Part shown: positions 1 through 64,000 of the stretch, in pieces | Layout: each line of letters starts with the position of its first letter | Numbering within the stretch: position 1 is the first letter of the stretch | Source: a virus | Direction: 5' to 3' (one strand) | DNA: 64,000 nt | IMG/VR virus record: IMGVR_UViG_3300044631_000551 | Coordinates: 1 to 64,000 of that record | Made by a program: the position numbers and the translations under genes | The notes under the pieces: model-generated | What the model was told of the DNA's origin: nothing | Seen by the model: only the letters and a program-made list of their open reading frames with translations | Databases searched by the model: none

Positions 1-1795
1 GTAGATATGGCTCAACTAGGTTCTTGAATTGCGCACGAGTAAACTCGTCGTTGAATTCAAACAGAGCAAATTCAGCAGCAGTAGAAATCGCTTTCTCTAG
101 TACGATGAATAGACGGCGAACGTTGATGCGGTCAAACGCAGATGGTTTAGCCAACATAGTCTTGTCACCAAACAATACAGTACCACGTCCTGGGAAAGTT
201 ACAACTGGGTTTACACCGTTCTTGTAAAGTAGGTCGCGTTCTGCTTGGTTTGGATTAAAGTTTAGCTTAACTAGATTTTTAATCTGACCACGAGTGAAAC
301 CAGCTGGTGAGAACCATGGGTCACGAGTTTCATCAGTTCTTGCGCATAGACCAGCGATGTCGCCGTTTAGTGGGATGTAGCGATAAACGTCGTTATAGCG
401 GTCATACTGATACTTGTAACCAGAATCGATTACAGCGTAAGAAGTTGACGATAGAGTATTGCGGAAAGTTACGATAGAATCAGCTGAAGTCGAGCGAGTT
501 GGCGAAACGAAAGCCACGCAATCTTTACGAGTTTCAGCGATATTGTCGATTACATAGTTAGCAACACCCGAACCTGCTTTACCAGTCATGACTAGAGAAA
601 CGTCAACAACGTTCTTGTCTTTGAATAGGTCGTATGCAGTACCAAGATTTCCTAGTGTAACCGAACTTTCTGTCGAAGTATCGACACCATTCGAGAACGA
701 TAGAGTCATTGGTAGAGTTTGAGCTGAAGAAGCGACGCTTAGAGCAACAGCAGCTGGAGCACCAGCACGATGATTTGCCCAATAGATATACTCAGAGTCA
801 GTTGTAATTACATCTTTGTAGTATAAAGTCTGACCGTTTTCGCCCTTAGCGTTTGTAGCGCGGGATAGACCTTCAAATACTTCTAAAACAGCGTTCTTAG
901 TACCGCTGAATAGACCATCTTCGTCAACTACAACAATGTGTAGTTCGTCCTGTGCAAAAGTATTACCATAAGCAGCAACAAAGGTCGACTGTCCTGGAGC
1001 TTTATCTACTTCATTGTAGAATTCCCAGTAGCGAGTTAGTGCGTTTGAAGAGTTAGCGGTTGCGTTGGCAGAACCAGTAAACTTGCTATCGAAAGTAATT
1101 ACAGCTTGTGCACTGAATACGCTGGCGTTGCCAGTTTCAACAGCAGCACCAAGAGAAGCTACCTTTAGATATTGGCTCTGACCATTTACAACTAGATAAT
1201 CGCCAACTCTAATTTTACCGATGATGCTTGTAGCAGAAGTATTAGCAGCAGTGTTCGATACAGCAGAAACAACTCTTAAGTTAGCAGTTAGGCTGTTTGG
1301 AACAAGTGTTAGTGTGCCTTCAATAGTAGCAGCGCCATCTGTCATGTCTAGGGCATTGCTATAAGCATTTGCCGAGTCACAAACAGAGATCTTTAGTGAA
1401 TTACCTAGTGTACCAGCATAGCGAGCGTAGTAAACAGCGTTAGCGCCAGCAGAAATACCATCTTCATAATCTGCTAGATTTTTAATTTGAATCGTAGTTT
1501 CAGCAGCTGTGTTAGCCTGTGCGTTTCTAGCAGCTGTATCGATAGCACGAACAACATAAAGAGCGTTGCCGTATGCTAAGAAGTTAGCTGCAGTGTAGAA
1601 TGTTTCGAAATTGTCTGCGGTTGGCTTACCGAAAATCTTTACAAGAGAGTTTTCAGAACTGACTAACACGCGTTCTTCAGCTGGACCGAAGCTAAAAACG
1701 CCTGCAAACGCACCAACAGAAGCGGAAACTGCTGGTACAACGGTGGTCAGGTCAATTTCTCTTACATTGATACCTGGACTGACTTGGAATGCCAT
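1..1795 (-). CDS. gp18: Tail sheath protein gp18 (C-terminus cut by window edge)
   Basis: This gene encodes the contractile tail sheath subunit. Its reading frame is open from the ATG at 1795 to the left edge, giving 598 complete codons. T4 gp18 has 659 residues, so about the last 60 are missing. The N-terminus, MAFQVSPGINVREIDLTTVV, matches the conserved start of T4-like sheath proteins. It is followed by VPAVSASVGAFAGVFSFGPA and, later, the sheath-core stretch WFSPAGFTRGQIKN. The ribosome site AAGGAG lies 8 nt before the ATG. It follows gp17 on the same strand after a 71-nt gap, which is the T4 order 16-17-18. A candidate late promoter lies in that gap. Identity is certain from the family pattern and gene order. 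Confidence 0.96.
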   Translation of the reverse strand, partial: MAFQVSPGINVREIDLTTVVPAVSASVGAFAGVFSFGPAEERVLVSSENSLVKIFGKPTADNFETFYTAANFLAYGNALYVVRAIDTAARNAQANTAAETTIQIKNLADYEDGISAGANAVYYARYAGTLGNSLKISVCDSANAYSNALDMTDGAATIEGTLTLVPNSLTANLRVVSAVSNTAANTSATSIIGKIRVGDYLVVNGQSQYLKVASLGAAVETGNASVFSAQAVITFDSKFTGSANATANSSNALTRYWEFYNEVDKAPGQSTFVAAYGNTFAQDELHIVVVDEDGLFSGTKNAVLEVFEGLSRATNAKGENGQTLYYKDVITTDSEYIYWANHRAGAPAAVALSVASSAQTLPMTLSFSNGVDTSTESSVTLGNLGTAYDLFKDKNVVDVSLVMTGKAGSGVANYVIDNIAETRKDCVAFVSPTRSTSADSIVTFRNTLSSTSYAVIDSGYKYQYDRYNDVYRYIPLNGDIAGLCARTDETRDPWFSPAGFTRGQIKNLVKLNFNPNQAERDLLYKNGVNPVVTFPGRGTVLFGDKTMLAKPSAFDRINVRRLFIVLEKAISTAAEFALFEFNDEFTRAQFKNLVEPYL

Positions 1796-1847
1796 CTTGT
1801 TTCTCCTTGTTCAAAATAGAGCCAGAAATATAATAATATTTGTAATA

Positions 1848-1854
1848 TATTTAG
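1848..1854 (-). promoter_or_regulatory. Candidate late promoter (TACTAAATA class) for gp18
   Basis: The minus strand reads TTTTACTAAATATA in the 71-nt gap before the sheath gene. CTAAATA resembles the T4 late -10 element TATAAATA. The longer TACTAAATA is shared with elements before gp13 (6449-6455) and before the 37571-37786 gene. Transcription would start about 45 nt before the gp18 ATG. Confidence 0.45.
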
Positions 1855-1866
1855 TAAAATACGGTT

Positions 1867-3516
1867 TTAGAAGAATAATTCACGGTCGAAAGCAGACACA
1901 TAAACTTCGTCTTCGAAGTTCATTCCATCGTCGGCAAAGAACGGTAACATGTCGTCTTCCAGTTCTTTTTCTCGTTCTTCCATTAAGTTCTTTCTGACAT
2001 CGGTTTCTAATAAATCTTTGAAATAATTTTGATTTGTCATCCAAGCAAATAATACCAAACACATAACAAGATCGTCATGTTTACCATACTCGGCTTCGTA
2101 AGACGTCCCTTTACTTATAAAAGTAGAGAGTTCACTCAACAAATCGTAATCGTTGATTATCAATTTATTGTTCTCGATCAAAGCCTTCATGTTCAAACAA
2201 CCGACTCGCTTTGTAGGCTGAGTTGTCTTTAGACCAACTCTTGATTGTTTGTGAAATCCACCACCCAGAACCTGACCCTTACGACCAGTTTGAGTGATTC
2301 TCAGTACACCCTCGCACTCAAAATCTGAAATTAACATTTCGGCTATCTGCTGGCCAATGTCGTTAGTTTCAACTAAAATGGGACAAAAGTTATAGAACTT
2401 ATGGGATTCATTAATAAAGTGCGGGAACATCTGTGGTTCTACGTTGTTATCTCGATAGACCGCAGCCACTCTATATGGAAATTCGGTAACATCAACAACG
2501 ACGAATGTAGAGTAGTCACCGCCGACACCACGCGCCACGTCAGCCGTCATTACATAACGGTGTTCCGGATCTGGCATCGCATAGATTCTAGTAGAACCAT
2601 GAGTAGAAATAGGATCTTCATAGGTTAGTCGTTGCAAGCACTCAGCCGATAGTAGCGTATTACTAGAACCAAGGAACTCTACTTCGTATTCCTGACGGAA
2701 TTGCTCAGGTGAAGTATTGTTAATTGTTTCTTCTTTCCACTTCTCATCACGACCAGGATATTCAGACCAGTGAACGTCAACCGCTGTATAGCTGTTACGT
2801 TTCTTGACAGCGTCAGTCCACAGCTTGTAATACAGTTCCATACCATTTGGTGTGGATGTAATGATAATCTTGGTTTGCTTACCAGACGAAATAACTGGAT
2901 ATGTAGCGGTGAAGAACTTTAGCTGAATGTGTGGCGGAATGTGAGCAAATTCGTCGAGGTACAGGACCGAGATAGACTTACCACGAATAGCAGAACTTGA
3001 TGTAGGCGCACAGATAAACTTGGCACCATTTTCTAGTGCGAAGCTTCGTTTGTTCCAAGCTACAACACCTTGTTGCATCCACAATGGCAGGTTTTCGTAT
3101 GCCATTTGAATACGGTCAAGAATTTCCTGAGCCGTATCCATTTTGTTAGCGAGGATAGCGATATAGGATGGGTTGTCAGCAAACAAGCCTTCGTGTAACA
3201 ATAAGCCAGTCGCGGTGGTAGTTTTACCCATCTGGCGACCGCAACGAACAATAGTAAAGCGATTTTCTTTAGCAGCCTTAACAAACCGCTTCTGAAAGTC
3301 GAACATCTTAAAGTTGATTACACCCTCGTCAAGAGAGATAATCTTTACATATTTCTCACAGAAATAAATCGGATCTTCTTTACACTTTAGGTATTCTTCG
3401 ATTTGCCATGGTTGCCACTCGATTTGCATACCGACTGGCTTTAGAAGCGGATTTCCGTTTACACCATTATGTTCAATCTCAAAATCATAATCTTCTTCTT
3501 GCATCACTGCGCTCAT
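1867..3516 (-). CDS. gp17: Terminase large subunit gp17
   Basis: This is the DNA-packaging ATPase and headful nuclease, 549 residues (T4 gp17 has 610). The ATPase domain shows Walker A GRQMGKT at residues 93-99 and Walker B VLYLDE ending at D188-E189. The C-terminal RNase H-like nuclease domain has the expected acidic residues: D326 in TADVARG, E383 in VETND and D481/D482 in GKHDD. It acts at the portal with the small subunit. Its start overlaps the gp16 stop in an ATGA arrangement (3513-3516), so the pair is translationally coupled. It is slightly shorter than T4 gp17 at the N-terminus. A second in-frame ATG lies at 3504. Confidence 0.97.
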   Translation of the reverse strand: MSAVMQEEDYDFEIEHNGVNGNPLLKPVGMQIEWQPWQIEEYLKCKEDPIYFCEKYVKIISLDEGVINFKMFDFQKRFVKAAKENRFTIVRCGRQMGKTTTATGLLLHEGLFADNPSYIAILANKMDTAQEILDRIQMAYENLPLWMQQGVVAWNKRSFALENGAKFICAPTSSSAIRGKSISVLYLDEFAHIPPHIQLKFFTATYPVISSGKQTKIIITSTPNGMELYYKLWTDAVKKRNSYTAVDVHWSEYPGRDEKWKEETINNTSPEQFRQEYEVEFLGSSNTLLSAECLQRLTYEDPISTHGSTRIYAMPDPEHRYVMTADVARGVGGDYSTFVVVDVTEFPYRVAAVYRDNNVEPQMFPHFINESHKFYNFCPILVETNDIGQQIAEMLISDFECEGVLRITQTGRKGQVLGGGFHKQSRVGLKTTQPTKRVGCLNMKALIENNKLIINDYDLLSELSTFISKGTSYEAEYGKHDDLVMCLVLFAWMTNQNYFKDLLETDVRKNLMEEREKELEDDMLPFFADDGMNFEDEVYVSAFDRELFF

Positions 3517-3947
3517 TCATCTGACTCCAGATTCTTGGCGCGTTCTTTTAGAAACTTTTGTAACTCAGCTGTTGATCCGACGAATAGATTATTGTTAACT
3601 GTTTTAGGCGAGCCTTCGGGTTGGACACCACGAGCCTTATCGATATCAATTTTTTTCTTGCGTGTTTCAAGCAAGTCTTTGTTGGTATCAGCTAGTGTTT
3701 TAATTAGCGTGGCAACCACTTCGTACGCACGAGGGTGCTCGCTATTCTTAGCAAGCATAATCAACTCATCAAGAGCCTTGTTTCCTTTCTTAGCGAGTTC
3801 TTGTAGATTTTTGCGCGCAAGCTCAAAGTCCTGCTCGGCATCGTTTGTTTCTTCGACGACCGCAGGAAGCTGTTCTTCTTTTTGTTCTTCAACCACAAGA
3901 GGATTCATTTCTAATGCTTTGGTCAAGTTATCCATAATACTGTTCAT
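3513..3947 (-). CDS. gp16: Terminase small subunit gp16
   Basis: This 144-residue protein is the probable small terminase subunit, which recognises concatemeric DNA and stimulates gp17. It is mostly helical, with an acidic Glu-rich N-terminus (residues 18-40) and a central coiled-coil-like part containing NSEHPRAYEVVATLIK, a pattern typical of T4-like gp16. T4 gp16 has 164 residues. The gene sits between gp15 and gp17 in the canonical order and overlaps gp17 by 4 nt. A second ATG four codons in (MDNLTK) is also a possible start. The call rests on the central motif plus position. Confidence 0.9.
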   Translation of the reverse strand: MNSIMDNLTKALEMNPLVVEEQKEEQLPAVVEETNDAEQDFELARKNLQELAKKGNKALDELIMLAKNSEHPRAYEVVATLIKTLADTNKDLLETRKKKIDIDKARGVQPEGSPKTVNNNLFVGSTAELQKFLKERAKNLESDE

Positions 3948-3950
3948 ATT

Positions 3951-4973
3951 TTATACGTCTTCTATCGTTACGATATAATCCCAGTCATCGGTGACCAAAA
4001 TGTATTCTTCGCTAATGCTCAACGAAGAATTAGCTGTACCAGTTCCTTTATAGGTTGACTGGTAGTTGTTTGCTACCAAGTTTGTGTTAAATGCAGAATC
4101 AACTCTCATGGATATATTATTGGCAATCGATGTAACGAGCTTGAATTGATTGGCAGCTTTTACATAATTACCAACTGCCATAGTTGTGGTAAATGAAGTT
4201 GCGGAACCTGTAACCAAATTTCCAGAAGAAGAAATCGTTCCAGCTAAGTTAGCTGTTGGCTCTAATCCTGGTCGGATTGTCACTTTTTCTAGAGCAGTGT
4301 TTGAAGTACCGATAGCTGTGTCAAATCCATCGATAAAGAAATTGACATTTGCCAACTTAATTAGTTTCTTAGTCTTTGTTGGACCAAAGAAGTAACACTT
4401 CATCGTAAAATCTAAAGTCCAGATTAAAGCACGGCGAGTTTCAAAATCTCCCTCGTACGTGTCGTCTGAAGAAACAGAAAGTAAAACGAGCGGGATATCT
4501 AACTTAATATCCATATCGTCTATTAGCTGAACGGTATTAGTCCACTCCGGAGTAAAGAATGGAAGGATCTGCTCAAGAATTTGAGTACCATCTTCCGCGT
4601 TCTTTACCATGATGCTTAGTTGAAAGTTTACATCGTATGGAACTGGCGCGTACATAATTGTACGATTGGTTCCATTGGTTCCAAGTGCAGTAAACTTCTT
4701 AATTGTGCTTAATTTGCGCTCACCAGCATACGTCATTGATGTCATCTCAAAGCCCATGCGTGGCAAAGAAACAGCGTCAGGTTTTCTTAGAGAAGGATCT
4801 GTTTCGATTCGAGCCAATAGTTTATCGCGTGGTGAATATGAAATAGGAACTTTAATTCGTTTATCAACTACGCCAGCAGTTGTTTTTCTTGAAACAACGA
4901 TGTTGTTGAACATCGTTCCGAATACAACGATATATCTGCGTAAATGTTCGTGGTAAAACTCGTGACCGAAAAT
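3951..4973 (-). CDS. gp15: Tail completion / sheath stabiliser gp15, probable AUU start
   Basis: This protein caps the tail at the head-proximal end and joins it to the neck. From the first ATG (4913) the protein has 320 residues. The frame stays open upstream to the gp14 stop with no ATG, GTG or TTG. The extra residues FGHEFYHEHLRRYIVVFGT match the conserved T4 gp15 N-terminus (FGYFYNSSFRRY in T4). An ATT codon at 4973 precedes them exactly where the initiator should be, and GGAG lies 8 nt upstream. I therefore place the start at ATT 4973, giving 340 residues. Later family features include FKRxI-type KRIKVPISY and EQILPFFTPEW. It lies between gp14 and gp16 as in T4. Confidence 0.88.
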   Translation of the reverse strand: MFGHEFYHEHLRRYIVVFGTMFNNIVVSRKTTAGVVDKRIKVPISYSPRDKLLARIETDPSLRKPDAVSLPRMGFEMTSMTYAGERKLSTIKKFTALGTNGTNRTIMYAPVPYDVNFQLSIMVKNAEDGTQILEQILPFFTPEWTNTVQLIDDMDIKLDIPLVLLSVSSDDTYEGDFETRRALIWTLDFTMKCYFFGPTKTKKLIKLANVNFFIDGFDTAIGTSNTALEKVTIRPGLEPTANLAGTISSSGNLVTGSATSFTTTMAVGNYVKAANQFKLVTSIANNISMRVDSAFNTNLVANNYQSTYKGTGTANSSLSISEEYILVTDDWDYIVTIEDV

Positions 4974-4985
4974 GACACTTTCTCC

Positions 4986-5657
4986 TTAGTAGTTGTTGCC
5001 TTCACTGAATGGATCCATTTCACTAAAGTCAAGAATACCTGACTGACCATCGGTTTCAAACTCTTCATTTTGCGCTTGAATATCTGTTAGAGCCACAGAT
5101 GTAGACAAAGCAGTTCCAATATCAACATCTAGTTCAGAATAAATTTGGTCGATATCTGGAATACCAGTATCAAATGTTTCGTTGTTAAATTCAAACAACT
5201 CGCAAGTCATATCCCATGTTTGTAGTGAACCTAATTGATAGAATATGGCTTCGTGCTCAACAAACATAATCTTATACATTTTTCGAGTCAGTGGGAACCA
5301 GATTAAGTCGCCTTCTAGTGGACGTACCATATTCGATTCTTGTGTGAGAATTTCGCCAGCAAAACTACGACGCGAAACAGTAAAGGTAATTCGATCGCGA
5401 ATCTCGAGACCAAACTTCGACATAAAGTCGCCTTCGCCTTCAAATCCATCGACGTTTTTAATGTACATTTCGATAGGATGTGCGGTGTTGTAGGTCGCTA
5501 GTTCTTCTTCGCGGAACACAGTATCTCTGGCTACTACACGTTTCGGTAGATAATACAAATCAATACCGTAGATTTTAATTGATTCCACAACTAAATCTTC
5601 GATAAGGTTTTGCTCCATCGAAGATTGAAAATTGTTAAAGAAAAAGTTGGTGGCCAT
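4986..5657 (-). CDS. gp14: Neck protein gp14
   Basis: This is the head completion (neck) protein, 223 residues (T4 has 256). The N-terminus ATNFFFNNF followed by EQNLIEDLVVESIKIYG is the characteristic T4-like gp14 start, and FEFNNETFDTGIPDID near residue 150 is also typical. In T4, gp13 and gp14 build the neck that receives the finished tail. Its ATG overlaps the gp13 stop (TAATG at 5657). It is in the same frame as gp15 downstream, separated only by its stop codon and the gp15 ribosome site. An acidic, poorly ordered C-terminus ends the protein. Confidence 0.93.
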   Translation of the reverse strand: MATNFFFNNFQSSMEQNLIEDLVVESIKIYGIDLYYLPKRVVARDTVFREEELATYNTAHPIEMYIKNVDGFEGEGDFMSKFGLEIRDRITFTVSRRSFAGEILTQESNMVRPLEGDLIWFPLTRKMYKIMFVEHEAIFYQLGSLQTWDMTCELFEFNNETFDTGIPDIDQIYSELDVDIGTALSTSVALTDIQAQNEEFETDGQSGILDFSEMDPFSEGNNY

Positions 5658-6397
5658 TAGCCAATCATATCCATATTTGGAAGCGAATAGCTATTCAGCA
5701 TTTCTTCTTCCATCTTAGCAATTTCAGCAGCTGCGTCGTCTAAGATTTTCTCACCATTAAACTGAACGCCACCAGGAAGATTCAAACCAGTAAACTTGGT
5801 TAGATTTGAACCCCACTGATATTTGATTTTAGCAGTGCAGTAGTTCTGAAGCCAACGATCGCCCCAAGCGTCAGTCCATGTGTCTGGGTCGACGACTTCA
5901 TATGCTTCTACGATAATGTAATGACCGACATCAACTTTATCCCAATCCATATCGATATGTAAACGATCGCGATGGCGCTCGTAGCGAATTGGTTGTTTAC
6001 CGACTAGCAATTCTTCTAAGAACTGAATGTGTTGCATAGCCATAAAGTATGGCACCATTGACTGGCTGGTTAAAGTATACAAGTCATTAAGCGCAATCTG
6101 ATAACGAATATTGAATAGATTATTGGTATTGACTGCATCACCGATGTCAAAGATATTAATCGCGCCGATGATGTTCTCAGGCATGGTAATATACTTGTTG
6201 TCTTTATCAGGTTGAGTTACAAGGTGCTTGTAGTAGGTTCTGTGTGAACCGTCAAAGTGATAATCCCAGAAATAACGAATAGACTCGTCAATACGATCTT
6301 CGACTTGGTCGTCGTCGACGTTGATTTCGATGACTGGCTTACCCAGTTTACGAAGGCAATATTCTTTGAATTGAGCTCTGGTAGCAGGAACTGCCAT
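5657..6397 (-). CDS. gp13: Neck protein gp13
   Basis: This is the head completion neck protein, 246 residues (T4 has 309). It begins MAVPATRAQFKEYCLRKLGKP followed by VIEINVDDDQVEDRIDESI, the well-conserved T4-like gp13 N-terminus. Further on it shows the Trp- and Tyr-rich DPDTWTDAWGDRWLQNY segment. It binds the portal vertex and recruits gp14. The ribosome site is GGAG, 9 nt before the ATG. A TACTAAATA late-promoter candidate lies 52 nt upstream, inside the end of the preceding gene, so the neck-terminase-sheath block may have its own late transcript. Confidence 0.94.
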   Translation of the reverse strand: MAVPATRAQFKEYCLRKLGKPVIEINVDDDQVEDRIDESIRYFWDYHFDGSHRTYYKHLVTQPDKDNKYITMPENIIGAINIFDIGDAVNTNNLFNIRYQIALNDLYTLTSQSMVPYFMAMQHIQFLEELLVGKQPIRYERHRDRLHIDMDWDKVDVGHYIIVEAYEVVDPDTWTDAWGDRWLQNYCTAKIKYQWGSNLTKFTGLNLPGGVQFNGEKILDDAAAEIAKMEEEMLNSYSLPNMDMIG

Positions 6398-6411
6398 GTG
6401 TATTCTCCGTG

Positions 6412-7287
6412 TTATCCGAGGATATTATCTCGAATATCCTTTATCCAGTATTTAGTAGCTTCGCCATTTTGTTTTATTCTATTATAGGTCGAAGCTGGTA
6501 GATAATCCTCGACCTGTTCGGCATAATCTAGATAGATATCAAACGGATATCCGAACGTTTCTTCTGGATACAGATCTTCATATTTCTTGATAGCTGGCAT
6601 CCAAAAGTTAATTACGATAGATTTAGAAGCCTTGATGTTATGTATTACTGTTTCTCTAGCTGAAATGGCAGTACCAATTAACACGTCGTGCTTCATATTA
6701 TAATGACGAGGTAGATTGGACTGTTGCTTGGTATTCGTTAGTTCTTGTAATAATGCACCATCAACAGCAGGAATTTCTTCAACCTTATCCATATTTACAG
6801 CAAAGACATTAGCATCAAACGCGCTATCGTTTTTAGGAAGCCCAATCATGTGGTACATGTTTAGTCGTTTGTTATCGCCATAGACACGAGGTTTGCTAAT
6901 TGCCAGTCTATGAGTTTCTAGAAGATCTATAATTTCATTTGTAAATGGATCTTTAAGAATCAATGCGCCAGCTGAGACAATAAAATGTTTTCCTTTACTA
7001 TTAAGACCAGCCAATACATCTATCGTAGAACTAACAGTATTGTTTTGATCCCAATCGTCAACTACGAACACTTCTGTTCCACAGAAATTAGTGACTAGTT
7101 TATCATAGTCTTTGAATATCTCAAACTCAGAACTTTTGTGAATGTTCTCTTCGTACATTTTATTGTACTTATCAACTTGAGATCTTGGCACCAAAACTAC
7201 TAGCTTATCGTGCGAAGAGTTCTTTAGGGCTGATTTGATTGTTAGAAACGAACCATGGTGCGTTGCTATAATAACTAAAGTTTTCAT
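6412..7287 (-). CDS. Putative GT-A-like glycosyltransferase, uncertain
   Basis: This 291-residue protein is not confidently recognised. The N-terminus MKTLVIIATHHGSF looks like the first strand and turn of a nucleotide-sugar-binding fold. Residues near 170-215 (FDANVFAVNMDKVEE, then QELTNTKQQSNLP and HYNM) recall the FNxGVxxINxxxW ... DQ ... YN layout of family 8 glycosyltransferases, but no clear DxD metal site is visible. It overlaps the next upstream gene by 4 nt (7284-7287), so the two are coupled and probably work together. It could alternatively be an unrelated Rossmann-like protein. It sits between the fibre genes and gp13, a place where T4 has no such gene. Confidence 0.4.
   Translation of the reverse strand: MKTLVIIATHHGSFLTIKSALKNSSHDKLVVLVPRSQVDKYNKMYEENIHKSSEFEIFKDYDKLVTNFCGTEVFVVDDWDQNNTVSSTIDVLAGLNSKGKHFIVSAGALILKDPFTNEIIDLLETHRLAISKPRVYGDNKRLNMYHMIGLPKNDSAFDANVFAVNMDKVEEIPAVDGALLQELTNTKQQSNLPRHYNMKHDVLIGTAISARETVIHNIKASKSIVINFWMPAIKKYEDLYPEETFGYPFDIYLDYAEQVEDYLPASTYNRIKQNGEATKYWIKDIRDNILG
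6449..6455 (-). promoter_or_regulatory. Candidate late promoter (TACTAAATA class) for gp13
   Basis: The minus strand reads GCTACTAAATAC here. The same 12 bases occur before the gene at 37571-37786. It lies 52 nt upstream of the gp13 ATG, inside the coding end of the preceding gene. The identity of a 12-mer at two unrelated gene starts supports a regulatory role. Confidence 0.45.
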
Positions 7288-8186
7288 TCTTTGTGCTTGT
7301 ATGTTTCTTTCATGTGAGTAAAATACTTATCGATTCGTTCCTGATAGTTGTCGTGATATACACAGACAAATCCAGATTCAGGGTGCGAAAACAAAGCAGC
7401 GAGCTTATTGTAAAGTGTATCCTTGACGCCACAGCGGTCAAGAGCATTGTAAACGTGTTCGAATGTTCCACGACCTTTGCGTTCTTTTAGATCGATAAGA
7501 CCAAGTTTCTTTCCTAAGATAGTAGCTGATAATCCAGTTTCAGAACTCATACAGAAGTATGCTTTTTCGCATTTCTTTAGAAGTGGATACAGAGCCACGT
7601 CATTATTGATACACTTGTCACCCCAACGTTTCATCAGCATGGTCTGCCAAACCTTAGCAGTAATCGGATGCAGTTTAACATATGCGCCATCGGCTACGAG
7701 CTGATCAATTTTTTCCATGTCACACCATCCGCCCTCTTTAGTCAGCAGATTAGTTCCAGGAAGAATTACAAGTTCTTTTACAGGTAGATCGCTTTCTTCG
7801 TCAAGCAAATACTTGTCAGTTAGATTAGCTTTCAGTTTAGCAACAATAGCAAGACCTTCTTCGGTTGGTCCTTTTTTAATCACATTGATCAAATTCTGAA
7901 CAGAAATCGTAGAGTTACATGGCGAAATCATTACAACTTTAGTCAACAAATCTGTATACTTGTAGCCATGAATGCGATCTTTAGGTGATTCGTACGAGAT
8001 ATCGTATTCAATCTTAACACCATTTATAGTCTTAGGAATCAACTTAGAGATGTTTGCTAGTTCGTCGTTTTCATCAGAACGTAGTGCATTTCCAGTTTTC
8101 ATAAAATGTGTAACTGAGTCGCCGAGCCATTCGTTCGACGACATGTACATAAATGGTTTCTTTTTCTTTTTGACTTCTTCTACCAT
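7284..8186 (-). CDS. Putative GT-B-like glycosyltransferase / capsule-type sugar transferase
   Basis: This 300-residue protein has a C-terminal half resembling GT-B-fold sugar transferases of the capsule and sialyltransferase type. It has YVKLHPITAKVW (near residue 172), then a donor-site-like segment YFCMSSETGLSATILGKKLG around residues 212-231. The latter resembles the S-S-T-G-x-E-A/x-LLGKP motif. The N-terminus is Lys-rich (KKKKKPF). No signal peptide or membrane segment is seen. It is translationally coupled to the downstream putative transferase. Modification of virion proteins or host surface sugar are both possible. The family call is inference from motif spacing only. Confidence 0.4.
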   Translation of the reverse strand: MVEEVKKKKKPFMYMSSNEWLGDSVTHFMKTGNALRSDENDELANISKLIPKTINGVKIEYDISYESPKDRIHGYKYTDLLTKVVMISPCNSTISVQNLINVIKKGPTEEGLAIVAKLKANLTDKYLLDEESDLPVKELVILPGTNLLTKEGGWCDMEKIDQLVADGAYVKLHPITAKVWQTMLMKRWGDKCINNDVALYPLLKKCEKAYFCMSSETGLSATILGKKLGLIDLKERKGRGTFEHVYNALDRCGVKDTLYNKLAALFSHPESGFVCVYHDNYQERIDKYFTHMKETYKHKE

Positions 8187-8200
8187 AACAAAATCCTCGA

Positions 8201-8356
8201 TTATTTTTCTAAATCTTTTACTCGTTTTTTCAACGATTTAATTTCTTTCTCGATATCAATCATTTTCTGTAGAACTACTTCTACGAAAGATTCGAGTTTG
8301 CGATTTACCATATCGACGTTCACTGGAGCGCCATTTTCATCAGTTTGTATATTCAT
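8201..8356 (-). CDS. Small coiled-coil protein next to fibre gene
   Basis: This 51-residue ORF starts at the ATG at 8356 with GGAGAATATT in front of it. Residues 20-51 form a heptad-like helix (VLQKMIDIEKEIKSLKKRV). The N-terminus is short and polar. It lies directly downstream of the Thr-rich fibre gene on the same strand and after an AATAAATA element. T4 uses a small coiled-coil protein (gp57A, 79 residues) as a fibre-trimer chaperone, and a similar role is possible here but unproven. Similar small coiled-coil genes sit beside other fibre genes at 14989-15165 and 20106-20324. Confidence 0.7.
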   Translation of the reverse strand: MNIQTDENGAPVNVDMVNRKLESFVEVVLQKMIDIEKEIKSLKKRVKDLEK

Positions 8357-8377
8357 AATATTCTCCTTTTCATATTA

Positions 8378-8385
8378 TATTTATT
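8378..8385 (-). promoter_or_regulatory. Candidate late promoter AATAAATA
   Basis: AATAAATA on the minus strand lies 22 nt upstream of the small coiled-coil gene and overlaps the stop region of the Thr-rich fibre gene. It differs by one base from the T4 late element. Confidence 0.35.
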
Positions 8386-11300
8386 ACGTGCTTCTAGAAG
8401 TTTCAAAGCTGGTTGTTGTATCATATGTGGTTGTAGTAGACTTATTCGTATCGAACGTAGTCGTTTTACTTGTAGCAAAAGTCGTAGTCTTCGACGTATC
8501 AGTATTAAACACAGTGTTGGTTAAGAACACAGTGGATGTTGCAAACGTCGTTGTATATGTTGTATCAAATACGGTAGAAGTTGATTTGCTGGTTTCTTTG
8601 TTGGTATCAATCGTGGTATCACGGCTGGTACTGGTTGCAACAATAGTCGTTGTTTGGAATATAGTAGAAGTTCCAAACGTCGTAGTATATGTAGTCGTCG
8701 TATCAAACACACTAGTTGTTGATTTGCTTGTAGCAGTCAAGAAGTTAGTCGATCTACTTGTACCAATAGTTGTCGCGCGAGTAGTGTTCGTTCCAAATGC
8801 AGTTTCAGTACCAAACGTCGTAGTTGTATTTAAGCCAGTGTCAAAGATAGTATCGTAGGCTGTGGCAGTTGACTTACTGGTTGACGTAGCCTTCGAGGTA
8901 TCAGTAGATTTACTGGTTGACACGGTTGTATCAGTTGCTTTATTAGTATCAAACGTTGTATTAAACGCAGTAGTCGTACCAAAAGCAGTTGATTTAGAAG
9001 TTACAGTTGCTATATTTGTAGACTTAGTTGTATCTGTTGCTTTACTGGTTGATGCAGTCGTGTCAGTTGCTTTGTTCGTAGCAAAGAAGGTCGCATACGT
9101 CGTGGTTGTTCCAAACGTTGTAGTTTTAGAAGTATCAAACGTTGTATCAAATACGGTAGTTGTACCGAACGTTGTAGTTTTAGAAGTATCAAACGTTGTA
9201 TCAAACGTGGTAGTGGTAGCAAAAGAAGTAGTTTTGCTGGTATCAGTTGACTTGCTAGTAGAAACAGTAGTGTCCGTCGACTTGCTTGTGTTAAATGCAG
9301 TCGTGTAGGCAGTCGTTGTTCCAAACGTTGTAGTTCTAGAAGTGTCCGTTGTTTTACTTGTAGACCCAGTTGTATCAGTAGACCTGCTGGTGCTTACGGT
9401 TGTGTCGGTTGCTTTGCTTGTGTTAAAGACTGTGGTGTAAGCTGTAGTGGTATCAAACGTCGTGGTTCTGGAAGTATCAAACGTCGTATTAAACGTTGTA
9501 GTTGTACCGAACGTTGTAGTTTTACTTGTAGCAAACGTAGTATTAAACGTCGTTGTAGTAGCATACACAGTGGTCTTTGACGTATTAAACGTTGTGTTAA
9601 ATGTAGTAGTTGTAGCAAATATCGTCGTGGTTCCACGAGAAGTATCAGTAACTCGGGAAGTAGAACCAGTTGTATCAAACGTCGTATTAAACGTTGTGGT
9701 TGTGCCATACGTTGTAGTACGAGAAGTATCGGTTGCTCTAGAGGTAGAAAGCGTTGTGTCTTTTTCAGCAGTGCTGAGTGTAATTACGACACCTCTAGTT
9801 AAGTTTTTATTTCCCGCATCATTTTGTCCTATACGAACGTTGATATATCCTTGGGCAGATAAAAATGGCATTTCTTGATATTTTACTGCTGTTCTACTGT
9901 TAGTAAATTCGCCTTGTGTTACATCTACACCACCTGCAAATCCTAAAAAGTTTCTTGTTCCTGGCAACGCAGACGCGCCATAAAAACCAAAAACAATAGA
10001 TTGTGAACTGTCAACAGTTACAGCGTTATTTGCTGGTGCCGTGTCTATTGGGTTTGCGGTTGTTCCGACAAAAGAGGTAGTAACACCTGTAATTCTAACA
10101 CCTACGCCACCAGTAATCAATACTAATATTTTATCGTTTTGTGTCGCAGCGTTAATACCAGTAACTGTTGCGCCAATATCACCAGACGCCAGTACCTTAT
10201 AAGAACAGTTAAACGCAGCACGACCTGTACCAGCAGTGTTATTTGCAGTGTTTGCGATATTAGTCCAGTTTGTAGGTAAGACGTTTGTAACAGAAGTTGT
10301 TGTTGAGTTATAACCAAAGTCAAACAAGACAGCAACTTGTCCAACAGCTGCGGTGCCTGGAATTGCAATAGTTGAACCTGTAGATGTGGTACCACTATCA
10401 ACCGAAAATATTGACGTTGCAGTAAATGCTGTAATATACGTCGTATTAAATGTTGTGGTTGTAGCATACGTAGTCGTTCTGCTTGTATCAGTTGCTCTGC
10501 TTGTTGAACCAGTTGTATTAAATGTGGTACTAAATGTCGTTGTAGTACCAAATATCGTCGTTGTTCCACGAGAAGTATCAGTGGCTCGAGAAGTAGAACC
10601 AGTCGTATCGTAGGTTGTAGTCTTGCTTGTATCGGTTGCTTTACTGGTAGAACCAGTTGTATCAAATGTAGTTGTTCTGCTAGTGTCTGTTGTCTTTGAA
10701 GTAGAACCAGTCGTAGCATAAGATGTTAATCTTGAAGTTGCTGTCGCCTTAGAAGTACCTTGCGAAGTTTCAAATGTTGTTGTAGTTGCGTATGACGTAT
10801 TAAACGTGGTCGTCGTAGCAAATATTGTATTAAACGTAGTTGTTGTACCGAACGTCGTTGTACGAGAAGTATCAGTGGTTTTACTTGTACCTTGTGTGGT
10901 ATCAAAATTAGTTGTGGTCGCATACGAAGTATTGAATATCGTAGTCGTAGCAAACACTGTCGATCGGCTTGTGTCAGTAGCTTTGCTCGTGGAACCAGTT
11001 GTATTAAACATCGTTGTTCTGCTAGTGTCAGTGACTTTACTAGTAGAACCAGTTGTATTGAACGTTGTTGTTTTGCTTGTGTCGGTGGTCTTGGTCGTAT
11101 CTTGAGAAGTATCAAACACAGTAGTCGTAGCAAACGTAGTGTTAAACGTCGTTGTTGTAGCAAATGCTGTATCAAATACAGTAGTCGTAGCAAATGTAGT
11201 CGTTATAGTAGTATCGGTAGTTCTAGACGTTCCTTGCGACGTATTAAACACAGTCGTTGTTGCGTACGAAGTATTAAACGTCGTTGTCGTAGCAAATGTA

Positions 11301-11992
11301 GTCGTAGTATCGAATACAGTAGAAGTTGCTCTTGAAGTCGCAAAATTAGTAGTGACTAGAGTGTTCGTACTTCTGGTTGTCTGTGTTGTAATAACTGTAT
11401 CGGTTGTGAACGTCGTAATGTAAGTTGTTTCAAAACTAGTAACAAACGTGGTCGTAGTATCAAATACAGTAGTCGTTGACTTAGAAGTAGCAGTAACATT
11501 AGAAGTCGATGCAGTGGTATCGGTAGTTCTACTAGTATTAGTTAAGAACGCAGTATCTGTATTAAACGTTGTAACAAACGTCGTAGCGAAAACGGTATTA
11601 AACGCAGTAGTTGTTGACTTGCTTGTAGAAGCAGTAGTCAATCTATTTGTGTCGGTCAATCTTGATGTAGCAGTATCAAGATTAGTTAGTGTAGCATAAA
11701 CAGTTGTTTTGCTAGTATCAAACGTCGTGGTTTGACTTGTCTCAAATACCGTAGTTGTAGATTTAGTAGTACCAGTTGCACGCGACGTTTCAAAGACAGT
11801 AGCAACTCCAGCAGAAGCGCCATAGAAGTCAGAAAACTTAATAGTTCCAGATGTAGGAATCGCAGCATTAATCAGTGTGTTAGCCACAAACACACCACCA
11901 CGATAATACTCAGAAATTGAGTGTGGTGCTGTACCGCCAAACTCTAGGGCGATGCTTGATAAACTAATTGTGCCAGAAAACGGCAATGGCAT
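8384..11992 (-). CDS. Giant Thr/Ser-rich repeat tail fibre with internal globular domain
   Basis: This 1202-residue virion adhesin candidate begins PLPFSGTISLSSIALEFGG ... ISEYYRGG ... SGTIKFSDFYGAS (residues 1-60), the attachment-type N-terminus of many phage fibres. Residues about 65-520 and 745-1202 are an almost uninterrupted low-complexity repeat built from units such as TTTFNTTFAT and DTSKTTDTS, in which Thr tends to fall on every second position. Residues about 522-743 are a normal-complexity domain (YKVLASGDIGATVTG region) inserted into the repeat. Its composition recalls beta-sandwich fibre domains. Cysteine is almost absent. Related repeats occur in two other proteins of this window. 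It is a probable fibre or receptor-binding protein, with the repeats acting as a beta-structured stalk. Confidence 0.75.
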   Translation of the reverse strand: MPLPFSGTISLSSIALEFGGTAPHSISEYYRGGVFVANTLINAAIPTSGTIKFSDFYGASAGVATVFETSRATGTTKSTTTVFETSQTTTFDTSKTTVYATLTNLDTATSRLTDTNRLTTASTSKSTTTAFNTVFATTFVTTFNTDTAFLTNTSRTTDTTASTSNVTATSKSTTTVFDTTTTFVTSFETTYITTFTTDTVITTQTTRSTNTLVTTNFATSRATSTVFDTTTTFATTTTFNTSYATTTVFNTSQGTSRTTDTTITTTFATTTVFDTAFATTTTFNTTFATTTVFDTSQDTTKTTDTSKTTTFNTTGSTSKVTDTSRTTMFNTTGSTSKATDTSRSTVFATTTIFNTSYATTTNFDTTQGTSKTTDTSRTTTFGTTTTFNTIFATTTTFNTSYATTTTFETSQGTSKATATSRLTSYATTGSTSKTTDTSRTTTFDTTGSTSKATDTSKTTTYDTTGSTSRATDTSRGTTTIFGTTTTFSTTFNTTGSTSRATDTSRTTTYATTTTFNTTYITAFTATSIFSVDSGTTSTGSTIAIPGTAAVGQVAVLFDFGYNSTTTSVTNVLPTNWTNIANTANNTAGTGRAAFNCSYKVLASGDIGATVTGINAATQNDKILVLITGGVGVRITGVTTSFVGTTANPIDTAPANNAVTVDSSQSIVFGFYGASALPGTRNFLGFAGGVDVTQGEFTNSRTAVKYQEMPFLSAQGYINVRIGQNDAGNKNLTRGVVITLSTAEKDTTLSTSRATDTSRTTTYGTTTTFNTTFDTTGSTSRVTDTSRGTTTIFATTTTFNTTFNTSKTTVYATTTTFNTTFATSKTTTFGTTTTFNTTFDTSRTTTFDTTTAYTTVFNTSKATDTTVSTSRSTDTTGSTSKTTDTSRTTTFGTTTAYTTAFNTSKSTDTTVSTSKSTDTSKTTSFATTTTFDTTFDTSKTTTFGTTTVFDTTFDTSKTTTFGTTTTYATFFATNKATDTTASTSKATDTTKSTNIATVTSKSTAFGTTTAFNTTFDTNKATDTTVSTSKSTDTSKATSTSKSTATAYDTIFDTGLNTTTTFGTETAFGTNTTRATTIGTSRSTNFLTATSKSTTSVFDTTTTYTTTFGTSTIFQTTTIVATSTSRDTTIDTNKETSKSTSTVFDTTYTTTFATSTVFLTNTVFNTDTSKTTTFATSKTTTFDTNKSTTTTYDTTTSFETSRST
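8387..9760 (-). repeat. Thr/Ser-rich coding repeat, distal block
   Basis: Degenerate tandem repeat coding for F-[N/D/A/G]-T and DTSK/R units with Thr steps of 4 and 6 residues, about 30 bp per double unit. The DNA units are not identical, so the periodicity is kept at protein level. Confidence 0.8.
10425..11790 (-). repeat. Thr/Ser-rich coding repeat, proximal block
   Basis: Same repeat type as at 8387-9760, separated from it by the globular domain. Frequent units are TGSTSKATDTS and TTTFNTSYATT. Confidence 0.8.
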
Positions 11993-11994
11993 TA

Positions 11995-13659
11995 TTAATC
12001 CTTACTGAGTTGTGCTTTCAACTCATCAATTTGAATCTGTTGTTCTTTAATTGCTTCAATTAAAAGTGGAATTAATCTCTCATATTTAACCGTCATATAT
12101 TTGTTATCAATTGGTGCAGGTGCTACGACTTCTGGCATAATAGCATTTACTTCTTGCGCAGAAACACCGACATGCATTTCTTTTTGATAGCCGAGATCTT
12201 GAGCTGTAATGTTTGGTTCGTAATAGAAACCATTTAATGATTTAACTTTTTCTATCGCGTTTGAAATGTTTGAGTATCTATCTTTTAGTCGGTCGTCTGA
12301 GAAGAATGCTGTAATGTCGCCTGTGGCTGTAATGGCAGTCTGTACAGCAAACGATGAAGTATTGCTATTGCTTACAGTAGACCATATTGCGCGCTCGGCT
12401 CCAGTTGTAGAAGCAACATAAAATACGAAGTTGTCATCAGATTGATGAACTAGCCTTGCTCCATTACCAGCAGTAGGATTATTAAAAACAATTCGTTTAT
12501 CATTAGCGATTGTCAATATATCATTAATTTTTGTATTAGATAGACTTACATTTGATGTATATGTTAATGCAGTTCCGTTGTAACCAAATGTTGATGGTGC
12601 TGTACCAAACTTAATAAACCCCAAGCTAGAGTTTTGTTGACCTTTTAGACCTACAGTATCAGCAAGGTTGACATCACCTAACCAAGCATCATCACCAATT
12701 CTATAGTTTGTTCCGTTTCCGTTGTTTGCTGCAGTGTAATAATCTGCAGATACAATACCAGATACGTTAGCAAACCCAGTGACGGTTGTATTGCCAGCGG
12801 CAAGCGTACCTGTTACGTTAGCAAAACCAGTTATAGTCGTGTTACTAAGTGTAGAACTTGTCGCTAATACTACACTTCCAGTACCAGTGACACTTGAGAA
12901 ACCAACAAACTCTGCATTCCAACCAGCTGCACCGTTACCAGCCGTAAGATCAATGGAAGTACATAATGCAACCGTGCCTGGAAGAACTGTAATTACAGTA
13001 GCAGCGTTGGCTGCTCTTACTTCAACGTTGCCGGTCGAATTGTTGACAATTAGGAATCCTTGACCTAATGTCATTGTTTGTGGAGCAGGTAACGACAATA
13101 CTTGAGTCGTCGTACCCGTAAAGAACTGCATGTAGTTACTTGATGAAGTTAGTACAGTTGTACCAGCCGCAGTTGCAGTCGTACTGTAACCGTGCTTAAT
13201 ATTGTTAAATATTGGATTAGTGGTATTTAATGTTCCTGAAATAGTAACATTTGATGTAATCGATGTATTAGTACTGGTAATATGAGTATTAGTACCAGAT
13301 AGAGTCGCGTTGCTAGTTATCGTAACCACACCACCTAAGTTAGTCGTACCTGTTACTGATAGAGCGTGAGCAGGAGTTGTGTTGCCTATACCAACGCGAT
13401 TATTAGTACCGTCAACAAATAGAACACCGCTGTCAAAGTTTGCATTACCACTAGTTTGTGTAAATGCGGTTCCGACAACCATACTTGCAAGGTTCGCGCC
13501 AATTTCAAATGTCGCTGAACCATTGGAAGACAACAGTTTCCTGTCGGTAAGGTTGATTGCTAATTCACCTGCGGCGATGTACGAGGTGTTAGATACGTTG
13601 CTTACGTTGGGTAGTAAGCCAGTGGTAGTTGTTCGTTTAATTTGAAATCTATTTGGCAT
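11995..13659 (-). CDS. Tail fibre with C-terminal S74 intramolecular chaperone domain
   Basis: This 554-residue fibre protein starts MPNRFQIKRTTTTGLLP and is a Gly/Asn/Thr-rich beta repeat through the middle (NTTVTGFANVSG-type units). The last roughly 110 residues are a peptidase S74 / endosialidase-type chaperone domain: SDDRLKDRYSNI supplies the Ser-Asp/Lys autocleavage signature, followed by VGVSAQEVNAIMPEVV and a C-terminal coiled coil (IKEQQIQIDELKAQL). Such domains trimerise fibres and then cut themselves off. A TATAAATA late promoter lies 62-69 nt upstream and two small palindromes fill the leader. It is followed closely by the Thr-rich fibre gene. Confidence 0.9.
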   Translation of the reverse strand: MPNRFQIKRTTTTGLLPNVSNVSNTSYIAAGELAINLTDRKLLSSNGSATFEIGANLASMVVGTAFTQTSGNANFDSGVLFVDGTNNRVGIGNTTPAHALSVTGTTNLGGVVTITSNATLSGTNTHITSTNTSITSNVTISGTLNTTNPIFNNIKHGYSTTATAAGTTVLTSSSNYMQFFTGTTTQVLSLPAPQTMTLGQGFLIVNNSTGNVEVRAANAATVITVLPGTVALCTSIDLTAGNGAAGWNAEFVGFSSVTGTGSVVLATSSTLSNTTITGFANVTGTLAAGNTTVTGFANVSGIVSADYYTAANNGNGTNYRIGDDAWLGDVNLADTVGLKGQQNSSLGFIKFGTAPSTFGYNGTALTYTSNVSLSNTKINDILTIANDKRIVFNNPTAGNGARLVHQSDDNFVFYVASTTGAERAIWSTVSNSNTSSFAVQTAITATGDITAFFSDDRLKDRYSNISNAIEKVKSLNGFYYEPNITAQDLGYQKEMHVGVSAQEVNAIMPEVVAPAPIDNKYMTVKYERLIPLLIEAIKEQQIQIDELKAQLSKD

Positions 13660-13675
13660 TTGCCTATCTCCTTAT

Positions 13676-13717
13676 GTCAGTATTTACTGACGGATTTTGT
13701 ACTGAGTATCTACTCAG
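13676..13717 (-). promoter_or_regulatory. Two tandem palindromes in the fibre mRNA leader
   Basis: CTGAGTATCTACTCAG (13702-13717) and GTCAGTATTTACTGAC (13676-13691) are both 16-base palindromes with only the two central bases unpaired. They lie between the late promoter and the ribosome site of the S74 fibre gene, so the transcript leader would begin with two short hairpins. They could be protein-binding sites or mRNA stabilisers. The function is unknown. Confidence 0.6.
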
Positions 13718-13720
13718 ATC

Positions 13721-13728
13721 TATTTATA
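13721..13728 (-). promoter_or_regulatory. T4-type late promoter TATAAATA
   Basis: Exact consensus T4 late element on the minus strand, upstream of the S74 fibre gene and overlapping the end of the preceding fibre gene. The predicted start site lies about 56 nt before the ATG. Confidence 0.75.
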
Positions 13729-14941
13729 TTGATGCTTGTGTTACAGTTAAAATAACGCTAGGAATAGCAGGACAAAATGCGGTAGCAGAAAACGCTGTAA
13801 TTGATATTGTATTTGAACCTTGTGACGCAGCCCACATTAGTTGAAAGTCATTGTTTGCCTGCATAGAAACAATAAAGTTCCAAGCCGCAACAACATATGT
13901 TGTCGAATCAGTAATACTAATTCTGGTAGCAGAGTTAGGAATATCAACATTATCTTTTCTTGGCCAAATCCATATGTCACGAGTTTGGTTGGTCGTCGAA
14001 CTAAACTGAAGCGAAAATTGATAGTTGTATAAACCAGATATTGCTGCAACTATTGCGTTGTTGCTTCCAGAATATCTGCTTGCTACAGAATGGCCAGCAG
14101 CAAAATCTGTGGTATTAAACTTAATAGGATAAGCAGTATTTGCTGTCACAGCAGATTGCGTAGTTGTGTCAGAAAACGATCCATATCTTAGTTTGGTAAT
14201 AGTTGGTGTGTTGATTAAAATAATACCATCAGTTGTTCCAACTTTGGTAACAGTTCCAATGAATATAGGTTGGTTTGGCGGAGATGGTTTTATACTTGTT
14301 AATCCACCAGCAACAGTAGGAGAAATAAACAACTCAGTGCCAATAACCCATGTTTCAGAATAAGGGCTTCCTGTTGTGTTTAATCCTCTAATCTTACCAA
14401 ATTTTGTAGCACGACCAAGTGCACCGTTAGCAACTGATTCAGTGCATACTCCGATAACATGTAATGAATCTGCTGAAGAGTTCGCTGTGAATAATGCTAC
14501 TGTTGGATTGCCGTCACCATTAGCGCCGATAACTTCAAGAACAGTTCCATCTACAATCGTAGCACCTGTGGTATTTCTAAAGAGAGTCATGTGCTCTAAA
14601 CCAACTTGCAACGTTGTATCATTTTGATGTATGTCAAGGCACTGTTCGACGGGATTCCATGTCATCAATCCTTCTTGTGGTGTAGGAATTAAAGGTTCTA
14701 CAACAGGATTATCTATCTCAAATCTAATTCCTCTGACAGTATTAATCTCGTTACCAATTGATATACTGCCGCCAATTGTAACATTGCCAGAAATATTCGC
14801 TCCAACTTCAAACACATTACTTGAGTTCGAGATATACATTTTACCATCATGTGTGTTGATGCCGATGTCGCCGTCAGTACTTAATGTGAAAGTATTGGGG
14901 ACACGACCAGCAACAGATGTTTTCTTGATATTAGTAGCCAT
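13724..14941 (-). CDS. Tail fibre / virion structural protein with C1q-like C-terminus
   Basis: This 405-residue protein has an N-terminus MATNIKKTSVAGRVPNTFTL followed by GDIGINTHDGKMYISN, the fibre-attachment type shared by several marine T4-like fibre proteins. Residues about 110-235 contain a short module with TVLEVIGANGDGNPTV and LFISPTVAGGLT. The last roughly 150 residues (YGSFSDTTTQSAVTANTAYP, then GLYNYQFSLQF) look like a TNF/C1q-type jelly-roll, commonly a receptor-binding fibre tip. A TATAAATA element ends only 6 nt before the ATG and a terminator precedes it, so it is its own late transcription unit. Confidence 0.8.
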   Translation of the reverse strand: MATNIKKTSVAGRVPNTFTLSTDGDIGINTHDGKMYISNSSNVFEVGANISGNVTIGGSISIGNEINTVRGIRFEIDNPVVEPLIPTPQEGLMTWNPVEQCLDIHQNDTTLQVGLEHMTLFRNTTGATIVDGTVLEVIGANGDGNPTVALFTANSSADSLHVIGVCTESVANGALGRATKFGKIRGLNTTGSPYSETWVIGTELFISPTVAGGLTSIKPSPPNQPIFIGTVTKVGTTDGIILINTPTITKLRYGSFSDTTTQSAVTANTAYPIKFNTTDFAAGHSVASRYSGSNNAIVAAISGLYNYQFSLQFSSTTNQTRDIWIWPRKDNVDIPNSATRISITDSTTYVVAAWNFIVSMQANNDFQLMWAASQGSNTISITAFSATAFCPAIPSVILTVTQASI

Positions 14942-14946
14942 ACATT

Positions 14947-14954
14947 TATTTATA
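14947..14954 (-). promoter_or_regulatory. T4-type late promoter TATAAATA, very close to start codon
   Basis: Exact late consensus on the minus strand. With the usual spacing to the start site, transcription would begin at or within a base or two of the A of the ATG at 14941, implying little or no leader. Confidence 0.65.
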
Positions 14955-14964
14955 CTCTAAAAAG

Positions 14965-14984
14965 AAGCCCACCGAAGTGGGCTT
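14965..14984 (-). terminator. Hairpin terminator with UUCG tetraloop
   Basis: Eight-base-pair stem AAGCCCAC / GTGGGCTT with loop TTCG on the minus strand, a C(UUCG)G tetraloop. The flanking bases can extend it with A/T runs. It lies just after the small coiled-coil gene and before the next late promoter. Confidence 0.8.
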
Positions 14985-14988
14985 TAAG

Positions 14989-15165
14989 TTATTCTGCGAT
15001 TTTCTTATTCTTAGCTTCCAGCTTTTGTAGCTTCGCAGTTGCTTCCTCTAATTGTTTTGACATTAGATCGAGCTGGCTCTTAGTGATTAGATGTTTTGAA
15101 ATCTCATCAAAAAGAGCCTGTTTGATATTCTCAATATACACATTTACAAATACTGCTTCACTCAT
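14989..15165 (-). CDS. Small coiled-coil protein
   Basis: This 58-residue ORF starts MSEAVFVNVYIENIKQALFD. Residues 28-58 are a clear heptad helix (LDLMSKQLEEATAKLQKLEA) and the protein is highly charged at the end. A GAGGTTATT leader precedes the ATG. It is the last gene of a fibre-gene run, ending next to a UUCG terminator. By size and coiled coil it could be a fibre-assembly chaperone or a small virion component. No sequence family is recognised. Confidence 0.7.
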   Translation of the reverse strand: MSEAVFVNVYIENIKQALFDEISKHLITKSQLDLMSKQLEEATAKLQKLEAKNKKIAE

Positions 15166-15183
15166 AATAACCTCGTTTTAATT

Positions 15184-16902
15184 TTAGAATGTACCGCCAT
15201 CCAAGTCAGCATAGACTACAGAAGTACCGTTAGATTGCAGAACCTTGCCGTCTGTGCCAACTGTTAGTTTTGCCAAAGTATTACCAGCGCCACCAATTAA
15301 CAAATCACCAACTGCATAAGTTGACTGACCTGTACCACCAGAAGTTGCTGGTAGAGCAGTTGACAAGCTCAATGTATTAGCTGTTAGTGCAACCGAAACA
15401 GTTGAGTTAGCAGTAATATTTACAGCACTTGAGTTAGCAACCAACGCACCAGTATTTAAGAACGATTGTAGCGTTGCGAACCCGAAGTTTACATTAGCAG
15501 TATCAACAGTTGTACTTGGTTCTGGAATTTGACCAGCGAATAATTTGAAGACGCCATCGCTTGCGTCACGGAATAGACCAGAGTACGAAGTAGCTGATGC
15601 ATTACCGAATGTACCATAGAAACCGATGTCAAGCGTATTGGCGGTAGTTTGACCACGAGCCAACGAGATGATAGAGTCAGTTACAGATAGGTTTGTAGTA
15701 TCAACAGTTGTTAGCGTACCATTGATATCAAGATTACCAGATAGAGTTAGACTTGTAATAGATAGATCGGTATTAACATGAATACCTGTCGTGTTTACAG
15801 TTAGAGTTGAACCAGTTGTTACACCGACCGCATCAGCTGAAACAGAAATACCATTAGCAGCAACAACGTGAACACCAGTTGCGTTAGCAACAAGACCATC
15901 ACCAGCTGTTACATTAATACCCGAAGCGTCAACCGAAATACCGTTAGCAGCATCAGCGAATACACCGCTAGAGTTAGCGATAATACCGTTGTTTGCTACG
16001 ACAGCGATTGTTGCAGCGCCACCTTCTCCTGAAGAGGAACCAGAAATACCAACGCCAGCTGAAATAGTAGCAACGTAGTCACCAGATGTACCTGAACCGA
16101 GAGCAACGTCGCCTGAAAGTTGCGATGTAGCAATAGAAAGGTTGGCGGTATTAACAAACACACCAGTTGCGTTTACAGTTAGAGTACCGTCACCGCGAAG
16201 AACGTTAATACCTGAACCATCAACCGAAATACCGTTAGCAGCATCAGCGAATACACCGCTTGTGTTAGCGATAATACCGTTGTTAGCATTAACAGCAACA
16301 GCGTCAGCAGCGACTGAAATACCAGCGCCAGCACCAACATTAAGTGTTACACTACCAGAAGAACCACCATCAGTTAAACCGTTACCAGCAACAACTTCAG
16401 TAATATCACCAGATGTACCAGTAATTAAAATTGCGGTAGAGTTAGAAGAAACAGTAACACCGTTGGCACCGATAAAGAATACATCATCGTTTGCGCCAGA
16501 AGATGGGTCTAATTGTAGAATACCTTTGTTAGCTTCGGTGTTAGCAACAGCAAGCAGGTCATAAGATACACCTTCATTTGGTGTCAACCAGTAAACTGCT
16601 GAACCATTTGAATGAAGAACAGCACCATCAGCACCAAGCGAACCATTAGCAAAGATAGCTGTTGGTTGTAGGTTAGCAACGATAACTTTATCAATACCGC
16701 TTGTGGCGTTAGCAACAAGAGCTTGGTTAGCAGTTAGTGTACCAGGAACGCGGCGACCACCGATAGCGATGCTACCAGTAGAACCGTCTGGGTGACCTAA
16801 GAATAGTATTTCACCATTCGAGGTATACGCAAGTTCACCATTGGCCAACCCAGCTGGAGCAGCGTTGGTGGTACTGCGTTTAATTTGAATTTTATTGGCC
16901 AT
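15184..16902 (-). CDS. Virion structural / tail fibre protein with internal repeats
   Basis: This 572-residue protein begins MANKIQIKRSTTNAAPAGLA, then GELAYTSNGEILFLGHPDG, the N-terminal signature of many T4-like structural fibres. Residues about 170-380 contain at least three copies of a 25-30 residue unit of the type NNGIIANTSGVFADAANGIS with Asn/Gly turns, likely a beta-helical shaft. A DSIISLARGQTTANTLDIGF segment near 420 is typical of a marine phage fibre domain. It ends YADLDGGTF, similar to the DGGSF end of the next upstream gene. Its start follows that gene directly. Confidence 0.82.
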   Translation of the reverse strand: MANKIQIKRSTTNAAPAGLANGELAYTSNGEILFLGHPDGSTGSIAIGGRRVPGTLTANQALVANATSGIDKVIVANLQPTAIFANGSLGADGAVLHSNGSAVYWLTPNEGVSYDLLAVANTEANKGILQLDPSSGANDDVFFIGANGVTVSSNSTAILITGTSGDITEVVAGNGLTDGGSSGSVTLNVGAGAGISVAADAVAVNANNGIIANTSGVFADAANGISVDGSGINVLRGDGTLTVNATGVFVNTANLSIATSQLSGDVALGSGTSGDYVATISAGVGISGSSSGEGGAATIAVVANNGIIANSSGVFADAANGISVDASGINVTAGDGLVANATGVHVVAANGISVSADAVGVTTGSTLTVNTTGIHVNTDLSITSLTLSGNLDINGTLTTVDTTNLSVTDSIISLARGQTTANTLDIGFYGTFGNASATSYSGLFRDASDGVFKLFAGQIPEPSTTVDTANVNFGFATLQSFLNTGALVANSSAVNITANSTVSVALTANTLSLSTALPATSGGTGQSTYAVGDLLIGGAGNTLAKLTVGTDGKVLQSNGTSVVYADLDGGTF

Positions 16903-16903
16903 T

Positions 16904-17164
16904 TTAGAATGAACCTCCGTCTAGGTTTAATTGTTCGACCACATATGTGTCGTTTGCAGAATAATAAACTAATGTGGAATTGTTCGCAGGGGTTGATTCT
17001 ACCACATCAACCAATGAATCTAATCTTGTAACTGCAGAAGTAACACCCGCAGCAGAAGTAACAGTAACAGCGTCAGCCTGTGTAGAAGGCTTAATTGAAC
17101 CGCTTGTTTCAACAACCTTTAGACTAAGAGCGTTTCGATTGTTAGCTTTCACTACCGTAACCAT
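16904..17164 (-). CDS. Small structural protein of fibre cluster
   Basis: This 86-residue protein starts MVTVVKANNRNALSLKVVET and ends LNLDGGSF. The end resembles that of the 572-residue fibre protein just downstream (DLDGGTF), and the middle (VTRLDSLVDVVESTPANNST followed by LVYYSANDTY) resembles fibre segments that report on display values. It is packed between two structural genes with gaps of 1 and 6 nt. It is probably a virion or fibre-attachment component. No named family is recognised. Confidence 0.65.
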   Translation of the reverse strand: MVTVVKANNRNALSLKVVETSGSIKPSTQADAVTVTSAAGVTSAVTRLDSLVDVVESTPANNSTLVYYSANDTYVVEQLNLDGGSF

Positions 17165-17170
17165 ATTTAG

Positions 17171-17497
17171 TTATCTCGTAACTTCAGGGTTGATAGTAAC
17201 AATGCCTTCAACGATTCGAGAAACGACATTGCCAGAAGAAACCAATTCTAAATCCCATACGTATCTACCACCAGTAATGTTTGCGCTTGTAGCAGCATTC
17301 ATAGAAATGGTAATTACACCATTTGCAGCACCAGTGACAGTGAACGAATTATAGGTTGTAGAGGTGTAGTGCTTGCGCATCTGCGAACGACCTGTGTAAG
17401 TCGTTAGATTAATTGGAGTACCAGCATCATCTGCAACTTCAATCGTTGTCGCGAAGTCGGTGCCTTGGTCAATGAATAGATTTAGTTTGGTTGCCAT
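17171..17497 (-). CDS. Small Ig-like / BppU-like structural protein
   Basis: This 108-residue protein has the pattern LFIDQGTDFATTIEVADD ... GTPINLTTYTGRSQMRKHY ... GRYVWDLELV ... VVSRIVEGIVTI. This is the layout of the small beta-sandwich domain found in many phage baseplate or fibre proteins (BppU N-terminal-like). It probably forms a single Ig-like domain on the virion. It belongs to the packed fibre operon between the Thr-rich gene at 17507-18376 and the 86-residue gene. The function is inferred from fold pattern and location. Confidence 0.65.
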   Translation of the reverse strand: MATKLNLFIDQGTDFATTIEVADDAGTPINLTTYTGRSQMRKHYTSTTYNSFTVTGAANGVITISMNAATSANITGGRYVWDLELVSSGNVVSRIVEGIVTINPEVTR

Positions 17498-17506
17498 AAG
17501 ATAGCC

Positions 17507-18376
17507 TTATTGAATTTCGCTAGTATATTGTTCCGTATCGCCATCAACAATTGTCGTCACAATAGTTCCAACAATGGTATTAAATACAGTATCGGTAGAT
17601 CTAGAAGTTGATGCAGTCGTAGATTTTGATATCGATGCACCAGTAGCAAACACCGTATCATATTTAGTGGTTGTACCATAGAACGTATTAAATGACGTTG
17701 TTGTTGCGGTCGCTTTAGAAGTAGACTTAGAGGTTGATTTACTGGTATCATAAACCGAACCAAATACAGTAGTTGTTGCAAAAGAAGTATTTTTGGAAGT
17801 ATCAGTCGATCTAGAAGTATCAGTTGTTCTAGAAGTTTCATTTCCTGTTAATGTTAATTTGCTAGTTTCTCTTGTGGTTCCAACTGCTATATCACTACCT
17901 GATTCTTTATCAAAAATAAATGTAAATGTATCTGTTAGATAAGTCGTAGTGGTATTTACACCACCAGTAATATAGGTTGTAGTCGTACCATATACAGTAG
18001 TCGTCGCATATGTTGTTAATATTGTTGTATCTGTACTGCGAGCTGTACCAGTTAAAGTGCTTCTACTTACTTCTTTAGTAAGAAAAACTGGTTCGCCAGA
18101 TACTGTAGTTGTTATTGTTGTATTATATGTTGTAGTCGTTGAAACTTCATTAGAAGTTCCGAATACAGTATTATAAACAGTGTCATAAACTGTTGTAGTA
18201 TTTGTAGATTTGGATGTTAGCTGGCTTGTATCAGTTAATTTTTGCGTTTCAAAATTAGTATCATATCCAGTAACATAAAGAGTTACAAACGTAGTGTTAA
18301 ATACTGTTGATGTTGAACGCGAAGTTTGTCCTGTCGTTTGTCTAACAATATAAGAATTTAACAAAAACCCGCCCAT
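17507..18376 (-). CDS. Second Thr/Ser-rich repeat virion protein
   Basis: This 289-residue protein is almost entirely the same low-complexity repeat as in the 1202-residue fibre: units such as STSTVFNTTF, DTSRSTDTSK and ATTTVFGS, broken once near residues 150-165 by FTFIFDKESGSDIAVG. The N-terminus MGGFLLNSYIVRQTTG is short, with no fibre-attachment domain, and the end (TIVDGDTEQYTSEIQ) is acidic. No signal peptide is seen. It lies inside the fibre operon, two bases after the next upstream gene. It is probably a virion surface protein related by repeat exchange to the other two repeat proteins. Confidence 0.7.
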   Translation of the reverse strand: MGGFLLNSYIVRQTTGQTSRSTSTVFNTTFVTLYVTGYDTNFETQKLTDTSQLTSKSTNTTTVYDTVYNTVFGTSNEVSTTTTYNTTITTTVSGEPVFLTKEVSRSTLTGTARSTDTTILTTYATTTVYGTTTTYITGGVNTTTTYLTDTFTFIFDKESGSDIAVGTTRETSKLTLTGNETSRTTDTSRSTDTSKNTSFATTTVFGSVYDTSKSTSKSTSKATATTTSFNTFYGTTTKYDTVFATGASISKSTTASTSRSTDTVFNTIVGTIVTTIVDGDTEQYTSEIQ

Positions 18377-18377
18377 A

Positions 18378-20105
18378 TTAGGCTCGCTTGTAATATAGTG
18401 TTACTTTTAGTCCCTTCGCGCCACCACCAGCCACGTCGATATCCATAGTAATTTCGTCGTCATCAGCAATACTGGTTGATGATAGAACTGCAGCAGTAGC
18501 AGCAGTCGTACTTGTTTTTTCGTTCGCGTCAATTGTTAGTTTGGTACTCAAAATAGTAGAGCCATTTACATTAATGTCAACCGTAGGAGTTCCCGAACTA
18601 GAAGCAGTTGCTAAAGAAGCGCGAGGAATTTTAGTTAGAGTCCAAGCAAATGGAGCGCGGAATGTAATCTTTGCTGTACCAGTTGTAATGCTAGTAGTTT
18701 CATCAGAAAGAGCAAGAGTTAGTGATTGTTCAATACCAAGAGCCACTGCATTTGTTGAGAGAACAAATCCGTTCGCTACGTTTAATGTACCAGAAATAGT
18801 TGTGTTTCCAGTTGTGGTATTATTACCAGTTGTAACTACATTACCAGTTGCGACATTGCCAGAGACACTTAATGTTCCTGTTAGCGTGGTATTACCAACT
18901 GCCATGGTATTAACAATTGTTACTGCGCCATTAACAGCAAGTGTGCTTCTTAGATTAACAGCACCACCAACGTTAGCAGTAGATACGATATTTGCATATC
19001 CATCAACGTTTAGATTACCAGAAATATTCGTGTTACCAACGTTTAGAGTCTGCGCAGTAATCGAGCCAGTAAACGAAGGAGAAGCAGAAAGAACTACTGA
19101 ACCAGTACCAGTTGAAGTTGCTGTACCTGTACCACCGCGAGCGACTGGTAGAGTGCCGACTGCGACAGCAGTTGCGTTTACAAACAAACCAGTAGAGTTA
19201 GCAATAATACCAGAGTTAGCTAGAACCGATAAAGTTCCTGTCGAGGTAATTGGACCACCAGTTAGACCTGAGCCAGAAGCAACAGAAGTTACAGTACCAG
19301 TTGTTAGTGTTGACCAATAAACATTACTGGTGCCAGCGCCAGATGTAAGAACTTGACCAGCCGAACCTTGTGAGCCATTAGCTGTAATTCTAGTAGTACC
19401 AAATGCAACATTACCAGAAATAGTGACTGTATTTGAGAAAGTTGCTGCGTTTGTAACTGTAATGCTGTTTGAGAACGTAGCAAAATTAGTTACAGTAATT
19501 CTATCGGAGAATGTAACATTAGCTTGGAAAGTACTGTTCGTGCTAGTTGTTAAACCACCACCAATAACAACGTTGCCAGAAATATTAGCAGTACCAGTTA
19601 CAGTCAGAGCAGCATCAGGAGTTGTATTATTTACACCGACTCTATTGTTTACCGAATCAACAAATAAAGTTCCTGAGTCAAAGTTAGAATTTCCTGAGAA
19701 AACAGTCGGAACGGCTGCATAATACCAGCTACTACCGTTGGCGCTATTAGCAGCCAGAAGATAGTGAGTTGCGTTCGCAGCTGTACCAGTGTTGACACTG
19801 CTTAGAGTGTCAATAGTCATCGCACCCTTAACGGCGAGCGAACCGACAGCAGACAAAATAGAGTTTGAAGCAATTACCAGATTAGCAGAAGAAACAGTTA
19901 AGTTTCCGCCAGCTGAACCAGTCACAGTAATGTTGTTTCCGACGAAGCCGTTAGCCACAAAGTAGCCACTGATTGCTGCGTTACCAGAAGCAGTATTTGA
20001 TTCTACCGTAACGACCTGCACAAACGCATTCGCTATTTGGTTGGTTCTTGTCAACCAAGTCGAAAAATTGTCTGTAGTCGCGACGTTTGCGAATGTAATT
20101 GCCAT
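18378..20105 (-). CDS. Tail fibre protein
   Basis: This 575-residue protein has an N-terminus FANVATTDNFSTWLTRTNQI that belongs to a fibre-attachment type common in marine T4-like phages. The middle is a long Asn/Gly/Val beta-repeat shaft with NRVGVNNTTPDAALTVTG and runs of TNAATFSNTVTISGN. The last roughly 130 residues, from ALGIEQSLTLALSDETTSI to LKVTLYYKRA, form a distinct C-terminal domain found at the end of other fibre proteins. It follows the small 72-residue gene with a one-base gap. Confidence 0.82.
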   Translation of the reverse strand: MAITFANVATTDNFSTWLTRTNQIANAFVQVVTVESNTASGNAAISGYFVANGFVGNNITVTGSAGGNLTVSSANLVIASNSILSAVGSLAVKGAMTIDTLSSVNTGTAANATHYLLAANSANGSSWYYAAVPTVFSGNSNFDSGTLFVDSVNNRVGVNNTTPDAALTVTGTANISGNVVIGGGLTTSTNSTFQANVTFSDRITVTNFATFSNSITVTNAATFSNTVTISGNVAFGTTRITANGSQGSAGQVLTSGAGTSNVYWSTLTTGTVTSVASGSGLTGGPITSTGTLSVLANSGIIANSTGLFVNATAVAVGTLPVARGGTGTATSTGTGSVVLSASPSFTGSITAQTLNVGNTNISGNLNVDGYANIVSTANVGGAVNLRSTLAVNGAVTIVNTMAVGNTTLTGTLSVSGNVATGNVVTTGNNTTTGNTTISGTLNVANGFVLSTNAVALGIEQSLTLALSDETTSITTGTAKITFRAPFAWTLTKIPRASLATASSSGTPTVDINVNGSTILSTKLTIDANEKTSTTAATAAVLSSTSIADDDEITMDIDVAGGGAKGLKVTLYYKRA

Positions 20106-20324
20106 TTATTTTCTCTCCGCCAGAACCGCTACGATTAGCGATTTTAACTCATTTATGTTTTGTTCTAATGAAACAACTTTGTTTTCTAACTCATCGACCT
20201 TACTAAACTTCTCGCGTCGTTTGCGATATGCTTCTAACGCTTGTACATTGGTATTTAGTACTGCACCTGAACTCGTATCTTTTACTAAATCTGGAGCATC
20301 TTCAATTTTCAAATAATTCGTCAT
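20106..20324 (-). CDS. Small coiled-coil protein
   Basis: This 72-residue protein begins MTNYLKIEDAPDLVKDTSSG and continues AVLNTNVQALEAYRKRREK, a pattern I associate with small virion-linked proteins of marine T4-like phages. Residues 42-70 form a strong coiled coil (VDELENKVVSLEQNINELKS). Its start overlaps the stop of the upstream gene (ATGA at 20321-20324), so it is coupled to that structural protein. It could be a scaffold, a chaperone or a virion part. Confidence 0.75.
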   Translation of the reverse strand: MTNYLKIEDAPDLVKDTSSGAVLNTNVQALEAYRKRREKFSKVDELENKVVSLEQNINELKSLIVAVLAERK

Positions 20325-21928
20325 TTTTGCAGCGCGATAACTCGTAGGTCAGTAATTCTAGGTGGGTTATATTCATAACCCGAATCTGCTGTCAATACAA
20401 TTTTAATGCTGTATTTCTTGAAGCGAACGAAGTCGCCTGTTTCAGGAGCAGTTGCGCTGTAAGCAAAATATCCTTCACTGTTCTTGTATTCAGCAGGAAT
20501 TTCGAACTCAAACTCACGGAAATCGTTTAGATTCTTAGGATCTGAGAAAACACCAGCTGGCGTCACTTGAGTCAGTTCGATCCAAGGAAGACTATCGAAG
20601 TCTCTAAAATCTTCGGCTGCTTGGAACTTACCATAAACTACAACACCAGTGTTCTTAGGTTTGTATGCGTCAACATAAACTTTAATATCTTCTGCATCTT
20701 GACCATCAGCTAGTCCGATAACGCGAGAAACATATTTCGCATCAGCAGCACCTTCGCGCGTTGTTTCGTTTGTTGTATTAGCGTTTACTCTATTTGTAAC
20801 GAGTAACATCTGCGAACCATCAAGTCTAATAATTGGAGCAACATATTCATTCGTAGCATTTAGTACAGCTTGAACTTGTAATGAAGAATTACCAGCTAGG
20901 ATACTTCCGTTAGCTTCGTTGCTATAACTTAGCAAGTATCTAGATTTATCTGCGAATGTTTTTTCTTCAGAATCAGAAATATTGAAGTAGTTAGGATCTT
21001 CTGAGAAATTAGAGCCTTCTAAGAAAGTACCACTCATTTTTAGAGTTAGTTCGCTAGTTGGCTTTTTATCAATATTTAATCTAGGAATGATAGAATGATA
21101 TTCGTAGTCTTTAATTGATTCCACTGTACCATTTAATAGTCTTACAGTTTTAGTTGTACCATTTACAATCATTTGACGATAGATTTGAATTTGATCATTC
21201 GCAGTAAATGTTTGACCTGCAACAGTATCAACCAACATGACGTATTTTTCGCTAGTAGAATCTTCGTAACGATACATTGCGACAAACTTACCTTTTTCTG
21301 AATATGTTTCGCCAAATGCGCCAACCGAGTCAGAGCTATAAGGCATTAAACTTTGTACACGATTTACATCTTTAATTACGAGATATTCTAGATTTTCTTT
21401 ATTTCTAAGAGTGACTGTACCAGTAGTATTTACGTTAAATTTAGCGCGATACAATACGAACTTAATATCTTGATTGACAAGTTCTGAGTAAGTAGAGTCT
21501 GTTTCTGAATAAAATGCTTTTTCTGTAAGCGGATTACTATTGACAATAGTATCAGTAATCAAATCTCGTTCGCCACGAGTAGCACCCCAAACAGCAAAGT
21601 CAGAACTTGGCGTTTGAATAGCAAAGCAATAGTTCTTAGAAGAATCCAAGAAAACTGGAGTATCAAATTGAAAAGTAGTTTCAGTAGCACCAGTGTTAGA
21701 TACAGAAATAGAATCTGTCTCAAGAGTTACAGTAGATCCTGGAACAATTGAGTTTCTATCTGGTAGACCATCGGCCATTTCCATCAAAAATACTTTAACG
21801 CTAGATGCGCCTTTTCTCTTGAAGAATAAGCCAAGTTTAGTAGCATAGATGCCCGTTGCCTCTCCAGGAGAAGCGACTGAAAATGCTTGAGCTAAAAACT
21901 TTAACGAATTGGTTGTTGCGGTTGGCAT
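20321..21928 (-). CDS. Virion structural protein (baseplate-associated, T4-like)
   Basis: This 535-residue protein starts MPTATTNSLKFLAQAFSV and shows blocks typical of a conserved marine T4-like structural protein: LGLFFKRKGASSVKVFLMEM, PVFLDSSKNYCFAIQTPSSD and the C-terminal YSIKIVLTADSGYEYNPPRI followed by ITDLRVIAL. The family has no T4 name that I can assign. It lies directly downstream of the DUF4815 protein, so it is probably a baseplate-wedge or fibre-connector component. Confidence 0.78.
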   Translation of the reverse strand: MPTATTNSLKFLAQAFSVASPGEATGIYATKLGLFFKRKGASSVKVFLMEMADGLPDRNSIVPGSTVTLETDSISVSNTGATETTFQFDTPVFLDSSKNYCFAIQTPSSDFAVWGATRGERDLITDTIVNSNPLTEKAFYSETDSTYSELVNQDIKFVLYRAKFNVNTTGTVTLRNKENLEYLVIKDVNRVQSLMPYSSDSVGAFGETYSEKGKFVAMYRYEDSTSEKYVMLVDTVAGQTFTANDQIQIYRQMIVNGTTKTVRLLNGTVESIKDYEYHSIIPRLNIDKKPTSELTLKMSGTFLEGSNFSEDPNYFNISDSEEKTFADKSRYLLSYSNEANGSILAGNSSLQVQAVLNATNEYVAPIIRLDGSQMLLVTNRVNANTTNETTREGAADAKYVSRVIGLADGQDAEDIKVYVDAYKPKNTGVVVYGKFQAAEDFRDFDSLPWIELTQVTPAGVFSDPKNLNDFREFEFEIPAEYKNSEGYFAYSATAPETGDFVRFKKYSIKIVLTADSGYEYNPPRITDLRVIALQK

Positions 21929-21965
21929 TTATTTCTCCAAATATTCTTTTATTTCGGCTTCTTTA

Positions 21966-24900
21966 TTACAATCCAACTTCTGTGCCTATTACTGCTGGTC
22001 CTTGATCCGGAAGTCCAGTCTGCGGATTGACTTGTGATATAGTCATAGGATTGGTTGCGTCGTAGAACAAATAATATCCAGCACCAATTATAGATGGAAT
22101 ATATCTCAAGGCTCCTTCTGGGATTCCAGCGCCAACATTTCCTGGTCCTGCTTTTAGTGGTCCATCAAGAATAGTAACGACTGGAATCTGAGTTGGATCG
22201 CATGGTTTACATGGGTCTAGCGAAGTGCTATTAGTAAAGCTAATTGTTTTCTCTGTTGTAGCAAGAACAACCGCAGCAGAACTATAATATGTAGCTGTTA
22301 CAGTAAGAGTTGTATTTGCTGGATTGCTCCAACCAATTCCTACAGAGCGACCGCCATTAGTTAATGCTTGGTTGCTTGTAATTGAAGCAGTACCGACGTT
22401 TGCTGCAGAGAAATTTGTACCAGACAAGCTTCCCGATGGAGCATTACCAACTACGCCAATAGTCACATAGCCACCAGTTACACGATTGGCTGTCATATCG
22501 CCACGGAATTCTAGGTTGACCCAGTTGACTGCTTTTGCAGTTGAAGCGTCTGACATGTAGTAGCTGTTGTTGTTTCCAGATATTACATTTAACATGGTTA
22601 GTTTTAGGTCACCATCAGATTCAAACTTAGTCAACTGAACTGGTTTTACAACTTCAGAAACAGTACTATTATTGCCACTAACTTTTAGTTTTACATAAAC
22701 TGTTTCAACCATTGAAGGGAATGTAAATGTAATGTCTGATGGATTTTGTACTGAAGAATTAGCAGAACTTGGTGTTACACAACCAGTTGAACATTGAACG
22801 AAAGTCCATTCCCATGCAACAGGTGCTTCAAGAGTTGAACCTTCTGGAGCAATAACACCTCTATTTGTTCTATCAATAAATGATAAAGTATGAGAAGTTC
22901 CATCTTCGACAACCAATGTTCCGACAACATCAAAGTCAGCAACAATTAATGGAGTCTTTGGTACTAGTGGTGGTTCAACAACTGGATTTCCTGGAACTTC
23001 TTCGACAAGAGAAATTACAAATGCGCCAAGGGATCTTGAAGAAGGAGTGGCTGGAGATACGGTGTCAGTTACAGACAACACGTGGTTTCCTAGCGATAGA
23101 TTTCCTGGAATTGTAGCAACTGCATACAACACGCCAGTTGAATCAGAATATAGAGCTTCGCCTTGTAGACCATCAACAGTTACATTTGAAGCGATCTTAG
23201 TTACACCATACGCGATATTTCCTGGCGTTGCCAACGAAGAATAGTCAACGTTATCTATGCTAATGTAATGTCTAGTCGATGGTTTTAATCCGCGAGCAAT
23301 TAACTTAACAGTTCTATTCATAGGATAGATATACTGTTCGTTGTATTGAGTGGTCGTAGGTGTAACCGTCATAGTTGTTACAGGATATTTTAACGATTGC
23401 TCAACGTCAGCAAATCTTGTCTTATCTAGTTCTACAGCACCGCTATCATATTTGTCATTAGGATCAATTGCGATTTCGCGAGTGGCATATTCCTGAGAAA
23501 TAAACTTAGTATTTGCATCGTAGCCAACAGTTACAAAGTTCTTACTGTAGCTGATGTTATTAGCTGTATCTCTAATTACTGAAGTAGATGTGCTATTTGC
23601 ATTGTTAATTTCAATCTCAACTGTTTCAGTAGAAACCATTGGACGACCGATACCAGTTGTTGGGTCGATCACGATTGTGTGCTCTGCATCACCTAGTCTT
23701 GCTAGGTTATGATTATCAAATGGATCAACGAAGAAACCATTTTTGAAGCGATCTACGCCATTAGTATCTGGGATATTTAACTGAGTAGCTTTTTGCTCTA
23801 AGCGAGTTAGAGTGGTAAAATACTCAAGAGAAGAAACGCGCTGGTCGATAGCAGCAATATCTTTCATTCTATAACGCTTATTAGAAATAGGCGAGATATT
23901 CATTGTGTAAGGCGCATTAATTACGTACTGCGATTCAGCAACAGTCAATGAAGGATATGGTGGAATATAAGTTGTCGCTACAACCATCTGGTCGTCAGAC
24001 TCTGCTCTTGGCGCACGAGGGACTATTGCAGATTCGCCCTCTACAACTTCAAATACACCCTTAGAAGTTAGAACAACAACATCACGACGAGGTAGATAAT
24101 AAGTTAGATTACATTCAAAGTTTTGACCAGGATATGGATTGTAATCAGTTGTACCTGAATTAAACAGTGTCGCTGGCGGTGGGTTGACTGTTGTTGCCGA
24201 AGCATTAGAAGTCAAGTTCGCTGTATTTGCTCGATATGGACGGAAATCAATAGAATCACGCAAAGCAAAACGACGGTTGCGTGTAGCAGAATAGTAAGAA
24301 GGAATTTCCCAAGTCCTTACATACTGCGAAGTGTTTGCGCCGATAGCGTCATTTACGCTATAAGACTCAACCGAGAAGAAGCCTTTACCAAGAGTAGCAT
24401 TAGCAGCGAAACAATCAAAGTCAACGATTAGATACGAGTTTGAAAGATTAGCAGTAGATTTAGGATATAGAACTGCGTGGTCATAGTGCGTATCACGCTG
24501 ACCGAAATCGTATGTAAAGAATTGTTTGATATCGCTAACAGCTTGATTGTTATCTGAGTTTAAATCTTTAGTTTTTGAGACGCGGTTAATTTTAAGCACG
24601 TCTGGAACACCAAGATTAAATCCATAAGGATGAACGATCTCGTAAGTATTAGCTGATAGACTTGTAGAGAATGCAGTATCTACAGAAAGTTGGGTTGTGT
24701 TGGCGATAGCTGTAACTTTCTTAGTTTCGCCATTTGCTTTAATATAGTTACCAACCTTGAAATCGGTACTAAATGCAGTAGAAGTACCAGTTACAGTATT
24801 TCCTGAAGTAGCAATAGCACCAGCAAGCGAACCATTGTAGAAACGGACTAATTGGTTGCGTTTAATTTCTTTGGCGATTGGGCGAGCGTTAGACTTTCTA

Positions 24901-27449
24901 GCGTAAGCATTAACTTTAATAGCTGTCGCGCCAGAAGCAGTAAAGTCAGGTCCAAGATCAACAGTTAAACTTTGTAGAGTTGAGTTTAACGCAATTGTTC
25001 TGTTGCTTGTAGACAAACTAATAATAGAACCTTTCTCGTGGAAACGAGCATAGGTATTTGCTACAGCAGCTGCACCGTGAGCAGTTCTTGTTGTCATCGT
25101 AGTATTACTTACGATCGAGTTTACGATTACTGCAGTATTTCCTGCTACTGTAATCTTCTCACCTACAACAAAATCACGCTGGAAGAATGTGCTAGTTCCA
25201 GTAATGGTGGTTGTAGTAGAGTTAGCAACAGAAACTGTACCACTTAGATTTACAGTCGTTAGAGCTGCACCAGTAAGAACGATATCTACTTTTTCTTCAG
25301 AGAAATCGGTGTTATCTGAGAAGCCAAAGAACGAACCACCGTCGGTTAAGCTGATAGTTGTAGTACCATTGTTTGCTAGGGAAGCATCAATAGAAGCATT
25401 GTAATAGAACTCGGTATCAGAATCGCCTTGTTCATTTCTTAGATCTCTGACAGCGCGATTCGTTAAACCAAATACGAGGGCTGTGTAGTCAGTAGCTTCT
25501 AGCTTAGGATCGACAAACCCATCAATAGTTAAGTTTACAGTTAAGCCTGTACCCGAACCGCCTGTAACAGCAGCGCCAGACAATGTTGGATTGGCAGTAT
25601 ATTTACCACCCTGAATTAGAGAAATAGATGTGACGTTGCCTGAAGCATTGTTTACCGTTATAAGTGCAGTCGCAGAGTCACCAAGACCACCACTTACTGT
25701 AACAATGTCACCATTTGTATATCCACCACCGTTGGCAGAAATAGTAGCAGTGTAAACAGAGTTAGCGAGTTGCGAAACAGCAACGTCAGCAAACGCATTA
25801 GCAGTATTGGCATATACAATAGAACGAACTTTATTAAAGTTTTGATTTTCGTTCATCTTGACATTAAACAGATACATGTTGTATTGTGCTAATGGAGCAC
25901 CTTTGTCTGCGCTGTCGGTATCATAAACTAGGTTACGAATATTAGCTGTACCAATAACAGTACCAGTAGCAGAACTTGTTGAATTCAAGCTGGCAGTAAT
26001 AGCATTCTGGAATGAATCATATAGATTTACTGAAGCCGATTGGTCAGCTGGGAAATATCCACGAAGTTCTTCAACAGGAATGTAGCTACCATAATTCATT
26101 GAAACAATTTGTTGTACTGGTGATTCAGTATCAACACCGCGACGAGAACTCAATACTTGGTTTGACTTAAAGTCAACAGCATTACCACGAACATATGCTT
26201 TACCAGCACCGATGTCATAGTAGAATTCTTGAGTATTGGCGGATGGTTTAGAAGTAATGGTAAAGTCTTTTACAGTATAGTGACCTGACTCATCATATGT
26301 ACGCTGAGCCATTTCTTGGCCAACTGCGCCACCAACAGAAGTGTTATTCCATCTTAGAATATTGTCTGGACCAAATTCAGCCACAGCAAAGAATACTTCA
26401 GTATTAGGAAGTGCAGTTTTCGCATAAGAAACGAAATTAGTTTCTAGTTTTAGTCGGTGTGCGCCAGGAGCTGCGCCATTTGATAAGTCAGCAGAGTTAT
26501 CATACAACGAAGAATCAGCAAATTCGTCTACTATCGTTTCGGTTGTTTCCATACCAACGATAATACCATTAGCAGCAGAAGGACCACCAGCCGAAGCATT
26601 TAGAATTAGAGTTTGTGTATCTGTCTTTACGAAGAAACCTTTTTGATACACAATACCTTCTGAGACGCTTAGAGCATAAGCATTACCAACGCCAGTATAT
26701 CTGTTATCACCAGGAGTTGTAAGAATAGTTGTGTTTGCTAGATTATTGCTAAAATTAAGCTCGATTGCAGATACAGTCGTACTTACAGATGTGTTAGATA
26801 GAAGTTGAATTGTTTCTCCAACAGTAAAATCTTTTCTAACATTAGTAATAGTAATTTCGTTAGAGGTAGTATTGGCAGCTGTGATTAAACCACGAGCATC
26901 AGAAGTTGTACCTCTAATACGACCATTTACAGCAAAATTGGTAGCATTAGCAACAGTAATGACTGATGTTCCGAGATAAGATTTATCTTCGCCATAAATT
27001 ACAATAGATTCGCCTTCTTGGAATCCGCTAATACCGTTCTTACCAGTAGAAGTATATTTTACAAAAAACTTTGATGGTTCTGCGGATGCAGCAAAGCCAA
27101 GTTCGCCTTTTAGAATTCTAGCTTGAACGCCAGAGTTAGCGCCATAAAGAATAGCGCCAACATAAGAAGTGTTAGAAGCATTAAATGTAGTATTAGAATC
27201 AGGAACAGCAACATATACAGCATCAGGAATTACTGTCGGAGCACAGCCCTTAATGATACTGCCTTGCTTGAACACGCCATCGCCAAATCGTTCGATTTGG
27301 TTTTGTAGAATAGTTTGAAGCTGAGTTAATTCTCTAGCTTGAACTGGAAATGATGGTCTAAACAATACTCGATGAAACTTTTTGGTTTCATCAAAATCGT
27401 CATAGTATGGTGCCGACGCTAGAGTTGTGTTTGCAATATCAGCTGACAT
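21966..27449 (-). CDS. DUF4815-family baseplate/virion protein, very large
   Basis: This 1827-residue protein has an N-terminus YYDDFDETKKFHRVLFRP then QARELTQLQTILQNQIERFG, the DUF4815 signature of T4-like baseplate proteins in the gp9/gp10 region. Residues about 575-650 contain a Gly-Gly-Tyr beta module (GGGYTNGDIVTVSGGLGDSA) also seen in gp8 and the gp7-position protein. Around residues 1500-1610 there is a PKD/Ig-like domain (WEWTFVQCSTGCVTP, TFTFPSMVETVYVKLKV). A ribosome site AACGGAG precedes the ATG. By analogy with T4 it is likely a wedge component that carries fibres. Confidence 0.85.
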   Translation of the reverse strand: MSADIANTTLASAPYYDDFDETKKFHRVLFRPSFPVQARELTQLQTILQNQIERFGDGVFKQGSIIKGCAPTVIPDAVYVAVPDSNTTFNASNTSYVGAILYGANSGVQARILKGELGFAASAEPSKFFVKYTSTGKNGISGFQEGESIVIYGEDKSYLGTSVITVANATNFAVNGRIRGTTSDARGLITAANTTSNEITITNVRKDFTVGETIQLLSNTSVSTTVSAIELNFSNNLANTTILTTPGDNRYTGVGNAYALSVSEGIVYQKGFFVKTDTQTLILNASAGGPSAANGIIVGMETTETIVDEFADSSLYDNSADLSNGAAPGAHRLKLETNFVSYAKTALPNTEVFFAVAEFGPDNILRWNNTSVGGAVGQEMAQRTYDESGHYTVKDFTITSKPSANTQEFYYDIGAGKAYVRGNAVDFKSNQVLSSRRGVDTESPVQQIVSMNYGSYIPVEELRGYFPADQSASVNLYDSFQNAITASLNSTSSATGTVIGTANIRNLVYDTDSADKGAPLAQYNMYLFNVKMNENQNFNKVRSIVYANTANAFADVAVSQLANSVYTATISANGGGYTNGDIVTVSGGLGDSATALITVNNASGNVTSISLIQGGKYTANPTLSGAAVTGGSGTGLTVNLTIDGFVDPKLEATDYTALVFGLTNRAVRDLRNEQGDSDTEFYYNASIDASLANNGTTTISLTDGGSFFGFSDNTDFSEEKVDIVLTGAALTTVNLSGTVSVANSTTTTITGTSTFFQRDFVVGEKITVAGNTAVIVNSIVSNTTMTTRTAHGAAAVANTYARFHEKGSIISLSTSNRTIALNSTLQSLTVDLGPDFTASGATAIKVNAYARKSNARPIAKEIKRNQLVRFYNGSLAGAIATSGNTVTGTSTAFSTDFKVGNYIKANGETKKVTAIANTTQLSVDTAFSTSLSANTYEIVHPYGFNLGVPDVLKINRVSKTKDLNSDNNQAVSDIKQFFTYDFGQRDTHYDHAVLYPKSTANLSNSYLIVDFDCFAANATLGKGFFSVESYSVNDAIGANTSQYVRTWEIPSYYSATRNRRFALRDSIDFRPYRANTANLTSNASATTVNPPPATLFNSGTTDYNPYPGQNFECNLTYYLPRRDVVVLTSKGVFEVVEGESAIVPRAPRAESDDQMVVATTYIPPYPSLTVAESQYVINAPYTMNISPISNKRYRMKDIAAIDQRVSSLEYFTTLTRLEQKATQLNIPDTNGVDRFKNGFFVDPFDNHNLARLGDAEHTIVIDPTTGIGRPMVSTETVEIEINNANSTSTSVIRDTANNISYSKNFVTVGYDANTKFISQEYATREIAIDPNDKYDSGAVELDKTRFADVEQSLKYPVTTMTVTPTTTQYNEQYIYPMNRTVKLIARGLKPSTRHYISIDNVDYSSLATPGNIAYGVTKIASNVTVDGLQGEALYSDSTGVLYAVATIPGNLSLGNHVLSVTDTVSPATPSSRSLGAFVISLVEEVPGNPVVEPPLVPKTPLIVADFDVVGTLVVEDGTSHTLSFIDRTNRGVIAPEGSTLEAPVAWEWTFVQCSTGCVTPSSANSSVQNPSDITFTFPSMVETVYVKLKVSGNNSTVSEVVKPVQLTKFESDGDLKLTMLNVISGNNNSYYMSDASTAKAVNWVNLEFRGDMTANRVTGGYVTIGVVGNAPSGSLSGTNFSAANVGTASITSNQALTNGGRSVGIGWSNPANTTLTVTATYYSSAAVVLATTEKTISFTNSTSLDPCKPCDPTQIPVVTILDGPLKAGPGNVGAGIPEGALRYIPSIIGAGYYLFYDATNPMTISQVNPQTGLPDQGPAVIGTEVGL

Positions 27450-27461
27450 TAATTCGCTCCG

Positions 27462-29183
27462 TTAGAATCTTATTACTAATTTAACTTGTTCTTTATTTGA
27501 AGTAGAACGAGAAACTTCTTGAATATTTTGAATGTATAAAACATCACCAGAATAGATAGCTAAGTTTGCAGCAGTGTTTCCACTAGAAGTGATTCGTTGC
27601 GCGCCATTAGCACCTTGTAGAACTTCACCAGACTGGAACGTACCATTGACGCCAGTTAGCAACATGACTGATGAGTTAGCAAATGCGTATCTACCAGAAG
27701 CGGTAGAAATACTACCTGTTACCACTTCACCATTTGCATAAGTTCCTGTTCCAGAACCTGTTATATTTATAGTGCATAATTGATTAAATGTGTTTGCAGC
27801 ATATAAAGTTCCGTTAGAATATGTCGGATTTTTTAACAAACCAACAGTTCTATAAGTCACGTCTGCGTTAAAAGTATTGGCTCCAACGTACTCGTCAAAC
27901 AAACAATGTACGCCAAGTGCATCACAATATAATTCGTCATAAACATCACTACCGTGTCCGCCATCTGGAGAGATAATTGCTCTCAATTCACCGCCAGAGC
28001 CAAGGTTGGTTCCAGCAGTTACAGTGACAGTAGCATCTTTATAGCCAGTACCATATTGTGCCATGTTTACGCGAGTAATTGCGCCAGTTGTTGAATTCAT
28101 TACAGCATATGCAGAAGCATTACTACCAGTTCTAGAAGTAATTGTTAACAATGGACCAATAGAATATGTACAGGTATTTGATAAGAATCCAGCTGGGAAC
28201 GAGTCAGTAATTGTAATACCATATGCTGTATTAGATGTACCAATCTTACGAACGAATGTATTTCCGCTAGTATTTGTGACAGTAATCGCACTATCTCTGT
28301 AATAGTTCGAAGTTGTATTAGCTGTGTTTGCAATAATTACTACATTGTTATTGCCAGTCGTTGTAATCGCACCAGTATGATTCGGATAATCTGCACCAGA
28401 AGCTTCAACAATAATATGAAATATTCCGCCATCTACTGCTGCGTTAGCAACGATCGCGTCTGGTGTTACAGGGATATATTCGTTTGTTGTAAACTTTAGA
28501 TTATCAGATTGAGCGACATTATACATGTACATCCACTTGTAATTGTCTGCTGTTTGAAATGGCGTTCCAATGTAGGTCGCGCTCTTTGTTGGTTTTATAG
28601 TAGAATTTGCGCCACCATTGTTTGAAATACATTTGAACACGTCACGTGTATCAGTAATAACAAAGAAGTCAGTATCTTTTAATTCAGCCTGATCGTCATA
28701 TTGAGTGTAAACTGTGCTAGTGGTCCATGTGTATTTTGGAACCATTCGTTTGAAGTTGGCTTTTTTACCAAACATCATTTCGTTCCAGATATCATAGAAG
28801 GAATCAGTTTCTGACTCTACTTCAGCTGAAACATCGCTCGTTGGATATTCAGATTGTTTACCAACAAACACATAAAAGTTATTTTCGTTTTCGAAAGAAA
28901 CGTTGACTCTTAGACCAGTACCACTCCCGCCAGTCGCGTAGATGGCAGAGTTAGGAACATTATTGTTATAAACACCTTTGGTGACTAGGGTAGCTGCTGT
29001 AACATTGGCGGTGGCATTGACAGTGACTGTAAACGTAGTTCCACCGAATAAGCTAACTGTTTCTGCGTTGACATAACTGCCACCAGCTGCGCTAATAGCG
29101 AGAGCAGAAACTTTTTGATTATCAACAGAATTGATAAACTCATCTATTGTATTTCTTTTGAATTTAGATAATAGCTTACTCAT
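27462..29183 (-). CDS. gp8: Baseplate wedge protein gp8 (enlarged)
   Basis: This is the probable gp8 baseplate wedge subunit, 573 residues against 334 in T4. Family landmarks are an N-terminal basic segment, FVGKQSEYPTSD and YDIWNEMMFGKKANFKRMVP near residues 110-145, YKWMYMYNV ... FTTNEYIPVTPD near 210-235, and a C-terminus DVLYIQNIQEVSRSTSNKEQ that parallels the T4 gp8 end. The extra length comes from a Gly-Gly-Tyr module near residues 30-100 and further beta inserts in the second half. It lies between the gp7-position protein and the DUF4815 protein. Confidence 0.88.
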   Translation of the reverse strand: MSKLLSKFKRNTIDEFINSVDNQKVSALAISAAGGSYVNAETVSLFGGTTFTVTVNATANVTAATLVTKGVYNNNVPNSAIYATGGSGTGLRVNVSFENENNFYVFVGKQSEYPTSDVSAEVESETDSFYDIWNEMMFGKKANFKRMVPKYTWTTSTVYTQYDDQAELKDTDFFVITDTRDVFKCISNNGGANSTIKPTKSATYIGTPFQTADNYKWMYMYNVAQSDNLKFTTNEYIPVTPDAIVANAAVDGGIFHIIVEASGADYPNHTGAITTTGNNNVVIIANTANTTSNYYRDSAITVTNTSGNTFVRKIGTSNTAYGITITDSFPAGFLSNTCTYSIGPLLTITSRTGSNASAYAVMNSTTGAITRVNMAQYGTGYKDATVTVTAGTNLGSGGELRAIISPDGGHGSDVYDELYCDALGVHCLFDEYVGANTFNADVTYRTVGLLKNPTYSNGTLYAANTFNQLCTINITGSGTGTYANGEVVTGSISTASGRYAFANSSVMLLTGVNGTFQSGEVLQGANGAQRITSSGNTAANLAIYSGDVLYIQNIQEVSRSTSNKEQVKLVIRF

Positions 29184-29192
29184 TTATGTACC

Positions 29193-32100
29193 TTATGGGT
29201 TTGTGTTTAGCACTGTGTCAATGACAGTGTCAAAAACGGTATCTGTATCAACAACTGTTACATAAGCAGTGGCTGACGAAGTATTTATAGCGGTTGATGT
29301 AGACTTCTGAGTATTAAACTTAGTAGAAATCGCTGTTGTATATTGCGTAGCATTCAACACAGTTCCAGTCAAATTAAACAGCGTATCTGTATAGAACTTC
29401 GTATCAAAAGTTGTATTTTTAGTTGTTGATGTTTCTTTGTTGGTAGAAATTGTAGTATTTAAAGCTGTATCATAAGTGGTTACAATAGTTGTTAGGCTCT
29501 TAGTCTGAGTTGCGTAAGTCGTTGATTTACTGGTATCAGTATTATACGCTGTTGTTATTGTCGTATCATAAACTGACGATGTCGATTTACTTGTGGCAGT
29601 AGACTTAGTTGTATCAGTATTGAATACTGTAGAAGTAGAAGCAACAGTTGCGCTGATCTTGGTGGTATCAGTATCAAATACCGTGCTGGTAGACTTGGTC
29701 GTAGCGGTATCAATAGCAGTATCTGTATTAAATACAGTCGAAGTCGACTTCGAAGTCGCAGTCGCTATATTTGTAGCGATCTTAGTATCAGTCGACTTGC
29801 TTGTTGATGTCGAATATGCAGTAGCAGTATCGTAAATAGAAATTGTTTCATATACTGTCGAGAAAGTTGAATCAGTTTGAACAATCGTTGCTGTATTTAT
29901 GGTAGTATCAGTAGACTTCGATGTTCCTTTCGTAGTTTCGAACGTAGTTCCTTTACTTGTTGTAGTTAAGAATACTGTATCAAATAATGACTGAGTATTG
30001 TAAACTGTAACATATGATGTTAATGTATTGAATACTGTGCTGGTTAGCGCAGAAGTTGAAGTAGACTTGCTCGTTGATCCAGTTGTGCTAATGGCGGTGT
30101 CGCGCGCAGTATTTGTTTGGAACAATGTAACTGTATCGAATATAGTTGATGTTGCAAACGTTGTATTAAACGCAGTCGTAGTATCAAACACAGAAGAAGT
30201 TGATTTACTTGTTCCAGTTAGCGCAGAAGTATCAAATGTCGAAGCCGTGGCGAACACTGTATTGAATGCGGTTGTGGTATCAAACACAGTAGCATAAGTT
30301 GTTAGCGTCGCATAGATTGTAGCGAAACCAGTCGTAGTCGCGTATGCGGTAGTACGAGAAGTGGCAGTCGCTTTGTTAGTATCATATGCAGTTTCAAACG
30401 CAGTCGAAGTATCGAACACGCTAGTTGTTGCCTTAGATGTGCTAACTGTGGTATCGGTTGATTTGCTGGTTCCAGTAGACTTAGAAGTTGAAGCAGCTGT
30501 TTCTGTCGCTTTAGAAGTAGAAGTCGCTTTAGAAGTAGAAACCACAGTATCAAACGTTGTATCATACGTGGTCACATAAGTCGTAGTTGTATCAAACAAC
30601 GTCGTGGTAGATCTAGAAGTACCAATTGTGGTATCTGTTGATTTGCTGGTAGAAGTCGACTTAGAAGTCGAAGCAGATGTTCCAGTTAAATTCGAAGTAG
30701 CAGTAGACTTAGATGTAGAATTTGTAGTGTCAAACGTAGTATTATATGCAGTTACAAATGCTGTCGTTGTATTAAACACAGTCGTAGTCGACTTAGAAGT
30801 ACTCCTACCCGTTTCTATTGTAACCTCTTCTTTAGTTTCTGCATCGATAAAAGTGGTATCATATGCAGTAACATAAATCGTAGTTGTAGATTTAGAAGTA
30901 CTCGTTGCTTTAGAAGTCGTCGCACTTGTTGCTGCAGATGTATTAAACGTAGTGTTAAACGTTGTTGTCGTGTTAAACGCGGTAGTTGTATTAAACAACG
31001 TTAAGTATGCAGTTGTAGTGTTAAACACAGTCGTAGTGGCATACGCAGTATCATATAAAGTCGAAGTAGACTTAGAAGTCCCTGTCGTCTTAGAAGTTAA
31101 TTTAGACGTAGAACCTGTAGTATTAAACGTTGTATCAAACGTTGTTGTAGTATTAAACGTTGTTGTGGTGTTAAATACAGTCAAGAAAGTTGTAGTCGTA
31201 TCATATGCAGTTGTTGTTGCGTATGCTGTATTGAACGTCGTCGTCGTGCTTCTCGAAGTACTGGTAAATCTATTAGTACCAATTTGTGTTAGATACGTCG
31301 TTGTTGTATTAAACGCAGTAGAGATCGTGGTGTCAGTAGATTTTGACGTTTCTTTGGTTGTCTCTGTGGCTTTACTTGTTTGAGCACTGGTGCTTGTAGA
31401 CTTAGTGGTCGAACCAGTAGTATTAGTTTCAATTGTTGTACCATACACAGTAGTTGTATTAAACAACGTGGTCGTTGATTTTGAAGTCGCCGTTGCTTTT
31501 GAAGTGGCGCCAGTCGTATCAGTTGACTTACTTGTTGCTGTTAAAGCAGAAGTTTGTGTTGAGAAAACAGTTTGATATGCTGTATCAAACGTAGTATTAT
31601 ATGTTGTAGAAGTAAACGCACCGCTACCAGTAGTTGTTAGTTTACTTGTTGCCGTTGAAGCAGAAGTTTCTTTACTTGTAGAAGTATCGCGTTCGGTAAT
31701 CTTTGAAGTATTAGTGCTAAAGAACGTATCAAAAGCAGTATCATATTTCGTAGTGTAAGAAGTCGTCGTAGCATACGCTGTCGAGGTATCGTAAACCGAG
31801 TTAGTTAGACGCTTAGTAGAACGATTTGTGTCTGTATAAACCAACGTTGCAGTCGCAATAGTTGTGTCGGTATTAAACACAGTAGTGGTCGCAATGGCAG
31901 TATCAAATATGGTCTGAGTATTAAACACAGAAGTTGTAGATTTACTGGTAGCAGTTACATATGCTGTCGTTGTGTTAAATGTACTTGTTGTAGATTTATT
32001 AGTCGATGTAGCATATGCAGTTATAGTGTCAAAAACTGATGACGTAGATTTATTTGTTGCAGTGGCAAATGTCGTTGTTGTATCGTATGCAGTCGTGGTC

Positions 32101-35100
32101 GTTTTACCAGTACCATATGCAGTAGATTTTGACGTTTGAGTTGCAAACTTAGTATCAATCGTTGTAGAAGTATACAACGCAGTCGCTGTTAAAAAATTAG
32201 TGGCAAATGCTGAATCGGTGTACTTAGCAGTTCTATAATTTGTATCAGACAAATATTCAGTTGTAGTGTTTGTAGATTTTGAAGTACCTGTTTCCGTTGA
32301 AACTGCAGTTGAATATGCTGTACCAAGCGCAGTTTGCTTAAATGTATCTGTCGACTTAGAAGTATCTTTATTAGTTGCATAAGAAGTTGCAACTGTTGTC
32401 AATACTTCGCCAGTTGTAAAATATGTCTGAACATCTGTTGGACGCGACGTCGCAACCTTAGTAATGATATCAGTTTGTTTATTTGTCAGCGTAGTTACAT
32501 CTGTGTCTAAAGTCGTGTCTTTGAACTTGGTATTGTAAAAAGTTGCAAACTCAGTTTGGAACGAAGTATCATAAATCGTGTTGATAGTAGTCAACAGATT
32601 TGTCATAAATGTCGTGCCAGTAAACTTCTGCGTGTCGACTGTGGTATCTTTTGAAGTAGCATACGCAGTTGTAGTCGCAATCTTTGTTGCGTACGCTGTT
32701 AAGAATACAGTTGTTGTTACGCCAGCAGTTCGAGTGGCTCTGGTCGTCGCATATGCAGTTTGAACTATTGTACCAGCACCACTGTCTGTAGAGATCTTAG
32801 TATCAAACGTGGTGGTCGTATTTGTAAAGTAGCTGGTAACAGTAGCAGTTACTGGTAGAGTATCAATTGTTATGGCTGTATCTACTAACGTATTTGTGTC
32901 ATACGTTGTTGTTGTGGACACACTAGTATCAAATTTTGTAGTACGAGTTGTATCAATCGTAGTATCAGTATTGTAATTGGTAGTGGTATTAATTGTTGTA
33001 TTGACTAGAGTTCCGCCACTGGTATTAAAAATTGTATCGTATGTGGTAGAATAACTTGAGTTGATAGCTGTGCTTCTAGACGTGGCAAAAGCAGAAGTTT
33101 CTGATACTGTAACTTCTTTTGAACAAGAGTAAGACCAGACTCCAGGAGGAGCGTCATTAAGGAAAATACAATCATCAAATGTAAATCCTTTCGCAGCAGC
33201 ATCCGCTATCGCAGCATTTTGATTGACAAATCCAGTTTCACTAGCGGAAGTTGTAAATGTTGTATCTGCAGTTATACTTGTATCAAACACAGTTGTTGTG
33301 AAGAAGTTAGTTACAACAGATGTTTGGAAGTTAGTAGCAGCAACACCGCTTAGAGTACCGTAGCTGGTAGCAGTTGTTTTAGATGTGCCAGTCGCATACG
33401 CAGTAGCAAATTTAGTGCTTCTACTAGTATCATATACTGTAGCTGTACTCTTAGTCGTAGCTGTATCTCTAGCTTCTTGGCCAGCATACGTTGTGCTTGT
33501 ATAAACAATTGTTCCTACAGCAGTATTAATTGCAGTGGCAGTAGTAATTAACGTGCTAAATGCAGTTGTTGTAGAGGTCGAAATTGCTGTTTCGAATGTG
33601 GTATCGATAGCAGTTTCGCGCTTTGTCAAGAACGAAGTTCCATATGCAGATGTGGTTAGATACTCCGTCGCAATTGTAGTCGCGCCAGCAGTTTCTGTAA
33701 ATCTGCTTGTTGTAACACCAGTAGAAGTCGTAAGTGTTGTAGAAGTAGAAGTTAGATACTGAGTTTCTAGATAATCAATTAGAGCTTCTAGGGTGGTTCC
33801 ACGAGAAACAGGAACAGATTGAATTACAGTTCTACCAAATCTTTCCATACCAGCTGGATGCCACAAATCACGAAGAATGCTAGAATACTTGTTAAACGCA
33901 GTAACAGCTTGAACTTCGTATGAATATTCTTGGTAATAATAATTGTCGTGAATATACTTGTCAGAGTTTAAGAAACCGCGAGTAGATTTAAAGAATCCTT
34001 CGCCCTTACCCTGACCAAGATAATCAATTGTACCTGTTGCAACATGCGAAGCATTCGTTACACTTGTTAGCGAAACAGTCGTATTGTTAGTGTAGCCAAC
34101 ACCAGAATTATAGATGGATACAGTAGAAACAGCACCAGGACCACTACCAGAAACGCCAGCAATATTTGCATTGAAACCGAGGAATCCGCCAGCTCCATCA
34201 GACAGACGAAGCGGATAAATTAAATTATCGACGATTGCTACGTTTACGTTTGCTTGATAACCACCACCAGGATTAATATTTGTTAATGTAGCAATTGTAC
34301 CATAAGTGTAGGTGTTTAATGTAAAAATACCATTAAACGCAGTCAAATATGTTGCAGATGTATTTGATGAAAATGCAGTATAAGCTGGGGCTGCAGCATT
34401 AATTTGAATACTAAGCGCGTTAGTAATTGGCGTAGAAGTCAAGTCAATTGTGCTTGTATTGCTTAATGATCCAACATCAAAAGACGCAACGCTGGTTGGC
34501 GTTTCGCCTAGTGATGGTGTAACTGTTTCAGAAGCAGTTAATGTAAAACCTGTACCACCATTTCTAATGTCAAAAGTTACAACACCTTGTAGTCTTTGCA
34601 GACCAGTTACAATGGCTTGACCATTTACACCATCACCGCCAACAACGTTGACGAGTTCACCAAGAGAAAAACCAGGAGAGCTACCGAGAACTTGAATGCT
34701 AGAAAGTGATCCGTAAACTTTTGGACTATCTGTAACTTCGATGCCCAAGTCGTCTATTACATCTAAATTGATAATTTCTTCATCTGCCGCAAATGTTCCG
34801 ACAATGTCAGTAATATACAAAATATCGTGGCGCTGATTACCAGTTACAAATACTTTATAATCATCTACGAAAGCTGTCGCCCCAGAAATGCGACCAGTAA
34901 TCGTTTTACCGATATATGATGCAATGTTTGCATTATATTCTAGCTCCAAGTATCTTGGAACAAGCCATTGTGAATCAGATGCACGGATTACGTCTGTTCC
35001 AGGAGAATAGACGTTAATGTCTTCGTTGAATAAAACGCGGAATAATAATTCTAAACCACGTTCTGTGCCTTTAGAAGAGTATAATTCTTTGATGTGTTTT

Positions 35101-35363
35101 TGTAGAAGACGTTTATCTGCAGCAACATCAAGCGGAATACCATGCATGTATTTTTTACGAAAATAATCTACGAACTCATCAAGAGTAGTATCAATATCGC
35201 GCCAAGTTGGTAGTCGACGAGCGTCGTAGATTACTTGATTAGTTTGTTCTAACCACTCAAAATATGCTCTAACAAATGCAACGAAAGTTGGTCCTTCTTC
35301 TCGGTAGATAGAAGGAAACTGACTTTCAATGAGTGGAGAAATTAACTTCTCAAGGTCTTTCAT
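29193..35363 (-). CDS. Baseplate wedge protein in gp7 position with giant Thr-rich extension
   Basis: This 2056-residue protein is the longest in the window. Residues 1-520 form a normal domain of the marine T4-like wedge family: SQFPSIYREEGPTFVAFVRA, DIDTTLDEFVDYF, KYMHGIPLDVAADKRLL, SKGTERGLELLFRVLFNED. From about residue 528 to the end it is the same Thr/Ser-rich repeat as in the two fibre-cluster proteins, interrupted at about 709-751 by a short domain with FDDCIFLNDAPPGVWSYSCS. Its position between gp6 and gp8 is that of T4 gp7, but sequence identity to gp7 cannot be shown here. The repeat probably projects from the baseplate. Confidence 0.75.
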   Translation of the reverse strand: MKDLEKLISPLIESQFPSIYREEGPTFVAFVRAYFEWLEQTNQVIYDARRLPTWRDIDTTLDEFVDYFRKKYMHGIPLDVAADKRLLQKHIKELYSSKGTERGLELLFRVLFNEDINVYSPGTDVIRASDSQWLVPRYLELEYNANIASYIGKTITGRISGATAFVDDYKVFVTGNQRHDILYITDIVGTFAADEEIINLDVIDDLGIEVTDSPKVYGSLSSIQVLGSSPGFSLGELVNVVGGDGVNGQAIVTGLQRLQGVVTFDIRNGGTGFTLTASETVTPSLGETPTSVASFDVGSLSNTSTIDLTSTPITNALSIQINAAAPAYTAFSSNTSATYLTAFNGIFTLNTYTYGTIATLTNINPGGGYQANVNVAIVDNLIYPLRLSDGAGGFLGFNANIAGVSGSGPGAVSTVSIYNSGVGYTNNTTVSLTSVTNASHVATGTIDYLGQGKGEGFFKSTRGFLNSDKYIHDNYYYQEYSYEVQAVTAFNKYSSILRDLWHPAGMERFGRTVIQSVPVSRGTTLEALIDYLETQYLTSTSTTLTTSTGVTTSRFTETAGATTIATEYLTTSAYGTSFLTKRETAIDTTFETAISTSTTTAFSTLITTATAINTAVGTIVYTSTTYAGQEARDTATTKSTATVYDTSRSTKFATAYATGTSKTTATSYGTLSGVAATNFQTSVVTNFFTTTVFDTSITADTTFTTSASETGFVNQNAAIADAAAKGFTFDDCIFLNDAPPGVWSYSCSKEVTVSETSAFATSRSTAINSSYSTTYDTIFNTSGGTLVNTTINTTTNYNTDTTIDTTRTTKFDTSVSTTTTYDTNTLVDTAITIDTLPVTATVTSYFTNTTTTFDTKISTDSGAGTIVQTAYATTRATRTAGVTTTVFLTAYATKIATTTAYATSKDTTVDTQKFTGTTFMTNLLTTINTIYDTSFQTEFATFYNTKFKDTTLDTDVTTLTNKQTDIITKVATSRPTDVQTYFTTGEVLTTVATSYATNKDTSKSTDTFKQTALGTAYSTAVSTETGTSKSTNTTTEYLSDTNYRTAKYTDSAFATNFLTATALYTSTTIDTKFATQTSKSTAYGTGKTTTTAYDTTTTFATATNKSTSSVFDTITAYATSTNKSTTSTFNTTTAYVTATSKSTTSVFNTQTIFDTAIATTTVFNTDTTIATATLVYTDTNRSTKRLTNSVYDTSTAYATTTSYTTKYDTAFDTFFSTNTSKITERDTSTSKETSASTATSKLTTTGSGAFTSTTYNTTFDTAYQTVFSTQTSALTATSKSTDTTGATSKATATSKSTTTLFNTTTVYGTTIETNTTGSTTKSTSTSAQTSKATETTKETSKSTDTTISTAFNTTTTYLTQIGTNRFTSTSRSTTTTFNTAYATTTAYDTTTTFLTVFNTTTTFNTTTTFDTTFNTTGSTSKLTSKTTGTSKSTSTLYDTAYATTTVFNTTTAYLTLFNTTTAFNTTTTFNTTFNTSAATSATTSKATSTSKSTTTIYVTAYDTTFIDAETKEEVTIETGRSTSKSTTTVFNTTTAFVTAYNTTFDTTNSTSKSTATSNLTGTSASTSKSTSTSKSTDTTIGTSRSTTTLFDTTTTYVTTYDTTFDTVVSTSKATSTSKATETAASTSKSTGTSKSTDTTVSTSKATTSVFDTSTAFETAYDTNKATATSRTTAYATTTGFATIYATLTTYATVFDTTTAFNTVFATASTFDTSALTGTSKSTSSVFDTTTAFNTTFATSTIFDTVTLFQTNTARDTAISTTGSTSKSTSTSALTSTVFNTLTSYVTVYNTQSLFDTVFLTTTSKGTTFETTKGTSKSTDTTINTATIVQTDSTFSTVYETISIYDTATAYSTSTSKSTDTKIATNIATATSKSTSTVFNTDTAIDTATTKSTSTVFDTDTTKISATVASTSTVFNTDTTKSTATSKSTSSVYDTTITTAYNTDTSKSTTYATQTKSLTTIVTTYDTALNTTISTNKETSTTKNTTFDTKFYTDTLFNLTGTVLNATQYTTAISTKFNTQKSTSTAINTSSATAYVTVVDTDTVFDTVIDTVLNTNP
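29196..33108 (-). repeat. Thr/Ser-rich coding repeat, main block
   Basis: About 1300 codons of units such as STSTVFNTDT, ATTTVFDT and STSKATSTSKSTDTT, with Thr on alternating positions. The DNA is degenerate and has no exact long repeats. A shorter block (about 33240-33780) precedes the small interrupting domain. Confidence 0.8.
29282..29289 (-). promoter_or_regulatory. Possible late promoter TATAAATA for gp8
   Basis: Exact late consensus on the minus strand within the last codons of the gp7-position gene, about 100 nt before the gp8 ATG. It lies in AT-rich repeat coding DNA, so chance occurrence is possible. Confidence 0.35.
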
Positions 35364-37156
35364 TAGATGCGAATTCCAGTTACAACGACAGAAATATCTT
35401 CGTTATCAATTAGTAATATTTTATTTGTTAGCGTATCAATATCAGCATTTTCAGTTCTTGCGTATATTTTAATACTGTCAGTATCATAAGAATCAACAAT
35501 TAAATTTGTAATTTTAATTTCGCCTGTTTCATAATTTACTGTACCGACATTATTATTTAGAACTGTAGTATTACCATTATTTATGGTGTAAATATAAAGA
35601 GTTCCAACACCATTGTCATTAATATAAGCAGTATATTTGTCATAAACAAATGCGGTTGAAGATACGATTGGTTCATGGCCAACTGGTAAAACATATCTTA
35701 TATCTTCATCATGTAATCGATTTTCAAAACTCCAGTTAGAAGAAAAGCTAACAAGAGGAGTAGGAGTTATGCGCTTAGAAATACGAACTTGTGTATCGTT
35801 TGAAATGATTGATACATCAGCAGCATCAATAGCAGCAGACAGTTTAGAGAACCTTAAATCAGAGCCAAAGTCTGATAGATAACTTGTATTAAAAGATGTG
35901 ATGGCAGTAATAACATTTGACACCAATTGAGATGGTGTTTTTGTTGTGGCGCTTATGTTGTACTTGACGCGAGAAATAATATCAAGATACAAATACTCAG
36001 GATCAACTATTAATGGTTCAATCGATACTGGTGTCTTATCTTCTAAGAAAGTCAAGATGCTTTGTTTTATGCTAGAAGAAAGCATTTCTCCGCCAACTGG
36101 TTTAGCAGAGATAATAACTTTTCCATATAATTTTGGAACTGACTCTTCGCCACCGTAGGCGATTACAGTTTCAATCGAAGGGTAGTTTGCCTTGATTAAA
36201 GAAATAAAGTCTTCAGCAGTAACAGCTCTGTTCTGCGCTGTAAATCCGCGAATCGCATTATAACGAATTGATTCAGCATCTTCCGCTTGCGAGCCACCAG
36301 CTGAAGTTTCGGTAGTAGATAACAAAAATGTATTTGAAGAAAAACCATCAGCAGAACTGATAGAAGTAAACGTACCGCATCCGTTACCATCTTCGCCTGC
36401 AGTTTGTCTGTATGTAACTAAAACAATATTACCTGCTGTCAATTTCTTACTGGAAACACCGTTACCAAACGAAACAGCATACTTAAATTCGTCAGCACCC
36501 TGAACAAAAAATACTGTGCTATTTGCATTCAAACCAAACAAGTCAGTGGCTTTGCTCCACGCCACTGCTGTGGTATTTGTTGATGAGTTTCTTATTTCAA
36601 CAGTAATAGAAGAAGTATCTAATGTATTAGAAGACAAAGTAAATGTTTGGTTGTTCGCAGAGTTCGCAACAAATGCTTCTGTTTTAATGCTGCCTTCGTG
36701 GAAAGAAACATTAGAAACGGTGTAGTTGTTTGAGCGATACAAAACAATAGTTTCGTCTGTTGAAAATGTGTATGTTTCATTAGCATCATTAGTACCTCTG
36801 ATGCTGTAATACTGTGGCAGAGTAATTGTGTCTGGAGTATTTGCTGGCTGCGCAGTAACAGTGACATCAATTGTTGAAGCTGCGCGCGATCTTGGCGTAT
36901 AGTTTAATTCTTTAGCGTGAGATACAATTGAGTCGCGAAGTTGCGCGGTATCCAAAAACATCTCACTGCCAATCATGTTGAGATACATGGCGTTGTGATA
37001 GGTATTGTATGCTAATAAGTCCAACAGAACTGATAAGTTAGAACCTTCAAAATCATAGTCCCTAAACTCAGTTTGCTGACTTAAATATGTCTTTAGACTT
37101 TCTTTGTATGCAGCAAAGTCTAATTCAGTGGTGGTGAGAAATCCTTGATTCGACAT
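35363..37156 (-). CDS. gp6: Baseplate wedge protein gp6
   Basis: This is the core wedge subunit that dimerises to form the inner baseplate ring, 597 residues (T4 has 660). The N-terminal landmark is LDFAAYKESLKTYLSQQTEF followed by YDFEGSNLSVLLDLLAYNTY, the hallmark of gp6-type proteins. The middle holds a baseplate-J-like region (TAEDFISLIKANYPSIETVI). Its stop and the next start are adjacent, and it directly follows gp25, as is usual in contractile-tail wedges. Confidence 0.93.
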   Translation of the reverse strand: MSNQGFLTTTELDFAAYKESLKTYLSQQTEFRDYDFEGSNLSVLLDLLAYNTYHNAMYLNMIGSEMFLDTAQLRDSIVSHAKELNYTPRSRAASTIDVTVTAQPANTPDTITLPQYYSIRGTNDANETYTFSTDETIVLYRSNNYTVSNVSFHEGSIKTEAFVANSANNQTFTLSSNTLDTSSITVEIRNSSTNTTAVAWSKATDLFGLNANSTVFFVQGADEFKYAVSFGNGVSSKKLTAGNIVLVTYRQTAGEDGNGCGTFTSISSADGFSSNTFLLSTTETSAGGSQAEDAESIRYNAIRGFTAQNRAVTAEDFISLIKANYPSIETVIAYGGEESVPKLYGKVIISAKPVGGEMLSSSIKQSILTFLEDKTPVSIEPLIVDPEYLYLDIISRVKYNISATTKTPSQLVSNVITAITSFNTSYLSDFGSDLRFSKLSAAIDAADVSIISNDTQVRISKRITPTPLVSFSSNWSFENRLHDEDIRYVLPVGHEPIVSSTAFVYDKYTAYINDNGVGTLYIYTINNGNTTVLNNNVGTVNYETGEIKITNLIVDSYDTDSIKIYARTENADIDTLTNKILLIDNEDISVVVTGIRI

Positions 37157-37157
37157 T

Positions 37158-37571
37158 TTATCTTATCCTGTTTAGAAGGAACTCTACAGTTCCTACTTGT
37201 TCGTTTCTTATTAGTGAGAAAGCAATGCTCACAAAATACGTGTTTCTGTCATAATCTGGCGTAACATCAACTGTATCAATATTGATTCTTGGTTCGTACT
37301 GTTTAAGCGTCTGAATAATTGTTTCGCGCAAAGCAATTGTGGTTAGTGGCGTCATTTGCTCAAACAACAACTCGCTAACACCAGCGCCAAGATTTGGATC
37401 TAATAACCTTTCATATTTATCAGTCATAATTAGATTCTTTACAGATCTCTTTGCTGCGTCTAGATCTGTGAGCCTAACAACATCATTTGTAATGACGTTT
37501 CTGCTAAACGATGCGCTAAAATCGCTATACGTCGGTGGCGCTTTGATTGGATTTTCTTTACGGAAAGCCAT
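37158..37571 (-). CDS. gp25: Baseplate wedge protein gp25
   Basis: This 137-residue protein (T4 gp25 has 132) carries the conserved gp25 core: DLDAAKRSVKNLIMTDKYER, then LLFEQMTPLTTIALRETI and the EPR motif in QYEPRINIDTV. In contractile injection systems gp25 acts as the sheath polymerisation nucleator and joins sheath to wedge. It overlaps the preceding small gene by one base (TAATG-type) and is followed by gp6. Confidence 0.93.
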   Translation of the reverse strand: MAFRKENPIKAPPTYSDFSASFSRNVITNDVVRLTDLDAAKRSVKNLIMTDKYERLLDPNLGAGVSELLFEQMTPLTTIALRETIIQTLKQYEPRINIDTVDVTPDYDRNTYFVSIAFSLIRNEQVGTVEFLLNRIR

Positions 37572-37786
37572 TATTCGCCACCATTTCCGCCGTCACCACC
37601 ATCACCATTACCACCGTCATTACCTTCTGCTGAACCATCTGGACCATCGCCCTCAGTTCCTCTTCCAGGAAACGCTTTGGCTAACTTACCATTAATCATG
37701 CGAATTGGTTTTTTGGTGACTTTGATTCTCTTCCCTTCAAATCCAGGAACTGTAAATTCAACCATAAAGTCTTTAAGAGTTTTCAT
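37571..37786 (-). CDS. Small protein with Gly/Asp/Asn-rich tail
   Basis: This 71-residue protein is not recognised. Residues 1-42 are basic (GKRIKVTKKPIRMINGKLAK) and residues 43-71 are a flexible acidic Gly/Asp/Asn tail (GGNGDGGDGGNGGE). It sits between the spike beta-helix gene and gp25, where T4-like phages often have small baseplate or spike-tip genes, but no PAAR motif is visible. A TACTAAATA late element lies 24-30 nt upstream of its ATG, so it may head a gp25-gp6-wedge transcript. Confidence 0.65.
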   Translation of the reverse strand: MKTLKDFMVEFTVPGFEGKRIKVTKKPIRMINGKLAKAFPGRGTEGDGPDGSAEGNDGGNGDGGDGGNGGE

Positions 37787-37809
37787 GTAAATTCTCCGCT
37801 GTTATAGTG

Positions 37810-37816
37810 TATTTAG
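37810..37816 (-). promoter_or_regulatory. Candidate late promoter (TACTAAATA class)
   Basis: The minus strand reads GCTACTAAATAC in the 36-nt gap between the spike gene and the small gene that precedes gp25. The 12 bases are identical to those before gp13. An ATG with GGAGAATTTAC follows 24 nt later. Confidence 0.5.
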
Positions 37817-37822
37817 TAGCGT

Positions 37823-38998
37823 TTAAGAACCGAGTTTGTATTCTTTTTTCTTTGGATCGCCAAGTTTTTGCGCGTCGGAAGCATTCGCAGCGCCACCGCC
37901 ACCAACAGCAAGATTGTGATTATCGCCACGAGAATCTTTACCAGTAGCTTTAAGGTTTGTACTACCTTTTACGTTTAGAGCAGTTCCAACTTCAACAGAA
38001 GAACCATCAAGAATTGTTTGACTTCCTGATTTTAAGTTTGTTGCTTTAGAAGCAGTTTGGTTTATACTAGCTCCACTATTGAGATTAATATCGCCTTTAA
38101 CATCAACATTAAATTTGCCACCGACTTTCCAGTTTACATCACCGACTGTGTCAATATTCGTATTACCGTTTGTAGAAATATTGGTGTCGCCAATCACTGT
38201 AATGTTTATGTTTCCGCCAACGAATAGTTCGTTGTTGGCATAGGTAATAATCTGTATGCCATTTTGTCCACGGATTACAATGGACTTGTCTTGGTGAATG
38301 GTAATGAACGCGCCATTCTTATGTTGAATGTTAATTCGCTCTACACCCTCAGTATCATCCATCTCAATAAAATGACCAGTGTTAGATTTTACCAGAATAT
38401 TCTTACCGTATTCTGCGGCGAACTGGCTTGCTTTTTCTGTAATGGTGGCACCGCCAGCAGTCTCGACAGATAACTTTGTTTTATCTTTCCAGTCAGAAAG
38501 AGGAGTCTTTCTATCAATCGGACGTTCTTCTGCTAAGAATGTGTCTGGGAAACTAATTTGCTCGTTTCCAAGCATATCCAGCTTTGGAACCTTTCTGGCA
38601 TATTTTTTAATTAGAGCTTCGTTTACTGGTATATCATCAGGAAACTTCGCAAGTTTTGATATATTAGTAAAATCTATTTTGTTCTTGATAATACTATCAA
38701 TGTCGTCCAAATATGTTTGTAAATTAGAAACCGAATCTAATGCTCCGCCAAAAGAACCACCGAGATCAGAACTTAATGTTTCCAACGCGCTATTGATGTC
38801 TGAGAATTGACTAATAGTTCCTACGATTGCAATGTTTTCTGGCTTGATACCATTTTTTACTAGTTGATCAAACTCTGTTTTTGCTTTCGCTAAAACTTGT
38901 TCTTTAGATTCTGTTGCGCTGATGTTTAAATCTAACGCGACAGTAGTATCTGCGTCAAATTTAACTAGGTCTTTTGCGCTCTTAATTACGTTAGCCAT
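37823..38998 (-). CDS. Central spike beta-helix protein (gp5 C-terminal-like)
   Basis: This 391-residue protein has residues 1-150 that are helical (KEQVLAKAKTEFDQLVKNG). From about 195 the sequence becomes the membrane-piercing spike type: LVKSNTGHFIEMDDTEGVER, NIQHKNGAFITIHQDKS, then short strands with regular Gly/Asn turns (NINITVIGDTNISTNGNTNI, DVKGDINLNSGASINQTA), as in gp5 and VgrG beta-helices. No lysozyme or OB domain is present. Those occur in the two genes upstream. It is therefore the tip part of a split gp5, coupled by overlap to the upstream OB-fold gene (38998). Confidence 0.82.
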   Translation of the reverse strand: MANVIKSAKDLVKFDADTTVALDLNISATESKEQVLAKAKTEFDQLVKNGIKPENIAIVGTISQFSDINSALETLSSDLGGSFGGALDSVSNLQTYLDDIDSIIKNKIDFTNISKLAKFPDDIPVNEALIKKYARKVPKLDMLGNEQISFPDTFLAEERPIDRKTPLSDWKDKTKLSVETAGGATITEKASQFAAEYGKNILVKSNTGHFIEMDDTEGVERINIQHKNGAFITIHQDKSIVIRGQNGIQIITYANNELFVGGNINITVIGDTNISTNGNTNIDTVGDVNWKVGGKFNVDVKGDINLNSGASINQTASKATNLKSGSQTILDGSSVEVGTALNVKGSTNLKATGKDSRGDNHNLAVGGGGAANASDAQKLGDPKKKEYKLGS

Positions 38999-39945
38999 TA
39001 GCTTGTACTTCCTCCTGTTGATACAGCAACACCCGTGGTATCATAAGTTTCTGGTCGTTTACCAGGAGGTCTAGTTATACTTAACAAATCGCTGACATAT
39101 TTTTTAGTCAGTGTGACTTTATCTGATTGGTTGCCTCCTAAAATAACAACACGATTTCCTGGAAATCCTATTTGAGCTACAAACGCGACATGGCCAAAAC
39201 CACTGGAAATTGGTCCTCGCTTGAATACTGCGATATCACCAACTTGAATATTGGCTTCATCTAGTTTACTTTCTTTTGTTCCTTTTTCCCAAACAGTTGT
39301 TCCATAACCATTTTTGCTGTGAGTGTTATATTTCGGAGAAGCATATGCTCTAGAACTATTAACTGCTGATGGATATGAGTACCCTTGAGAAGAAAGTATA
39401 GAACCCACAAATGCTCCACACCACGGAGTTACAGAAGGATCTATTCCGCTATTTACTCTTGTCTTAAACAGATTCATTAAACAAGCCTTATCAGTTCTTT
39501 CTTGATATCCTAACCATGCTGCAGCAGAATTAACAAGTCCTTGTTTTGGTTGTGGGCACGAGCCGTCGGTTGGTCTGTTGGCAGCAGGAGAATTAACACC
39601 AGAAAGATTTTCAACAGAACCTTCTAGTCTGTTTACTGCGCCTGTTGCAGCATAGGAAGCCGAAGAAACACCACCATTAATAACACCAAGAATAAATGGT
39701 TGTTGTAATAATTCTCCATCCATAAAGAAACCAAGAACCATCTGTCCTGCGTTTATCTTAGCAGAGCCACCATTCAACACAGGAGCCAGTGGTAGATTCT
39801 CAGTCGGCAATACTTCTGACGAAGGATGAAATCCGATAGCTCGAACGCGAACGCGCCCAAGTTGAGTTGGGTCTGAAAAAGTATCTTCGGCAACTCCGAC
39901 AAACCAGATAAACTTTCCGTATGGTGTATTTTTTAAGTCTCTCAT
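38998..39945 (-). CDS. gp5-like OB-fold spike protein with NlpC/P60-type amidase domain
   Basis: This 315-residue protein has residues 1-92 as a gp5 OB-fold: GRVRVRAIGFHPSS, LPLAPVLNGG, GQMVLGFFMDGELLQQPFIL. Residues about 135-295 are a TIGR02594/CHAP-like cysteine peptidase domain with C176 in TPWCGAF, H252 in SGFGHVAFV and N272 in GGNQSD as the likely catalytic set. The tail spike would thus carry an amidase or endopeptidase in place of T4 lysozyme. It overlaps both neighbours by 1-4 nt. The OB domain is closely similar to that of the upstream gene, so the two arose by duplication. Confidence 0.85.
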   Translation of the reverse strand: MRDLKNTPYGKFIWFVGVAEDTFSDPTQLGRVRVRAIGFHPSSEVLPTENLPLAPVLNGGSAKINAGQMVLGFFMDGELLQQPFILGVINGGVSSASYAATGAVNRLEGSVENLSGVNSPAANRPTDGSCPQPKQGLVNSAAAWLGYQERTDKACLMNLFKTRVNSGIDPSVTPWCGAFVGSILSSQGYSYPSAVNSSRAYASPKYNTHSKNGYGTTVWEKGTKESKLDEANIQVGDIAVFKRGPISSGFGHVAFVAQIGFPGNRVVILGGNQSDKVTLTKKYVSDLLSITRPPGKRPETYDTTGVAVSTGGSTS

Positions 39946-40829
39946 ATTCTAGTTGGTATCTTATCTTTTGAAACAAATGATGGAACTGGATATAATACGT
40001 TTTTTCTGTAATTACCGTTTTTGTTAAAACCAAAATCATTACTTATGCTACTTCTACGCACTGCATTTACTAAATCTTGTGCTCGTCCACCTCTAAAATC
40101 TGTTCGACCTTCGACATGTGCAGCAGCAGAATTCTGTTTGATTGAATCTGTTAGAGCGTTAGCGACAGCAACCAAATATGACTTATCAAGCTGACCACCT
40201 TTTGCTGTATTGACAGCAATCAAAGCTGTATCTATATCTTTAATCGCTTTCCATGCTGACGGATTAGCAAAGGTAGGCTCATATTGACCAGGAGATGTAA
40301 TGATTCCCTTAACAGTTTTTTGTTGATATGCGCCAGAGCCAACTCTGTTGTAAATACTTTGAGCTACGTCCGCGCAACCTTGAAAATCATTACCAAACGC
40401 TTCGCGCGAACAAATAGCAACTAAAGACCAGAATTCTTCGTCTGGTGCTCCATCAGTAAATAATTCTTCGATGGCAGATTTTGTAGCTTCTAATATACTC
40501 TTTACAGAGCCACCTACTTTTCTCAAAGAGTCAAATATACCACTACCGCTTGTTGCGCCATTAATAGTTCCTAGCACAAATGGTTGTTGTATCAAACTTC
40601 CGTCCATAAAGAAACCTAGCACCATTTGACCTTTTTTAATAGGCTGGATTCCTCCATCTAATACAGGCGCAAGCGGTAAATCTTTGGCGCGAAGTTCTTT
40701 CGAAGAAGGATGATAACCAAACGCGCGAACACGAACTCTTCCTAGTTGCAAAGGATCGTCAAAAGTATTCTCTACTACACCAATAAACCAGTAGAATTCA
40801 TCATAAGGTGTATTTGTCAAATCTCTCAT
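39942..40829 (-). CDS. gp5-like OB-fold spike protein with SleB-type hydrolase domain
   Basis: This 295-residue protein has residues 1-92 repeating the OB-fold of the neighbouring gene (GRVRVRAFGYHPSS, GQMVLGFFMDGSLIQQPFVL). Residues about 130-260 are a SleB/hydrolase_2-like lytic transglycosylase domain: ICSREAFGNDFQGCADVAQS with probable catalytic E143, then IYNRVGSGAY and SPGQYEPTF. It is coupled by 4-nt overlaps to gp27 upstream and to the amidase-bearing paralogue downstream. In T4 a trimer of gp5 OB domains sits on the gp27 ring. Here two different subunits are available for that place. Confidence 0.85.
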   Translation of the reverse strand: MRDLTNTPYDEFYWFIGVVENTFDDPLQLGRVRVRAFGYHPSSKELRAKDLPLAPVLDGGIQPIKKGQMVLGFFMDGSLIQQPFVLGTINGATSGSGIFDSLRKVGGSVKSILEATKSAIEELFTDGAPDEEFWSLVAICSREAFGNDFQGCADVAQSIYNRVGSGAYQQKTVKGIITSPGQYEPTFANPSAWKAIKDIDTALIAVNTAKGGQLDKSYLVAVANALTDSIKQNSAAAHVEGRTDFRGGRAQDLVNAVRRSSISNDFGFNKNGNYRKNVLYPVPSFVSKDKIPTRI

Positions 40830-42193
40830 CGTGCACCATTTATCAAATCTTTTTCATATGCGTCTTTATACAAATCTACATAAGTTTGAAATATAGTACC
40901 TTTGATATTATGTTTTACAGCACCAACTATGAAGTCGCCAGATTGTCTATTTGAATTTTCGTCTTCTGTAATACCACTCTTAGCAGGAACATTTAGATTT
41001 AAGATATCTCCTGGTTTGATGTAAGGATTACCATAGACTTCAATTGTTATTTTGGTTTGTTCTAACAATGCTCTTTGCGCGCGAGCATAGAGATATTTTT
41101 CTTCTAAATAATCATCACGTTCCCAAGCATTTTCGGATACGGCAATATACGAAGCTGGTGTAAAATCATATTTTAATCCTTGTGGATTCAAATCGACATT
41201 AGTAGCAAACACTGGATATTTCGTATCAAACGCGCTGTTCTTGCCTAGCAAGAATATGTTTTTACTATCTTTTTCATATTCAAATGTTTTGGTCGGTGTT
41301 TTAACTTCTCTGTTTATTAAATCGATTAACATTATCTCACTTCTAAGCACACCAGAAGCAATCAAATCAAAGTAGTTTGAGTGTTCATATTGAGAAAGAT
41401 ACAATACTCGGAAGTAATCTTTTTCAACACTAGCATCAAGATCTGTATTGTTTCGTTCTGGATAAAACGTATATCTGAATGCTCTTTGTTTGTTGGCGTC
41501 GCTCGCAATAGATCTAGCAGTTTTTAACTTAAAACCCTGATAATCTTGATAAAAGAAGTATGTGCTATCATCAGATTGAGAAGATAACGACTGAGACAAT
41601 AATCTAGATATAGCGTCGAATGGCTTTATCTGATTGAAGATAAATCCATTTTTAATGATATTCTTGCTGCTAATCCAGTCATCCCCAGTGCCAATTTTTT
41701 CTCTATCTGGCGGATCCTTTTTAACAAACCTAGACTCAACGATTTGCTTGATGACATCCGAAGGTGTGCCTTCTGGATAAAACTTAATCAGTGGCCACGC
41801 GTTCGTTACAGCAGGAAAAGTATACGCAACAATATCATATACCTTTTCTTTTTGTGTTGTGGTTTGAATTGAATTTTCTATGTTTGTAATATAAAAATTC
41901 AATATAATTTTGTTTTCTATAGGATCATCTTGAAATTTGAATAGTGTTACTTCTATGACACTACCGAGAGATAAAAAGCCGTCGTCGACCAAATTTATAC
42001 CATCTACCAACGATGCTTCTAAACTAATAGAATATCTAAGCAAAGATTGTTTTAATGATATAGAATTTATAAGTGTAGCGATACCAACGCCATCTTTTAC
42101 TGACCTATCTTTTTTCAAAACAACAGAATAGCTAAATTCATTTACTGTATTGCTATTTTGCACGATGAGATGTGGCTTCAAACTCGTATCCAT
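40826..42193 (-). CDS. gp27: Baseplate hub protein gp27
   Basis: This is the probable hub subunit whose trimer binds the spike and continues the tail tube, 455 residues (T4 has 391). The predicted organisation agrees with gp27: N-terminal tube-like beta domain with SISLKQSLLRYSISLEASLV and SVIEVTLFKF, middle insertion, and C-terminal tube-like domain ending with YIKPGDILNLNVPAKSG and GDFIVGAVKHNIKGTIFQTY. It overlaps the OB/SleB spike gene by 4 nt and follows gp53 by one base. The call rests on domain pattern plus location next to the gp5-like genes. Confidence 0.88.
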   Translation of the reverse strand: MDTSLKPHLIVQNSNTVNEFSYSVVLKKDRSVKDGVGIATLINSISLKQSLLRYSISLEASLVDGINLVDDGFLSLGSVIEVTLFKFQDDPIENKIILNFYITNIENSIQTTTQKEKVYDIVAYTFPAVTNAWPLIKFYPEGTPSDVIKQIVESRFVKKDPPDREKIGTGDDWISSKNIIKNGFIFNQIKPFDAISRLLSQSLSSQSDDSTYFFYQDYQGFKLKTARSIASDANKQRAFRYTFYPERNNTDLDASVEKDYFRVLYLSQYEHSNYFDLIASGVLRSEIMLIDLINREVKTPTKTFEYEKDSKNIFLLGKNSAFDTKYPVFATNVDLNPQGLKYDFTPASYIAVSENAWERDDYLEEKYLYARAQRALLEQTKITIEVYGNPYIKPGDILNLNVPAKSGITEDENSNRQSGDFIVGAVKHNIKGTIFQTYVDLYKDAYEKDLINGAR

Positions 42194-42194
42194 A

Positions 42195-42722
42195 TTATCC
42201 TCTTAGACTTTTCTCTAACTCTAAAGTAATTTGTTTACTAAATGTTTTATCGATAAGTCTAATGTTTCTTTTTTGTTCATTAAGATCAAATTCTTTGTCG
42301 TAAGCATAAACAGGAACAAGCCAGCCGTCAAAATCATCACCACTAAAAACATAGTTAAATGTATCTAGAGAATATCGTTCATCAGATATGCTGTCAGCAT
42401 ATTCAACAACTAAAGTTTGTGCTGCAGTAATAGAACCATATTTCTTTACAATAAATTCTTGAAATTCTTCATCGCTCAGAACCCAATCAAAGTACGGATC
42501 AATCATTTGATTAGAAATCATAACTAACCAAGCATAGTCAACAGAACCATAATAGTTATGCGCTACCATAGAAGGCTTTTCGCCATCTTTAACTTCGTAA
42601 GTGTAAAACAATGATTGCCCTAAAAGTAATTCTTTGATGATGTTGGACTTCAACATAATGTTTCTAAGAACAGCACCATTATACTGTATCAGTGGAAAAT
42701 TGCTAAAATATTGCTTTGCCAT
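42195..42722 (-). CDS. gp53: Baseplate wedge protein gp53
   Basis: This 175-residue protein (T4 gp53 has 196) connects wedges to the hub. The conserved middle reads YTYEVKDGEKPSMVAHNYYG and DYAWLVMISNQMIDPYFDW, matching the LysM-like core of gp53 (the T4 protein has WVLLMCNDNYDPYYGW). It lies between gp48 and gp27. The ribosome site is AAAAAGAAATGG, rather weak. Confidence 0.9.
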   Translation of the reverse strand: MAKQYFSNFPLIQYNGAVLRNIMLKSNIIKELLLGQSLFYTYEVKDGEKPSMVAHNYYGSVDYAWLVMISNQMIDPYFDWVLSDEEFQEFIVKKYGSITAAQTLVVEYADSISDERYSLDTFNYVFSGDDFDGWLVPVYAYDKEFDLNEQKRNIRLIDKTFSKQITLELEKSLRG

Positions 42723-42735
42723 TTCTTTTTTTACC

Positions 42736-44061
42736 TTATACGAATGGTAGAGGTTTTAATTTCTTTCCAGTTCTATCCGTGTAGTTAATTTTAGCTTGTA
42801 GGGATTGAACTTCTGTTGCTATTAAATTCATGTCTACTTTAACTTGAGTTATTTGAGCTTTAATGTTGGCGACTCTATTCGGATCGTTTACACCAGGACC
42901 ACTTAAAATAGTGCGTTCTTCCTCTTTGAGTGCTTCTAATTGATTAAATTTGAATTTCCAATCATTTACTAATTGATTAATCTCAGCTTCGGTTTCTGCT
43001 CTAGATTGAGAAACAGGTGTTTCTACAGTTTTATCTGACTGAGATGCATCTTGGCTAAACATATCAAGTTTATTTGGTTTCATAGCAATCCCACCAGAAT
43101 TAAGAATGACATTTTTGTTTAGCGGGAATATTTCTTTAAACGAAAGAGAAAGCGAAACTGCCTGCGGTGCATCTTCTGTTGTAAACACATTAAAACCATT
43201 TGGCGCATAGTTTACTTCAATGTTAGTTAGCGCGCATCTAGAGAAAGAGTAAAGATAATTGGTTCCTAGAAATGCCAACTCAAATTCATGCGGTGTCTTC
43301 AACAATAATCCATCGGGTTCTGGTAAAGCAAAATATCTTAATAGATTTATGATTTCGCGTAGATTATCAGATTCTTCTTTATTTTTAGGTTGTAGCATTG
43401 GCCAATCTAATCTAAAATTTCTTGGTTCCACGTTTTCAAAGATATTTGCAGAAAATGGATTTGCGATATTTCCCAAGGCAAGAGTACTAATTCCTCTTAC
43501 CGAATCTATATTTTGTAGTAGAGTTCTAGCAAGATAATCTCCTGCACGAGCTGCCGCCAACGCGCCATCGGTACCAAATGAATCTTGCACTTCCAATCCG
43601 AGACTATATCCTGCTCCAGCAATACCAAGTTTATCTAGAGAATATTCAATATTTAATGATTCTGTTGGTATCTGCGCTGGTAACGGAAGAGAAATATACG
43701 TATCTGTTTTTACTTCTTGGGAAGTGAGAAGTTTTGGTCTAAAGGTATCTAAAAAAACATTTGCAGTTTTTTGTGCTTCTTGTTTTGCTGTATCTTTAAG
43801 AGTTTGATCTTTCTGTAATTCTTCGGTCGTTTTTGCGGCGGCTTCTGCATTGTATTTAAGTATCTTACTAATTTCGTTACCAGCTTTTGTATAGCTTGTT
43901 TTTACAGGTTTAATAAGAAAACTGTAATGATTGCTGCCTTGGTCAGTCAAGAATTGTATCGATTTAGCGACTTGTGTTTCGTTTCTCGCTCTGTCGATAT
44001 CCTGCGTCGCAACATTTTTGCCACGCGCGCCACCTCTTGATCTTGGTCCTGTACTAGTCAT
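42736..44061 (-). CDS. gp48: Baseplate tail-tube cap gp48
   Basis: This is the probable gp48, which sits on the hub and starts tail-tube assembly with gp54. The longest frame begins at 44109, but the ATG at 44061 (MTSTGPRSRGGARGKN) has an upstream AAGG and avoids overlap with gp4, so I use it (441 residues, T4 has 364). Landmarks are YSFLIKPVKTSY, PRNFRLDWPMLQPKNKEESD and CALTNIEVNYAPNGFNVFTT, typical of the gp48 tube-like domain. Residues about 370-430 form a coiled coil absent from T4. Its promoters overlap those of gp4 on the other strand. Confidence 0.88.
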   Translation of the reverse strand: MTSTGPRSRGGARGKNVATQDIDRARNETQVAKSIQFLTDQGSNHYSFLIKPVKTSYTKAGNEISKILKYNAEAAAKTTEELQKDQTLKDTAKQEAQKTANVFLDTFRPKLLTSQEVKTDTYISLPLPAQIPTESLNIEYSLDKLGIAGAGYSLGLEVQDSFGTDGALAAARAGDYLARTLLQNIDSVRGISTLALGNIANPFSANIFENVEPRNFRLDWPMLQPKNKEESDNLREIINLLRYFALPEPDGLLLKTPHEFELAFLGTNYLYSFSRCALTNIEVNYAPNGFNVFTTEDAPQAVSLSLSFKEIFPLNKNVILNSGGIAMKPNKLDMFSQDASQSDKTVETPVSQSRAETEAEINQLVNDWKFKFNQLEALKEEERTILSGPGVNDPNRVANIKAQITQVKVDMNLIATEVQSLQAKINYTDRTGKKLKPLPFV

Positions 44062-44068
44062 ATAAATA
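44061..44068 (+). promoter_or_regulatory. gp4: T4-type late promoter TATAAATA for gp4
   Basis: Exact late consensus on the plus strand, 35 nt before the gp4 ATG. Its first T is also the last base of the gp48 start codon on the other strand, so promoter and start codon overlap. Confidence 0.7.
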
Positions 44069-44087
44069 CCTTGTTGATTATACTCTT

Positions 44088-44094
44088 TATTTAG
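44088..44094 (-). promoter_or_regulatory. Possible weaker late element CTAAATA for gp48
   Basis: CCTAAATA on the minus strand just before gp48. An exact TATAAATA lies farther upstream at 44168-44175, which may be the main promoter. Confidence 0.3.
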
Positions 44095-44102
44095 GCGATA
44101 AA

Positions 44103-44537
44103 ATGGCATGGAAGGGAAAATACAAGGTCAAGAACCCAGCTAAATATAAGGGTGACCCGACCAAAGTTATTTATAGGTCAAGTTTAGAACTAAAGTTTAT
44201 GAACTTTCTTGACACTCATTCTGATGTAATTGAGTGGAACTCGGAGGAAGTTGTAGTTCCTTATCGCTGCGTAACAGACAACAAGATGCATCGATATTTC
44301 GTAGACTTTTGGTTTAGAAAGAAAACGCCAGATGGCAAAATAGAAAGCATACTTGTTGAGATTAAACCACTAGCTCAGACGCGCGAACCTAAGAAACAGC
44401 AGCGAAGAACTAGACGATATATCAACGAAGTTATGACTTGGGGTAAGAATCAGTCGAAGTGGAAAGCTGCGGAAGAGTATTGTAAAGATCGCGGTTGGAA
44501 GTTTCAAATTATTACAGAGAAGGAATTAAACGGCTAA
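44103..44537 (+). CDS. gp4: Head completion protein gp4 (gp50)
   Basis: This 144-residue protein (T4 has 150) is required to finish DNA-filled heads. It has the well-conserved MAWKGKYKVKNPAKYKGDPT start, then IYRSSLELKFMNFLD, and an endonuclease-like core HRYFVDFWFR ... SILVEIKPLAQT ... KWKAAEEYCKDRGW. The D, E and K residues in this core fit a PD-(D/E)XK-like nuclease fold. It is the first gene of the plus-strand block and overlaps the next gene by TAATG at 44537. Confidence 0.95.
   Translation: MAWKGKYKVKNPAKYKGDPTKVIYRSSLELKFMNFLDTHSDVIEWNSEEVVVPYRCVTDNKMHRYFVDFWFRKKTPDGKIESILVEIKPLAQTREPKKQQRRTRRYINEVMTWGKNQSKWKAAEEYCKDRGWKFQIITEKELNG
44168..44175 (-). promoter_or_regulatory. T4-type late promoter TATAAATA for gp48, inside gp4
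   Basis: Exact late consensus on the minus strand, antisense within the gp4 coding region, about 107 nt before the gp48 ATG. Transcripts from here and from the gp4 promoter would overlap by roughly 90 nt at their 5' ends. Confidence 0.5.
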
Positions 44538-45136
44538 TGTCAGCATATATTTACACAAGGTTGGTTAAAGACGCTACGAAAGCTGGCGTTGATATTTCGC
44601 AACACACTACAAAAGCTGTTACATGGTTAAGATCAAAATATGCCGAGATTGGTAAAAATACAGTCGTTCCTTCTAAGTTTATTAATGAATCAGAAAACAA
44701 AAGAAAACGTGTAAAGATGGGCAGAATGTATATGTTCTTGTATGACCCAAAAGGAAAGAAAGAACTTCCATACTACGACCGCTTTCCGCTAATCTTTCCT
44801 GTTCAGTTTGCCCAAGATGGATTTTATGGTCTAAACTTACATTATCTTCCACCGATCCTAAGAGCTAGATTATTGGACGCTCTATACGAGTTGAGAGTCA
44901 ATACTGAAAAGAAAGACGAAACAACTCGTCTTCGTTTGACATACAGACTATTATCGGGAGCAGGTCGTTACAAATTATTTGCTCCTTGTTTTAAGCATTA
45001 CCTTTACGAACACACTCGTTCTTCGTTCATCTATGTTCCACCAGAACAATGGGATATGACAGTGTTTCTACCAACAGAACAATTCAAGAAAGCTACCAAA
45101 GAGAAAGTTTGGAAAGATAGCAGGAGCAAAGTATAA
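44537..45136 (+). CDS. Probable DNA end protector gp2-like protein
   Basis: This 199-residue protein starts MSAYIYTRLVKDATKAGVDI. Conserved-looking blocks are MGRMYMFLYDPKGKKELPYY followed by DRFPLIFPV and GFYGLNLHYLPPILRARLLD. I associate this family with the gp2 (DNA end protector) annotation in marine T4-like phages, and T4 gene 2 is likewise next to gene 4. Direct similarity to T4 gp2 cannot be shown. The start chosen is the ATG overlapping the gp4 stop. A longer frame from 44495 would run deep into gp4. It overlaps gp54 by one base. Confidence 0.6.
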   Translation: MSAYIYTRLVKDATKAGVDISQHTTKAVTWLRSKYAEIGKNTVVPSKFINESENKRKRVKMGRMYMFLYDPKGKKELPYYDRFPLIFPVQFAQDGFYGLNLHYLPPILRARLLDALYELRVNTEKKDETTRLRLTYRLLSGAGRYKLFAPCFKHYLYEHTRSSFIYVPPEQWDMTVFLPTEQFKKATKEKVWKDSRSKV

Positions 45137-46083
45137 TGGCAGAAGAACTTAATCGCTTTAGCGTAGATACTTTCGTAAGTAAATTCTTACAAGTTGGTTT
45201 AATTCAGGGTTCTAATTTTTATGTGAAGTTTACTCCACCAGTCGATGGATTTAGCGATGTAGCTATGTTATGCTCTGCTACAAATCTTCCTGGGAGAAGA
45301 ATTGCTACATCTGAACAAAGACCTTATGGTTATGGCCAAGTAATAAAAATGCCATATGATGTATTATATGACGAAATCGAATTAACTTTTTATATTGATG
45401 CCAGAAACGCTGCAGCGTTACAACTGTTTGATAAGTGGCTTTCCAAAGTTATAAACACTGGTAAGGAATTTCCTAATAATAAACACAGAGTCGCATATAA
45501 AGACGACTATACTTGCAAAGATTTAAAGATATATGTAATGAATCAAATGGTCGGCACAGAAAATGCTGCTGATGCTGATTCTTCAAATGAAAGTAATTCT
45601 ATGGCGGTAATCGAATGCGAGCTAGTAGAAGCATATCCTATACAGATGGGGTTTCCAGTTTCATTAGATTGGGGTAATGGCGACGAGTTTTTGAGAATTA
45701 ATGTTTCGTTTGCGTACAGAACAACAGAATATAGATTTGGTCAGTTGAGCCTAGAAGCTGTTGATGGTAAATACTATAACACTCGCTCTCCTTATGATAC
45801 GCCAACCAGAGTCGACCAGGATGCTAAGGATATTTCTGATTTCCTAAACAGCACCGCAAACTTTATTGGTACCATTGCTGATACAGCACAGAAGATTAAT
45901 GAGTTTAAGACTAATTTAACTATTCTCAAGAGAGCAGATGGTATTCTCAATACCACAAACTCGTTGCTACCATTCCTTGGCAACAACAGAACCGCAATCG
46001 ACACTATAAATAATGTTAATAAGATTATCTCTGGAACAAGATTTATCAAACAGAACCTGAATAATATTAGAAAATTCCCTTAA
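45136..46083 (+). CDS. gp54: Baseplate tail-tube initiator gp54
   Basis: This 315-residue protein (T4 has 320) is a tail-tube-like protein that together with gp48 provides the platform for tube growth. It shows the tube-family core: YVKFTPPVDGFSDVAMLCSA, TNLPGRRIATSEQRPYGYGQ, MPYDVLYDEIELTFYIDARN and GDEFLRINVSFAYRTTEY. The C-terminal 100 residues are helical. Its ATG overlaps the previous stop (TAATG). The last codons contain a TATAAATA on the plus strand that could serve the next gene. Confidence 0.92.
   Translation: MAEELNRFSVDTFVSKFLQVGLIQGSNFYVKFTPPVDGFSDVAMLCSATNLPGRRIATSEQRPYGYGQVIKMPYDVLYDEIELTFYIDARNAAALQLFDKWLSKVINTGKEFPNNKHRVAYKDDYTCKDLKIYVMNQMVGTENAADADSSNESNSMAVIECELVEAYPIQMGFPVSLDWGNGDEFLRINVSFAYRTTEYRFGQLSLEAVDGKYYNTRSPYDTPTRVDQDAKDISDFLNSTANFIGTIADTAQKINEFKTNLTILKRADGILNTTNSLLPFLGNNRTAIDTINNVNKIISGTRFIKQNLNNIRKFP
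46005..46012 (+). promoter_or_regulatory. Possible late promoter TATAAATA for the hub genes
   Basis: Exact late consensus on the plus strand inside the end of gp54, 100 nt before the ATG at 46112. Confidence 0.45.
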
Positions 46084-46111
46084 TTACTGATTGACTGATT
46101 GGAGAAATACA

Positions 46112-46807
46112 ATGGCTTTACCCAAAATTAAACAACCTATCTTTGAACTAGAGATTCCATCGTCGGGTCAAAAGATTCGTTATAGACCATTTACCGTAGC
46201 TGAAGAAAAGATTCTTCTTATCACAAAAGAAAGTGATGATATAAAAGATACGATAAATGCATACAAAGCAATCGTAAATAACTGTTGCTTGGATAAAATT
46301 GATGTTGACAAATTATGTTCATTCGACTTAGAATATTTCTTTCTGAACATTAGATCTAAATCTGTTTCTAATATTGTTGCAGCAAGAGTAAAAGACGAAG
46401 ACGATGGACAGATATATGAAGTAGAAGTTGATCTTGATAAATTAATGGTATCAAAAATGAAACCAGAAAGATTAATCAAATTAACTGATGATATTTCGGT
46501 CTTCATGAACTATCCTACTTTTGATGTTATTGCAAAGATAGGAAAGGTAGACGAAACCACTCAAATGCTGAGAACCATGATTGCTTGCATTGAACAAATC
46601 TATCAAGGTGAAGAAGTATTTGAAACATCAGAATATTCGCAAAAAGATATGGAAGAATTCGTTCTTTCTATGGGTGTTAAGGAACTTCAAAAGATTAAAG
46701 AGTTTTTCGACGCTATGCCAAAAGTATATGCAGAAGTAAAGTATAAAACAAAAGATGGCGTCGAGAAAATGATTACGCTAGAGGGTATTCAAAGTTTTTT
46801 CGATTAA
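46112..46807 (+). CDS. gp26: Baseplate hub assembly protein gp26-like
   Basis: This 231-residue protein (T4 gp26 has 208) is an assembly factor for the central baseplate hub. The pattern LPKIKQPIFELEIPSSGQKI followed by RYRPFTVAEEKILLITKESD, then IVNNCCLDKIDVDKLCSFDL and EYFFLNIRSKSVSNIV, is characteristic of the T4 hub-assembly family. Upstream codons in the frame begin at 46091, but GGAG lies 9 nt before the ATG at 46112, which I take as the start. It is followed by a very small gene with a TAATG overlap, as in the gp26-gp51 pair of T4. Confidence 0.85.
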   Translation: MALPKIKQPIFELEIPSSGQKIRYRPFTVAEEKILLITKESDDIKDTINAYKAIVNNCCLDKIDVDKLCSFDLEYFFLNIRSKSVSNIVAARVKDEDDGQIYEVEVDLDKLMVSKMKPERLIKLTDDISVFMNYPTFDVIAKIGKVDETTQMLRTMIACIEQIYQGEEVFETSEYSQKDMEEFVLSMGVKELQKIKEFFDAMPKVYAEVKYKTKDGVEKMITLEGIQSFFD

Positions 46808-46980
46808 TGGTAGGGTATATGTCCCTACCGCATTATTACGAACTTAACTTTGCATTGATGCAGCATCACAAGTATTCTCTTGAAGATATCAATGAGTGGC
46901 TACCATTCGAGCGAGATATCTACGTTAATATGTTACTGAAACATTTAGAAAAAGAAAAAGAACAATCAAAGAGAAAATAA
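46807..46980 (+). CDS. gp51: Baseplate hub assembly catalyst gp51-like
   Basis: This 57-residue ORF begins at the ATG overlapping the gp26 stop (TAATG). A second ATG at 46819 starts MSLPHYYELNFALMQHHKYS, followed by LEDINEWLPFERDIYVNM. This helical Tyr/His-rich pattern resembles the small chaperone-like hub proteins (gp51 or T-type tape chaperones) found beside gp26 in T4-like phages. The end is very basic. It is immediately followed by the tape-measure-like gene. Confidence 0.75.
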   Translation: MVGYMSLPHYYELNFALMQHHKYSLEDINEWLPFERDIYVNMLLKHLEKEKEQSKRK

Positions 46981-48651
46981 ATGGCAACCAAACCGCTACC
47001 AACAATCGCTACTGATTCACAAGGGCGTCCAGTAAAAGAAGATGAGAAATCAACAGATATTAAAATATCAGTTGACACTCAAAAAGTGCAACTCGCTGTC
47101 CTTACAGATCTTCTCGGTGTTGTTAAAAACATAGCAGATAATATGGTTGCTGTGATGCGCTCTCAAGGAATTATGTATGCAGGCATGGACGCTTATCTTG
47201 ATGTAGCGCGTGTAGAAACCAAGAATAGACTAGCCGAAAAAGAAAAAGAAAAAGAAGCTAAATTAGGCGAAGGCGAGCAAGAAAAAAGTCCGCTTGGGAA
47301 ATTGTTTGACGAATACTTTGGTAGTCTCAAGAGATTATTGACAATAATTACAGCAGTTCTGGTACCATTTCTATTAGGATTCGTATTAAGTTTTATCGAT
47401 CTTACCAAACCACTAGATTTATTAAAGGCTGCTCTTATCGGTCTGGCTGCATACATTGGTGGTAAGTTTCTACTGCTATTGGCGAAAAATTGGATTAAGA
47501 ACATGTTCTTAGGTCCAAAAACAATCATGGCTCCTGGTTCTACTATAATCGCAACTCAAGGAATTGGCGGAGTCGCAGGTAAAGGTAAAAAAGGTATTCC
47601 TAAAGGAGTCGGGACAACCATTGGTACTGGAGTCGCAACTACTGAAGTGGCTGCTGGTGGCGGTATGCTTGCTAGATTTGGTAAAGGACTTTTGGGATTG
47701 GTGAAAACTGTTGGTAAACTGTCTGGAATCCTTGCGCTTGTTATGGGTGCTATCGAAGGTCTATTCGGTGGTATTACTGGAGCAATCGAAGGATTCGAAA
47801 AAGGTGGCATTGTCGGGGGATTTAGAGGTCTTTTAGCAGGAGTCACCACTGGTTTTATTAATGGCTTATTAGGAATCTTCGTAGATATAGGACAATTTCT
47901 TCTTTCTGGTCTTTTAGATTTGATTGGACTTGAAGATGCAGCGAAGATAGTTGAAGAGTTTAATTTTAAAGAATTCTTAGACAAATATGTCGGGTTCTTA
48001 AATCCAATCGTAGGATTTATTGATTTATTTGATGAAACTAGTGTAATTAGAAAAAACTTCGACAAAGCACTTGATAATGTTAGCAATGTCGGTGATTTTG
48101 TTTCTAACATCTGGGAAGACATCACAAAAGCGATTCGCGAAGTTTTAATAAAGCTGGCGGGAGCTGTTCCGTTTGGTAACACTCTATTAAGCTGGTTAGG
48201 AATAAAAAAACCATCTGGTCCAAAGCCAGTAGACGAAGAAAAAGCAATAGGTTCAGCACAAGAACAATTAAAGAAAGGTGGGCGCGAAGATATAGCAGAA
48301 AAATTGGAAGGTGTAACCACCGTAAAAGAAGCCAAAAAAATTATAACAGATGCAGGATATAGTGAAAGCCTAGCATCAGAATTACTTGGCGTACCACAAG
48401 CATCTGCAGTACCAAAAGCAGTACCAGCTCCAGCCGCAAACAGAGCAGAAGAACTTAACAGAAAAACTGAAGAAGCAAAAGCCAAACCACCAGCGGCACC
48501 TGCACCAGCTGTAAACAATACAACAGTTGTAAATGCACCAAATAATATTCGATCAACCACTAATATGAATCAAGCACCACACGCAGAACGAGCTGGTCTC
48601 GGCAGTAGAGGAAATGCTGGGTTCAGTGGATTCAGTAAAGCATATACCTAA
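46981..48651 (+). CDS. gp29: Tail tape measure / hub protein gp29-like
   Basis: This 556-residue protein (T4 gp29 has 590) has residues 1-110 that are charged and helical. Residues 117-190 hold two strongly hydrophobic helices (LLTIITAVLVPFLLGFVLSF and LLKAALIGLAAYIGGKFLLL). Residues 195-305 are Gly-rich and hydrophobic (GGITGAIEGFEKGGIVGGFR), as expected for a tape measure that enters the membrane. The C-terminus is Ala/Pro/Lys-rich, ending in an Asn-rich linker. Position after gp26/gp51 and length support gp29. Sequence identity is not shown. It ends at the convergent terminator shared with gp32. Confidence 0.75.
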   Translation: MATKPLPTIATDSQGRPVKEDEKSTDIKISVDTQKVQLAVLTDLLGVVKNIADNMVAVMRSQGIMYAGMDAYLDVARVETKNRLAEKEKEKEAKLGEGEQEKSPLGKLFDEYFGSLKRLLTIITAVLVPFLLGFVLSFIDLTKPLDLLKAALIGLAAYIGGKFLLLLAKNWIKNMFLGPKTIMAPGSTIIATQGIGGVAGKGKKGIPKGVGTTIGTGVATTEVAAGGGMLARFGKGLLGLVKTVGKLSGILALVMGAIEGLFGGITGAIEGFEKGGIVGGFRGLLAGVTTGFINGLLGIFVDIGQFLLSGLLDLIGLEDAAKIVEEFNFKEFLDKYVGFLNPIVGFIDLFDETSVIRKNFDKALDNVSNVGDFVSNIWEDITKAIREVLIKLAGAVPFGNTLLSWLGIKKPSGPKPVDEEKAIGSAQEQLKKGGREDIAEKLEGVTTVKEAKKIITDAGYSESLASELLGVPQASAVPKAVPAPAANRAEELNRKTEEAKAKPPAAPAPAVNNTTVVNAPNNIRSTTNMNQAPHAERAGLGSRGNAGFSGFSKAYT

Positions 48652-48654
48652 AGA

Positions 48655-48676
48655 AAAGGGAGCCGAAGCTCCCTTT
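48655..48676. terminator. Bidirectional terminator between gp29-like gene and gp32
   Basis: Nine-base-pair stem AAAGGGAGC / GCTCCCTTT with loop CGAA (UUCG on the minus strand), followed by T-rich tracts on both sides. It lies between two convergent genes and serves both. Confidence 0.88.
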
Positions 48677-48679
48677 CTT

Positions 48680-49591
48680 TTAACCAGCTAATTTTCGGAA
48701 GAAATCCAAATCATCATCTTCATCAGAAGCTGGAGTATCTGCTACTGGAGCAGATTGCGCTTCAGCGACTTTCGCGCGAGGAACGTACTCGGCGACTTCT
48801 TCATCAGTGTCAGCAGCAGTTGCACCAGCAACACCACCAGCACCTAGAACGCGGTCAAGCTGTGCTTTCAGCTCATCATACGACTTGAAGTTCGACGGAT
48901 CGACGATTTTCTTCAAGCTGTGTTCAGAAGCCCAGACAGATTCTAGCTTCGCGTCATCATCAAGCAACGGACTCTTCGGATCGAACTGCGACTGATCGTA
49001 GTTGCGATAGCCAGCAACTTGACGAATCTTCAGACGGAAGTTTGCGCCTTCCCACAAATCAAATGGGTTGACTGCTTCGTCGCCTTCAAACTCAGGATAC
49101 ATTACAGCCTGAATCTTATCCCAGATCTTCTTGCCGAACTTGTACAAGAATACCTTGCCATCATTTTCAGGATGGGCTGGATCTTTTACAATATAGACGT
49201 TGGCGATATAGGACAAGCGACGCTTTTGCTTACGAGCCTGTTGGCGATTAGGATGTTCATCATCCTTAGTTGAATTCCAGAGTTGCGAATTGAGTTCGCT
49301 TACTGGGTCTTTGCCACCGATAGTGGTCAGAGAGTTTTCGATATACCACTTACCAGTCGGACCTTGGAAACCATGGTCAAACATTTGTACGAAAGGTACA
49401 TCTTCACCTTGCGGTGCAGGTAGGAAACGGATTACAGCGAAACCATTACCAGCTTTATCTACTTCAGGCTTCCAGTAGTTGGAGTCATCCTTAGCGTAGG
49501 TTTTCTTTTCATTCAACTTCTCAAGCTGTTCGGTCAGCTTGCTGAATGAATCTTGGCGACTGCGTTTTAATTGTTCGAACGATTGTGTCAT
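48680..49591 (-). CDS. gp32: Single-stranded DNA-binding protein gp32
   Basis: This 303-residue protein (T4 has 301) is the ssDNA-binding protein of replication and recombination. Landmarks are the N-terminal LEKLN cooperative region, GNGFAVIRFLPAPQGEDVPF, HGFQGPTGKWYIEN, YIANVYIVKDPAHPENDGKV and FGKKIWDKIQA. The C-terminal tail is acidic (SDEDDDLDFFRKL). The T4 zinc ligands Cys77, Cys87 and Cys90 have no counterpart here: the stretch after GKWYIEN contains no Cys, although the His of HGF is kept. The protein is thus probably zinc-free. A TATAAATA promoter lies 61 nt upstream. Confidence 0.96.
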   Translation of the reverse strand: MTQSFEQLKRSRQDSFSKLTEQLEKLNEKKTYAKDDSNYWKPEVDKAGNGFAVIRFLPAPQGEDVPFVQMFDHGFQGPTGKWYIENSLTTIGGKDPVSELNSQLWNSTKDDEHPNRQQARKQKRRLSYIANVYIVKDPAHPENDGKVFLYKFGKKIWDKIQAVMYPEFEGDEAVNPFDLWEGANFRLKIRQVAGYRNYDQSQFDPKSPLLDDDAKLESVWASEHSLKKIVDPSNFKSYDELKAQLDRVLGAGGVAGATAADTDEEVAEYVPRAKVAEAQSAPVADTPASDEDDDLDFFRKLAG

Positions 49592-49651
49592 AAGTATGTT
49601 CCTTGTATTGACGGTGTATTAACGGTTTCACATGTTCATAATATAGTTGAC

Positions 49652-49659
49652 TATTTATA
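49652..49659 (-). promoter_or_regulatory. T4-type late promoter TATAAATA for gp32
   Basis: Exact late consensus on the minus strand at the end of the gp59 gene, 61 nt before the gp32 ATG. Late expression of gp32 is known in T4. Confidence 0.65.
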
Positions 49660-50242
49660 TGTCAAATCGACTATCAATTATCTCTTTCATCTTAGCTTTG
49701 TCGAATTCTAAGAACGGTGTGTACTTTTTGATGAGAAGTTTGGTTTCTTTCCACGTTGGGTCATACTCGCTGATGTTTTTATCCCAGTAGGGAACAAAGT
49801 TGAGTACAGTATTCATAATACAAAGAGAATCCAAGCTAAACTCCTTTAGGAGATACAACCTGAGTAGATACGGATGATTGCCACCATCCATAACTAGGTT
49901 GTCATCCAACTCATCCTTCAAATTGGACAACTCTGACTTGAAGTTGTACGAAAGTGATTCCTTCCGCTTCTTCCATGCCAGATAGGTTTCCTCGCCAGAT
50001 GAATCGATAATATCACCGATCCATGCTTTAGTACCGCGAGAGGAAATGTTTGCCAACAAATACTCGAACGGCTCTGGTTTCTTGGAAAGTTTCATGAAGA
50101 AATACTTATCTCGGCGAACCTCGAATGTATCTTCCTTCAAATTCATTTTACCACCATAGCGGTGATAGTCATAACTCGGTGAAGAGAAATGAGTCTTGAG
50201 TGCTAGATAGGTGCTGTAACATTCAAACGGTGTCACTCTCAT
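49655..50242 (-). CDS. gp59: Helicase loader gp59
   Basis: This 195-residue protein (T4 has 217) loads the gp41 helicase on forks and gp32-coated DNA. It shows the conserved start RVTPFECYSTYLALKTHFSS followed by YDYHRYGGK, and KYFFMKLSKKPEPFEYLLAN near residue 45. I use the ATG at 50242, which overlaps the upstream stop in ATGA form. The longer frame from 50275 would add 11 residues inside the preceding gene. It lies directly upstream of gp32, its interaction partner. Confidence 0.92.
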   Translation of the reverse strand: MRVTPFECYSTYLALKTHFSSPSYDYHRYGGKMNLKEDTFEVRRDKYFFMKLSKKPEPFEYLLANISSRGTKAWIGDIIDSSGEETYLAWKKRKESLSYNFKSELSNLKDELDDNLVMDGGNHPYLLRLYLLKEFSLDSLCIMNTVLNFVPYWDKNISEYDPTWKETKLLIKKYTPFLEFDKAKMKEIIDSRFDI

Positions 50243-50784
50243 GCCCACCACACTGGCACTTGTCGTTTCTTCCAACTAGCCATGCGCTGTTTATCACCGA
50301 TGTAATAGTTGCGATAGGATTTTACAGAGTCACCTTTGACTTTGTATTTGTCTGGCATCGCAGGTGTAGGTTGAGTGAATGGTTTGGTTGCAATGTTTTC
50401 TGGGATGCAGTTTACAAGCCATTTGACAAGTCCGATTTCCTCGCACTTGTGTACCTTACCATAGCGGTGAGTGTATTCCTTACACAACTCGACGAGCAGA
50501 TAAGCGAGCCACTGATAGTTGGCTTTGCTCTCTCGCGCCCAGATAGCGGAAGGATGATTGATATGTGTGGCTTTGTAAAGCAAACTGTCACCAGCGAAAC
50601 TGTTGTCTAGCTTCCAGCGTTTGATACGTCGTCCGCTGGAATCATCAACATACTGTTGCCCATCTAGGACACGATGCGCCGTGGAAAGCAGTTGCGAATA
50701 CTCAAGAATCATCTTGACAACATGCTTGTCCACGTGCATTTCGGCACACGTTTTAGGTTCTAGGTGAAGCGCAAATATATTCAT
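50239..50784 (-). CDS. Conserved phage protein of unknown function
   Basis: This 181-residue protein begins MNIFALHLEPKTCAEMHVDK and continues HVVKMILEYSQLLSTAHRVL, a strongly patterned start I have seen in many marine phage proteins without a secure function. It is rich in His, Trp and aromatic residues (THINHPSAIWARESKANYQW). It ends VPVWWA. No signal peptide. An early promoter abuts the gene so closely that the transcript may start at the ATG, and no ribosome site is visible. It is coupled to gp59 by ATGA, suggesting early expression with replication proteins. Confidence 0.85.
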   Translation of the reverse strand: MNIFALHLEPKTCAEMHVDKHVVKMILEYSQLLSTAHRVLDGQQYVDDSSGRRIKRWKLDNSFAGDSLLYKATHINHPSAIWARESKANYQWLAYLLVELCKEYTHRYGKVHKCEEIGLVKWLVNCIPENIATKPFTQPTPAMPDKYKVKGDSVKSYRNYYIGDKQRMASWKKRQVPVWWA

Positions 50785-50790
50785 AATGAT

Positions 50791-50819
50791 ATTATACCCT
50801 AAAATGTGTTGTTAGTAAA
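50791..50819 (-). promoter_or_regulatory. Early sigma70-type promoter (shared design)
   Basis: Minus strand -35 TTTACT and -10 TATAAT with 17-nt spacer ending GGG. The same arrangement is found at 52652-52680, 59354-59382 and (16-nt spacer) 59805-59832. The predicted start coincides with the ATG at 50784. Confidence 0.82.
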
Positions 50820-50820
50820 A

Positions 50821-51474
50821 TTATGCTTCTTTCTTTTTGCGTGATACTGGCTTCTTCGTCTTCGGAGTATGGATGGTTCCGATGATGTTATCAACGCAAC
50901 CAAGAGTAAGTGCTTCCTCGGACGACATATAGAAGTCGTGACGCATGTTGTAGATTTCTTCTAATTTCTCAGGAGTAATCTTAGTTTGACGAAGAGTAAT
51001 ATCTTCGATGCGATCTTGTAAGCGCGATGCTTCCAAGAATTCTGTTTCTACTTCTTTCAGTGTACCGATGATACCAGTCGAAACTTGGTGGTACATGTGA
51101 GTAGAATCAGCATAGCAAGAACGAACATGACCGCTAATAGCAATCAGAAAGCCACAGCTCATAGCTGTACCAGTCACGATTGTATGAATCGGTGTGCTAC
51201 ATTCACGCATGATTGACAACAGACCGAAGCACTGGTAGACCATACCACCATAGCTGTCAATGTAAATGTTAATGGGACGTGGTGAATATTCAAGATTGTG
51301 AAGCGCATACAGCTTCTTGATATATTTGTCATGCTTCTCGATAGCAAGAATACTTTCGGTTAGAGCAGCGATGCTGTCTTGGTCGACCTGCTTTGTAAAG
51401 AATAGGTCACGCTTCTTCGGTTGCGGTAGACTTACTTCTTCACTCGAATCAATAACAGTTGTTTCTTCGCTCAT
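50821..51474 (-). CDS. ClpP-like serine protease
   Basis: This 217-residue protein has a ClpP/crotonase-like fold: INIYIDSYGGMVYQCFGLLS (oxyanion Gly-Gly), nucleophile S106 in GTAMSCGFL, H129 in MYHQVSTG and D180 in RHDFYMSSEEALTLGCVD. All three triad positions are present. It may cut phage structural precursors or work with host ClpX/ClpA. In other phages such proteins serve as prohead proteases, but no scaffold gene is near. A charged N-terminal 25 residues and a Lys-rich end flank the domain. It lies between gp33 and the promoter at 50791. Confidence 0.88.
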   Translation of the reverse strand: MSEETTVIDSSEEVSLPQPKKRDLFFTKQVDQDSIAALTESILAIEKHDKYIKKLYALHNLEYSPRPINIYIDSYGGMVYQCFGLLSIMRECSTPIHTIVTGTAMSCGFLIAISGHVRSCYADSTHMYHQVSTGIIGTLKEVETEFLEASRLQDRIEDITLRQTKITPEKLEEIYNMRHDFYMSSEEALTLGCVDNIIGTIHTPKTKKPVSRKKKEA

Positions 51475-51489
51475 AATATATTCCTTTAA

Positions 51490-51726
51490 TTATAATGGTA
51501 ATTTTGCAGTTCTTTCCAACAAATTCATATCTCGACATTCAGCTTCTAATTTCGATTTAATCACGTCAGACTTTTTGACCAAGTTCCCAATTGCTGTTGG
51601 TTCCATGTCATTCTCTTCGCAGAAAGAGAGGATGGCTTCGAGATAGCCCATCCCCATTTTTACTTTGCTTTCTACTGCCATAGCAAATGTATTGGCATCA
51701 AATTTCTTTTCAAGTTTATCTAGCAT
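51490..51726 (-). CDS. gp33: Late transcription co-activator gp33
   Basis: This 78-residue protein of the gp33 type connects the sliding clamp with RNA polymerase at late promoters. The pattern MGYLEAILSFCEENDMEPTA followed by IGNLVKKSDVIKSKLEAECR matches the helical core of marine T4-like gp33 proteins (a tyrosine-leucine-glutamate-alanine helix followed by a short second helix). It overlaps the secreted lysin gene by 11 nt (51716-51726). Its presence agrees with the TATAAATA promoters seen across the window. Confidence 0.85.
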   Translation of the reverse strand: MLDKLEKKFDANTFAMAVESKVKMGMGYLEAILSFCEENDMEPTAIGNLVKKSDVIKSKLEAECRDMNLLERTAKLPL

Positions 51727-52246
51727 AGAAAATGTGCGCTCCTACTTTTGCTACGCGCTTCTTTTTGTAAGACCATTTCGGTTTTACAGATGTATTGTGG
51801 AAGTACATAACACGTTTGTTTAATGTACCGTTTTCATATCGTTCGATGATTTCTTGAACGACATCCCTAGTTTGTTTGTTGATGTGGTGCGGTTTTACTT
51901 TGCGAACATTAGTAAATTGCGCTTTTTGGTATGCTACACCACAAATTGTTTTTGGATAGTATTTACTATTCGCGCGATTGAAGACTGTCGCTCCGACGAG
52001 AATAGCACCCTGTGCTTTGTTACCTCTGGTTTCATTATAGATTACTGCCTCTAAACAGGCAATGTCACTCTTGGATAACGCTTTGATTGGTTTAGATTTG
52101 ACTGGGTTAGTAATTGGAAAGTTTGGTGTTAATTCTTGAAACAGTTTGTCATTATCTAAAAGTTTTGCATCAGCACTTCGTTGATTTATTACAGTCAGAC
52201 TTGCTAGTACAACAGCAAGGATAACCGATTTCTTCATAAAAGTCAT
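51716..52246 (-). CDS. Secreted SleB-type cell wall hydrolase (endolysin candidate)
   Basis: This 176-residue protein has an N-terminal signal peptide: MKKSVILAVVLASLTVINQR with a likely cut after SADA. I include three codons before MKKS, and the alternative start is 52237. Residues about 60-176 are a hydrolase_2/SleB domain: ACLEAVIYNETRGN with probable catalytic E72, then ILVGATVFNRANS and a C-terminal KVGAHIFYAR. It probably cleaves peptidoglycan as a lytic transglycosylase. A late promoter lies 31-38 nt upstream, and a terminator just before that isolates it from the early HTH gene. Export through Sec would let it lyse the cell without a classic holin. Confidence 0.88.
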   Translation of the reverse strand: MTFMKKSVILAVVLASLTVINQRSADAKLLDNDKLFQELTPNFPITNPVKSKPIKALSKSDIACLEAVIYNETRGNKAQGAILVGATVFNRANSKYYPKTICGVAYQKAQFTNVRKVKPHHINKQTRDVVQEIIERYENGTLNKRVMYFHNTSVKPKWSYKKKRVAKVGAHIFYAR

Positions 52247-52276
52247 CGCATTTCCTTTTTTGGTTGGACGAGAAAT

Positions 52277-52284
52277 TATTTATA
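52277..52284 (-). promoter_or_regulatory. T4-type late promoter TATAAATA for the lysin gene
   Basis: Exact late consensus on the minus strand between a terminator (52290-52309) and the lysin start. Confidence 0.78.
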
Positions 52285-52289
52285 GGAAA

Positions 52290-52309
52290 GGGGGAGTTTG
52301 ACCTCCCCC
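52290..52309 (-). terminator. Terminator after the HTH gene
   Basis: Seven-base-pair G/C stem (GGGGGAG / CTCCCCC) with a six-base loop and a following TTTCCT on the minus strand. It separates the early HTH gene from the late lysin gene. Confidence 0.8.
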
Positions 52310-52331
52310 ATTTCTTAACAACTATTAAGTA

Positions 52332-52595
52332 TTAGTTGCGGGTAAACAGCGTAGAACCGCCAGCGTTGTAAGCAGCAGCAATCATGCGACGGCTTGGGGT
52401 GCCAAGACGATAGGTGGTTTTGCCATTGCTATCAGTGTTGGTGTAAACAGCATAGCCTTCCGAACGAAGTTGACGGATGACTTCAGAAGCCGAAGTGACT
52501 TTGTAGCTGTTGGTGATTTGGGCGGTCGTCAGAGTCTTGCCGTTTTTCAGGGCATTCAGGACGGTTTCTTTCTGCGAGTTAGTATTCTTACTCAT
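52332..52595 (-). CDS. Small winged-helix/HTH protein
   Basis: This 87-residue protein is probably DNA-binding. It begins MSKNTNSQKETVLNALKNGK, followed by LTTAQITNSYKVTSASEVIR and QLRSEGYAVYT, the pattern of a winged-helix domain of the RNA/DNA-binding MarR-like type, then a wing (NSNG-type turn, KTTYRLG). The C-terminus RRMIAAAYNAGGSTLFTRN is similar to tails of small phage HTH proteins. It has its own early promoter (52652-52680) and terminator, so it forms a monocistronic early unit. A role as a transcription regulator is inference. Confidence 0.78.
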   Translation of the reverse strand: MSKNTNSQKETVLNALKNGKTLTTAQITNSYKVTSASEVIRQLRSEGYAVYTNTDSNGKTTYRLGTPSRRMIAAAYNAGGSTLFTRN

Positions 52596-52651
52596 TGTGT
52601 TTCCTCATTATATTAAACATAGATGTAATACTGGCTTTTACCAGTTCAATT

Positions 52652-52680
52652 ATTATACCCTATTTGGGGTTCAAAGTAAA
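52652..52680 (-). promoter_or_regulatory. Early sigma70-type promoter (shared design)
   Basis: Minus strand -35 TTTACT, 17-nt spacer ending AGGG, -10 TATAAT. The leader of the HTH gene then contains a small hairpin (ACTGG / CCAGT). Confidence 0.82.
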
Positions 52681-52865
52681 ATAATGGTAAACCGAGCCAG
52701 TCGGGGTCGGTCACAAAATAGACCTCGGCTGCAAGCCCTTGATTTATAAGGAGTTTTTAGGGGTGGTTTTCAGTCCACTTAAACGAAAAAACCTAATAAA
52801 ATCAATGACTTAGGTCAAAAAGTCGCAAACATTAGGGTAAAACAGGGGTCAGGGTCGGGTTCAGG
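52681..52865. other. Noncoding region with inverted short repeats
   Basis: No gene is seen in 52596-52865. Besides the early promoter it holds one copy of the repeat TTGATTTATAAGGAGTTT on the plus strand (52739-52756) and an opposing copy on the minus strand (52791-52814, CCTAATAAAATCAATGACTT on plus). A G-rich stretch with GGGTC/GGTC repeats follows (52845-52865). The related copies lie at 59847-59926. It is a candidate regulatory region or origin. Confidence 0.5.
52739..52814. repeat. Inverted pair of the ATCAA..ACTTA repeat family
   Basis: Two divergent copies (TTGATTTATAAGG on plus; TTGATTTTATTAGG on minus) separated by about 40 nt form an imperfect inverted repeat. Members of the same family occur at 59847-59865, 59884-59900 and 59909-59926. 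Confidence 0.5.
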
Positions 52866-53345
52866 TCAAAATACGCTTTGCAGGGTCGTTCCCATATTGT
52901 ATGCTTTGCCATAATCAATCACTAATCCTTTTTCGCGTCCATGCGCGTCAATTTCCCAAGGGCGATCCCAGTAGTGCATTTCCCACTCATATCGCTTTCC
53001 TAGCCATTTGCAGATTTCGTTGTTTGTGCTTGGGAGTTGGCGGAGTTCGCGTTTCGCATATTGCTTGATATGCACCATTTCGTGAGCGAGAGTTCTAAGG
53101 TAGTTTACCAGAAGGATATCGTCTGGTGCGAAAATCTGAATGTGGTATTTCTTTGGTGGATCTTCTTCATCCGTCCATACACAATCAGCGAGATCGGTGA
53201 CGTCATGAACATACGGATGATGCTCTATTTTTACAGAGAGAGTTTTTGATAGTTCGTCTTTGAAGAACTTCTTCGCGAAGAACTTACAGAATTGTTTAGC
53301 GTGCAACCTTTGCTCTTCTGTACCACCCTTAATAGTGATTCTCAT
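52866..53345 (-). CDS. Zincin-type metallopeptidase (SprT-like)
   Basis: This 159-residue protein has LAHEMVHIKQ (H88-E89-H92) as a zinc-binding HExxH motif and a second conserved part HYWDRPWEIDAHGRE that could supply the third ligand. It is similar in size and layout to small phage and SprT-like metallopeptidases. No signal peptide, so it should act in the cytoplasm. It overlaps the upstream nuclease gene by 17 nt. The substrate is unknown. Confidence 0.8.
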   Translation of the reverse strand: MRITIKGGTEEQRLHAKQFCKFFAKKFFKDELSKTLSVKIEHHPYVHDVTDLADCVWTDEEDPPKKYHIQIFAPDDILLVNYLRTLAHEMVHIKQYAKRELRQLPSTNNEICKWLGKRYEWEMHYWDRPWEIDAHGREKGLVIDYGKAYNMGTTLQSVF

Positions 53346-54015
53346 TTCGGAACTGTTCCCTTAGATCTTTAAGCTGGTTGATGTGTTCGTCAACATAGGC
53401 ATGATATACGTGGGTCTTTCCTGTTTCTTCTGTGGCAATAAAGATTAAAACATGGTCGATTTTCATACCAGTTCTTTCTTCCCACATTTTAGCATAACCA
53501 GCACCTTGGCAAAAGTAGTTGGTTATTTGTTCCTTGGACTTTTCTTTACGAGAAGTCTTCCAGTCCATTACTGCATATTTAGCCATATACTTCCCTATAC
53601 AGTCAACCGTGCCAGCGACTTCTAATTCGTCTGACCATAGTCTGGCTTCTACTGCTAGGATTTCTTCCAAGCCCATGTCAATTTTCTCTTTGAGAGTATT
53701 GAACATTTGTATTGCGTCGGGCATGGCTTTTTGTGCTACATTAGCAAAGCCCTCTATATCGTCGAGGATATAGTGTTCTGCTAATGTATGCATCGATGTA
53801 CCACGGCTGGATGCCATACGCGATACACGATTTGCTTCAGCTTCACCTACTCTGGCTCGCCACGCTTTAATTCCTTCGCGTCCGAGCAAACCAGTAACAC
53901 CAGTCAACGAGGGATAGTTTTTCCCCGACGGTGTTTTATAGGTGCGCTTACCATCTTCATTAACCTGCATAATCTGCGGGATAACGAACTCATCAATTCT
54001 ATTTTTGAACATCAC
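53329..54015 (-). CDS. PD-(D/E)XK exonuclease (RecB/Cas4-like)
   Basis: This 228-residue protein has the nuclease motifs SRGTSMHTLAEHY with H76, VEARLW with E123, VAGTVDCIG with D138, and VMDWKTS with D151/K153, followed by the Gln/Tyr motif NYFCQGAGYAKMW. This order is that of RecB-family nucleases such as phage exonucleases. It probably acts in recombination or host-DNA degradation. It overlaps the upstream YkgJ-type gene by 4 nt and the downstream metallopeptidase by 17 nt. Confidence 0.87.
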   Translation of the reverse strand: MMFKNRIDEFVIPQIMQVNEDGKRTYKTPSGKNYPSLTGVTGLLGREGIKAWRARVGEAEANRVSRMASSRGTSMHTLAEHYILDDIEGFANVAQKAMPDAIQMFNTLKEKIDMGLEEILAVEARLWSDELEVAGTVDCIGKYMAKYAVMDWKTSRKEKSKEQITNYFCQGAGYAKMWEERTGMKIDHVLIFIATEETGKTHVYHAYVDEHINQLKDLREQFRNENHY

Positions 54016-54434
54016 TTCTTCTTTGGTCCGTAGAACCCATTTTGCATATCTTGAACAAAGCGGTTTGCTTCTTCAGTTTTCAATTGTCTTGCTTCTCTTA
54101 CTGAAGCAACACCCAAGTCTTCCTTTGCTTTCTTTACACGCTCAACTTTTTTCATGGCTTGTTCTGGTGTAATCTCATTTCGGAGAACACGCTTCAACAA
54201 AGCACACTTGTAACCAGAACAGGTCTTTGGTCTTGTTTCGTAGATAGAGCAACTTCCGTTCACGTGCGCGGGACAAGGTTGAAGGAAGAAGTGTTTATCC
54301 TCTTCCTCCTTGTACTTGGTTTCCGCACCGAGGAATATCATCTGTACTAATTCGTGGTCGTGCGCCACTACGTTGCCGAACATTGTTCCGTCGCAACACA
54401 TACCACACGCTACACAAAGGTCAGACGGTGTCAT
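54012..54434 (-). CDS. YkgJ-family cysteine-cluster protein
   Basis: This 140-residue protein has CVACGMCCDG near the N-terminus, CPAHVNGSCSIYETRPKTCS and later YKC, the eight-cysteine layout of the YkgJ (UPF0153) family proposed to bind zinc or an iron-sulfur cluster. Its role is unknown. The C-terminal 50 residues are basic and helical. It is coupled by ATGA to the secreted protein gene upstream and by 4 nt to the exonuclease downstream. This family is common in marine T4-like phages. Confidence 0.82.
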   Translation of the reverse strand: MTPSDLCVACGMCCDGTMFGNVVAHDHELVQMIFLGAETKYKEEEDKHFFLQPCPAHVNGSCSIYETRPKTCSGYKCALLKRVLRNEITPEQAMKKVERVKKAKEDLGVASVREARQLKTEEANRFVQDMQNGFYGPKKK

Positions 54435-54898
54435 ACTTTAGTTGTAAAGTAGCATTGACCGACACGAGCAATAGCTTGCTTCATGTCATCAAGTTCAAAG
54501 CCAAACACGAAGTCATCATAATTTCCAACTGCATAAACTTTCATTGCGCTAGAATTAACGATGATGTCTAGGTTTTCTACTGAGCCTTCGAGTTCCACAA
54601 TTACGGTGCTCGAGTCGCGCGAATAAACCATAACTGGAATGCGGATCCCGTCAAAGTCAGCTTCAGCTGTGCTCTCGAATGGGTTTTCTTTACTGGCTTT
54701 GATATTCCACTTTGCGTTGATTGCGGAAAGATAGAGTTTATCGTCAAACCAACCAAATCGTGTTTCGCCGATATTACCATTGCCCCAATCAATTCCGTTT
54801 CTTGCGATACAGAACTCTGAGCTGGGAACCATCTCCCAATCCGCTGCGACGGACTGGGAGGATACTGCAAGCATTGCTGCTAATAAAATCTTTTTCAT
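54431..54898 (-). CDS. Secreted protein of unknown function
   Basis: This 155-residue protein has a signal peptide MKKILLAAMLAVSSQSVAAD with probable cleavage after VAA. The mature part is beta-rich, with two Cys (SEFCIARNG and VGQCYFTTKV) that may form a disulphide, which fits the periplasm. It resembles in outline small host secreted proteins (IalB-like type) but I cannot assign a family. It follows PhoH by 6 nt. A secreted phage protein between cytoplasmic nucleases is unusual and may alter the host envelope. Confidence 0.72.
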   Translation of the reverse strand: MKKILLAAMLAVSSQSVAADWEMVPSSEFCIARNGIDWGNGNIGETRFGWFDDKLYLSAINAKWNIKASKENPFESTAEADFDGIRIPVMVYSRDSSTVIVELEGSVENLDIIVNSSAMKVYAVGNYDDFVFGFELDDMKQAIARVGQCYFTTKV

Positions 54899-54904
54899 AT
54901 ATTC

Positions 54905-55609
54905 CTATGCCAGACCCATCTCCGTCTTAGTGACAATATAATCGCGAACCAAACCAGATCGTACGATATCGGTTTCTAAAAACTCAATGTGGTCAAATTT
55001 TTTCATTTTATCTAAGATACTCATGAAGTCATGAATACCGCTCTTTTCTTTTGCATTCTTTAAGTCAGTTTGGCGGAAGTCACCGCAAAAGACAATCTTT
55101 GTCCCTTCGCCTACACGAGTGATAACTGAGTCAAGTTCCGCGAACGAAAGGTTCTGAATCTCATCTACAATCACTACTGCATTGTCAATAGTCAAACCAC
55201 GAATGAACGAGGTTGACATGAATTCTATTACATTTTTACTCTTGAGAATATCATAAGCATCACCGCGACTTAGCAGGTTGTTTACGATTTCTCGATAGGG
55301 TTGCTCATAAACTCTTAGTTTTTCATCCAATGTTCCTGGCATAAAGCCAACGTCGCGTGTTGCCACTGCGCTTCTAACAATATAGATCTTTTTGAATGTA
55401 CCATATTCCAACATTTCCTTTAACGCAAGATATAACGAAATAAATGTTTTACCTGTACCAGCTATTCCGTGGAGAAGTAAGTGATTATCATAGAAAGAAC
55501 GAAACACTATATTCTGCGTTTCTGTCATAGGATTTATCTCTCTTAACTCTAAGCCCAAACTATTAATCTTTACCACTTTCTTAGCTGCTGTTTTGGCGGT
55601 TCTTTTCAT
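54905..55609 (-). CDS. phoH: PhoH-like ATPase
   Basis: This 234-residue protein has Walker A GIAGTGKTF (residues 48-56), IVRSAVATRDVGFMPGTLDE, Walker B AVVIVDEIQNL and VFCGDFRQTDL, as in the PhoH family of ribonucleotide-linked ATPase/helicase proteins often found in marine T4-like phages. Its exact function in infection is unresolved. The N-terminus is basic. No promoter is seen directly before it, so it is probably read with the upstream small genes. Confidence 0.94.
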   Translation of the reverse strand: MKRTAKTAAKKVVKINSLGLELREINPMTETQNIVFRSFYDNHLLLHGIAGTGKTFISLYLALKEMLEYGTFKKIYIVRSAVATRDVGFMPGTLDEKLRVYEQPYREIVNNLLSRGDAYDILKSKNVIEFMSTSFIRGLTIDNAVVIVDEIQNLSFAELDSVITRVGEGTKIVFCGDFRQTDLKNAKEKSGIHDFMSILDKMKKFDHIEFLETDIVRSGLVRDYIVTKTEMGLA

Positions 55610-55642
55610 TGAAGATCCTTGTTGTGTTTGTTTATGGATTCA

Positions 55643-55870
55643 TCACCAATCGTTTATAGTGTTCCCCCTGTGTTTGGATTTAATCTTTTGTAGAACTTCG
55701 CGGAAACCAGCGTCTGGTTTCTTAGCGTCGTTATAGCTAAATGTTGTTGGCGTTTCATGCCATTGTATGACGTGCGGATTCTCCGAGAGGAATGTTTCCA
55801 TCTCGGAGATCTTCATAAACTTTTCGAAGACTTCTTCAGTTTCGGTGTTTTTGAGATTGTACAGTGGCAT
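55643..55870 (-). CDS. Small conserved phage protein
   Basis: This 75-residue protein starts MPLYNLKNTETEEVFEKFMK and continues ISEMETFLSENPHVIQW, ending KPDAGFREVLQKIKSKH. I recognise this as a family common in marine T4-like phages, resembling an FmdB-type start but without zinc-ribbon cysteines. Function unknown. It overlaps the membrane-protein gene upstream by 35 nt. Confidence 0.8.
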   Translation of the reverse strand: MPLYNLKNTETEEVFEKFMKISEMETFLSENPHVIQWHETPTTFSYNDAKKPDAGFREVLQKIKSKHRGNTINDW

Positions 55871-56096
55871 CTTTAATCTGCTCTATAAAGTGATCAATTA
55901 ACTCATTATTAAGTGCTGGAAGAATCTGTTTTGCTTGTGTGCGCGTCAGCGTTTTCTCATGTATGAGCTGAGAAAGAACTACGCTTCCGCCACAAATAGC
56001 ACCCCTGATAAAGCCAGCGGTCTTACCTTGTCGGTGCATGTACCAGCCATAGCAACCAAGAATTACCAAAATACCTGCGAATGTTATCATTTCCAT
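55836..56096 (-). CDS. Small membrane protein
   Basis: This 86-residue protein has one predicted transmembrane helix at residues 4-19 (ITFAGILVILGCYGWYM) followed by a second mildly hydrophobic part (FIRGAICGGSVVLSQLI), then a soluble helical C-terminus (KTLTRTQAKQILPALNNE). It probably sits in the inner membrane. Its start overlaps the end of the 57-residue gene by 10 nt. Function unknown. Confidence 0.72.
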   Translation of the reverse strand: MEMITFAGILVILGCYGWYMHRQGKTAGFIRGAICGGSVVLSQLIHEKTLTRTQAKQILPALNNELIDHFIEQIKDATVQSQKHRN

Positions 56097-56260
56097 CGAT
56101 AATCCTCTTCGTCATCAAACTCATCTTCGGTATATTCCAGCAGATGGTCGAGATCGTTAGACCTAAGTGCATTTTTGAGATTACGTTCTTTGCGCTCAGG
56201 ACGTTTTGGTTTTTTGATGTTGTCTTCCCTTTCGTGAAAAGACGTTCGTTTTATAGTCAT
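56087..56260 (-). CDS. Small charged protein
   Basis: This 57-residue ORF begins at 56260 with an ATGA overlap to the upstream gene stop. The N-terminal half is basic (KKPKRPERKERNLKN) and the C-terminal half acidic (YTEDEFDDEEDYRWK). The tight coupling on both sides (4 nt upstream, 10 nt downstream) and open frame support a real gene. No family recognised. Confidence 0.68.
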   Translation of the reverse strand: MTIKRTSFHEREDNIKKPKRPERKERNLKNALRSNDLDHLLEYTEDEFDDEEDYRWK

Positions 56261-56730
56261 ACAGCTTGTGTCTTAGCTTCTTTTTCAGCTTTAGCATTAT
56301 CTTCTGCAACTTGCTTGGGAAACAATTGCGGATATGCCTTCCTAGCAACATGAGCCGACATCGGTTTCCACGGTGTACGATGCTCCTTCATAGCAAGGAT
56401 TAATTTTGCGTCCTCGGGATGTAATCCTTCGAGATATTGAATGAATAGTTGTTCGCGACGAATCCTAGCAACGTTGTTTCCAGGAAGGAAAAGATACATC
56501 TTCTTCCACTCTGAATACAAACGCTCTTCTAAATCAGAAGATTGTTCTTGAGTCGCTGGTTTGTAGGGAGGTTCGCCGTCTGGAAGATCCATATTGATAT
56601 CTTCGTCGAACATAACTTTAAGGACACCTTGCAGGACTACACTATCATGTTTGTGTAAGTGTTCTACTCGGGATTGTACATCGGGAAGCGCAGCAGCTTC
56701 CTCGAGAATTTGGGAGATGCGTTTCATCAT
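56257..56730 (-). CDS. DUF6433-like phage protein
   Basis: This 157-residue protein has the pattern LQGVLKVMFDEDINMDLPDG then EPPYKP and, near 95, LFLPGNNVARIRREQLFIQY, LEGLHPEDAKLILAMKEHR, which recalls the DUF6433 family found beside RNase H in T4-like phages. It has no obvious catalytic motif. Its ATG overlaps the stop of the RNase H gene by one base, so they are co-expressed. The C-terminus is Ala/Lys-rich. Confidence 0.75.
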   Translation of the reverse strand: MMKRISQILEEAAALPDVQSRVEHLHKHDSVVLQGVLKVMFDEDINMDLPDGEPPYKPATQEQSSDLEERLYSEWKKMYLFLPGNNVARIRREQLFIQYLEGLHPEDAKLILAMKEHRTPWKPMSAHVARKAYPQLFPKQVAEDNAKAEKEAKTQAV

Positions 56731-57584
56731 TAGAATTCCGAAATGTTTTCCATTAAAAACTTTAGTTTGTGTTTGATAAAGTAGTTGAACAGTTGGTTCC
56801 TATCTTTACCTGCTTCCGAGTCATACTCTTGGATAATCCTATCCTTAATCTCATTCGGTATATTATTTAGTGAAATCAAAAGCTCGTTTCGTTTCCAGTT
56901 GCGTTGCTCTTCGTCTTTCAACTGCTCAAACGGAGTAGTCATAAAGTAGTCAAGTCGCTTCTGGGTAATGATACCCTGTCGCGTACCAGTCACAAGGCAG
57001 TCATCCTTAGACAGGATGTTCGGAATACCGTCGCTAGTATCACCACGGATAATGTGCTCGCGCAGGAACTCGTCGGCATCCGTACAGCTCAGCATGCGTT
57101 TGCGAGTAGGATCGTACTGCTCGACGTTATTATAGCATTGCAGTTGCTTGAAGTCTTTGTCACCAGAGACAATCATAATCTTTTCAGCATTACCAAACTC
57201 GACACCAAACTTGTGTACGAGAACACCGATAACGTCGTCGGCTTCAGCATTATCTACGTGAATGACGCGATACGGGAAATATGCTTTCAACTCCTCGCGG
57301 ACTTTAGCGAATGTGTCAAACACAGTTCCCCAATCCATGTCAGAAGCATCACGACTCTTGCGACGGTTGGCTTTGTAGTACGGAAACGCGCCACGACGCC
57401 AGCTGCTGGAGTCACAGGCGATAACCATATCGCCGTAGTCGGCTGCAAACTTCTTGCGAATATTACGCAATCCGTTCAGAATCATGTGGCGAAGCAGATC
57501 TTCATCTAGCTTGGCATTTTGATGAGAGCCAAGCTGAGTCATCAGATTAGCAATCATTACTTGTTGTAAGTCAATTATAAACAT
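56730..57584 (-). CDS. rnh: RNase H / 5'-3' exonuclease
   Basis: This 284-residue protein (T4 RNase H has 305) is a FEN-1-like nuclease that removes RNA primers and adjacent DNA. Conserved acidic motifs are D5 in FIIDLQQ, ACDSSSWRRGAFPYYK, VDNAEADDVIGVL and MIVSGDKDFKQLQ. Then comes an RGDTSDGIPNIL helix-hairpin-like motif. C-terminal residues (FNYFIKHKLKFLMENISEF) resemble the region that binds gp32 in T4. The gene starts two bases after the upstream gene. Confidence 0.94.
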   Translation of the reverse strand: MFIIDLQQVMIANLMTQLGSHQNAKLDEDLLRHMILNGLRNIRKKFAADYGDMVIACDSSSWRRGAFPYYKANRRKSRDASDMDWGTVFDTFAKVREELKAYFPYRVIHVDNAEADDVIGVLVHKFGVEFGNAEKIMIVSGDKDFKQLQCYNNVEQYDPTRKRMLSCTDADEFLREHIIRGDTSDGIPNILSKDDCLVTGTRQGIITQKRLDYFMTTPFEQLKDEEQRNWKRNELLISLNNIPNEIKDRIIQEYDSEAGKDRNQLFNYFIKHKLKFLMENISEF

Positions 57585-57585
57585 T

Positions 57586-57897
57586 TTATGTTACCATTTC
57601 ATAGAAATCTTCTGCGGTGACCTGCAGTGGGTGTAGGATATTGCGTTCGCCGAGTAGCATAGAGTACATGGCTTCTCGGAACAGAATATAGTCTTTTGGG
57701 CTCACTTCTGTGGGCTTGATACCACGACTCACAAGGATCGTCCATGCAGCTTGAAGTGCAAGATCGGCGATGTCAGTGACCTCGTCATAAGCAGTAACAA
57801 AGTTGTCAACAACTTCAGAAACTTGTTTCTCGGTTTTGACTTCTTCCTGTTTAACTTTGAATCGGTCAGCAACGTCAATTACATTATTATCGCTCAT
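57586..57897 (-). CDS. Hypothetical protein
   Basis: This 103-residue protein has an acidic N-terminus and a helical core (DNFVTAYDEVTDIADLALQA, AMYSMLLGERNILHPLQ). No recognised family. Its ATG overlaps the upstream gene stop (ATGA at 57894-57897), so it belongs to the early accessory operon. Confidence 0.72.
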   Translation of the reverse strand: MSDNNVIDVADRFKVKQEEVKTEKQVSEVVDNFVTAYDEVTDIADLALQAAWTILVSRGIKPTEVSPKDYILFREAMYSMLLGERNILHPLQVTAEDFYEMVT

Positions 57898-58157
57898 AGA
57901 TATTTTGCCTTTCGTCCTCGCTTCATTGGCACGACTGGTGTGGTTTCTTCGACTTCGTCGGTCATTTCATCGCGCGGATCGCGAAAGAACAAAGGTAAAT
58001 CTGTGCCAGCATTTATCTTTACAGTGTATCCGAGATCGCGCCAGCTAACAGCGTGTTGAATAGCAGTTGTTTTATCATTATAATCTAGTTCTAAGCAATG
58101 ACCTTGTCGTGGTCGCTTGTGATAAAAGATTTGTACAGTCCAGTATTGTTTACGCAC
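57894..58157 (-). CDS. Hypothetical protein, GTG start
   Basis: This 87-residue protein starts at a GTG and reads RKQYWTVQIFYHKRPRQGHC. It has a small alpha/beta pattern (TTAIQHAVSWRDLGYTVKIN) and a basic end (MKRGRKAKYL). Its start overlaps the tiny membrane-protein gene by 8 nt. No family recognised. It is coupled to the following gene. Confidence 0.7.
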   Translation of the reverse strand: MRKQYWTVQIFYHKRPRQGHCLELDYNDKTTAIQHAVSWRDLGYTVKINAGTDLPLFFRDPRDEMTDEVEETTPVVPMKRGRKAKYL

Positions 58158-58251
58158 TTAGAAACCCCAATATAAATCCGATTATGAATGGCAAGGAAGA
58201 AATAATCATTAAAGCAATCATTATAATAAACAAAAAGATAATTCCTTTCAT
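58150..58251 (-). CDS. Tiny single-span membrane protein
   Basis: This ORF of 33 residues starts from the TAATG overlap at 58251 (35 residues from the ATG at 58257). It is nearly all hydrophobic: KGIIFLFIIMIALMIISSLP then FIIGFILGFLSA, which would span the inner membrane once or as a hairpin. It is overlapped at both ends by accepted genes, as is typical of coupled phage genes. Function unknown. Size and composition would fit a holin-like or membrane-modulating peptide. Confidence 0.6.
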   Translation of the reverse strand: MKGIIFLFIIMIALMIISSLPFIIGFILGFLSA

Positions 58252-59336
58252 TACCATACCTTGTAAAGAATTGTGGTATCATTCATGCGACCGTTAGCAG
58301 CACGTCCTTCAGTTTTCAACTGCTTAAATTGACGTTCAGCATTGATACGAGTATCAATGTGCGGAAGGATGTCAAGCGGTTTACGAAGTTTCTTAGTGAA
58401 CGATTTGCTTTCGTCGAAGTTGATAATGCTAGTACCTTTGACAGAGAAACCACCCTCATTCGCGTAGTATAGGGAAAGGTCGCGCGTCTTACTATTGAAC
58501 GCGACCAGATACTTGGCACCGAGCAGTTTAGCTGGGTCAATAGAAGCGATACGGAACTCTGCGTTCTCTTTCTGATACTTGAGACGACCAATAATCTTTT
58601 CGACTTTCGGTGGTTTCTTAGCGCGTGGTTTACGAGCAGCAGATTTCGTAACAGCTTTAATCTGTTTGAATTGAGTATTCATGTCAGTCAGCAGTTCAAT
58701 AGTTTGCTTGACTGCTTTCCAGCTGACATGATTGTAGCCCTCGAGAAGTTGCTCGTCTTCCTTATCGCTCAGTTCGTTGAGTTCTTCTAGCAACAAAGAA
58801 TACTCAGACGACAGTTCGTCGAGGTGAAACTTAGTCGCTTTCATAGCCATCAACGTTTTATAGAAGTCGACTTTAATCTTCTCTCCCGCGAGCGAGCGCG
58901 CGATGAGATCGTCCATGAATTCAAGCATTTCACTAGGAACAGCTTTCGGCTTGACAACTTTGTTTACGATGACAGGATTACCGTCATCATCAAGTTCGGG
59001 TCGAGTAGAATCTAGGACTGTATCAATACTTTGTTTGATGGTCGCGTGATACTTCGGATCGATAGTAGATCCGTTCGTGTATAGACGCGCGAGAGATGCG
59101 GTGGTCGGAATCAGTTTCCGAACCTTACCAGACACAGTAGCAATATCATCTTTGCTATACTTGTTCTTTGTCATGTATCCTACAAGCCACTTCTTGGCGT
59201 TGTCAGGAGTCCACTGATTGTTAAACCAGTTGAGTGCACGAACAAACTCCACACCCTCTGGGTTATGGATTACAGGTTCGCCACCAATGGCGTCATATTG
59301 TTTACGCGGTTTGCGTTTCTTTTCTGGCTGAGCCAT
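58251..59336 (-). CDS. Conserved phage protein of unknown function
   Basis: This 361-residue protein is rich in Lys and Glu. The N-terminal part (NWFNNQWTPDNAKKWLVGYM) and the C-terminal part (FRIASIDPAKLLGAKYLVAF, LYYANEGGFSVKGTSIINFD, KLRKPLDILPHI) look like a conserved family of marine T4-like phages. Residues about 150-235 are coiled-coil. A basic stretch (KSAARKPRAKKPPK) may bind nucleic acid. It has its own early promoter with a leader of only about 11 nt. Confidence 0.8.
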   Translation of the reverse strand: MAQPEKKRKPRKQYDAIGGEPVIHNPEGVEFVRALNWFNNQWTPDNAKKWLVGYMTKNKYSKDDIATVSGKVRKLIPTTASLARLYTNGSTIDPKYHATIKQSIDTVLDSTRPELDDDGNPVIVNKVVKPKAVPSEMLEFMDDLIARSLAGEKIKVDFYKTLMAMKATKFHLDELSSEYSLLLEELNELSDKEDEQLLEGYNHVSWKAVKQTIELLTDMNTQFKQIKAVTKSAARKPRAKKPPKVEKIIGRLKYQKENAEFRIASIDPAKLLGAKYLVAFNSKTRDLSLYYANEGGFSVKGTSIINFDESKSFTKKLRKPLDILPHIDTRINAERQFKQLKTEGRAANGRMNDTTILYKVW

Positions 59337-59353
59337 AAATATCCTTTAGAACT

Positions 59354-59382
59354 ATTATACTACGATTTTGGTTGAAAGTAAA
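59354..59382 (-). promoter_or_regulatory. Early sigma70-type promoter (shared design)
   Basis: Minus strand -35 TTTACT, 17-nt spacer, -10 TATAAT, in the 47-nt gap before the 361-residue gene. The sequence just upstream of the -35 (ATTTTACTT) is identical to that of the other members. Confidence 0.82.
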
Positions 59383-59383
59383 A

Positions 59384-59782
59384 TTATACAACGCTGGCAT
59401 TTTGCGTATGCTTGCATTGACGGCGAAATTGAAATCCAGCACAGGTGCACGTCCAGCGACCACTTTCGTTAGTCACGTGATATGTGTTTCCTTTGCTTCC
59501 TGGAACTTCTATATGTACGATCTTGGTTTGTTGAACGACAGGCTTCGTTGCACCCTTAATCATTTTCAGGTCAAAGACATGACGCAGATTAATGATGCGA
59601 TGACCGAATGGCATGGATTTGTCTGCGAGAGCAAACTCTGTGTTGCTAATCGGATATGGCGGATTGATAACCTTTCCGCGATAAGTTGTGAATCGGAACT
59701 CACTATCCGAGAACAGATAAGATTCCTTGAAACTAGTTGTTACCTCGACTTCCGAGGAAATCAGTGGCATACGGTCAAACAT
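59384..59782 (-). CDS. SWIM-type zinc-finger protein
   Basis: This 132-residue protein uses the ATG at 59782, which has AAGGAG 7 nt upstream. The longer frame from 59806 lacks one. The C-terminus carries CTCAGFQFRRQCKH, a CxC...CxH SWIM zinc-binding motif, after the typical strand GNTYHVTNESGRW. SWIM domains bind DNA or protein. The N-terminal 80 residues (FKESYLFSDSEFRFTTYRG) are unassigned. It is the first gene after the terminator and repeat cluster and is driven by the early promoter at 59805-59832. Confidence 0.78.
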   Translation of the reverse strand: MFDRMPLISSEVEVTTSFKESYLFSDSEFRFTTYRGKVINPPYPISNTEFALADKSMPFGHRIINLRHVFDLKMIKGATKPVVQQTKIVHIEVPGSKGNTYHVTNESGRWTCTCAGFQFRRQCKHTQNASVV

Positions 59783-59804
59783 AGTATTCTCCTTCCATAC
59801 AACC

Positions 59805-59832
59805 ATTATACTCCCCTGAAACCAGAAGTAAA
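59805..59832 (-). promoter_or_regulatory. Early sigma70-type promoter (shared design, 16-nt spacer)
   Basis: Minus strand -35 TTTACT and -10 TATAAT, one base closer than in the other copies, preceded by ATTATTTTACTT as at 52680. It drives the SWIM gene. Confidence 0.75.
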
Positions 59833-59846
59833 ATAATAAACTCCTT

Positions 59847-59926
59847 AAAAATCAATAACTTAGCAAGGTATAAAAAACCCTTATAAATCAACGACTTATA
59901 AGGGTCTTAAAAATCAACGACTTAGC
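59847..59926. repeat. Three direct copies of the AAATCAAYRACTTA repeat
   Basis: Plus-strand copies begin AAAAATCAATAACTTAG (59847), ATAAATCAACGACTTA (59884) and AAAAATCAACGACTTAG (59909), spaced about 25-37 nt. The middle one forms the loop and part of the stem of the terminator. Related copies are at 52739-52756 and 52791-52814. Confidence 0.75.
59872..59904 (-). terminator. Strong terminator of the csgG-cyclase operon
   Basis: Nine-base-pair perfect stem CCCTTATAA / TTATAAGGG with a nine-base loop, followed on the minus strand by TTTTTT. It lies 26 nt after the cyclase stop codon. Confidence 0.88.
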
Positions 59927-59929
59927 GTA

Positions 59930-61957
59930 TTATTTTGAAGTCGCTCGGTAAATACCGTCCCAGCCATCTTTTCGCTTCATTCCGCTAATTCGCTCAATCA
60001 TGATATCATAGTATTCAGCCATCTTTCCATCAAAATGGAACTTTAGTTGTTCGGCTGTCGCGATCGCAAGTTTGAACTCTTGGTTGTAATAATACTCCAA
60101 GAACAATTTGTGTTTATTGATTCCAGCTCGGTCATCAGGAACGACGGTGAAAATATGTACACCCTCTGTCTTTCCTTTTACCGCAATGTAGTCCAACTCA
60201 ATAATCGGGAACTCGTCTTCAACGTATTCAGCAGTCTTCGGACCAATGATTAACTTAACACCGTAGGACTTACTTTGTCCTTCTAGTCTTGCAGCCAAGT
60301 TGACACCGTCCCCCAAACAAGTATAATCGAAACGCTGAACAGACCCCATATTACCCACAACAACAACATCAGTGTTAATGCCAAGTCCCATACCAAACGC
60401 AGGAATCCCTTCTTTGGATATTTCTTCATTAAATTTCTCCAGGTCACCTAGCATAGCTAAACCTGTACGCAAAGCATTCTTCGCGTGTTCGGCATCATCA
60501 AGAGGAGCATTCCAAAAAGCCATCTGAGCGTCGCCAATGTATTTGTCTAGCGTACCCTCGTTCTCAATAATCTTCTGTGTCATCGCAGTCATATAACGAT
60601 TCATAATTTTAGTCAGACCTTGTACGTCTTTTCCGTAGTGTTCTGAAATAGTTGTAAAGCCACGAACGTCAGTAAACATAATTGACAGCTCGCGTGATTC
60701 GCCACCTAGTTGTAGCAGGTCTGGGTTTTCCTGTAGCTTCTCAACCATCGCTGGTGACAAGTATGTACCGAACTGCTTTTTAATTTGTTGCTTGAGTAGG
60801 AAGTTCTCGAGGAACTTAGCAAATGAAGCATGAGCGAATATAACAAGCATGCCTAGAACTGGTAGCGAAGCATCAAGTAGCAGATACTCAGTTTTCCAGT
60901 AGTGATATGATGCATAACCAAACCCACCAGCAATTAGAATAACCAACGGAAGAACTAGTTTCATTGGTGCTTTATAAACAGCTAGAATAATTAACAGACC
61001 AACGAATAGAATAATAACCAGCTCAAGGAAGTCAGCGTAGTCAGGGCGAACGATTGTGTTGCCATTTAGAACTGTTTGTAATAGATTAGCCTGAACTTCA
61101 TGCGGATACATTGAGCCGACAGAAGTAGGAACTGGGTTGGCTACACCCTCAGCGGTTACACCCCAGATAAGAAACTTGCCAGCTGTATTTTCAGGTGTGA
61201 TGTCAGCAGCTGATATAGAGTCAAACTCATTCCAATAAGAAATATAGACAGAGCCATCAGCAGTTGTTTTAATTGGCTCAAACTTAGGAATGCGAACAGC
61301 TTCAACGCCAGCTTCACCGACTTTCATTTGATACGAGATATCACCAGCAGCGACGCGAATAGTTTCAAGCGCAACTGATGGATAGATTTGCTCATTAGCG
61401 CCAACGACCATTGGTAGTTTGCGGATTGTACCATCAACGTCACCGATAGTAGAGGATACACCTACACCGCTTGACGCTTCAGCTAGAATTGTTACTGGCG
61501 GTAGAATACCAGACCAGCTGTTTACATAATCAAATGGATTACCGCCGACAGTTGCGGTTCCTACGTGTGGTCCAAGACCTTCAATAGATTGGTCAGTTGG
61601 TGCTGACGAAATGATGGTGGCTCTTCGCGCGAGCGCGTCCGCGAACACTTGATCTTTACCGAAACGGTCTTCTTCTGAATAGATGACAGTAAATACGCTG
61701 ATGCTGTCTTCTGCAGTTCTATCTAAAAGATTAGCAAACTTATCGCGCGACCAAGACCACTGACCGTATTCTTTAATAGCTTTCTCGTCGATGTTGACTA
61801 ATAGCACATCGCTGGACTTAATCTGCTCGTGGCTACGTTGTAGCGAGTCAAAGTAAGTTAGTCGTGTGGCTTCAACCAAGAATGGGTCATAGAAGCGCAG
61901 GGCGACCAAGAGTCCGAGTGTAATTAATGCTAGATACCACTTTGTTAGGAATTTCAT
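59930..61957 (-). CDS. CHASE2-domain membrane adenylate cyclase (class III)
   Basis: This 675-residue protein has a first transmembrane helix at residues 8-22. Residues about 25-305 form a periplasmic CHASE2 sensor domain (LVNIDEKAIKEYGQWSWSRD). Residues about 308-380 contain three further helices (DFLELVIILFVGLLIILAVY and following). Residues 420-605 are a class III nucleotide cyclase. The catalytic set is present: metal ligands D430 (FTDVRGF) and D476 (YIGDAQ), adenine-selecting K472 and T546, transition-state N553 and R557 (GDGVNLAARLE). K/T at the base-selecting positions favours cAMP over cGMP. It overlaps the FecR gene by 4 nt. A membrane cyclase is very unusual for a phage. Confidence 0.92.
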   Translation of the reverse strand: MKFLTKWYLALITLGLLVALRFYDPFLVEATRLTYFDSLQRSHEQIKSSDVLLVNIDEKAIKEYGQWSWSRDKFANLLDRTAEDSISVFTVIYSEEDRFGKDQVFADALARRATIISSAPTDQSIEGLGPHVGTATVGGNPFDYVNSWSGILPPVTILAEASSGVGVSSTIGDVDGTIRKLPMVVGANEQIYPSVALETIRVAAGDISYQMKVGEAGVEAVRIPKFEPIKTTADGSVYISYWNEFDSISAADITPENTAGKFLIWGVTAEGVANPVPTSVGSMYPHEVQANLLQTVLNGNTIVRPDYADFLELVIILFVGLLIILAVYKAPMKLVLPLVILIAGGFGYASYHYWKTEYLLLDASLPVLGMLVIFAHASFAKFLENFLLKQQIKKQFGTYLSPAMVEKLQENPDLLQLGGESRELSIMFTDVRGFTTISEHYGKDVQGLTKIMNRYMTAMTQKIIENEGTLDKYIGDAQMAFWNAPLDDAEHAKNALRTGLAMLGDLEKFNEEISKEGIPAFGMGLGINTDVVVVGNMGSVQRFDYTCLGDGVNLAARLEGQSKSYGVKLIIGPKTAEYVEDEFPIIELDYIAVKGKTEGVHIFTVVPDDRAGINKHKLFLEYYYNQEFKLAIATAEQLKFHFDGKMAEYYDIMIERISGMKRKDGWDGIYRATSK

Positions 61958-63045
61958 TTCTTCTGCCTTATAATAATTGTATTGCTGTCACCACCATTGA
62001 TGACCACATTGAACTCTTTACCATCAAGATTAAAGATAATGTTGTAAGCTGTTTTCTCATCAAGCACTAATTTAATCTTTCCGTTGTTATCCTTAGATAT
62101 AGTTATAATATCTTTATTTAATACTGTTAGCAAACCTGTCTGCGCGTCAAGTCCGATATCTGTACCTGTAATTTCAGCAGCAGTGCGAACCTCACCCAAC
62201 TTCGCTTCTTGTAACTTATCTACTTCAATCATAACTGGGATAATGTCAGCCAGATAATCTACTTCAAGATAGTTAATGTCAATATCATTAAACTCTAGCG
62301 CGTCTCTTTCTTGTTCGATTGCTAGGTAGTCTACGTCAAGTTCGTTGTAAGCAAGCGCATCTTCCTCTAGTATCATCTCATCTTCTTCCTGCTCTACTAC
62401 TTTAGGAGGATTAACAATAAGCATATTGTTGATCTGGTCTAAGGAAAGGTCGAGGATGGCTGGTTTAGTTGGAGCTGAGTCGCTCGAGAATGCAACGGTT
62501 GACTGCATAGATTTGTTTAGTACCACCGAGCCACCATTGGTAGCAACTAAGATTTCACCAGATGGTGCACCGTTCTCATCGGGGAGAAGGATTACTAAAC
62601 TACGACCCAGTTCGTCAACGGTGATTGTGAAGTCTGTACCACGAACTGCGATCTGTGATGTGGGTGTTTTAATTGATACGTTTTTCTTATCAATACGATT
62701 CATCTTTCCAGTAGCAAATCTGGCTGTCCCACTTGCGAAGTTGACAGCCAGTTTGCCTTTACTTGGATTAGGATCGTAAACGAATTCATCTATTACGACT
62801 TTACTCTGTTCGGTGACTCGAAGTATCGAGCCATCTAGGAAATCGATCTTTATACGACCATTTCCTGTTCTTACATCATCACGCATCTCGATTCCCAGCT
62901 GTAATTTAGCTGGGAGCGGAGTCTTTCTTACAACTGAACCTGTTCCCTTCAGCTCGGTGATTGAACCAATCTTAGACTCAGCAGCCAGAGGTGCCAGTGT
63001 TAGACTGATAAACACAAATGGTAGAAGGAGTTTGTGCAGTTCCAC
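61954..63045 (-). CDS. Secreted FecR-domain protein
   Basis: This 363-residue protein starts at GTG 63045 and has a signal peptide (LLLPFVFISLTLAPLAAES). Residues about 25-170 are a FecR domain: GSVVRKTPLPAKLQLGIEMR, DDVRTGNGRIKIDFLDGSIL, KGKLAVNFASGTARFATGKM and IKTPTSQIAVRGTDFTITVD. Residues about 215-275 are acidic with repeated ELDVDYLAI / DIDINYLEV units, and the end is beta-rich. It should lie in the periplasm. The coding start overlaps the end of the curlin-like gene by 68 nt. FecR-CHASE2 cyclase pairs are known in bacteria, so it may be the partner or ligand of the CHASE2 sensor. Confidence 0.88.
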   Translation of the reverse strand: MELHKLLLPFVFISLTLAPLAAESKIGSITELKGTGSVVRKTPLPAKLQLGIEMRDDVRTGNGRIKIDFLDGSILRVTEQSKVVIDEFVYDPNPSKGKLAVNFASGTARFATGKMNRIDKKNVSIKTPTSQIAVRGTDFTITVDELGRSLVILLPDENGAPSGEILVATNGGSVVLNKSMQSTVAFSSDSAPTKPAILDLSLDQINNMLIVNPPKVVEQEEDEMILEEDALAYNELDVDYLAIEQERDALEFNDIDINYLEVDYLADIIPVMIEVDKLQEAKLGEVRTAAEITGTDIGLDAQTGLLTVLNKDIITISKDNNGKIKLVLDEKTAYNIIFNLDGKEFNVVINGGDSNTIIIRQKK

Positions 63046-63694
63046 TAGTTGTACTCTCTATGGTAATTGAGTTGGTTTCAGTTGCGCCAGCCTGTGTAAT
63101 GTTGAAGTTTGTATAATCGCCAGTGTGGTCGATGTTTACCATATGTCCAGCATACCCAGTTGCGCTTGTTGTTACGTTGTTGTAATTACCAACCATTGTA
63201 ATGGTGCTTTCAGCATTCTCTGAGTTTACAGTAGCATTGAAGTTATTGTAATCACCAGTAATGTCCCATGTGAAAATTGAACCATCAGCCACATCAGCTG
63301 TACCAACGTTCATTAGCAGAGTATTATTTCCGCCAACAATGTTGATATCATACTGCGTATCGTCTGCGCTGAATGAACCATTTGGGTTATTGTTTAGTGT
63401 TATTTCGTTATTATCGCCGTATCCCATGATTGTTGCTAGGATACCGTTGCCGTATAACCAACCATATAGCGAGTTATTATTACCAGTTTGTGTTATGGTA
63501 ATATCTTGTTGGTCGCCGTTAAAGTAAAACGGTGTTTGACCGTCATCAGAACCTATGGTGTTATTTTCACCTGTTTGTTCCATAACGATAGTTGCTTGTT
63601 GACCAACCTGATTAATATAAATCTGGTTGTCTGTAGCCTGACCTAATACTGTACCTGTCATCAAAAGCATAACAAAGAAGATGGCGTTCTTCAT
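62978..63694 (-). CDS. Secreted curlin-like repeat protein
   Basis: This 238-residue protein has a signal peptide MKNAIFFVMLLMTGTVLGQA. The mature chain consists of short strand-turn-strand units resembling CsgA/CsgB curlin repeats: INQVGQQATIVMEQTGENNT, ITITQTGNNNSLYG, MGYGDNNEITL, ITGDYNNFNATV, MVGNYNNVTTS, IDHTGDYTNFNITQAGATET. The spacing is 23-32 residues with Gly/Asn turns and Gln before Gly as in curlins. It lies directly upstream of FecR and 12 nt after a CsgG-type gene, so it is the probable cargo of that channel. It ends with two Cys, unusual for curlins. Confidence 0.78.
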   Translation of the reverse strand: MKNAIFFVMLLMTGTVLGQATDNQIYINQVGQQATIVMEQTGENNTIGSDDGQTPFYFNGDQQDITITQTGNNNSLYGWLYGNGILATIMGYGDNNEITLNNNPNGSFSADDTQYDINIVGGNNTLLMNVGTADVADGSIFTWDITGDYNNFNATVNSENAESTITMVGNYNNVTTSATGYAGHMVNIDHTGDYTNFNITQAGATETNSITIESTTSGTAQTPSTICVYQSNTGTSGC

Positions 63695-63706
63695 TTACTT
63701 TTCCTT

Positions 63707-64000
63707 TTATTTGAATTGCCAGTATCCTTTCGCCTTACCGTCTTTGATAAGTTGTAACACTGCTTCTTCTATTGCTTTTTGCGTTGCGATGTTTACAGAC
63801 TCGTTTTGAGCTGTTCCGTTTTCAACTTCGACGAGTGCCGTTCCTGCTTCGACGAAACGAAACACATCCTGCGAGTATCCTACCGACAGAATTGTCTTAG
63901 TTGAAATAACATCTATAAGAACTTCGCCTGTCGCAACCGAAACCAAACGAAGTGAAACTGTAACTGTATCTTTAACATAGCGTTTAGATGCACCGATACC
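63707..64000 (-). CDS. csgG: Curli secretion channel CsgG, C-terminal part (window edge)
   Basis: The open frame runs off the right edge with 97 residues visible. They match the end of CsgG: RYVKDTVTVSLRLVSVATGE then VLIDVISTKTILSVGYSQDV, FRFVEAGTALVEVENGTAQN, then IATQKAIEEAVLQLIKDGKA and KGYWQF. In E. coli CsgG the corresponding segments are VSTGE, SKTILS and VFRF. The protein forms the outer-membrane pore for curlin export. Its N-terminus and any csgE/csgF genes lie outside. The internal TTG at 63946 is not taken as a start because homology continues before it. Confidence 0.92.
   Translation of the reverse strand, partial: GIGASKRYVKDTVTVSLRLVSVATGEVLIDVISTKTILSVGYSQDVFRFVEAGTALVEVENGTAQNESVNIATQKAIEEAVLQLIKDGKAKGYWQFK

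Follow-up and report, generated by a model that had tools for sequence, protein, structure and literature searches.

Gene layout of the locus

A CsgG channel, a curlin-like protein, a FecR protein and a CHASE2 adenylate cyclase encoded side by side in phage DNA raise the question of what such a combination would do during infection. The DNA analysed (the window) corresponds to positions 1-64,000 of an IMG/VR phage record of 84,438 bp, and reading of the record past the window end revealed that the operon extends beyond position 64000. In operon order it consists of two genes for small membrane proteins (TM95), csgF, csgG, a putative curlin-repeat gene, a FecR-domain gene and a CHASE2 adenylate cyclase gene. 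The features of the locus are as follows:

59874-59908, minus strand: hairpin and T run 3' of the cyclase gene, likely terminator (fold z -4.3)
59930-61957, minus strand: CHASE2-domain class III adenylate cyclase, 675 aa (CHASE2 E 7e-37, Guanylate_cyc E 2e-16)
61954-63045, minus strand: FecR-domain protein, 363 aa, signal-peptide-like start (PF04773 E 7e-13)
62978-63694, minus strand: putative curlin-repeat protein, 238 aa, predicted all-beta (Curlin_rpt matches in its family)
63707-64000 (63707-64546 in the record), minus strand: CsgG outer-membrane pore, C-terminal part in the window (CsgG E 5e-50)
Record 64497-64958, outside the window, minus strand: csgF (CsgF E 3e-15)
Record 65006-65296, outside the window, minus strand: TM95-2 (phrog_18771; TM95 pair E 6e-34 and 5e-34)
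Record 65460-65747, outside the window, minus strand: TM95-1 (phrog_18771; same E-value pair)
Record 65770-65781, outside the window: late-promoter palindrome TATTTATAAATA
Record 65834-66448, outside the window, plus strand: divergent GH19-type endolysin (Glyco_hydro_19 E 2e-7)

The four minus-strand genes delimited in the window by the first-pass annotation were recovered at the same coordinates and with the same spacings: the cyclase and FecR genes overlap by 4 nt, the FecR and curlin-like genes by 68 nt, and a gap of 12 nt separates the curlin-like gene from csgG. The CsgG, FecR, CHASE2 and cyclase identities all obtained significant profile matches, and the proposed extension beyond 64000 brought up csgF directly upstream of csgG. 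The strong terminator claimed after the last gene stood as a stable hairpin followed by T (none of 200 shuffles was equally stable), but it was missing from the output of a simple terminator scan. A sigma-70 promoter scan gave no signal (17 found against 16.4 in shuffles). A chimeric right end was ruled out by loci from nine other contigs that were colinear with the record, four of them 99.7–99.96%, four about 94–97% and one 86–92% identical to it; for L007/L088, L008/L089, L009/L090 and L091 the alignment spans the operon and both flanks.

We favor, with a probability of roughly 55%, the reading of this locus as a late phage curli-type (type VIII) secretion module with envelope-sensed cAMP, built on the observed gene identities, their order and conservation, the late-promoter motif and the cyclase motif. 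The phage would place CsgG with CsgF into the host outer membrane and export the curlin-repeat protein through CsgG, while the FecR-domain protein would be secreted into the periplasm and, together with the inner-membrane CHASE2 cyclase, would sense the envelope or secretion state. The cyclase would make cAMP acting through a host protein. TM95 would be a phage-specific inner-membrane addition with a cytoplasmic charged tail and might link the module to the timing of lysis.

Occurrence of the gene set in phages

The complete combination had been considered unfamiliar in the first-pass annotation, which proved mistaken: the set csgF-csgG-curlin-FecR-cyclase was described in 2022 for pelagiphages, both podoviruses and myoviruses, in PMC9599517, whose account has curli-type modules widespread in ocean phages, and the combination is annotated in the records of HTVC008M and Melnitz. 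The gene combination is already known from ocean phages, and the window phage is a further carrier with the same five-gene order as in that published description (csgF, csgG, curlin repeat, FecR, cyclase). Similar to the window phage, HTVC008M and Melnitz have short TM95-type genes before csgF, but they also possess a second curlin-type gene between FecR and cyclase, which the window phage lacks, and the five module proteins of the window phage share 28–51% identity with their counterparts there. The best twelve matches of the window-phage terminase (51–56%) were to T4-like phages infecting a variety of hosts, a pelagiphage ranking no higher than seventh.

Conservation of the arrangement speaks for the secretion module. 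Among 129 non-redundant viral loci, chosen for holding all five genes, csgF, csgG, the curlin gene and FecR were on one strand in 125, the cyclase shared their strand in 116, and TM95 was present in 128. The module was also found on contigs of up to 349 kb. As separate observations, CsgG also matched a 1,499-base Salmonella phage record lacking annotation, and the cyclase domain alone matched two Acinetobacter phage records.

Secretion genes

The CsgG family consists of outer-membrane proteins. A lipobox-like start was present in 200 of 212 phage and bacterial CsgG sequences, which favors the secretion module, and the locus has the hallmark of curli/type VIII systems, a CsgG with a lipoprotein start accompanied by a CsgF partner. 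In the CsgG tree the phage type formed a separate clade with a support of 100. The phage locus resembles bacterial curli secretion in its CsgG pore, CsgF and candidate curlin-repeat substrate, while 68 ordinary csgG loci (80 of the genome scan minus 9 phage-like and 3 module loci) had no detected FecR or CHASE2-cyclase gene in the flanks examined.

The curlin-like call of the first-pass annotation held. The window protein has no Pfam curlin match of its own, which weighs against the secretion module, but Curlin_rpt matches (E <= 1; best 2.5e-10) were obtained for 20 of 25 proteins of the family, the repeat motif is present in 6 copies in the window protein, compared with 1.7 in shuffles (12 of 2000 shuffled sequences reached that number), and its predicted model (pLDDT 84.9, pTM 0.80) is similar to phage proteins labelled 'Curlin associated' (E 3.6e-12, TM 0.81). 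No solved structure was matched by the model at E <= 0.001 in a Foldseek comparison, which also counts against; a second structure comparison retrieved Suf proteins and beta-helices with Z up to 17.4, reflecting a similar arrangement only. Membership in the curlin-repeat family is supported by the sequences and the predicted model, and we infer that the phage may secrete the protein, which might then form an amyloid fibre. According to the account of Melnitz in PMC9004378, its authors saw no evidence of clumping, a point against the secretion module.

An ungated CsgG might instead act as an uptake pore supplying the infected cell with nutrients or cofactors, an idea proposed in PMC7029224 and PMC9599517. 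It would agree with the clusters described without csgE in the latter paper, but gives no account of why 125 of the 129 five-gene-selected loci retain a curlin gene between csgG and FecR, and we regard it as very improbable.

FecR protein and its proposed CHASE2 partner

FecR anti-sigma regulators are composed of a cytoplasmic N-terminal part, a membrane helix and a periplasmic FecR domain. The window FecR protein departs from this layout, with a single hydrophobic segment at residues 3-21, and of 151 family members 115 had one N-terminal segment, 10 had two, 24 had none and 2 had one elsewhere (all by hydropathy only). By this measure the protein looks secreted, without the cytoplasmic regulator half.

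Of 29 ordinary CHASE2-cyclase genes from bacteria, 8 had a FecR-domain gene as neighbour (flanks of ~1.3 kb), three of these neighbours being in opposite orientation and one other a weak 18-bit match. A similar pair is described in the Burkholderia BiofilmReg operon, linked to biofilm (PMC5192318), where a secreted FecR-domain protein adjoins a CHASE2 membrane sensor as in the phage; in contrast to the phage, the sensor is a histidine kinase, the FecR protein carries LysM, and the operon as presented there includes no mention of curli genes. Because of these bacterial FecR neighbours of CHASE2 cyclases and the Burkholderia FecR/CHASE2 kinase pair, the periplasmic or envelope signal suggested by the first-pass annotation is plausible by analogy, and the existence of secreted FecR and CHASE2 sensor pairs in bacteria speaks for the secretion module.

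Cyclase

The window cyclase has hydrophobic segments at residues 10-28, 310-328 and 359-377 (hydropathy), as in a CHASE2 membrane sensor, and its catalytic part gave matches to adenylate cyclases of solved structure, among them 1wc1 and CyaB 3r5g. The two Asp, Lys, Asn and Arg of the class III motif, presumably with their usual roles, are all present. The two Asp, Lys and Arg were kept in 147 of 154 distinct cyclases, in favor of the secretion module with cAMP output; the Asn position was occupied by Asn in 119 and Ser in 28, with 7 outside the pattern, the Ser variants and misfits weighing against. Its product would, from these residues, be cAMP. A cNMP-binding domain was found in none of 18 phage records tested and in all three bacteria with the operon, both results favoring the same reading; a phage-encoded cAMP receptor is ruled out for these 18 records, and therefore any cAMP target would be the host's.

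Judged by sequence identity, cyclase output domains are swapped between phages: the window and L262 cyclases share 85.7% of the catalytic part and 34.7% of CHASE2, while L017 and L025 share 80% of CHASE2 and 42% of the catalytic part, and identities of the two parts correlated at 0.29 over pairs of 37 representatives. Such swaps could reflect a contest in which the cyclase product targets host nucleotide signalling or defence, the secretion genes being sensory context. Recombination alone could yield them, however, and catalytic parts are generally the more conserved (median identity 48% against 35% for CHASE2), which leaves this explanation improbable.

TM95 and probable late expression

The TM95 proteins are small membrane proteins of ~95 aa, frequently encoded in tandem. 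Their assignment to a known family was rejected: the best Pfam E was 0.039, NCBIfam gave nothing at 0.01, neither database gave a kinase match, and a PDB profile search returned weak, largely coiled-coil matches (best E 0.011). They are not a general phage gene either, each query matching only 6 of 50,697 phage records (E <= 0.5), namely the HTVC008M and Melnitz records. A module gene was present in 73 of 80 TM95 loci and in 33 of the 35 whose flanks extend for 8 kb or more on each side; the exceptions L250 (58.6-kb contig) and L255 (48.8-kb contig) have no csgG and are perhaps fragments. From this distribution TM95 appears tied to the curli-type module.

A T4-type late-promoter motif is located at the operon start and is common to the divergent endolysin gene. 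Of the 12 TATAAATA motifs in the record, ten are found no more than 120 nt upstream of a gene on the same strand (mean of 0.73 at random), and a late motif preceded the first TM95 gene in 47 of 169 cases against 66 of 8450 random stretches. Both figures favor a late secretion module, against which stand the 122 of 169 first TM95 genes without the motif. Expression of the module is, on this sequence evidence, probably late.

The promoter shared with the endolysin would also suit a lysis device, in which CsgGF is a gated pore or pinholin, as proposed in PMC9004378, and, by our extension, TM95 is holin-like, both releasing progeny together with the endolysin. TM95 is small, membrane-located and often tandem, has weak holin-family matches (E 0.0065 and 0.018) and is absent from three bacterial copies of the operon. 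A lysin beside TM95 is not the rule, however, with a homologue within 1 kb in only 3 loci; CsgG is an outer-membrane protein, and the curlin, FecR and cyclase genes would all be left unexplained. We consider lysis an unlikely function.

In the cluster as depicted in PMC9599517 a histidine kinase precedes csgF. Here that slot appears to hold TM95, with no kinase domain, and HATPase_c was not found in any of 20 records, namely that of the window and 19 more selected from csgG loci; the published label may itself denote TM95. A regulated system as outlined in that paper, in which the kinase, an iron-type FecR regulator and the cyclase switch the curli genes on, has the identical gene set and order in its favor. 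It is quite unlikely given the missing HATPase_c, a TM95 lacking kinase matches, a FecR protein without a visible cytoplasmic part and the absence of cNMP-binding domains in the 18 phage records. Judged by the sequences, the published interpretation seems partly incorrect.

Bacterial copies and implications

The operon without TM95 was present in Hyphomonas sp. TMED17 and two Caulobacteraceae genomes (L167, L168 and L169), in the phage order csgF-csgG-curlin(1-2)-FecR-cyclase. The flanks of L167 and L169 are bacterial by inspection of translations, and CsgG and FecR of all three were placed inside the phage clade in the trees. A captured copy of the phage module is apparently present in these few bacteria. 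The operon as a common bacterial set was rejected: among 398 genomes of the Hyphomonas genome's order, with at most two cyclase candidates scored per genome, 58 had a cyclase match, 41 a CsgG match and 5 both, and only one had the two within 10 kb.

Tentatively, and with considerable doubt about the whole, the locus might be a phage-evolved envelope device and not simply a borrowed bacterial operon. It would have diversified inside phages, on contigs from a few tens of kb to 349 kb; the secretion and sensor scaffold would stay conserved while cyclase outputs are swapped in and out like cartridges, and a TM95 pair confined to phages would couple the module to late infection; and a few Caulobacterales would have captured the module, lost TM95 and turned the rest into a surface system coupled to cAMP.

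Should the kinase label prove wrong and FecR be no more than a secreted domain, only the CHASE2 cyclase would remain as a signalling enzyme, and the rise and timing of cAMP on infection would become a testable question. The bacterial copies would offer a lysis-free version of the module, and bacterial capture of a phage-diversified module, if true, would represent an unusual direction of transfer.

Integrity and gene content of the operon

The positions, gaps and overlaps that the first-pass annotation gave for the four genes at the right end of the window were all reproduced, and its family names CsgG, FecR, CHASE2 and cyclase hold. The source IMG/VR record is 84,438 bases long, the window being its bases 1-64000, and inspection past base 64000, as the annotation had suggested, showed csgF upstream: 5' of the part inside the window lie the remaining csgG, csgF and two genes for paralogous membrane proteins of ~95 aa (TM95), followed by a divergent GH19-type endolysin gene. 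A chimeric right end was ruled out, because loci from nine other contigs aligned colinearly with the record, several of them crossing the operon into both flanks. The operon is real and well conserved.

The curlin-like protein of the window itself gave no Pfam curlin match; 20 of its 25 family members did. Its predicted model was all-beta (pLDDT 84.9) and resembled "Curlin associated" phage proteins. The curlin and FecR genes overlap at 62978-63045 of the window, and similar overlaps recur, with 32-92 nt in about four fifths of 170 loci when longest reading frames are taken, a sequence feature hinting at coupled translation.

Iron-regulator FecR proteins have a cytoplasmic N-terminal part, a membrane helix and a periplasmic FecR domain. 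This architecture was not found among the hydrophobic segments of the window's FecR protein, which has a signal-peptide-like start and no further segment, as do 115 of the 151 family members (24 had no segment, 10 had two and 2 had one elsewhere). Of 29 ordinary bacterial CHASE2-cyclase genes with short flanks, 8 had a FecR-domain neighbour, three in opposite orientation and one other matching with 18 bits only. A Burkholderia biofilm operon pairs a LysM-FecR protein with a CHASE2 kinase, according to the available text of PMC5192318.

TM95 as the probable occupant of the histidine kinase slot

TM95, as one gene or a pair, precedes csgF; other lineages have it next to the cyclase gene. At the threshold used, the 299 distinct TM95 proteins had one (171), two (80) or no (48) hydrophobic segments. 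The tail should face the cytoplasm, since positive charge was richer after the segment in 139 of the one-segment proteins and before it in 4. HATPase_c was found in none of 20 records; all 14 genomes of the control were positive. By position, size and copy number, the slot named "histidine kinase" in PMC9599517 appears to be TM95, not a kinase.

Late-promoter motif

Between the endolysin gene and the first TM95 gene is a palindrome carrying TATAAATA on either strand. The 18-kb stretch that includes it contained 3 copies against 0.96 expected (as many in 9 of 200 shuffles). Of the 12 copies in the record as a whole, 10 were located no more than 120 nt before a gene on their own strand, starts being those of the longest reading frames (random mean 0.73, maximum 4). 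TATAAAT is taken as a T4-like late promoter in the portion of PMC9004378 consulted. Among 169 non-redundant first TM95 genes a minority, 47, were preceded by the late motif, which occurred in 66 of 8450 random stretches; where csgF had no TM95 upstream, the motif preceded it in 8 of 37 cases. A homologous lysin was within 1 kb of TM95 at 3 loci only. The sigma-70-type promoter scan gave no excess over chance overall; one perfect 12-of-12 sequence runs antisense within the cyclase gene (60300-60327).

Cyclase output domains

The motif types of 154 distinct cyclases were Thr+Asn (85), Ser+Asn (34) and Asp+Ser (28), with 7 outside the pattern, the roles of these residues being presumed here. Judged by sequence identity, catalytic domains have moved between CHASE2 sensors: the cyclases of the window and of locus L262 are 34.7% identical in CHASE2 and 85.7% in the catalytic part, and those of loci L017 and L025 80% and 42%, respectively. 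A cNMP-binding domain was absent from 18 phage records and had 4 to 7 matches in each of the three operon-bearing bacterial genomes. Just 3' of the cyclase gene (minus strand, 59844-59923) are three exact copies of AAGTYRTTGATTTWTAAG, one within a terminator-like hairpin; allowing up to 2 mismatches, the window had 4 matches against 0.16 expected.

Distribution among viruses

In scans of IMG/VR, CsgG had at least 581 relatives, TM95 at least 589 and the cyclase 387. The best 80 for each were retained, giving 241 viral loci including phages HTVC008M and Melnitz, some being overlapping pieces of one contig; removal of redundancy by CsgG sequence left 129 loci with all five genes (csgF, csgG, the curlin-repeat gene CUR, FecR and cyclase). 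The arrangement csgF-csgG-CUR-FecR was kept on one strand in 125, and the cyclase shared that strand in 116; TM95 was present in 128 (at least two copies in 91), and a second curlin gene followed FecR in 58. Among 26 hand-picked, mostly large records, 21 had csgG, including all 7 contigs above 200 kb; four of these 7, of 278-349 kb, had terminases just 32-36% like the window's, T4-like terminases were 41-57% like it, and 7 records had no terminase match. The consulted parts of the literature on these phage genes do not mention the module in phages with very large genomes.

Beyond the window, 12 tRNA genes and a permuted tmRNA gene (tag VKANDSYYNQALAA) were found; Melnitz also has a tmRNA.

tmRNA/tRNA region in two stretches of the locus set
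L003:11287-11624 (record 75725-76062)
L002:15667-17568

Bacterial copies and direction of transfer

Among the best 80 of at least 580 csgG loci in the genome scan, eight had TM95 (L165, L166, L170, L173, L174, L178, L182, L184) and are probably phage contigs in metagenome or bacterial genome bins; L171, a 3-kb piece, was handled likewise. The bins of the eight were named Maricaulis, Pelagibacter, Saprospirales, Planctomycetaceae, Sphingobacteriales and Rhodobacteraceae. Three loci had csgF-csgG-CUR-FecR-cyclase without TM95.

L167, Hyphomonas sp. TMED17, 705-kb contig
L168, Caulobacteraceae
L169, Caulobacteraceae

Flanks were bacterial in L167 and L169, the two with inspected translations. These operons modify the statement, in the available text of PMC9599517, that bacterial type VIII secretion (T8SS) operons do not include FecR and the cyclase.

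After clustering, which merged L169 with L168, the CsgG tree included 51 of 195 viral rows and 34 of 71 bacterial ones, with the nine phage-like loci classed as viral. Ordinary T8SS and module clades were split with support 100, and L167 and L168 grouped with four phages (six members, support 99); a phage-only clade was rejected (p 0.0086). The FecR tree, in which L167 has a long branch, agreed with CsgG (p 0.037). In the cyclase tree all three loci grouped together (support 82) at an open fork close to phages L092 and L263. Most simply, these phylogenies would mean capture of the bacterial copies from phages; alternatively, there may have been several transfers from bacteria to phages. Capture from phages does not contradict, at the root, the alphaproteobacterial origin concluded for the phage module in the portion of PMC9599517 at hand.

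Relation to described phage modules

As far as the texts were available, csgF and csgG were described in pelagimyophages (PMC7029224, 2020) and methylophage Melnitz (PMC9004378, 2022), and csgF, csgG, CsgA/B, FecR and adenylate cyclase in pelagiphages of both podovirus and myovirus type (PMC9599517, 2022); CHASE2 is unnamed in the main-text parts consulted of all three. The HTVC008M and Melnitz records have the set in the window's order, but in both of them FecR and cyclase are separated by a second curlin-type gene, which is absent from the window. The combination, which the first-pass annotation had considered perhaps new, is therefore not so, and the module is an already described phage gene cluster. 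The present analysis adds to it by correcting the list of parts, pointing to a late-promoter motif and to the exchange of output domains, and extending the range to further phages and, rarely, to bacteria.
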